IMG/VR virus record: IMGVR_UViG_3300035660_000363
Location: 1 to 21,442 of that record
Length of the DNA: 21,442 nucleotides
DNA from: a virus
Direction: 5' to 3' (one strand)
Below are positions 1-21,442 of this stretch, piece after piece. A program made the position numbers and the translations under genes. The notes under the pieces were generated by a model, which had not been told where the DNA came from, searched no databases, and saw nothing but the letters and a program-made list of their open reading frames with translations. Each line of letters begins with the position of its first letter. The first letter of the stretch is position 1.

Positions 1-629
1 TCGTGTTCGCCGTCCCACATCGTGTTCTCGCCGACAAGCCCCGTTTTGTCGATGGTCTGAACCCGAACCAGCACTTTTTCAACGTACCCGTACACGTACT
101 TGTCATGTCCGCGTTGCGGCGTGGACGTGCCTTTGCCGATTGAGTAGACGAGGTCGACGCTTTTGTCTTTGAACACGCGAAGAAGCGGGTAGTCAGGCTC
201 GCCGTAAGCGATAATGTAGTTGGGCAGTGCTTCGTCGTCCAAGTATGTTTCTAGGTAGAGTTTGGTTCTGTACCTAGCCTCCTCCACGGTTGAGCTCGCG
301 TAGTTTGCGCCTGTCAAGCCATGAAGCGCCAGAAGCGTCAAGTCACACTCTCGATAGTAGAAACTGTCGCCAATGGAGTGTTCGCGGATTGCTTTAACTT
401 CGTAGTTCCTGTCGTCAACTTGTACTTCGTCGCCTTCCAAGAATCCGTCTGTAGTTACGCCTAGCGCGTCTGTGCGCACGTATGTGCCAGGCGGCAACAG
501 CGAAGTCGAAGAGCCTTTCGCGACCACTATCATTTCAACAGTGCTTTCGCTGAAGCTTTTGGCGTACCAGCCCGTTGTAGAGTCTCTAGTGCCTAACCCT
601 AGTTTTCGGCGTGTGACTTGAAGATGCAT
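1..629 (-). CDS. probable head-closure/neck connector protein (partial, C-terminus off the left edge)
   Basis: An ATG at 629-627 opens a frame that stays open through the window edge, giving 209 codons of an incomplete protein that begins MHLQVTRRKLGLG. It lies 9 bases after the stop of the upstream spike gene, behind a GGGG-type ribosome site. Around residues 45-100 it has short beta-strand-like stretches (LLPPGTYVRTDALG, GDEVQVDDRNYEV, FYYRECDLTLL). This resembles phage head-closure or neck proteins, where a 'Gd.v...YeV' core ends in a 'y..dLtll' strand. The family call is by pattern only; position near the connector genes fits. It could also be a tail-completion protein. Confidence 0.6.
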   Translation of the reverse strand, partial: MHLQVTRRKLGLGTRDSTTGWYAKSFSESTVEMIVVAKGSSTSLLPPGTYVRTDALGVTTDGFLEGDEVQVDDRNYEVKAIREHSIGDSFYYRECDLTLLALHGLTGANYASSTVEEARYRTKLYLETYLDDEALPNYIIAYGEPDYPLLRVFKDKSVDLVYSIGKGTSTPQRGHDKYVYGYVEKVLVRVQTIDKTGLVGENTMWDGEH

Positions 630-638
630 TGCCAACCC

Positions 639-1781
639 CTAGACGGTTTGGTCAACGTTTGTGGCGGCGCTGCCGATGTTCTGTGCTCCAGTCCCGTAGC
701 TTGCGCCTGCCGTGTCTCCGACGAACACGTTGCCCATGCAGCACAGGTAGTTGCAAGCGTTGTCTGCTTCGTAACCATACTTCATTTTGTTGGCTGCCGT
801 GCGAACGACGGATATGTTGCCGTTTATGGCTATGTGGTCTACGCCGACAAGTTTTATGCCGCTGTAGGTGTTGGTTGTTTTTTGGCTGCCGTCAATGATG
901 ATGTTGTTTGCAATAGTCCATGAGTCGGCTTCGTCATTCATGTAGATGCTGTTCACCTGTTCCAGTTCGAAAGTGTTTTCTGCGATTACGCCGCCTCTCG
1001 TGTCGTGCCCGTCTATTTCGACTGCTCCGTTTCCGCCTGTCGTGTTGTTGTCGTAGAAGTGGTTTCTGAGTATTCGGCATTGAAATATCGGTTGATTTGT
1101 CGGGGAATCCATTAAGATAGCGTTGTAGGTGCAGAGTTCTATGAAGCACCTTTCAATGAAGACGTTCCAAATTCTATTGCTTGCGTGGTTGTTGTACGCT
1201 CGTATTCCATATTTGCCGCGAATTATGCTTAGGTCATCAAGAAAAGTGTCGCTCGCGCTTTGGGTGTCGCAAACGATGTCTATCACAGGGTTTGTGGTCA
1301 GCAAGTTTGCGCCGTCAAGCCACATCTGATGTAGTCCACTGTGATAACTTTTGCCTGATGTGGGATAGTCAAACTTGAATATCGGCGCGTCCGTCATTGC
1401 CGTAATGTTAGTCGTCAACACCGTGTAGTCAGTGTCCATTCCTGAGCCTCGAATGCCCCCGTAAACGTGGATTGCAGGCCGCATGTTGATAGTACCGTTC
1501 ACATAGTAGATTGCTGGCATAAGAAAGATTGATCCGCCCGTGCCGAGGCCTGCAGAGCCGTAGAGTTCGAGGATTTTGTCGTTCATCAAACCTTTAAAGT
1601 CCGTATTTTCCGTTCTTTCGCCCGTCAAACCGTTCCGTGCATAGTAGACTCCTGAAGTCTTCCATATTACATAGTTGTATGCTTGCGTTGGTGTTCCCGC
1701 GCCCAAAAGCTTTTCAACGTCGGCACCCCATTGTGGACTGATTGAGTCGCCAAGGTTTACTGGCCCGTAAAAACTGCTCAT
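639..1781 (-). CDS. right-handed beta-helix spike protein 2 (pectate-lyase-like fold)
   Basis: 380 aa, ATG start behind a GGAGGG ribosome site. The first 25 residues (MSSFYGPVNLGDSISPQWG) carry the motif DxISPxW...VE that also opens the neighbouring 413-aa spike, so it is probably a shared virion-attachment segment. Residues about 75-355 have the periodic pattern of a parallel beta-helix (GGSIFLMPAIYYVNGTI, GGVIAENTFELEQVNSIYM, IKLVGVDHIAINGNISVV). No catalytic residues of a specific depolymerase can be assigned. The likely role is receptor binding or surface-glycan binding/cleavage. The protein ends 9 bases before the next gene. Confidence 0.75.
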   Translation of the reverse strand: MSSFYGPVNLGDSISPQWGADVEKLLGAGTPTQAYNYVIWKTSGVYYARNGLTGERTENTDFKGLMNDKILELYGSAGLGTGGSIFLMPAIYYVNGTINMRPAIHVYGGIRGSGMDTDYTVLTTNITAMTDAPIFKFDYPTSGKSYHSGLHQMWLDGANLLTTNPVIDIVCDTQSASDTFLDDLSIIRGKYGIRAYNNHASNRIWNVFIERCFIELCTYNAILMDSPTNQPIFQCRILRNHFYDNNTTGGNGAVEIDGHDTRGGVIAENTFELEQVNSIYMNDEADSWTIANNIIIDGSQKTTNTYSGIKLVGVDHIAINGNISVVRTAANKMKYGYEADNACNYLCCMGNVFVGDTAGASYGTGAQNIGSAATNVDQTV

Positions 1782-1809
1782 TTTTGTGTTTTCCCTCCTT
1801 CTTTTGTCA

Positions 1810-1845
1810 TTAACTTAATGACTTTGAAAAATACTTTTGAAGTTG
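1810..1845 (-). repeat. vestigial copy of a gene end between the two spike genes
   Basis: Directly after the TAA of the 413-aa spike gene, in the same frame, 11 further codons would read QLQKYFSKSLS before another stop. The gene upstream of the first spike ends EQFLKSLSK. Both segments are followed by a near-identical stretch (gacaaaa then a GGAGG-type site and a spike ATG). The simplest reading is a duplicated gene boundary left over from tandem duplication of a spike unit. The matching segment is short and the reading is inferred. Confidence 0.4.
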
Positions 1846-3087
1846 TTATGCTTTAGTCGGGTAAACCGTGAAGTAGTACGGCACTCCGCCAATGTCAATT
1901 TCAATGTCTTTCTGAGCGCCACTTAACGCGGTGGGTGCGCTGTTCTTAGGATTCTTGATGATGTTGTTTAAGAAGTCAAAAGCTGTGTCACTAATTTTGT
2001 ATTCGTCTGTTCCGCCTTCCTTTTTGATGTAGATGTAGCCATCGCCAAGACCTAGACGGTAGGCCACGTTTCCAGTTTGAACGAAATACACTTCAGGCGT
2101 TCTATGTTCAGCTCCAGCATTGTAAGCTGAATTTAGCATTAACGCATTTTCATTTAGGTGAACTAGCTTTCCAGTGGCTCCAGCGTCAGATTGGACAGTC
2201 CATTGTTCCGTGTAGCAATCTAGCAATGTTGCTTTTCCAGTTTTAGTGATGATTGAAGGGTTAGTGTTGTTCTCTTCAAAGCAGTTGGCCAAGGTGTTGC
2301 CGAAAGTGTTGATGTACCAACCAGAAGTGTTTAGGCTTGAGTCAAAATTGTGGAAGTGCTGGTTGTCGCCGTTGACGATTTTTACGCCAGTGGCTAGCCA
2401 CTTCGCCATTCCAGTGAACTCGTTGCCGTTCGGCGTGTATGTTGCCGCGCCTATCTTGTTAAGCAGAACTCCAGTTGAGCCAACAGTGACGGCTGTGTAT
2501 GGTTGCCCCAGAATAATCACGTTGAACTTGTTATAGTAACATCCTATGATGTCGGTTTCCAGAGAAACTTCCAGAGCAGTAGCGTTGGCTTTCACGTTTC
2601 GGAATGACGCGTTGTGTCTCGTAGCACAACAATCACGGACTTCTAATCCTAGTTTTGCCGTGTTATTCAAGTCTATCACAGCATCATTTAACCCTGCAAA
2701 ATATGGCGGCCTGTTATACTGGTTTTCAATGTCCAAGTTTCTGAATAGAAACATGGGGTCAAGATCGTTTATGTTGGTGGTGAAGTTCCAGCCGTTAGCG
2801 TTTAACTTGATATACTTATTGTTAATTGTTATAGTGTCGGACAGAGAGACTGTTTCTGTTCCTTTAAGGTTGATTATCCCATAGGACCCGCCAGGCACGT
2901 TGGCAATAGCCACTTTTAACGCGTCAGTTGCATCATCGTAGTCGGTGCTTGCTACGTTAGGCACGGACGACTCTACATAGTAACGATCAAGCAGTTTATG
3001 GATAGAATAGGATGCTGGGATAGAACCTTCAACCGCGTTCGCCCATTCGGGACTAATCAAATCCTTCAATTTTGCTGGATTATACAT
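1846..3087 (-). CDS. right-handed beta-helix spike protein 1 (pectate-lyase-like fold)
   Basis: 413 aa, ATG start behind an AAGGAGG site. The N-terminus (MYNPAKLKDLISPEWANAVE) shares the DxISPxW...VE motif with the downstream 380-aa spike. Residues about 55-75 (DYDDATDALKVAIANVPGGS) resemble the 'D...ai..a...a.....v.ip.G' opening of pectate-lyase-like phage tailspikes. Parallel beta-helix periodicity follows to about residue 300 (INLKGTETVSLSDTITI, IIGCYYNKFNVIILG). The C-terminal 100 residues (VYFVQTGNVAYRLGLGDGYIYIKK and IEIDIGGVPYYFTVYP) look like a separate beta domain, possibly for receptor binding or trimerisation. The substrate cannot be told. Confidence 0.78.
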   Translation of the reverse strand: MYNPAKLKDLISPEWANAVEGSIPASYSIHKLLDRYYVESSVPNVASTDYDDATDALKVAIANVPGGSYGIINLKGTETVSLSDTITINNKYIKLNANGWNFTTNINDLDPMFLFRNLDIENQYNRPPYFAGLNDAVIDLNNTAKLGLEVRDCCATRHNASFRNVKANATALEVSLETDIIGCYYNKFNVIILGQPYTAVTVGSTGVLLNKIGAATYTPNGNEFTGMAKWLATGVKIVNGDNQHFHNFDSSLNTSGWYINTFGNTLANCFEENNTNPSIITKTGKATLLDCYTEQWTVQSDAGATGKLVHLNENALMLNSAYNAGAEHRTPEVYFVQTGNVAYRLGLGDGYIYIKKEGGTDEYKISDTAFDFLNNIIKNPKNSAPTALSGAQKDIEIDIGGVPYYFTVYPTKA

Positions 3088-3109
3088 TTCTTTTTTTTCC
3101 TCCTTTTTG

Positions 3110-3295
3110 TCACTTACTTAACGACTTTAAAAACTGTTCTTTCAGCTTCTCGAACAGTGGATCTGTAACGCCGAAACGGGTGTAGCCAAACCTTGGAGGC
3201 GAAGTAGCGGGGTACATCCCGAAAGAGGCTTCGCCGAAGTGGGCTACGCCGAAAAGGGCGCGGTCAGTGACGGCTGTGAATCTTGCCTTGTCCAT
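3110..3295 (-). CDS. FG-repeat small structural protein (start uncertain, probably longer)
   Basis: From the first ATG the protein is 61 aa, with a repeating F-G-x4 pattern (LFGVAHFGEASFGMY, RFGYTRFGV) and a short charged C-terminal helix (LFEKLKEQFLKSLSK). No ribosome site precedes this ATG. The same frame is open upstream to a TGA just before 3382, and the upstream codons continue the repeat (AVFGTARFGRSNFGIHF). A good GAGGTGA site sits 7 bases before an in-frame ACG at 3370-3368. The true product may therefore be about 86 aa from a non-canonical start. Similar FG-repeat proteins occur near connector genes of tailed viruses; the function is unknown. Confidence 0.6.
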   Translation of the reverse strand: MDKARFTAVTDRALFGVAHFGEASFGMYPATSPPRFGYTRFGVTDPLFEKLKEQFLKSLSK

Positions 3296-3372
3296 TTTGG
3301 CGCAGAAGTGGATGCCGAAGTTGGAGCGTCCAAACCGTGCTGTGCCAAAAACCGCTGAATCCTTTTCCGTTT

Positions 3373-3744
3373 TTAAGTCACCTCAAAACTTCTGCCGCGC
3401 AACCGCATCAACCCGTCATTCACAAGTTGCATGAAAAGTGTGTACTGCGTGTCGTTCGCTATTGCACTTACGGACATGCCGCCGAAAGCAATGTTTGGGT
3501 CTTTCTCAAGGTAGGAACGCAACAAAAGGGCTGACAGGTTCTTAATGACAGGTATTTCGTCGTCGTTTGCAGTGAGACTTGCGGCGCCAGCAGCGGGCGT
3601 GAAACTTATGGAACGTCCCGTCTGCGAGTTAATATGGTCTACCGCATTTTTGACTAGGTACTCCATATTAACCAAAGTGATGTCGCTGACTGTTTTGTTG
3701 TTCTCATCTAGAATTCTCTGTGCAATATTTGTTACTATAGTCAT
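3373..3744 (-). CDS. head-tail connector (adaptor, gp6-like)
   Basis: 123 aa, ATG start behind GGTGAATAAAAC. The helical pattern fits Ad1/gp6-type adaptors that ring the portal: an N-terminal amphipathic helix (TNIAQRILDENN), a second helix with a Ser/Thr turn (LVNMEYLVKNAVDHINSQTG), a disordered middle with Ala/Gly, a third helix (VIKNLSALLLRSYLEKD), an FGG turn, and a C-terminal helix (LFMQLVNDGLMRLRG). Length is usual for the family. The upstream 70-aa gene ends 3 bases before it, so the two are probably cotranslated. The assignment rests on pattern and position only. Confidence 0.6.
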   Translation of the reverse strand: MTIVTNIAQRILDENNKTVSDITLVNMEYLVKNAVDHINSQTGRSISFTPAAGAASLTANDDEIPVIKNLSALLLRSYLEKDPNIAFGGMSVSAIANDTQYTLFMQLVNDGLMRLRGRSFEVT

Positions 3745-3747
3745 GTT

Positions 3748-3960
3748 TTATTCACCAACCAACGTCCTGACCTTGCGTACGAACACGTCATGCAACCACG
3801 GGTTCTCAGTAACCTTCACCGTTCCAGGGTCTTCCTGCAAGACAGCAAGAAGTTTCGCCTTCAACTCATCGTTTTGGACGCGTGGAGCAACCGCCTCGGG
3901 CACTACGTTAACTACAATTCTGCTTACATGTTTAGGTTTACCGAAGTCGTCTTCAATCAT
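3748..3960 (-). CDS. hypothetical protein, 70 aa, in the connector cluster
   Basis: ATG start; TAA stop 3 bases before the adaptor gene. A short acidic start (MIEDDFGKPKHVSR) is followed by a strand-like VVNVVPEAVAP, a helix (NDELKAKLLAVLQED), and a basic C-terminus (DVFVRKVRTLVGE). No cysteines or membrane segments. I do not recognise a family. Its tight coupling to the adaptor gene suggests a minor head or connector component. Confidence 0.6.
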   Translation of the reverse strand: MIEDDFGKPKHVSRIVVNVVPEAVAPRVQNDELKAKLLAVLQEDPGTVKVTENPWLHDVFVRKVRTLVGE

Positions 3961-3976
3961 TCTTAATCACCACCAT

Positions 3977-4531
3977 TCAAACTTGAGCGATGAATTCTGC
4001 CACGGTGAGAACGTACTTCTGCAACACCAGTACGGGATAGAGCCAAGCAGGTCTAACTGCGTTCAGAACCATCCAGTAAGTCTCATAGTTTCGGGGCAAC
4101 ACCACGCCTGCAGGGTTGACGCAGTCAGCGAACACGACGTACTTCTTCGTCCTTTTCGTTTGTCGCAGGTTAGTCTTCGCCTTGGTGAGTATGTATATGA
4201 GGGTCATGAGGACTTTACATGTGGCTTTCCTGAGTTTTGGTGCGAAGCCGTCGCTTCTCACCATGAGCCAATAGACGTTGTATTTCCGCGGCAACACTAT
4301 GCCTTTCGGGTCTATCGAGTCAGCTTGCACATGTAACGCCATCTTCCGTTCGAGTTCAGTCCATCCTCTTTGTTTGTAATGTAACCTTCGACGGTAACAT
4401 GTCAGGCAGGTCAGGTGCGTCCTGCGCAATGGCATGTGATGGGCAAGCATGTAGTAGAGGTCGCATAGGACGTGGCATTCCAGTTTAGGTATCCACATCC
4501 AAGGCGGTTCGCCCAGTGAGCGACTGCGCAT
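3977..4531 (-). CDS. hypothetical protein with an internal duplication
   Basis: 184 aa, ATG start. Two segments about 65 residues apart are alike. Residues 66-93 contain LHVQADSIDPKGIVLPRKYN and then YWLM; residues 131-158 contain VVFADCVNPAGVVLPRNYE and then TYWMVL. The shared core is 'aD.(i/v).P.G(i/v)VLPR.Y..YW'. The N-terminal 50 residues are rich in Cys and His (LECHVLC, HLTCLTC) and might bind zinc. The link between repeats is basic (TKAKTNLRQTKRTKK), as expected for nucleic-acid or acidic-surface contact. Family unknown; it starts 2 bases after the stop of the upstream 92-aa zinc protein. Confidence 0.6.
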   Translation of the reverse strand: MRSRSLGEPPWMWIPKLECHVLCDLYYMLAHHMPLRRTHLTCLTCYRRRLHYKQRGWTELERKMALHVQADSIDPKGIVLPRKYNVYWLMVRSDGFAPKLRKATCKVLMTLIYILTKAKTNLRQTKRTKKYVVFADCVNPAGVVLPRNYETYWMVLNAVRPAWLYPVLVLQKYVLTVAEFIAQV

Positions 4532-4533
4532 GT

Positions 4534-4812
4534 TTACCTCTTCTTCTGCGATGTCACGTAGTTCGGGTCAAGTTCCCAGCCTAAACATTCGTCTGTGCCG
4601 TTGGCTAGAGTTTTGAAGTGTAACTGGTCTGGCGGGCACCTGCACACGCGGTTTCGCGGTCGTTCCAGTCGCAGTATGAAGTGTTTGCAGGTGAAGCACC
4701 AGCGGGTTATGCCAAGTGCGTAGGTATGCTTGAATTGTTCCCGAATCTTCTCCTGTGTTTCCAAGTAGGTGTCTACTTCTTGTTTATGCCTTAACCTTTC
4801 AAGTATTCCCAA
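4534..4812 (-). CDS. small zinc-binding protein
   Basis: About 92 aa if translated from the TTG at 4812, which has a GAGGAG site 10 bases upstream. A GTG at 4836 would give 100 aa and overlap the upstream gene. A basic helical N-terminus (ILERLRHKQEVDTYLETQEKIREQFKH) precedes a Cys cluster, CFTCKH then CRCPP then ECLGWE, enough ligands for one or two zinc sites. No known family recognised. It lies between two other Cys-rich proteins, which points to a zinc-binding module next to the capsid genes. Confidence 0.6.
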   Translation of the reverse strand: MGILERLRHKQEVDTYLETQEKIREQFKHTYALGITRWCFTCKHFILRLERPRNRVCRCPPDQLHFKTLANGTDECLGWELDPNYVTSQKKR

Positions 4813-4814
4813 CT

Positions 4815-5174
4815 TTACGTTTCTCCTCTGTGCCACATGTACTTTCTCGGGTAACGTTCGCCTTCCATGGGCTTAACTAGGATTGGCACTTTCATGATGT
4901 ACTTGTCGTGGATGCTGCAGTAACGGACTCGGTGCATCACGTCTTGGCCTTCGTTTGGGTTGTTGTCGTGGATGCCCAGTGGCCATTTCAAGTTTAAAGT
5001 GCCTGATAAATTGTCTGGAAAGTTGGTTGTGGATACATTGCAGTCGCTTGGTTTGGATCCTTCTGAACAGTAGAGGTGACAGTCGCAGTCTGCCTCTTCC
5101 TGTCCTTCATGGAAGTCATGGATTTTGCCGCATCGCGGACACTTTCCAAGTCTTCCTCCAATAATAGCGGTCAT
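4815..5174 (-). CDS. zinc-ribbon protein, 119 aa
   Basis: ATG start overlaps the stop of the upstream 32-aa gene (ATGA). An N-terminal ribbon CPRCGK with IHDFH is followed by CDCHLYC and SDC, so one or two zinc sites are likely within the first 45 residues. The C-terminal half (GQDVMHRVRYCSIHDKYIMKVPILVKP) looks like a beta domain with another Cys-His pair. No catalytic motif is seen. Function unknown. Confidence 0.65.
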   Translation of the reverse strand: MTAIIGGRLGKCPRCGKIHDFHEGQEEADCDCHLYCSEGSKPSDCNVSTTNFPDNLSGTLNLKWPLGIHDNNPNEGQDVMHRVRYCSIHDKYIMKVPILVKPMEGERYPRKYMWHRGET

Positions 5175-5269
5175 TTCGCGTCACTTAGGAGGCATTCCAT
5201 TCCACATCTGGGGCAGACAATTTTCTTCGGGAAACGGTACGCGCGTGTTTTATCTTGTGGTTTACACAT
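5171..5269 (-). CDS. zinc-ribbon mini-protein, 32 aa
   Basis: ATG (5269-5267) to TGA (5171-5173), 32 codons beginning MCKPQDKTRAYRFPKK, with CPRCGMEC as a knuckle. The stop overlaps the ATG of the 119-aa zinc protein (ATGA), supporting real translation. The ribosome site is weak (AGTGA). It may fold only with a partner chain. It is the first gene after the terminator-like hairpin behind capsid copy 2. Confidence 0.5.
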   Translation of the reverse strand: MCKPQDKTRAYRFPKKIVCPRCGMECLLSDAK

Positions 5270-5301
5270 TTTATTTTCACTTAGGATAGGTTTTCATCTG
5301 A

Positions 5302-5334
5302 GAAAAAGGGGGAGTTGAATGAACGTTTCATTCA
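5302..5334 (-). terminator. hairpin plus T-tract after capsid copy 2
   Basis: Two bases after the TAA of the capsid gene lies a perfect 8-bp inverted repeat, TGAATGAA-ACG-TTCATTCA (5316-5334), followed on the transcribed strand by ACTCCCCCTTTTTCT. Archaeal intrinsic termination depends mainly on the T-tract, so this could end or attenuate the head transcript, or protect its 3' end. Confidence 0.5.
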
Positions 5335-5336
5335 GG

Positions 5337-6479
5337 TTATGGTGTTTCGGTTATGACGCCGATGCTGTCGTTGTAGATGCTTACGCTGTCTTGGCGGAAG
5401 GTTACGACTGCGCCTTTCAAGTCGCGGACTGGGTTGCTGTAGTTTTCTATTCTCATCCACCGTTTGCGTCCTGTGAGTAGGGCGTATGCTTTGTCGAACA
5501 TGATGCTTACGCATCGGGTGAATGTGCCTGAAGCGTCGTCTGTGTAGTGCAGTGTCGGGTCGGTGCGCCAGATAATGTTGCATCCGAGCAATCTTTTTGG
5601 TAAGGCGTCAACTATGACGTTGTAAGCGAATGGTTCACTGTAGGTGCCTGCGGCTATGAGTGTGGTTGTGACGATGCTGTGCCAGAAAGCCTGCGGCGTC
5701 AGTATCAACGTGTTTGGGAAGTATTGGTCGTCCGTGATTTGCCTATGCAAGTCTACTAGGTCAGTGGTTCCAGCACCTGTGAACATGGTTTCGGCAGCGT
5801 TTCCTGAAAGTCCGCCGTTTACGGTTCCGTCGCCGTCTGTCGCCGTCTTCAACACTGTCAGGGCTAGGTTGCTTGCGTACTCGCCGATTTCAGCGCCCGC
5901 GTTGCGTATGTGCAGATCCAAAAGGTCGAATTGACTGTCCTCGATAAGGTCGTTTGCGAGCGGAAAGTTGATGCCGTAGATGTTACTGTAGTCCAAGTTT
6001 GCATAAGTCGTTGCCTTTGTTTCGTCAGGCATTATCGCGCCTGAACTTGTGGGCATGACGACGAATTGTCCGTCTGCCTCAATGTCCACACGAACCAGTT
6101 TGCCTTGGCCTTGACTGTGATCCAGCACTGCGATGCTGATGTCGCCTGTAATGTCTGCTTGCTTTGCACTGTCAAACAACATGGTGTGAATCTTGGTGGG
6201 GATGAGGTAAGCTGCGCCTGCGATGCCAGTTGTTCCTGACGAAGCCAGAAACTCTTTAACCATTCTTGCGAATGGGATGCTCCTGACGGATTCAGCGATT
6301 TGAGTTTTGTCCTCAGCACTTAGTTCTGCAATGCGTTGTTCGCGTTGGGTTTCGCCTGTGCCGAAAATGTCGAATTCGCTAGCGTCAAACACGCTTCTTG
6401 CTTCAAGTTCCTGTGTAACTTGCTTGGCTGCTTCTAGTTCCTTAGTTTTGTCGACGAGTTCTTTGAGACTCAGTACCAT
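5337..6479 (-). CDS. major capsid protein, HK97 fold, copy 2
   Basis: 380 aa, ATG start behind AAGGTGA. Clearly paralogous to the protein at 7048-8193: both have VDKT near residue 10-15, SGTTG(I/V)AGA.YLIP.K.H around residue 70-95, and near the C-terminus ALLTGRKRWMRIENYSNP, then GAVV..RQDSV..Y.D.I. N-terminal residues 1-55 form a charged helix (ELEAAKQVTQELEAR), as in HK97 delta or scaffold-like segments that may be cleaved by the protease. Having two complete, diverged copies is unusual. One may form hexamers and the other pentamers, or it may be a minor capsid protein. Confidence 0.75.
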   Translation of the reverse strand: MVLSLKELVDKTKELEAAKQVTQELEARSVFDASEFDIFGTGETQREQRIAELSAEDKTQIAESVRSIPFARMVKEFLASSGTTGIAGAAYLIPTKIHTMLFDSAKQADITGDISIAVLDHSQGQGKLVRVDIEADGQFVVMPTSSGAIMPDETKATTYANLDYSNIYGINFPLANDLIEDSQFDLLDLHIRNAGAEIGEYASNLALTVLKTATDGDGTVNGGLSGNAAETMFTGAGTTDLVDLHRQITDDQYFPNTLILTPQAFWHSIVTTTLIAAGTYSEPFAYNVIVDALPKRLLGCNIIWRTDPTLHYTDDASGTFTRCVSIMFDKAYALLTGRKRWMRIENYSNPVRDLKGAVVTFRQDSVSIYNDSIGVITETP

Positions 6480-6490
6480 ACGCGGTCACC

Positions 6491-6949
6491 TTAGAGACTG
6501 TGACCAACGTGGATTAGCACTTCGTCACTATCAGTGATTTGCGTTTGCATAGCCATGCCTAAGGTGTGGCTGTCGCCAAGGAACATCGCGTTGAAAGCAT
6601 CAGTGTAACCTGTGACTGCGTGGGTGCAAACGACGACTTGTACTATGCTGTTCATGACGCCTATGCCTGCCGTGACAACGTGAATGGTTGAAAGTCCACT
6701 CCAAAACTTCACGATTCCATGAAGCATCACGGGGATTCTTTCAGGCGCTCCCACTGTGGCGTATTTGAGTGCTACGCCGATTGCGTCTCCCATTACGGTG
6801 CTTTGGGCTACGCTGATTCTGCCTGCGACTGTGGTTCCGAACTTGACGCAACTGCATTCAAGGACTGTGCCGTCTGGATAGCATGGGACTATGAGGGTGC
6901 CTTCAGTGGCCCATATTCCGCCTTCTTCTTGTGGCCAGTAATCTGTCAT
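6491..6949 (-). CDS. capsid decoration/stabilisation-like protein
   Basis: 152 aa, ATG start behind GGAGAG. Nearly all beta, with small residues and repeated Val/Gly strands. The segment GDAIGVALKYATVGAPERIPVMLHGIVKF, read in parts, matches the usual core of DUF2190-type decoration proteins ('iGvA...a..Ge.v.V...Gvv'). It lies between the two capsid protein genes, where a decoration gene is expected. A role in reinforcing the shell at three-fold or quasi-three-fold sites is inferred. The family match is from memory of the pattern. Confidence 0.6.
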   Translation of the reverse strand: MTDYWPQEEGGIWATEGTLIVPCYPDGTVLECSCVKFGTTVAGRISVAQSTVMGDAIGVALKYATVGAPERIPVMLHGIVKFWSGLSTIHVVTAGIGVMNSIVQVVVCTHAVTGYTDAFNAMFLGDSHTLGMAMQTQITDSDEVLIHVGHSL

Positions 6950-6985
6950 TGTTTTATCTCTCCTTTGTTGGTTATTTTTTTGGTT

Positions 6986-7019
6986 TCAGACTTTCGTCTG
7001 AGTAATAGACTCTCGTCTA
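6986..7019 (-). other. tandem GNRA-tetraloop RNA hairpins
   Basis: In the transcript, downstream of capsid copy 1, two hairpins lie 4 bases apart: UAGAC-GAGA-GUCUA (7019-7006) and UCAGAC-GAAA-GUCUGA (7001-6986). Both loops are GNRA and both are closed by C-G. They share an AGACGARAGUCU core. They are followed by an A-rich leader and the ribosome site of the decoration gene. Likely roles are protecting the abundant capsid mRNA, partial termination, or a protein-binding site. Confidence 0.5.
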
Positions 7020-7047
7020 GTTACCGTGAGAATGGGGGGAAAAGCGA

Positions 7048-8193
7048 TTACTGTTGTCCAGCTTCAGTTAGTTTGTAGATTGCGTCGTCGTAAAGTGTTA
7101 CGCTATCTTGCCTGCATGACACGACTGCGCCTTCAATGATTCTTGTGGGGTTACTGTAGTTTTCGATGCGCATCCACCGCTTTCGCCCTGTTAGTAATGC
7201 GTTGTTCCTGTCAAAGACTAACGTGACGCATAGGGTTGGAGGTGCGGCAGGCGCATCTGTGACGCCGCGCACATACCCGCCGTGTAGAGTTGGACTTGTT
7301 GACAGTTTCACATCTAAGTTTTCCATTCTGAAGTCGAATCCTGCCGCTGGACCTGCGTAGACTGGCATCGGTGTTGACTTCCAAATATTGCCCGCAGTGG
7401 CGGGGACTATGTCTCTGCCTATAGTTTCGCGTACACTATGATACCAGACGTGCGGCATCATGACTATCGTGTTAGCTATCCACTCGTCATCTGCGATTGC
7501 GGTGATTGCGTCAGTGATGTCGGCTGTGGTTCCGCCTATCCACTTGGTTTGGTTTGTGTCTCCTGTTGATGCACTGTTCAAGGTTCCCCATCCGTCGGCT
7601 CCAGCCGCGAGGACGCTGAGTGCGTAGTCTGACGCGAGTTTGCCGATTGGCTTCGCTGCTTGTCGTACGTGCCACTCCACGAGTCCGTGTGGGTTGTCTT
7701 CGACGAGGTCTCCGCCTATGGGGATGTTGATGCCGAAACTGTTGGGCGTGACGGTTGCCTGCGTCGTTTCAGCCGTTTCACTCGACGCTATTGAGCCGCT
7801 TATCATGGGGTTTGCAATGTAGGTTTCGTCGTTGACTATGTCAACTTTCAAGTCGCCTCCTTCCCACCCGTTAACCATTTGGGCGCTGATGAGCGGGCAC
7901 ATGTCGGTTTCGCCAGCGTAGAACACTAGGTCGTCGTGCAACTTGTCAGGAATTAGATAGGTCGCGCCTGCTACGCCCGTGGTGCCACTTTTCATTAGGA
8001 ACTCCTGCATGGGAATGGCTCTGAGGCTTTCTGCTAGTCGATAACGGATTAAGGCTTTCTGGCCGTGGAGTATGCTTGCTGTTTCTGCAGGGTCAAAGAA
8101 TCCGTGCGCGTCCATGTCGGCTTCGACTTGTCTGCGTTGAACTTCTGTCTTGTCGACCATTTCCTGAATGCTGTAGTAGGGTTTGTTTAACAT
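7048..8193 (-). CDS. major capsid protein, HK97 fold, copy 1
   Basis: 381 aa, ATG start with AGGAG 10 bases upstream, directly after the protease-scaffold gene as is usual for HK97-type heads. The N-terminal helical segment (VDKTEVQRRQVEADMDAHG) precedes SGTTGVAGATYLIPDKLH. Mid-protein NIPIGGDLVEDNPHGLVEWH and LASDYALSVLAAGADG fit the HK97 A/P domains. C-terminal ALLTGRKRWMRIENYSNP is shared with copy 2 at 5337-6479. Its position makes this the likelier main capsid subunit. Confidence 0.8.
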   Translation of the reverse strand: MLNKPYYSIQEMVDKTEVQRRQVEADMDAHGFFDPAETASILHGQKALIRYRLAESLRAIPMQEFLMKSGTTGVAGATYLIPDKLHDDLVFYAGETDMCPLISAQMVNGWEGGDLKVDIVNDETYIANPMISGSIASSETAETTQATVTPNSFGINIPIGGDLVEDNPHGLVEWHVRQAAKPIGKLASDYALSVLAAGADGWGTLNSASTGDTNQTKWIGGTTADITDAITAIADDEWIANTIVMMPHVWYHSVRETIGRDIVPATAGNIWKSTPMPVYAGPAAGFDFRMENLDVKLSTSPTLHGGYVRGVTDAPAAPPTLCVTLVFDRNNALLTGRKRWMRIENYSNPTRIIEGAVVSCRQDSVTLYDDAIYKLTEAGQQ

Positions 8194-8195
8194 GG

Positions 8196-9893
8196 CTATT
8201 TGGCTCCTGTAACTGGGTTCACTGGATGCTGACTTGAACTTGGGTGCTCGAGTGACTGTTTGCCTTTGAAATTGGGTTTCAACTTGTCTTCCACATTGTC
8301 AACGCGCACTTCCAACTCTGCCGTTTCCTTAACCTTCTTTGCTTCAGATTCCTTCACTTGAGTTTTGAGTTTCTCGTTTTCTTCGTGAGCCTTGGTAAGT
8401 TCCGTTGTCAGTTCGGCGAAAGTCTTGTCGTTTTTGGCGTTGGTAGTTTCAGAAAGTTTCACAATTGCCTCATACTTTTTTGTTATAGATATGACAGTTT
8501 CGTCAAGTTTGCCCAGATTTTCAGTCGTTTTCGCAAGTACTGTCCTAGTGTCAGCTAGTTCCTTAATTAGCGGTTCTGCATCAGCCTTTTTGGCAAGTAA
8601 AGCTTTGGTTTCAGCCAGTTCTTTGTTTACCGATTCTGCGTCTGCCTTCTTCGAAAGTTCCTCCTTCCATAGCGTGTCGTCTTTTGGTAGGTTAGCGATG
8701 GTTTCCTTCCAGCTTGTATCATCTTTGGGAATATGTATCTCTGGAAACGTCACCGACATCGGCTTCGAAACTACATCAATGATTTCGTTCACTGTGTCAA
8801 CCACTATTTTGTCGCTGTCGTTCTGCTGTTTCGTTTCAGAAAAGACTCTATTGTACTCTTCGGGGCTTGTGCCTTTGGGAACATAAAGTTCTTTGGGGTT
8901 GAAAACCAATTTGCCTATGGCAACTGCTTCCTTCAAGATTATGGTTTTAGACGGCGTTACTGTTTCTCCAAGTTTGGCTTTGCAGATTGCCCACGCGCTA
9001 CTTTCTTCTTTACCATCAGCGATTAAAGCGTCTACACAGGCCTTGAGTTCAGGCGAACATGGTTCTGCAATTTTCAGGTTTTCCTTTGCAGGTGGTGTGG
9101 GTTTGACTTCAGCAACTTTGGGTTCCGTGACGACTGGCTCTTTTTGTGTGGTTTGGATAGGGGTATTTGCCTCAACTAGGCCATGTGTTGATGTTGGCAT
9201 TGTCATTTTTGTTGCTTTGCCTATTGCAATGTGTGTTTCTTCTGATAATGCTGCTTTTCCACTTAGTTTGTCTTCCAAATATTGTTCATCTTCCTTCTTT
9301 TCTTTTATTAGTATTTCTACTAACCGTGAAAATCCCGTCTGCACCGTCTCCATCACTTGTATGGTTGTGTCTGCGTAGCCAGGTTCCTCGGGTGCAAGCA
9401 CGAGACTTAGTGCCGTGCCAAGAATGCCATGCGGTTCTCGGGTGGGGTCTGTTTCGATGAAGTGTTCATCGTGCATGTGCTTCTGAAAGTCCTGTTCACT
9501 GTAAAATCTCATGTTGCATTTGGGACAACGGTTGTGGAGGTATGCTGCTTCTACAGATACGCCTCTGATTTCTGTGCTTTTGTCGCGTAGCATGTTGACG
9601 TAGGGTTGCTTGTTGATGTCTCCCATATATTCGAGGGCGTTGCTTTCGTCGCTGAACTCCATCCACGTCAAGTTGCCCACGATGCGTTTCGGGTCGTGGT
9701 TAATCGTGATGGGTTTGCCTACCCACGTGCGCGCGCTTCTTTTCAATTCATCGACGACGTATTTGCGGTGGTTCTTGCTTATCGCGTCGCCTTTGAGGGC
9801 TACGCCTTTTATTCGAATCGTGTTTTTGCCTGCGTCTACAACTTTGAATTCTGGGCCTGTGGCCCACTCGAAGCTTTCAATTATTTCTGGCAT
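8196..9893 (-). CDS. prohead protease fused to scaffold, with inserted C2H2 finger
   Basis: 565 aa from the ATG at 9893, chosen because GGAG lies about 9 bases upstream; a TTG at 9911 would add 6 residues. Residues 1-180 look like an assemblin/U35-type prohead protease: PITINHD gives a candidate catalytic His66, and EIRGVSVEA a candidate Ser113, with a later strand HGILGTALSLVLAP. Between Ser113 and that strand sits C123-x2-C126-x12-H139-x4-H144, a classical C2H2 finger. Residues 280-310 hold a Cys-containing motif (CVDALIADGK then SAWAICKAKLG). Residues 390-540 are scaffold-like coiled coil with tandem repeats (KKADAESVNKELAETKALLA and a near copy 20 residues on). It should guide shell assembly and then cleave scaffold and capsid N-termini. 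Confidence 0.75.
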   Translation of the reverse strand: MPEIIESFEWATGPEFKVVDAGKNTIRIKGVALKGDAISKNHRKYVVDELKRSARTWVGKPITINHDPKRIVGNLTWMEFSDESNALEYMGDINKQPYVNMLRDKSTEIRGVSVEAAYLHNRCPKCNMRFYSEQDFQKHMHDEHFIETDPTREPHGILGTALSLVLAPEEPGYADTTIQVMETVQTGFSRLVEILIKEKKEDEQYLEDKLSGKAALSEETHIAIGKATKMTMPTSTHGLVEANTPIQTTQKEPVVTEPKVAEVKPTPPAKENLKIAEPCSPELKACVDALIADGKEESSAWAICKAKLGETVTPSKTIILKEAVAIGKLVFNPKELYVPKGTSPEEYNRVFSETKQQNDSDKIVVDTVNEIIDVVSKPMSVTFPEIHIPKDDTSWKETIANLPKDDTLWKEELSKKADAESVNKELAETKALLAKKADAEPLIKELADTRTVLAKTTENLGKLDETVISITKKYEAIVKLSETTNAKNDKTFAELTTELTKAHEENEKLKTQVKESEAKKVKETAELEVRVDNVEDKLKPNFKGKQSLEHPSSSQHPVNPVTGAK

Positions 9894-10065
9894 GTCTACG
9901 TCTCCTAGCAATGACCATGATGATCGTTCCCGTTTCTTCTAAAGTGGGTTCAAACTGTTTGGGGAGTCTTCGTCCTGCCTGAATGGAAGGCGGAACAGAA
10001 ATGACAATTGGCGGCGTGACCCCTTCGGGCATGATTAGAAGCATTTTCAACGCTAAACTGGGCAT
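9877..10065 (-). CDS. hypothetical protein, 62 aa, proline-rich centre
   Basis: ATG start with GGAG 9 bases upstream; the stop lies inside the protease gene start (17-base overlap). A hydrophobic N-terminus (LALKMLLIMPEG) leads into TPPIVISVPPSIQAGRRLP and a basic end (MVIARRRRHARNN). No motif recognised. Good ribosome site and coupling argue that it is real. It may be a minor head protein. Confidence 0.5.
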   Translation of the reverse strand: MPSLALKMLLIMPEGVTPPIVISVPPSIQAGRRLPKQFEPTLEETGTIIMVIARRRRHARNN

Positions 10066-10082
10066 TAGATTTCGTCTCCAGT

Positions 10083-11573
10083 TTATAATGTCATGATCAT
10101 CATGTTTTCAGGGTCAGCAGGTTTCAAGTTAACCGCTAGAGAACCTAAACTGCTCAACACGGGACGCGCCTTGAACAGGGTCACGCGCCAATCAATCTTC
10201 TCGTCCAACGTGAATATGTGCGTGTAGGTTTGGTAGTCTGCTTTGGTTATGGTTAGTGTGTGAGGGCTATACTCTTGAAGCGTGTTGCCGTTGGCTTGGT
10301 TATAGTACCCTCTTGAAACTGTTTGCTGGGCGATTGTGCCGTCTGCCGCCGTGTTAACAGTGAAAACTACGTTGCCATCTTTGTCTTTCAACGTGACTGT
10401 GGCGGCGTTTATTGCCACGTTGTCTTTGTCTTTGACTTGCAAATCAAACGTGTACTGACGATATAATGTAGAACTAGCTGAATTAACGTCAAAACCCATT
10501 GCCCAAGTATCCAAATCCGCATTAACGAGATATAACTTACTATTTGTATATAACCAAAACTGAACCGCTCTCGAGCATTTTCGCGCATACAAATTAGTGA
10601 TGATTGCGTCGTAAGTTCCCTGACAGAAAACAGCGTTAGTCGCATAGAAAATAGATAATTTATCCAGAGTCAAAGTTGATGATTGAGGTATCCAACCATA
10701 TGAACCGCCTTGATCTAATTCAGTGTTATAAACATTAACGTTATTCAACATGATAAAGTAAGTTCTATTAGTACCTCTACAATTGTACATTTGACTGCCT
10801 GTTCTCAGATATATATCGATTATCTGAGTTAGTGCTGTAAAGGTACAACTGTAACAGTTAAGTATAGCAAAAGGTGTTCCAACCCAATAAACAGTCATAA
10901 ACAACTGTTGCTGAGCCGTACCAGCCGCAGCATTAATAAAAGTGCATCCCCTGCTAGTGCTTTTAGTTGCAGCATCATCCAACACTCCAAAAGTCACAAC
11001 AGCATTCGGAAACATCATAACCGTACCATCAGTGCCAGTAGTAAAACTTACACACTTATTTGTATCTGTAAAATAAGTTGTTGAACCAGTTCCTATATAC
11101 ATATCACAATCAAACTGGTATTCCGTTGTTCCCTGCTTCGACACTACGCCCCATTGTCCCTGAGTCAACGTGTAAGTGAAGTTTCCTCCGAAAACCGTGA
11201 CCTGAGTAGTTGTGATGGTTCGCCAATACTTAGTGGTGTTGTACGTGCCGTTAGCGGTTATGGCAATGTCTTCTGTTTGAGCGGCTCCGTACTGTTCGGT
11301 TCCTACAATGTGGATGGTGCTGTCAACTGTGAAGTTCGTGACGGTGATGTAAACGTCAGCCAAGCCCAAAACATAGTAATCCGTGGGTCTGAGTGCGTGG
11401 TCAACAGCCACGGGGTTAGCGTCTGCCCCAGTAATCGCCCTAGCATGAACGTTTTCGAGTGTTCCAGCTTTGTCGGCGTTCCAAGCGTCAACGAATCCAG
11501 CGGGCGCAACAGCGGTGCCCCCTGTCACCGTTATGACGTTTGTGGTGTGGTCAAAAGTCCATGTGCCGACCAA
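10083..11573 (-). CDS. beta-helix virion protein with carboxypeptidase-regulatory-like domain
   Basis: 496 aa from a TTG at 11573 with GAGGAG 6 bases upstream. Residues 1-150 are beta-rich (TWTFDHTTNVITVTGGTAV, ITVTNFTVDSTIHIVG). Residues about 150-370 show beta-helix periodicity with aromatic and Asn turns (ILNCYSCTFTALTQIIDIYL, AIITNLYARKCSRAVQFWLY). Residues about 375-465 resemble a carboxypeptidase-regulatory-like (transthyretin-type) fold: LQVKDKDNVAINAATVTLKD, then DGNVVFTVNTAADGTI. The DNA for the middle part (about 10.45-11.12 kb) is visibly richer in A/T than both flanks. Probably a surface spike or fibre; its place between portal and protease is unusual. Confidence 0.65.
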   Translation of the reverse strand: MVGTWTFDHTTNVITVTGGTAVAPAGFVDAWNADKAGTLENVHARAITGADANPVAVDHALRPTDYYVLGLADVYITVTNFTVDSTIHIVGTEQYGAAQTEDIAITANGTYNTTKYWRTITTTQVTVFGGNFTYTLTQGQWGVVSKQGTTEYQFDCDMYIGTGSTTYFTDTNKCVSFTTGTDGTVMMFPNAVVTFGVLDDAATKSTSRGCTFINAAAGTAQQQLFMTVYWVGTPFAILNCYSCTFTALTQIIDIYLRTGSQMYNCRGTNRTYFIMLNNVNVYNTELDQGGSYGWIPQSSTLTLDKLSIFYATNAVFCQGTYDAIITNLYARKCSRAVQFWLYTNSKLYLVNADLDTWAMGFDVNSASSTLYRQYTFDLQVKDKDNVAINAATVTLKDKDGNVVFTVNTAADGTIAQQTVSRGYYNQANGNTLQEYSPHTLTITKADYQTYTHIFTLDEKIDWRVTLFKARPVLSSLGSLAVNLKPADPENMMIMTL

Positions 11574-11574
11574 C

Positions 11575-11910
11575 TTAACTCCTCAAAACCTTTGTCAAGT
11601 TCCCGCTCGTGTAAGTCATAGTCAAAGTCAACAACGTTGCAACCGCTACATCCTTGAAAACAGCCGTAGCCATCGTGCCGTCAGCGTTCCAAGTGAAGTC
11701 CACCTCATTCACCACTTTAGTCGTTGCGGGGTCAGTTAAGCCGCGAAGCAAATCAGTGACAAGCACCTGATGAACAGGATCATCTGTCCCATCGGCTTTG
11801 ACAAGGTACATGCATTCTGCGTGAACGTTGTTTGCTCCGACAAGGTTCTTTTTGGTTTGGAGCATCTTGCCCGCGCCGTCGGCGGGAGCCTGAACATAGT
11901 CGTCAGCCAT
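11575..11910 (-). CDS. small virion-type protein, 111 aa
   Basis: ATG start with AGGTTAGAC upstream; the stop precedes the TTG of the 496-aa gene by one base. N-terminus MADDYVQAPADGAGKMLQT; the centre (HQVLVTDLLRGLTDPAT) and C-terminus (VDFTWNADGTMATAVF then LLTLTMTYTSGNLTKVLR) look like beta strands typical of small phage structural or fibre-associated proteins. No enzymatic motif. Because it is coupled to the beta-helix protein, it may be its base or chaperone. Function inferred only from context. Confidence 0.5.
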   Translation of the reverse strand: MADDYVQAPADGAGKMLQTKKNLVGANNVHAECMYLVKADGTDDPVHQVLVTDLLRGLTDPATTKVVNEVDFTWNADGTMATAVFKDVAVATLLTLTMTYTSGNLTKVLRS

Positions 11911-11917
11911 GTCTAAC

Positions 11918-12157
11918 CTACCGTTCTAACCGTTTAATGAGCAGTTCCAAAGCACGTTTTTCTAGAGTGTCAAGTTCTTGCTGTTCCTTGTTCAGTTGTT
12001 CAGTTAAATCCAAGATTTTTGAAAGTCTGTCACGGACTTCACCGTTTTTGACTTGAATTTCAGCTATCCGTTGCTCCAACATTTCGTATGGACTCAACGT
12101 TTTGGGTTGAGGTTTCTCGTAGACCGTGAACAAGTTTTCTTCAGTCAACTTTTTCAA
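11918..12157 (-). CDS. coiled-coil protein, 79 aa
   Basis: TTG start overlapping the portal stop (TTGA). After a short N-terminus (ENLFTVYEKPQPKTLSPYE), residues 27-79 form a continuous heptad pattern (MLEQRIAEIQVKNGEVRDRL, ILDLTEQLNKEQQELDTLEK). No other domain. Small coiled-coil genes after the portal are common in tailed viruses and may act in assembly or as scaffolds. Specific role unknown. Confidence 0.6.
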   Translation of the reverse strand: MKKLTEENLFTVYEKPQPKTLSPYEMLEQRIAEIQVKNGEVRDRLSKILDLTEQLNKEQQELDTLEKRALELLIKRLER

Positions 12158-13455
12158 CTCGCACTTTTCTGTTGCTCTGGCTTCAAACTTCTATCTGCCA
12201 CGCCGCCCGTAGCCTGTTCAGCCTGAGCGTTCTGGTTTGCTTGAATCATCTTCTGGTCGAACATTTTCTGTTGTTTCGCCTCTTCCTCTTTCACCCAAGC
12301 GTCGAACTCTTCCAAAGGAACGCCAAGTTTCTTCGCTGCGAACCGTGGAGGCACAATCTTACTTGCGACCAACTTCGTGTAGTAGTCAGCCAAGTCAGGT
12401 TTGAACGCTTCTGCGCCAGTGAAGTTGACGGTGGGACAGTCTTTAACGCTGAAACCTCGCCCTTCAAGGAATGGCTTGTAAACTTCGGTTTCTAACTTGC
12501 GTTTGAACAGTCGTTGCATGGGCACGATTAGGTTGGCGCGTTGCTGAATCATCATTTCCTTGCTCGAAGCGTAAGTGCTTGAGTATTGGAAGCTGACGGG
12601 CGGCGTCATCAAACCGTCTACGAGTTGCTGTTTCAAGAAGATGAGGACGTCATTGAGATTCCGAACTTCTCTATCGCCTGTTCCGCCACTTTTATGTTCA
12701 ATCGGGTAACTTGTGATGAGGTATTCGCCTGGCTCCCAATTCTTTGCTTTCGACTTGATGGCTTCTATGTCTGAGCCAAGGGGGATGTACTGGCCGTCGC
12801 CGACTTGGAACATTTCTTTTGGAAACGCGTTTTTGTGCATGAACTCTTTAATGTCAGTTTCAAGTTGCTCAAGAATTTCAAACTCGGTTTCAAGTCCGAC
12901 TAGCAATCCTGTTCCGTAGGGCCACGAGGTTGACGTGACGTTCCAACTTATATGAACTATTTCTGTCGCGTCCCACTCGGGGCCGCTGTATCCTTGGCGC
13001 CAACGTGTGATTTCGCCTATATCATCTTTTGCGGCAGGTTCAATCTGTTCCTGCTGGGGCAACAGTCTGAAGTCAAATTCAGGATCCGACGTTTTCTCCC
13101 AGAAGACACTTCCATTTTTAGCTAGAAGGATGGCACTCTCGTAAATCATTATGTCCAAGCCAACATCAACATTCAACTGGTTACAAGCATCCTTTGCGTC
13201 GGTGGTTCTTGGGTATGGTTGACCCGCGTCGTCCGTTACTGGCGTGAGGAAAAGCCCTTCGGCCATAACTTGACCCGCAATCGTGCGCAAACAGGCTTTG
13301 GCGAGTGGATGCCGCTGGTCTATTGAATCGTAATACTTACATCTGCCTGACCATGACAATTCGCCAGGACTGATTCGTCTGGCTTTGCTGGAACTTCCAG
13401 TGGCGACGAAGCCGCCTCTGAACTTTTCTCGCAAATGAAAGTTTGGCCATTTCAC
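12154..13455 (-). CDS. portal protein
   Basis: 433 aa from a GTG at 13455 that overlaps the upstream stop (GTGA). Typical portal features: an N-terminal RxxxxSPGELSW segment, the 'DQRHPLAKACLRTIAGQVMAEG' region (read in parts) that matches portal wing sequences, the stem-like segment EFEILEQLETDIKEFMHKNAF, a clip-to-crown region VRNLNDVLIFLKQQLVDGLM, and the C-terminal 'ASKIVPPRFAAKKLGVPLEE' pattern. The charged Gln-rich tail (MFDQKMIQANQNAQAEQ) is typical. It forms the dodecameric DNA channel at one vertex and docks the terminase. Length fits the family. Confidence 0.85.
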   Translation of the reverse strand: MKWPNFHLREKFRGGFVATGSSSKARRISPGELSWSGRCKYYDSIDQRHPLAKACLRTIAGQVMAEGLFLTPVTDDAGQPYPRTTDAKDACNQLNVDVGLDIMIYESAILLAKNGSVFWEKTSDPEFDFRLLPQQEQIEPAAKDDIGEITRWRQGYSGPEWDATEIVHISWNVTSTSWPYGTGLLVGLETEFEILEQLETDIKEFMHKNAFPKEMFQVGDGQYIPLGSDIEAIKSKAKNWEPGEYLITSYPIEHKSGGTGDREVRNLNDVLIFLKQQLVDGLMTPPVSFQYSSTYASSKEMMIQQRANLIVPMQRLFKRKLETEVYKPFLEGRGFSVKDCPTVNFTGAEAFKPDLADYYTKLVASKIVPPRFAAKKLGVPLEEFDAWVKEEEAKQQKMFDQKMIQANQNAQAEQATGGVADRSLKPEQQKSAS

Positions 13456-13928
13456 CTTAAGTCAACTCTTTCTGCAAAATTTGCAGGGGGTTTGATGAAC
13501 CAAGCAACAAATTTTCTATGTATTTCAGCAATTCTGTTGGATAGAAATGGAGGACATTCAGCATGAGATCCATGTTCTTGTAGTTCATACTCAAGGTCAT
13601 CCGCAATTTCATTCAAGGAATCTGCAAGTGCTTTTTGGCATGTCTTAAGCTGAATATCTCGCAGAAGGCGTTGAGTAAATTGATTGAGGGGAAATCTGCC
13701 TACCATCTTGTCTTTCAATTGTTGTCTAACCAAAAGAGGTAAAGTGTTGACATCTCGGTCAATAAATGCAAGCACTTCGTTCCACTGTCTGTCATCTTCA
13801 AAAGTTGCAAAGTGTCTAGTCCCACCGTTAGGTGACGTCCAGATATTTTTCGTACCTTCATTTGGGACAGTTTCCTTGTCTATAATAAAAGTATCCCTAT
13901 CGGTCCAAGTTATGTTAACCCAAATCAT
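13452..13928 (-). CDS. unrecognised 158-aa protein between terminase and portal
   Basis: ATG start; the stop overlaps the portal GTG. N-terminal strands (MIWVNITWTDRDTFIID) and ATFEDDRQWNEVLAFIDRD are followed by helices (LVRQQLKDKMVGRFPLNQFT, CQKALADSLNEIADDLEYEL) and a basic C-terminal part (NRIAEIHRKFVAWFIKPP). No known motif. Its DNA looks more A/T-rich than the large terminase and portal genes on either side, suggesting recent gain. Accessory genes are sometimes carried at this position. I cannot assign a function. Confidence 0.6.
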   Translation of the reverse strand: MIWVNITWTDRDTFIIDKETVPNEGTKNIWTSPNGGTRHFATFEDDRQWNEVLAFIDRDVNTLPLLVRQQLKDKMVGRFPLNQFTQRLLRDIQLKTCQKALADSLNEIADDLEYELQEHGSHAECPPFLSNRIAEIHRKFVAWFIKPPANFAERVDLR

Positions 13929-13938
13929 TTTCTTTGCT

Positions 13939-15300
13939 TCACTTTCCTAGAAACACGAATCCCTGCCTATGCTGCCCCACGGTTTCCCGCGTCACAATCT
14001 CCACCGCGTCCAATGCGTCGTCATGTTGTCCTCTGGGAAACTGGACCCATTCGGTCCAGAACTCCGTCTTCATGTTCAACAGCGGATTCACTAGGATGCG
14101 GCTGCCCTCAAAATGGCTGCTCATAGGAATAAACCGCGACTCTTTATCTTTGACGGTTTGGCTCGTGACGATTGGCAAACCCTTCAACTCGGGAAGATAG
14201 GTTAAGATTTTTTGGAAGGCGTTGGTTTCCACGTAGATTTTGGCGTATTGGTTCATGTCGTGCAGGTGTTGCAACTTCCTAAGAAAATCGGGGAAGGCTA
14301 GGGTTTCGGCCCACACGTCTTCAAGGTACGCTTGGCCTGATTGCTTGTCGATGCTGAGTGTTGCGACTGATTGCATGTCGCCCTCGCCAAGGGCGGGATC
14401 CACGCCTGCGTAGCGCATGTTCGTGGTCTGTGGCGGCGTGGTCCATTCGTGAAGCCATTCGCTTTTGAGCAGGTCGCCCTCCATGCCTGTTGGGTCGTTT
14501 TGGTATTGGCAGTTAAAAATTATTGAGCCGACTTGTTTGCGTCTTTCCTCAAGCTTTTCAAGAGTCCAGTATTCGGGCCACAGTGGCGTGCCGTCTTTGG
14601 TGATGGATTGTTTGACGTCGTGCGGCCACGTTTGCAAGAGGTCGTCGTAGAGGTCTGCGTAGCTCCAGCGGGTTCCGATGACGATGATGGCGCCCCAAGG
14701 ATAAAGCGTTGGGTACAGTACCTTGTTGAACCAGAGTTGAACCTTTTCTATTTGGAGTCGGGTGCGGACGTTTTCTTCGTCGATGATGTCGTCGCACACG
14801 ATAAGATCGCTTCTTCCTCCCGTGATAGGCCCGAGCAAGCCTGACGCTTTGATCGTGGCGTTTTTGCTGATTTCTTTTCGGTTGATGATGATTTCGTGGC
14901 TTGTCCACCTCTTCGGAATCTCAGGCCTTAACTCGCCAAAGATTTCTATGAATCGTTCGTCACTCTCGATCCGCGTCAGAATCGCTGTGAGAATTTCTTC
15001 GGCGAGGCTCGCCGTCTTCGTTACAATGTTAATGTGAATGTCAGGATAATTTCCGATGAGCCACGACACGTAGTTAACCGTTGTTGTCTCCGTCTTCGCG
15101 TGGCCCCGAGGCCACAGCAACACGAAACGTTTCGTAGCGTCAGGCGCGCTTTTCAAGGGACTAAACTTGTGCTGCAGAAAATCGTACCATTCCACTTGAA
15201 ACTGAGCGTTACTGTACCCCATCAGTTCAGTGAAGACTTTCAGGTCGCTTCTTGCCGCTGTCGATTTGATTAAGGAACCTTGCTGCTTTTCTAACTGCAT
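13939..15300 (-). CDS. terL: terminase large subunit (TerL)
   Basis: 453 aa, ATG start. ATPase domain: Walker A-like WPRGHAKT (residues 63-70), Walker B LIVCDD with acidic D174-E175 nearby, and the coupling motif GTRWS (219-223). Nuclease domain: GVDPALGEG (metal ligand D301), YVETN (E358), and C-terminal HDDALDA (D428, D431). The full set needed for ATP-driven DNA packaging and headful or site-specific cutting is present. It overlaps the small terminase gene by 74 bases. The mid-protein phrases SYADLYDDLL and FNCQYQNDP are typical of archaeal and bacterial tailed-virus terminases. Confidence 0.93.
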   Translation of the reverse strand: MQLEKQQGSLIKSTAARSDLKVFTELMGYSNAQFQVEWYDFLQHKFSPLKSAPDATKRFVLLWPRGHAKTETTTVNYVSWLIGNYPDIHINIVTKTASLAEEILTAILTRIESDERFIEIFGELRPEIPKRWTSHEIIINRKEISKNATIKASGLLGPITGGRSDLIVCDDIIDEENVRTRLQIEKVQLWFNKVLYPTLYPWGAIIVIGTRWSYADLYDDLLQTWPHDVKQSITKDGTPLWPEYWTLEKLEERRKQVGSIIFNCQYQNDPTGMEGDLLKSEWLHEWTTPPQTTNMRYAGVDPALGEGDMQSVATLSIDKQSGQAYLEDVWAETLAFPDFLRKLQHLHDMNQYAKIYVETNAFQKILTYLPELKGLPIVTSQTVKDKESRFIPMSSHFEGSRILVNPLLNMKTEFWTEWVQFPRGQHDDALDAVEIVTRETVGQHRQGFVFLGK

Positions 15301-15742
15301 CGAGGTCTGACTCGTCGCCCTTCACCTCCACACGTTCCACCTTCAGTTCCTGCGCCTGCCTCGGCAAATCGCCAAGGCTTTGTAAGAGTTCACTTTGATC
15401 AACAAGAATCTCCCGCAAATTCTTCATCGCACCGTTATACTGATGCCAAAACCCCTTCTCCTTCAACCGCTCAATCGCCGCCCAACACTCATCAATATAC
15501 GCCTGAAACTGCCCCGTAACCACCTCGCGAAGCAAACTCACATCTTCCAAACCAAGCAAGTCGCCGAGCCAGCCGCCCCGCCGCGCCCAATCAACGTTCA
15601 AAGCATAAATGGAAACACCATATTCCACAGCTAAAGCCTCCTCCCTCTCCCGAACGTCCCGACCATCCTTATGAATAAGAAACAAACGACGACGACGCTC
15701 AAGAACCCGCGTGCTATTCTCAATGACCTTAGATTCACTCAA
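15227..15742 (-). CDS. terminase small subunit (TerS)-like protein
   Basis: 171 aa from a TTG at 15742, bounded upstream by an in-frame TGA; GGTGG lies about 7 bases before it. Residues 25-60 (GRDVREREEALAVEYGVSIY then WARRGGWL) look like the helix-turn-helix that recognises packaging DNA. Residues 65-125 are helical and could form the oligomer core (LLREVVTGQFQAYIDECWAA, YNGAMKNLREILVDQ). The C-terminal KGDESDLDAVRKAARFLNQI may dock the large subunit. Position directly before TerL with overlap strongly supports the call, though no sequence-specific TerS motif exists. Confidence 0.7.
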   Translation of the reverse strand: MSESKVIENSTRVLERRRRLFLIHKDGRDVREREEALAVEYGVSIYALNVDWARRGGWLGDLLGLEDVSLLREVVTGQFQAYIDECWAAIERLKEKGFWHQYNGAMKNLREILVDQSELLQSLGDLPRQAQELKVERVEVKGDESDLDAVRKAARFLNQIDSGKKRPESLH

Positions 15743-15745
15743 AGT

Positions 15746-15886
15746 TCAACCACCAAACCACATTTTCATTACGCTACGCCTACTACCTTTACGGGCACAA
15801 TAATTGAAACATTGAAGGTTTTGACGTGCCCAGTACCTAGGGACCCTGCTGTTGACTATTGTTATCATGCTTGCCATACTATGCAT
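15746..15886 (-). CDS. possible 46-aa leader ORF before TerS
   Basis: An ATG at 15886 opens 46 codons ending 3 bases before the TerS TTG. The product has CFNYCARKGSRRS and a Gly-ending tail. There is no ribosome site at its start, and the opposite strand is open too. The close spacing to TerS would allow translational coupling, but coding is doubtful. Confidence 0.2.
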   Translation of the reverse strand: MHSMASMITIVNSRVPRYWARQNLQCFNYCARKGSRRSVMKMWFGG

Positions 15887-15905
15887 TGTTGTTATCATAC
15901 TATGT
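15859..15905. repeat. short direct repeats upstream of the terminase operon
   Basis: TTGTTATCAT occurs at 15859-15868 and 15889-15898, and CATACTATG at 15875-15883 and 15897-15905. The nested pairs lie 120-160 bases upstream of the TerS start, in promoter range for the packaging operon. Possibly regulator binding sites. Confidence 0.4.
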
Positions 15906-15941
15906 GCTGTTGTTGTGCTGATCAGTCACTACTACAGCGTG

Positions 15942-15971
15942 ACACTATTATGAGTTAGTTGTTAGTGGTGT
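15942..15971. repeat. 30-bp imperfect palindrome, copy A
   Basis: Begins ACACTATTA and ends GTTAGTGGTGT, with central GAGTTAGTT. It aligns without gaps to copies at 16353 and 16462. The outer ACAC...GTGT arms are inverted. Candidate operator or replication-protein site. Confidence 0.55.
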
Positions 15972-15994
15972 GTTATTGTAACTCGGTGGGGAAT

Positions 15995-16016
15995 TGTGCT
16001 TCGCGGGCGGAGCACA
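15995..16016. other. GC-rich inverted repeat after the 59-aa gene
   Basis: TGTGCT and AGCACA (6-bp arms) flank a GC-rich 10-base loop, starting 4 bases after the stop of the 59-aa gene on the minus strand. There is no T-tract next to it, so termination is uncertain; it could protect the mRNA end. Confidence 0.3.
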
Positions 16017-16019
16017 CTG

Positions 16020-16199
16020 TCAAGACTCACGACTTGAGAAGCCGCAGTCAAACAAGGCGTGCTCTAGGGCCCGGGTTAAGCGCGTGACTTCTAGTTCTAA
16101 GAAGCCAAGACGATTCTGCTTTCTTAACTCATCGCCTTTATGGCTTGCGCGATACCTCTGCATCTGTTTGGCTTTATCCTCTTTTCTTGCATAGGGCAT
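16020..16199 (-). CDS. small basic helical protein, 59 aa
   Basis: ATG at 16199 to TGA at 16020-16022. A GAGATGA ribosome site lies about 7 bases upstream. The protein starts MPYARKEDKAKQMQRYRASH, then has KGDELRKQNRLGFLELE and an amphipathic RLTRALEHALFDCGF. The basic 'KedKakqmqRyR' opening is common in small DNA-associated phage proteins. It is the only probable gene in the 800-base spacer between the two operons, and so may be a regulator acting on the palindromic repeats around it. That role is inferred from position only. Confidence 0.5.
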   Translation of the reverse strand: MPYARKEDKAKQMQRYRASHKGDELRKQNRLGFLELEVTRLTRALEHALFDCGFSSRES

Positions 16200-16309
16200 A
16201 ACTATTCATCTCAGTTACTGTTAGGTTGCTGGTTGCAGCGTTCTTGTTCTGCAGCGTGATGTTGTTACTGTTGCCGGTTACTGATTGTTGTCTGATGTCT
16301 TACGAGAGT

Positions 16310-16327
16310 AACTGACAGTTGTCAGTT
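16310..16327. repeat. perfect 8-bp inverted repeat
   Basis: AACTGACA-GT-TGTCAGTT. The symmetry and 2-base spacer are typical of a dimeric helix-turn-helix operator. It lies 111 bases upstream of the 59-aa gene start. Confidence 0.5.
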
Positions 16328-16352
16328 GACACAGTGTAAAGGTGTAACAAAC

Positions 16353-16382
16353 ACACCACTACAAGTTAATTGTTACTGGTGT
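16353..16382. repeat. 30-bp imperfect palindrome, copy B
   Basis: Begins ACACCACTACAAG and ends TTGTTACTGGTGT. Arms ACACCA/TGGTGT are perfectly inverted. It is followed by AAAC, as is copy C. Confidence 0.55.
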
Positions 16383-16461
16383 AAACAACACACCCACACT
16401 ACGCCAAGTTGCTGCCACACTATCAACCTGTGAGTTAGATAAGAAGCATGACAGCATAAAG

Positions 16462-16491
16462 ACACCATTACAAATTAGTTGTTAGCGGTGT
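16462..16491. repeat. 30-bp imperfect palindrome, copy C
   Basis: Begins ACACCATTACAAA and ends TTGTTAGCGGTGT, 109 bases from copy B. It lies about 50 bases beyond the last gene of the small-gene operon. Confidence 0.55.
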
Positions 16492-16505
16492 AAACTCTAT
16501 ACCCC

Positions 16506-16521
16506 TACTGATTAATTAGTA
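16506..16521. repeat. 16-bp near-perfect palindrome
   Basis: TACTGATTAATTAGTA is symmetric except for one base pair. A/T-rich and close to the end of the small-gene operon; possible operator. Confidence 0.35.
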
Positions 16522-16543
16522 ACACACACTACCCTTGTCGCCG

Positions 16544-16633
16544 TCAATGTTGTGAGGGGGGTGTCTTGCACTTCCAACATTTGGTAAACTGGAGTAGGTT
16601 GTAGTTTCCGCATTTAGGGCATTTCCAAATCAT
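16544..16633 (-). CDS. zinc-ribbon mini-protein, 29 aa
   Basis: The ATG overlaps the stop of the upstream 69-aa gene (ATGA). The whole product is one zinc ribbon: MIWKCPKCGNYNLLQFTKCW followed by KCKTPP, giving CPKC-x9-CWKC. It is the last gene of the small-gene operon. A single treble-clef or ribbon unit with no room for another domain suggests an adaptor or nucleic-acid-binding peptide. Confidence 0.55.
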   Translation of the reverse strand: MIWKCPKCGNYNLLQFTKCWKCKTPPSQH

Positions 16634-16839
16634 GTGGTTTCCTTCTTAGCTGTGGTTATCCATTCTATTATGTGGGGTATGTGTTCTGACGCGTTTTCTA
16701 AGGCTTTTTGGACTGTTGGATTTTTGGATTGTCTGTTTAGTCGGTTGATTTCTAGTTCGAGTTCGCATGCGGTTTGGATGAGTTGGTCGAAAGTCAACGT
16801 TTTGGGTGTGTCAATGTTTGGGTGTTTGAGGCATGCCAT
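16630..16839 (-). CDS. helical protein, 69 aa
   Basis: ATG start with AAGGTTACC upstream. Mostly helix: LTFDQLIQTACELELEINRL, then basic NRQSKNP, then VQKALENASEHIPHIIEWIT. A short coiled coil is likely. It is coupled to the 29-aa zinc ribbon downstream by ATGA, so the two may work together. Family not recognised. Confidence 0.55.
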   Translation of the reverse strand: MACLKHPNIDTPKTLTFDQLIQTACELELEINRLNRQSKNPTVQKALENASEHIPHIIEWITTAKKETT

Positions 16840-16851
16840 AAGGTAACCTTT

Positions 16852-16959
16852 TCATTCGAGTAGGATTCTGCCGCCGCAGTTTTCGCAGATTGTTAGGTTT
16901 GGGTAGTGTTTCAGTTTGGGTTTTTGGCATTTGCAGATGTGTTTGTAGGTGGGAGTCAT
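16852..16959 (-). CDS. zinc-ribbon mini-protein, 35 aa
   Basis: ATG at 16959 overlaps the stop of the preceding 45-aa gene (ATGA). The product reads MTPTYKHICKCQKPKLKHYP, then ITIC-like NLTICENCGGRILLE. C-x-C and C-x2-C-G-G form a probable zinc site. Too short for anything but a binding module. Confidence 0.5.
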   Translation of the reverse strand: MTPTYKHICKCQKPKLKHYPNLTICENCGGRILLE

Positions 16960-17093
16960 GGGTAGGGTTCAACCTTGCTTCTGAGCAGCAGTTTGCCGTC
17001 CAACGTTACGAAGTCAACGTGATCGTCGAAGTGCAGTTCATAGTGCGGTTCTGGGTCGCTTCTGCGAATGATGAGTCTGGGTTTTTCAGTCAT
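16956..17093 (-). CDS. hypothetical protein, 45 aa
   Basis: ATG at 17093, 10 bases after the upstream stop; the stop overlaps the next ATG. The product (MTEKPRLIIRRSDPEPHYEL, then HFDDHVDFVTLDGKLLLRSK) looks like three beta strands of a small barrel. Codon use and overlaps support coding. Function unknown. Confidence 0.5.
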   Translation of the reverse strand: MTEKPRLIIRRSDPEPHYELHFDDHVDFVTLDGKLLLRSKVEPYP

Positions 17094-17103
17094 GGTTCTG
17101 CGC

Positions 17104-17358
17104 CTAGTAGAAGAGGTTGTTCCAGCATTTCAAGTGATAATGAATCCTCTTGCCGTTTCCTCTTACTCTTCTTGCAACTATGATTTCGCCTATCGTGAGT
17201 AAACCGCCACACTTTCTGCATTTCAGAGTGAACCCTCGCTTTTTGAGCCTTAAATATGTGGCTTGTGAAAGTTTGATGTTACAAGTCATAGTTTTGCGCC
17301 GCCGATACACAAGGCAGGGACGAAAGGAGAAGAATGATTGTTCATAGAAGATTCTCAT
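17104..17358 (-). CDS. C2HC-type zinc-finger protein
   Basis: Start uncertain: ATG at 17358 (85 aa, with GGAAGGTG 15 bases upstream), GTG at 17376 (90 aa) or ATG at 17289 (61 aa). The C-terminal 60 residues are the recognisable part: FTLKCRKCGGLLTIGEIIV, then a basic RRVRGNGKR and HYHLKCW. This C-x2-C-G...GE.(i/v)v.r....H.H..C layout is typical of small zinc fingers that bind nucleic acid or protein in archaea. The first 25 residues are basic and less convincing as protein. Confidence 0.55.
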   Translation of the reverse strand: MRIFYEQSFFSFRPCLVYRRRKTMTCNIKLSQATYLRLKKRGFTLKCRKCGGLLTIGEIIVARRVRGNGKRIHYHLKCWNNLFY

Positions 17359-17368
17359 GTGCCAGCGT

Positions 17369-17566
17369 TTACGCACCTTCCCACGTTTGCTTGAACAGTT
17401 TCCAGAATTTTTGGAGCAGATGAAATTTCCAAGTGAGAATTAATGTGGAGAGGAAAGTGGTTATGCTGATGGCGATGGTTATTGTTAAGTTGCCAGTGAA
17501 TTGGTAGCCGAAGAACCCTAGGACGAAAGCAAGTATTAATGATCCTTCTGGGAACGGACTGATCAT
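17369..17566 (-). CDS. small membrane protein, 65 aa
   Basis: ATG start. Two membrane segments are visible: GSLILAFVLGFFGYQF and LTITIAISITTFLSTLILTW, followed by an aromatic basic tail (KFHLLQKFWKLFKQTW). The frame is open further upstream, and the added codons would give a third hydrophobic segment (ALILVICGAILFVMI) after a basic CKLKR, so the true start may be a non-standard codon near 17620. It lies in a run of small membrane genes. Confidence 0.55.
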   Translation of the reverse strand: MISPFPEGSLILAFVLGFFGYQFTGNLTITIAISITTFLSTLILTWKFHLLQKFWKLFKQTWEGA

Positions 17567-17615
17567 GACGAAGAGGATGGCTCCGCATATTACGAGGATT
17601 AGGGCCCGTTTGAGT

Positions 17616-18089
17616 TTACACAGTTTCGCCGTTGAGGCTGAACCCCCATGTAGGCCAAACGGTTGCTGTCAGTGGGATTGTTAGGTTGAGCCAGCCTTCA
17701 ACTTCATAGTTTGGTTCTAAGAGAGTGTTGTTTGCTTGCCATTCAAGAGTCCAGTCTGCGGGCAGGCCCGTTGTGGTTATGGTGACGGTTAAGTTGACGT
17801 TGCCAATGTTGACGACTGTCAGATTGCTGAAGGTTTGAACTGTGCCCTTCTGGCATGTGCCCCAGTCAATCGTTGTTCCGTTAGATTTCAGGGTGCCGTT
17901 GAGGTACATGGCTAGGCCGTAACTTGTGATTGTGCCATCTTGCGGATAGTAGTAGTTTACGGCTGTTTCAGCGGCGATTGCGCCTGCCAAGAAGAAAGCT
18001 AGGATTAGGCCTGAATATTTTATGAGTCGGTTCGTTCCTAGTGTACCTCCATCTTTTTTATCGTCCCATCTTCCGTAATTTGCGGTCAA
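17616..18089 (-). CDS. membrane-anchored ectodomain protein with N-glycosylation sequons
   Basis: 157 aa from a TTG at 18089 that overlaps the upstream gene; no other in-frame start lies before the membrane segment. A basic cytosolic part is followed by one membrane span (about residues 24-44, YSGLILAFFLAGAIAA). The outside part is a beta-sandwich pattern common in archaeal surface proteins: W/C-G, 'TFSNLTVVNIGNVNLTVTIT' and 'LPADWTLEW'. Six N-x-T sequons (N64, N70, N89, N99, N120, N135) suggest glycosylation outside the cell. A role in virion surface, exclusion or egress is possible. Confidence 0.65.
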   Translation of the reverse strand: MTANYGRWDDKKDGGTLGTNRLIKYSGLILAFFLAGAIAAETAVNYYYPQDGTITSYGLAMYLNGTLKSNGTTIDWGTCQKGTVQTFSNLTVVNIGNVNLTVTITTTGLPADWTLEWQANNTLLEPNYEVEGWLNLTIPLTATVWPTWGFSLNGETV

Positions 18090-18249
18090 TGTAAGAACTG
18101 CGTTTCTTCTTTTCAGGTTGAAGTAATGCGGTAAACCATAGCGCGCGCGTGCTGTCGGTACTATCTGTAGCCAGTTCTACTCTTACCACTGTATTGTCTG
18201 TCGCTGCTGAATCGTTGATTAACCTAACTGTTGATGTTTGTTCGCTCAT
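18058..18249 (-). CDS. hypothetical protein, 63 aa
   Basis: ATG start with AGGAAAG upstream. The N-terminal 45 residues are polar beta-like (STVRLINDSAATDNTVVRVE); the tail is very basic (EKKKRSSYIDRKLRKMGR). It overlaps the next gene start by 32 bases. No family recognised. Confidence 0.5.
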   Translation of the reverse strand: MSEQTSTVRLINDSAATDNTVVRVELATDSTDSTRALWFTALLQPEKKKRSSYIDRKLRKMGR

Positions 18250-18262
18250 TCTATTGTCTTTC

Positions 18263-18445
18263 CTATTTTGTTGCTCGTTCAGTCATGTAAATCAGTTTGC
18301 TAGTCTTGATGAGTTTCCACTTGTCGCTCCATGCTCGCTTATAGTGATAGTTTAGACCGCAAGTGTCGCAGCGCATTATCATCCAGCCTCGGCGTTCGTC
18401 CTTCTCATAAAGAGTGAGTTCTTTGTTGCATTGAATGCAGTTCAA
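18263..18445 (-). CDS. zinc-ribbon protein, 60 aa
   Basis: I start it at the TTG (18445-18443), which overlaps the stop of the upstream membrane gene (TTGA) and has GGGGGA about 8 bases upstream. A longer ATG-start version would overlap that gene by 73 bases. CIQCNKELTLYEKDERRGW followed by MIMRCDTCGLNYHYKRAW is a two-knuckle ribbon (C-x2-C-x22-C-x2-C). The basic C-terminus (DKWKLIKTSKLIY) suits nucleic acid or membrane contact. Confidence 0.6.
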   Translation of the reverse strand: MNCIQCNKELTLYEKDERRGWMIMRCDTCGLNYHYKRAWSDKWKLIKTSKLIYMTERATK

Positions 18446-18651
18446 TCGTGATGTCCCCCAGTGAAGAACAAAAGCCACACGGAAACCAGAATCACGGGAA
18501 CCATGTAACCCCATATTGGGATAACCCAGAAGGGCGTGTAAAGCATAAGTTCCGTCCAGTGGTCTTTCGCAAAGTTTCCGATGCTGATGCCGATGAGCAG
18601 GAATACAAGACCAAATCGGAGGATGCCTCTGATGCCTAAGATTATTTCCAT
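18442..18651 (-). CDS. small membrane protein, 69 aa
   Basis: The ATG directly follows the stop of the coiled-coil membrane gene (TAAATG). Two membrane segments: LRFGLVFLLIGISIGNF and FWVIPIWGYMVPVILVSVWL. Residues between them (AKDHWTELMLYTP) are polar. Short His-Asp tail. The size and layout resemble small viral membrane proteins, possibly holin-like, but nothing specific supports lysis. Confidence 0.6.
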   Translation of the reverse strand: MEIILGIRGILRFGLVFLLIGISIGNFAKDHWTELMLYTPFWVIPIWGYMVPVILVSVWLLFFTGGHHD

Positions 18652-19155
18652 TTACTGCACCGTAGGTTGCTGCACGGGAAGGCTTTCAGCAACGGCCTTA
18701 ATGCGTATCAGCGCGTTGTACTCGTCTCGCACTCGTTGTGCTTCCAAATTCGCCGTTGAAAGTTCAGTTTGAAGAGAGGCAATTTGAGTGTTTAACTGCG
18801 CCGTGTCTGCCACCTGCTTCGTGAGTTCGTTAACCTTTGTTTCTAAAGACACGATTCTACCGTCTTTTTGAGTTAGAAGAGCATCGGCTTGGCTGAGAAT
18901 ATCGTTTTGCTTTTGACTCGCATCTGCACTTATTTGCTCCTGCTTTTTTGAGGCCACTGAATGTATGGCGACACTTGCAACTACGCCTGCGACGGCTGTT
19001 GCTGCCGTGGTGAAGAGGGGACTCGTTGTGACTATCTTTTCGACTGTGCCTATTCCAGTGGTGATGTAGGGCGTGACGGCTGGGATTACGCCGTAGAAGT
19101 ATGCGCCTGCACCTGCAAGCGCGGCGCCTACGCCTACTAATGTTTCTTTTATCAT
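18652..19155 (-). CDS. membrane-anchored coiled-coil protein
   Basis: 167 aa; ATG overlaps the stop of the GAP1-like gene (ATGA). Two hydrophobic segments (about residues 6-28, LVGVGAALAGAGAYFYGVIP, and 48-66, FTTAATAVAGVVASVAIHSV) anchor a long coiled coil (about 70-155, including VSLETKVNELTKQVADTAQL). It probably presents a coiled coil in the cytosol. Coupling to the GTPase/GAP1-like genes suggests it is a membrane partner or effector of that system. Confidence 0.65.
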   Translation of the reverse strand: MIKETLVGVGAALAGAGAYFYGVIPAVTPYITTGIGTVEKIVTTSPLFTTAATAVAGVVASVAIHSVASKKQEQISADASQKQNDILSQADALLTQKDGRIVSLETKVNELTKQVADTAQLNTQIASLQTELSTANLEAQRVRDEYNALIRIKAVAESLPVQQPTVQ

Positions 19156-19490
19156 AGTTTTACTTCCAAAGCTTCAAGAATATTCACGTCTGGAACTGTA
19201 AAGTTAAAGTCGGAGGCTATGCTTGTGAGGCTGATGTACTGCTTAATCGGAACGAGCACCGTGTGATTGGCAACGCCCTCGCGCCTAGCATTGTCCTTCG
19301 CTTTTGTGACTGTGGAGATTGCGACGAGTTGTTCGGTTGGAAGCCAACTGTAAACAGCGTCTTTCTTGGCTGGTAATGATTGAAGGTATCTGAGGCTTGA
19401 ATCGCGTAGTATGGATAGGACTTTACTGCTGCGTTTGAACACGTAGCCGTCGCCGTCGGTGAGGCCGTACCAGAAATGCTCAAGCTTCAT
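19152..19490 (-). CDS. GAP1 N-terminal-domain-like protein, 112 aa
   Basis: ATG start inside the end of the zinc-ribbon gene. Two features match the N-terminal domain of GTPase-associated protein 1 (GAP1-N), known from bacterial conflict systems with double-GTPases. One is the opening 'H.wYGl.DGdGyv...S' (HFWYGLTDGDGYVFKRSS). The other is 'R.G...HTvLv' (RREGVANHTVLVP, residues 69-81), after an aromatic SWLP. GAP1 proteins are normally several hundred residues, so this would be the isolated N-domain. The GTPase gene two positions upstream makes the match more credible. Family call is from remembered patterns. Confidence 0.5.
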   Translation of the reverse strand: MKLEHFWYGLTDGDGYVFKRSSKVLSILRDSSLRYLQSLPAKKDAVYSWLPTEQLVAISTVTKAKDNARREGVANHTVLVPIKQYISLTSIASDFNFTVPDVNILEALEVKL

Positions 19491-19605
19491 TCTTGCAACT
19501 CTGGTTTTTTATACATCCGTCACATACCCAACCAAAGAAAGGCATATAGCCACTTGACCTTTTAGGGCAATCAGAACATACAGCGGTACTTGTTTGAGTT
19601 GTCAT
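19480..19605 (-). CDS. zinc-ribbon mini-protein, 41 aa
   Basis: ATG at 19605 overlaps the GTPase stop (ATGA), and its own TGA lies inside the start of the GAP1-like gene. The product has CSDC (residues 10-13) and CDGC (28-31) with 14 residues between, plus a lone Cys37, consistent with one zinc site. Wedged between the GTPase and the GAP1-like protein, it may bridge them. Confidence 0.6.
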   Translation of the reverse strand: MTTQTSTAVCSDCPKRSSGYMPFFGWVCDGCIKNQSCKNEA

Positions 19606-20600
19606 GAGGCGAACGTTCCTAGATAGTTGATGAGTTCAACGTAGCTTTGCGCCCAATACTTCGGAATACGCAGGTTCACTTCCATCTCAATCTTGTCCTG
19701 CCCGTCAGGCCACTTCTGAGGTTTGCCCTGCGCATCTTTGGCAACTTTGACGAAGCTGGGGAAAAACTTGAGTTGCATGTTCGGGTTGCGTTGCTTCTCA
19801 AACTTCAGCAAACTCGTAGTCTGAGGAAAGAACGTTTCCATGAAACTTTGTATGCCCTGCCCCGTTGTGTCGTCTAGGTCTATGCCCATTTCCTGAGCGT
19901 AAGGCATCAGTTTATCCCACTTCGTCACCACAACCGCAATAGCCTTAATCGGTTTGCCCTTACTGTTCTCCTTGTAACTCATGATGTCCTGCGCAAAATT
20001 GTAGAGGTTCGCGTCTGGATCAACGCTGATGCCGCTGACTTCTTCGTCTTCAGTTTCCTTCTCCAGTTGCAAACCGTCTTGAAAGGCTAGGGCCCGGGAC
20101 GCTGGTGCAATGAGAACGTAGCCTTCGCAGTCACGCACGTAGTTGATTAGGTTTGAACTGATATTGTACGCTTCTTGCGACGTGGGATCTCTGCGGCGAT
20201 GCTGAATTGACTGGATCATTGATTGGAGTTTTTCGCCTGCCAAGTCGCAGATGGGAATGTTGATTTGTTTGGAAGTTCCGAATCGTGCGCCCCAGCGACA
20301 TAGTAGTCCGTCTTCATGCCGTTCTGCGCTTGCCGCGTCAGTTTTAGGTGGAAAGTGGCCCGTGCGCATCTTGCTAACGTAGTCAATGATGTTTGTGCTG
20401 CCCGGCAGGGTTCGACACGCAAAGTTCGGAAGCAAATGGCTTAGTGTCTGCGAAGTCAAAACTAAAAGAGTGGAGACGGTGGTTTTGCCGCTTCCAATCG
20501 TGCCAACCATAGCAAACTTCGTCTTGAACTTGAACGTCTTGCTCAGCGGCTCAACCTGCGTCGGCTGTGACTTTCTGAATAGCGGTTTGAATATGCTCAA
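19602..20600 (-). CDS. P-loop GTPase (double-GTPase/TRAFAC-like)
   Basis: 332 aa from a TTG overlapping the upstream stop (TTGA). G1/Walker A is GTIGSGKT (33-40) on the strand FKTKFAMV; GHFPPKT (81-87) fits a switch-I Thr; G3 is DLAGE (119-123) after INIPIC; then YVLIAPASRA where a 'llviDps' strand is usual; G4 is VVVTKWDKL (T226-K227-W228-D229), giving guanine specificity. This arrangement (GxxGSGKT, G.(f/w)P..T, D.aGE, vvtKwD) is that of the single GTPase domain in DO-GTPase2-type proteins. C-terminal 70 residues are beta plus a helix. Coupled to a membrane protein upstream and a zinc ribbon and GAP1-like gene downstream; probably a membrane-proximal switch. Confidence 0.75.
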   Translation of the reverse strand: MSIFKPLFRKSQPTQVEPLSKTFKFKTKFAMVGTIGSGKTTVSTLLVLTSQTLSHLLPNFACRTLPGSTNIIDYVSKMRTGHFPPKTDAASAERHEDGLLCRWGARFGTSKQINIPICDLAGEKLQSMIQSIQHRRRDPTSQEAYNISSNLINYVRDCEGYVLIAPASRALAFQDGLQLEKETEDEEVSGISVDPDANLYNFAQDIMSYKENSKGKPIKAIAVVVTKWDKLMPYAQEMGIDLDDTTGQGIQSFMETFFPQTTSLLKFEKQRNPNMQLKFFPSFVKVAKDAQGKPQKWPDGQDKIEMEVNLRIPKYWAQSYVELINYLGTFAS

Positions 20601-20986
20601 GTTGGGGTCTCTTCTTTAGGTTTAACTTGCTCAATGCTTTGAGGCAATTCTGGTTCTGGACCGCCCCGCAACGACGCGGAAGCCGTTGTGATTGTCTTTG
20701 AACCGCTCAGTGGCTTCCAAATGTACTTTTTCAAGAGCACAAGCCACAACACTGTGAAGCCTATGCCAACGCCAAAGAATACTGCGGCTGCTTGCGCTAG
20801 GTTGGCTGAACCCCACGCCATCATGCCTGTCATGAGTCCAGTTACGCCGTTTACGATGCTTGCGCCAACCGTGTTCACGCCGAAATCATAAACTGTTGCA
20901 CTGAAAGGTGGCGAATAGGCACATGCCACAGCAATAGCAAGGGCGACGATCAGCACGATTATGACGAACCACGCGAGTTTTCTCAT
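20597..20986 (-). CDS. three-segment membrane protein coupled to the GTPase
   Basis: 129 aa, ATG start with a full GGAGGTGA ribosome site that lies inside the small upstream peptide gene. Segments: residues 4-23 (LAWFVIIVLIVALAIAVAC), a weaker 43-60 (SIVNGVTGLMTGMMAWG), and 66-86 (AAAVFFGVGIGFTVLWLVLL). The Pro/Glu-rich tail (about 90-129) is polar and probably cytosolic, where it could meet the GTPase encoded next. No enzymatic motif. The strong ribosome site suggests high expression. Confidence 0.65.
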   Translation of the reverse strand: MRKLAWFVIIVLIVALAIAVACAYSPPFSATVYDFGVNTVGASIVNGVTGLMTGMMAWGSANLAQAAAVFFGVGIGFTVLWLVLLKKYIWKPLSGSKTITTASASLRGGPEPELPQSIEQVKPKEETPT

Positions 20987-21046
20987 TTACTTTTTCACCT
21001 CCGCAGCCTTAATGCCACGGAGAGTTTTCTTCTTTTTCTGCTTCAT
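20987..21046 (-). CDS. basic micro-peptide, 19 aa
   Basis: ATG at 21046, TAA at 20989-20987, immediately before the ATG of the membrane gene (TAAATG). Product MKQKKKKTLRGIKAAEVKK; 9 of 19 residues are Lys or Arg. GGGGGATTGATTGA precedes the start. It may be translated mainly to couple ribosomes to the next gene, whose GGAGGTGA lies inside it, or it may be an RNA-binding peptide. Confidence 0.35.
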   Translation of the reverse strand: MKQKKKKTLRGIKAAEVKK

Positions 21047-21071
21047 TCAATCAATCCCCCTTTTGTTTTTG

Positions 21072-21323
21072 TTAATGTTGAATGCTTCCCGTTCCCCTAG
21101 AATCCGTTAAAACTTCGCCCCGTTCGTACCTTGCCGCAAAATGGTAGATGACGCCTTCAGGAAACATTGGCGCCAACTCAGCCGCAAGCCGTTCGGCGGT
21201 TAGCATGTTGATGGTTTCAGCGATTTTGACGTCTTGAAAGGCGAATCGTTGCACTATTTTTCTTGCTTCTCGACGCTGCAACCTTCGCTCTTCTGCTTCT
21301 AGGCTTCGAGTGTGTTTGCTCAT
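21072..21323 (-). CDS. basic helical protein, 83 aa
   Basis: I choose the ATG at 21323 with AAGGA upstream; a TTG at 21356 would add 11 residues. A highly charged N-terminal helix (SLEAEERRLQRREARKIVQR) is followed by two helices (VKIAETINMLTAERLAAELA) and a short beta end (GVIYHFAARYERGEVL). No Cys or membrane segment. Probably nucleic-acid binding or regulatory; it heads the small-gene operon. Family not recognised. Confidence 0.55.
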   Translation of the reverse strand: MSKHTRSLEAEERRLQRREARKIVQRFAFQDVKIAETINMLTAERLAAELAPMFPEGVIYHFAARYERGEVLTDSRGTGSIQH

Positions 21324-21395
21324 TCGCCACGTTTCCTTCTCAGGGTTACACGGCAACTGAATCTGGAAGAATAACGGTGTATATGGTGTCTTAAG

Positions 21396-21403
21396 CTTTA
21401 AAA
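21396..21403 (-). promoter_or_regulatory. candidate archaeal TATA element
   Basis: TTTTAAAG on the minus strand, preceded by AGCAAG without a clear purine-rich BRE. Transcription would begin about 25 bases downstream (near 21375), leaving a leader of about 50 bases before the ATG at 21323. Weak evidence; another A/T stretch at the window edge (GTATTTAAGG) may serve instead. Confidence 0.25.
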
Positions 21404-21442
21404 CTTGCTACATCTCACATACATACCCCAAACCTTAAATAC

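Follow-up and report, generated by a model that had tools for sequence, protein, structure and literature searches.

The stretch analysed, hereafter the window, is the whole of virus record IMGVR_UViG_3300035660_000363, at 21,442 bases. Its gene for the terminase large subunit, terL (13939..15300, minus strand; phrog_38 match, E 2e-95), has 51 relatives among viral contigs, and the terminase relatives in bacterial and archaeal genomes amount to four loci, all in Bathyarchaeota assemblies and with identities of up to 67%; a profile search of the class Bathyarchaeia detected the terminase in 3 of 256 genomes. From the kinship of the terminase gene with these loci, the window most likely stems from a tailed virus with Bathyarchaeia as its host, and it has the probable host group and the head-tail gene set in common with the tailed viruses of Bathyarchaeia already described (PMC10848311). 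As the contigs of relatives extend to 35-59 kb, the window is probably incomplete. The packaging and structural operon starts with a terS-like gene (15227..15742, minus strand), named by its position and by its kinship to genes in L004 (63%) and L006 (48%); as a query against viral contigs it returned no match, though these relatives occur there. The product of the window gene at 5337-6479 is probably the major capsid protein. The 332-aa protein encoded at 19602-20600 on the minus strand shows sub-threshold similarity to the double-GTPase domains PF19993 and PF19975.

The spacer considered here lies upstream of terS, and the genes within it and on both sides of it, with the long frames chosen, are all on the minus strand. 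While it had been taken for an 800-base region in the sequence-only reading, it is in fact smaller: a 29-aa zinc-ribbon-like open reading frame (MIWKCPKCGNYNLLQFTKCWKCKTPPSQH, minus strand), unlisted in the frame list and with a similar stretch seen by eye in L030, fills 16544-16633, and the non-coding parts are 15743-16019 and 16200-16543. Read in the minus-strand direction, this frame is followed by a 16-bp palindrome (16506-16521, one mismatched pair) next to the third of three larger palindromes, then by this copy 3 itself, by copy 2, by a separate 18-bp palindrome (AACTGACAGTTGTCAGTT, 16310..16327, one mismatched pair) at 25 bp from copy 2, and by CAGTAAC words at 16283, 16270 and 16220, with one more inside copy 2. 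There follow a 59-aa gene (16020..16199, minus strand) and, directly after its stop, a G+C-rich 22-bp inverted repeat (15995-16016), perhaps a terminator or a processing hairpin. Next come copy 1, a 21-bp tandem repeat of 1.9 copies that contains TTGTTAT (15875..15914, plus strand), a conserved element and finally terS. A DNA search with the whole spacer against phages and plasmids gave no match. The small genes to the right of the spacer (16630-18089) have relatives of 43-81% identity in L212 (1460-2816) and L030 (1391-1805), in a mosaic in which the relatives in L212 adjoin differently built terS and terL genes, without any long spacer.

The three imperfect palindromes of 30 nt, all on the plus strand and aligning without gaps, lie at 15942-15971 (copy 1), 16353-16382 (copy 2) and 16462-16491 (copy 3), just as had been proposed, and alignment, matrix scan and shuffling bear them out. 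Their consensus is ACAC[TC]A[TC]TA[TC][GA]A[GA]TTA[GA]TTGTTA[GC][TC]GGTGT, with 22 of 30 columns identical in all copies when counted by eye; the motif printed earlier (ACAC.A.TA......TTA.TTGTTA..GGTGT), at 32 letters, had two dots too many. Conservation is stronger in the right half, TTA.TTGTTA..GGTGT, and all copies have the same orientation. Self-complementarity extends to 18 of 30 positions in copy 1, 22 in copy 2 and 20 in copy 3; a pattern for the half-site is ACACC-N2-TA(A)CAA, and one A is missing from the left arm, which makes the symmetry imperfect near the middle. Copy 1 is situated 200 bp upstream of the terS start, copies 2 and 3 at 154 and 263 bp upstream of the start of the 59-aa gene. 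The spacing is irregular (411 and 109 bp), and copies 2 and 3, at 10.4 helical turns of 10.5 bp, are not neatly in phase. The similarity of these two extends beyond the palindrome to 52 nt at 77% (16349..16400 and 16458..16509, plus strand), and that of copy 1 to either is confined to the palindromic core of 30-31 nt.

How far does this exceed chance? In 200 dinucleotide-preserving shuffles of 15743-16629, the palindromicity by itself proved ordinary, the best value of 22/30 being attained in 23 of them, but the best pair identity of 25/30 and the best triple sum of 50 were never matched, the shuffles reaching at most 23/30 and 39 (0/200 in both cases). It is thus the repetition combined with the symmetry that is significant. 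A matrix built from the copies scores each of them at 38 bits or more and the best other site in the 21,442-base record at 12.8 bits; the scan found no fourth copy in the record. The palindromes are a true, non-random feature, if one of an ordinary kind.

In the four relatives that have a whole spacer of the same type (L005, L006, L008 and L039), no palindrome copies were found; of L004, the closest terminase relative, only about 90 bases before terS are covered. Among 24 records including the window, a set from which very near relatives may be absent, a search at up to 3 mismatches matched the window only. The same tolerance gave 3 matches among 256 Bathyarchaeia genomes; since the reversed control pattern gave more (15 matches in 12 genomes), these are chance matches. 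When L004-L054 and the window were searched de novo for palindromes that recur, the family turned up in the window only, and the other two hits were GC-rich repeats in L052 and L053. Among public viral contigs, the symmetric 16-base core occurs in 32 stretches, each with a single site, and two full copies in one stretch were found in none of these. The half-site occurs in at least 120 such stretches; the best by matrix among the matches listed resemble one another and look, by eye, like a recurring coding word. Single motif-like palindromes of 24.1-25.7 bits were seen in L060 (7172), L067 (7274), L085 (1996) and L068 (991). Judged by the sequences compared, the palindromes are private to the window virus. 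Of the two outcomes that had been named in advance as refuting the motif, random occurrence elsewhere is not observed in the record; absence from the relatives is.

The element before terS (15733..15840, minus strand) has a different distribution, being present in all six comparable viruses. It emerged from an alignment of the DNA that precedes terS or the first gene of the operon in the window, L004 (1-105), L005 (4540-4645), L006 (8735-8840), L008 (9215-9310) and L039 (8965-9070), and consists of AAACCT(T/C)CA, an A-rich stretch flanked by inverted ACCTT and AAGGT, the sequence (C)GTAAAGG, which one of the six lacks, and a leader resembling GGTGG. Since terS is separated from the element by further genes in L006 and L039, it belongs to the start of the operon. 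We read it as a candidate late promoter with control sites or, alternatively, as a candidate packaging signal. Copy 1 lies 122 bp upstream of it.

The 59-aa gene has homologues in two of the 24 records, two further chance-level hits aside: one in G012 (56% over 50 aa, E 7e-13) and one in G015 (E 8e-6). By virtue of these homologues, the gene is real. Scans of viral contigs for further relatives gave none at first and, with the three-row alignment, one locus that was already known; among named phages there was only a match at E = 5, among solved structures the best match had E 0.32 and none was to a bZIP protein, and no bZIP family of Pfam matched up to E 10. The predicted model, built from a three-sequence input, is a single helix of 46 residues (6-51, mean pLDDT 85) with a basic N-terminal half and a zipper-like C-terminal half, in which L31, L34, V38, L41, L45 and A48 form, by eye, an a/d pattern. 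The predicted layout is thus of the bZIP type, a basic stretch followed by a leucine zipper in one helix; that of a ribbon-helix-helix protein, an N-terminal strand followed by two helices, is absent from the model. A basic zipper contacts about 10 bp, far below the 30 bp of the present sites. The proposal that the 59-aa protein binds the palindromes is plausible by the predicted shape of the protein, but its two homologues sit among probable head genes in records without the site: in G012 behind a 385-aa gene resembling, by eye, the probable capsid gene of the window, and in G015, likewise by eye, with neighbours that are probably a head-morphogenesis gene on one side and a head protease on the other, and neither record carries the palindrome at up to 3 mismatches. 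That the binding protein is the 59-aa product is possible, if somewhat improbable; it may also be a regulator encoded beyond the contig. Near the spacer, four relatives keep a protein of 157-200 aa, probably a winged helix by eye (L005 2054-2533, L006 5915-6469, L008 6619-7092, L039 5623-6225, minus strand), which has no homologue in the window and no significant Pfam match.

What, then, may be the role of the palindromes? Symmetry, repetition and non-coding position all support putative sites for a dimeric protein, as had been suggested, and of the two functions put forward for such sites, we favour operators over an origin of replication, because the copies precede both the 59-aa gene and the conserved element on the terS side. 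The three palindromes would serve as operators of a DNA-binding protein that is small, symmetric (a dimer or a tetramer) and encoded by a tailed virus of Bathyarchaeia, a reading that we consider as apt to be right as wrong. The half-sites, ACACC..TA(A)CAA, would be read by a dimer. Autoregulation of the 59-aa gene would fall to copies 2 and 3, and copy 1, at a distance of about 120 bp upstream, would act on the late packaging promoter, perhaps via cooperative spreading or looping. Operators are expected as several related palindromes in non-coding DNA, above chance, and this is what the spacer contains; they are also expected to be conserved in relatives, and neither the four whole-spacer relatives nor the 23 other records show them. 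Further points against operators are that homologues of the 59-aa protein occur without sites, that a basic zipper would cover far fewer base pairs than the sites have, that copies 2 and 3 are not neatly in phase, and that there is no clear TATA box beside the palindrome copies, the best 8-mers matching at 7 of 8 positions, one of them within copy 3.

The strongest rival is a replication origin, in which the palindromes, the 21-bp tandem repeat and the TAACAA words would be binding sites of an initiator, iteron-like or akin to origin recognition boxes (ORB); we regard it as unlikely, yet well ahead of the other alternatives. The spacer is enriched in TAACAA (7 against 1.0 expected, three of the seven belonging to palindrome copies) and in CAGTAAC (4 against 0.3 expected), and holds further palindromes besides the tandem repeat. 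Moreover, the cumulative GC skew has its global minimum within the spacer upstream of terS in all four relatives of the same spacer type (G002, G003, G005 and G019), and in the window the curve dips locally at 15792. However, the genes of these four records diverge from the spacer, and the G-richness of the coding strands to its left and right is enough to yield a V-shaped skew; this coding-strand control weakens the argument from skew. At fourfold sites the strand effect is weak, and for genes in the terS direction it is absent in the window (-0.171 against -0.179). In a fifth record, G012, the minimum falls inside terL and not before terS, and in the window, the genes of which do not diverge, the global minimum is at the edge. 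In the four relatives, the skew check that had been suggested is confounded by the divergent genes. Archaeal origins with ORB elements likewise combine repeated elements with a large non-coding region (PMC3936714, PMC5333045), but an ORB core sequence has no match within 3 mismatches in 15500-16800, and the window also differs from them in having no strong AT-rich unwinding element: the best 50-bp stretch is 70% AT, a value matched by 1.6% of positions, and the AT content of the non-coding DNA that separates and flanks the copies is 45-58%. No Orc1/Cdc6 was identified in the window contig. Small copy number and irregular distances also speak against iterons.

Rather less probable is a second alternative, by which the palindromes are functionless leftovers of a recent local duplication or of a decayed mobile repeat. 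The 52 nt common to copies 2 and 3 and the restriction of the motif to the window record would fit such an origin; copy 1, however, shares merely the palindromic core with the others, and most symmetric positions of that core have been retained. As to RNA hairpins in leader transcripts, active in processing or attenuation instead of DNA binding, minus-strand folding gave -11.0 kcal/mol for copy 2 (z -2.2) and -6.9 kcal/mol for copy 3 (z -1.8), but copy 1 makes a weak hairpin (-2.1 kcal/mol, z -0.87), for which reason we prefer symmetry at the level of DNA; in addition, the base changes between copies do not, by eye, preserve pairs, and a comparison with Rfam up to E 1 yielded nothing but a microRNA family, matched far under its gathering score, so that we hold hairpins to be highly improbable. 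Scarcely credible is a recombinase reading, in which the palindromes would be dif-, lox- or att-like targets of an enzyme of the tyrosine or serine type and the 59-aa gene a cassette enclosed by direct copies. On both sides of the gene, in direct orientation, a central 6 bp does have an arm of about 12 bp to its left and right, which recalls the archaeal dif site, where 6 nt separate two inverted repeats of 11 nt (PMC8371274); yet two of the six central positions vary between copies where dif and lox have identical centres, the ten window proteins scanned include no recombinase match, and there is no sign of excision.

Operators, by comparison, have precedents in other archaeal viruses and plasmids. 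In virus SIRV1, the dimeric 6.6-kDa protein SvtR occupies its own promoter as well as the promoter region of a structural gene, there at about 80 nt ahead of the TATA/BRE, and its putative consensus is an imperfect inverted repeat (PMC5569661). Both SvtR and AvtR of AFV6 are ribbon-helix-helix proteins that likewise have imperfect inverted-repeat sites at several places of the virus (PMC5569661), and the way in which SvtR sites are divided between the regulator's promoter and a structural gene resembles the layout in the window; in contrast, the window sites differ in sequence and length, the 59-aa candidate is predicted to be one helix, and the hosts of these viruses are not Bathyarchaeia. 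Stf76 of pSSVx, with 76 aa, binds its own promoter at two places, of which the distal one lies 84 nt ahead of the start site, and together with ORF80 of pRN1 it offers a second case in which a small protein has a pair of palindromic sites in front of its gene (PMC4027180). There, however, a winged-helix protein recognizes TTAA-N7-TTAA sites 60 bp apart (PMC4027180), whereas the window has 30-bp sites 109 bp apart and a third one beyond the gene. The best-fitting precedent is a small dimeric protein of a virus which represses its own gene and, from sites far upstream of the promoter, restrains a late one, as with SvtR (PMC5569661) and, where sites in the protein's own promoter are concerned, Stf76 (PMC4027180); the window, with two sites upstream of a small gene and one upstream of the late operon, fits this layout.

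Carrying the operator reading further, the spacer could be a compact control hub, in which a bZIP-like 59-aa protein would bind the palindromes and thereby couple its own synthesis to late packaging transcription and perhaps to the start of replication, although we consider this a long shot. The bZIP architecture is usually associated with eukaryotes.

What would the locus mean for the viruses of Bathyarchaeia? Gene control in these viruses looks little studied: in the main text of an article dedicated to them, the words 'origin' and 'intergenic' do not occur, and spacer features of the present kind are not described under either term (PMC10848311). The terS-side element, present in six of six viruses, would give the group a candidate late promoter or packaging signal, and, if the operator reading is true, three short pieces of DNA and a 59-aa protein would make up a small regulator-operator pair.
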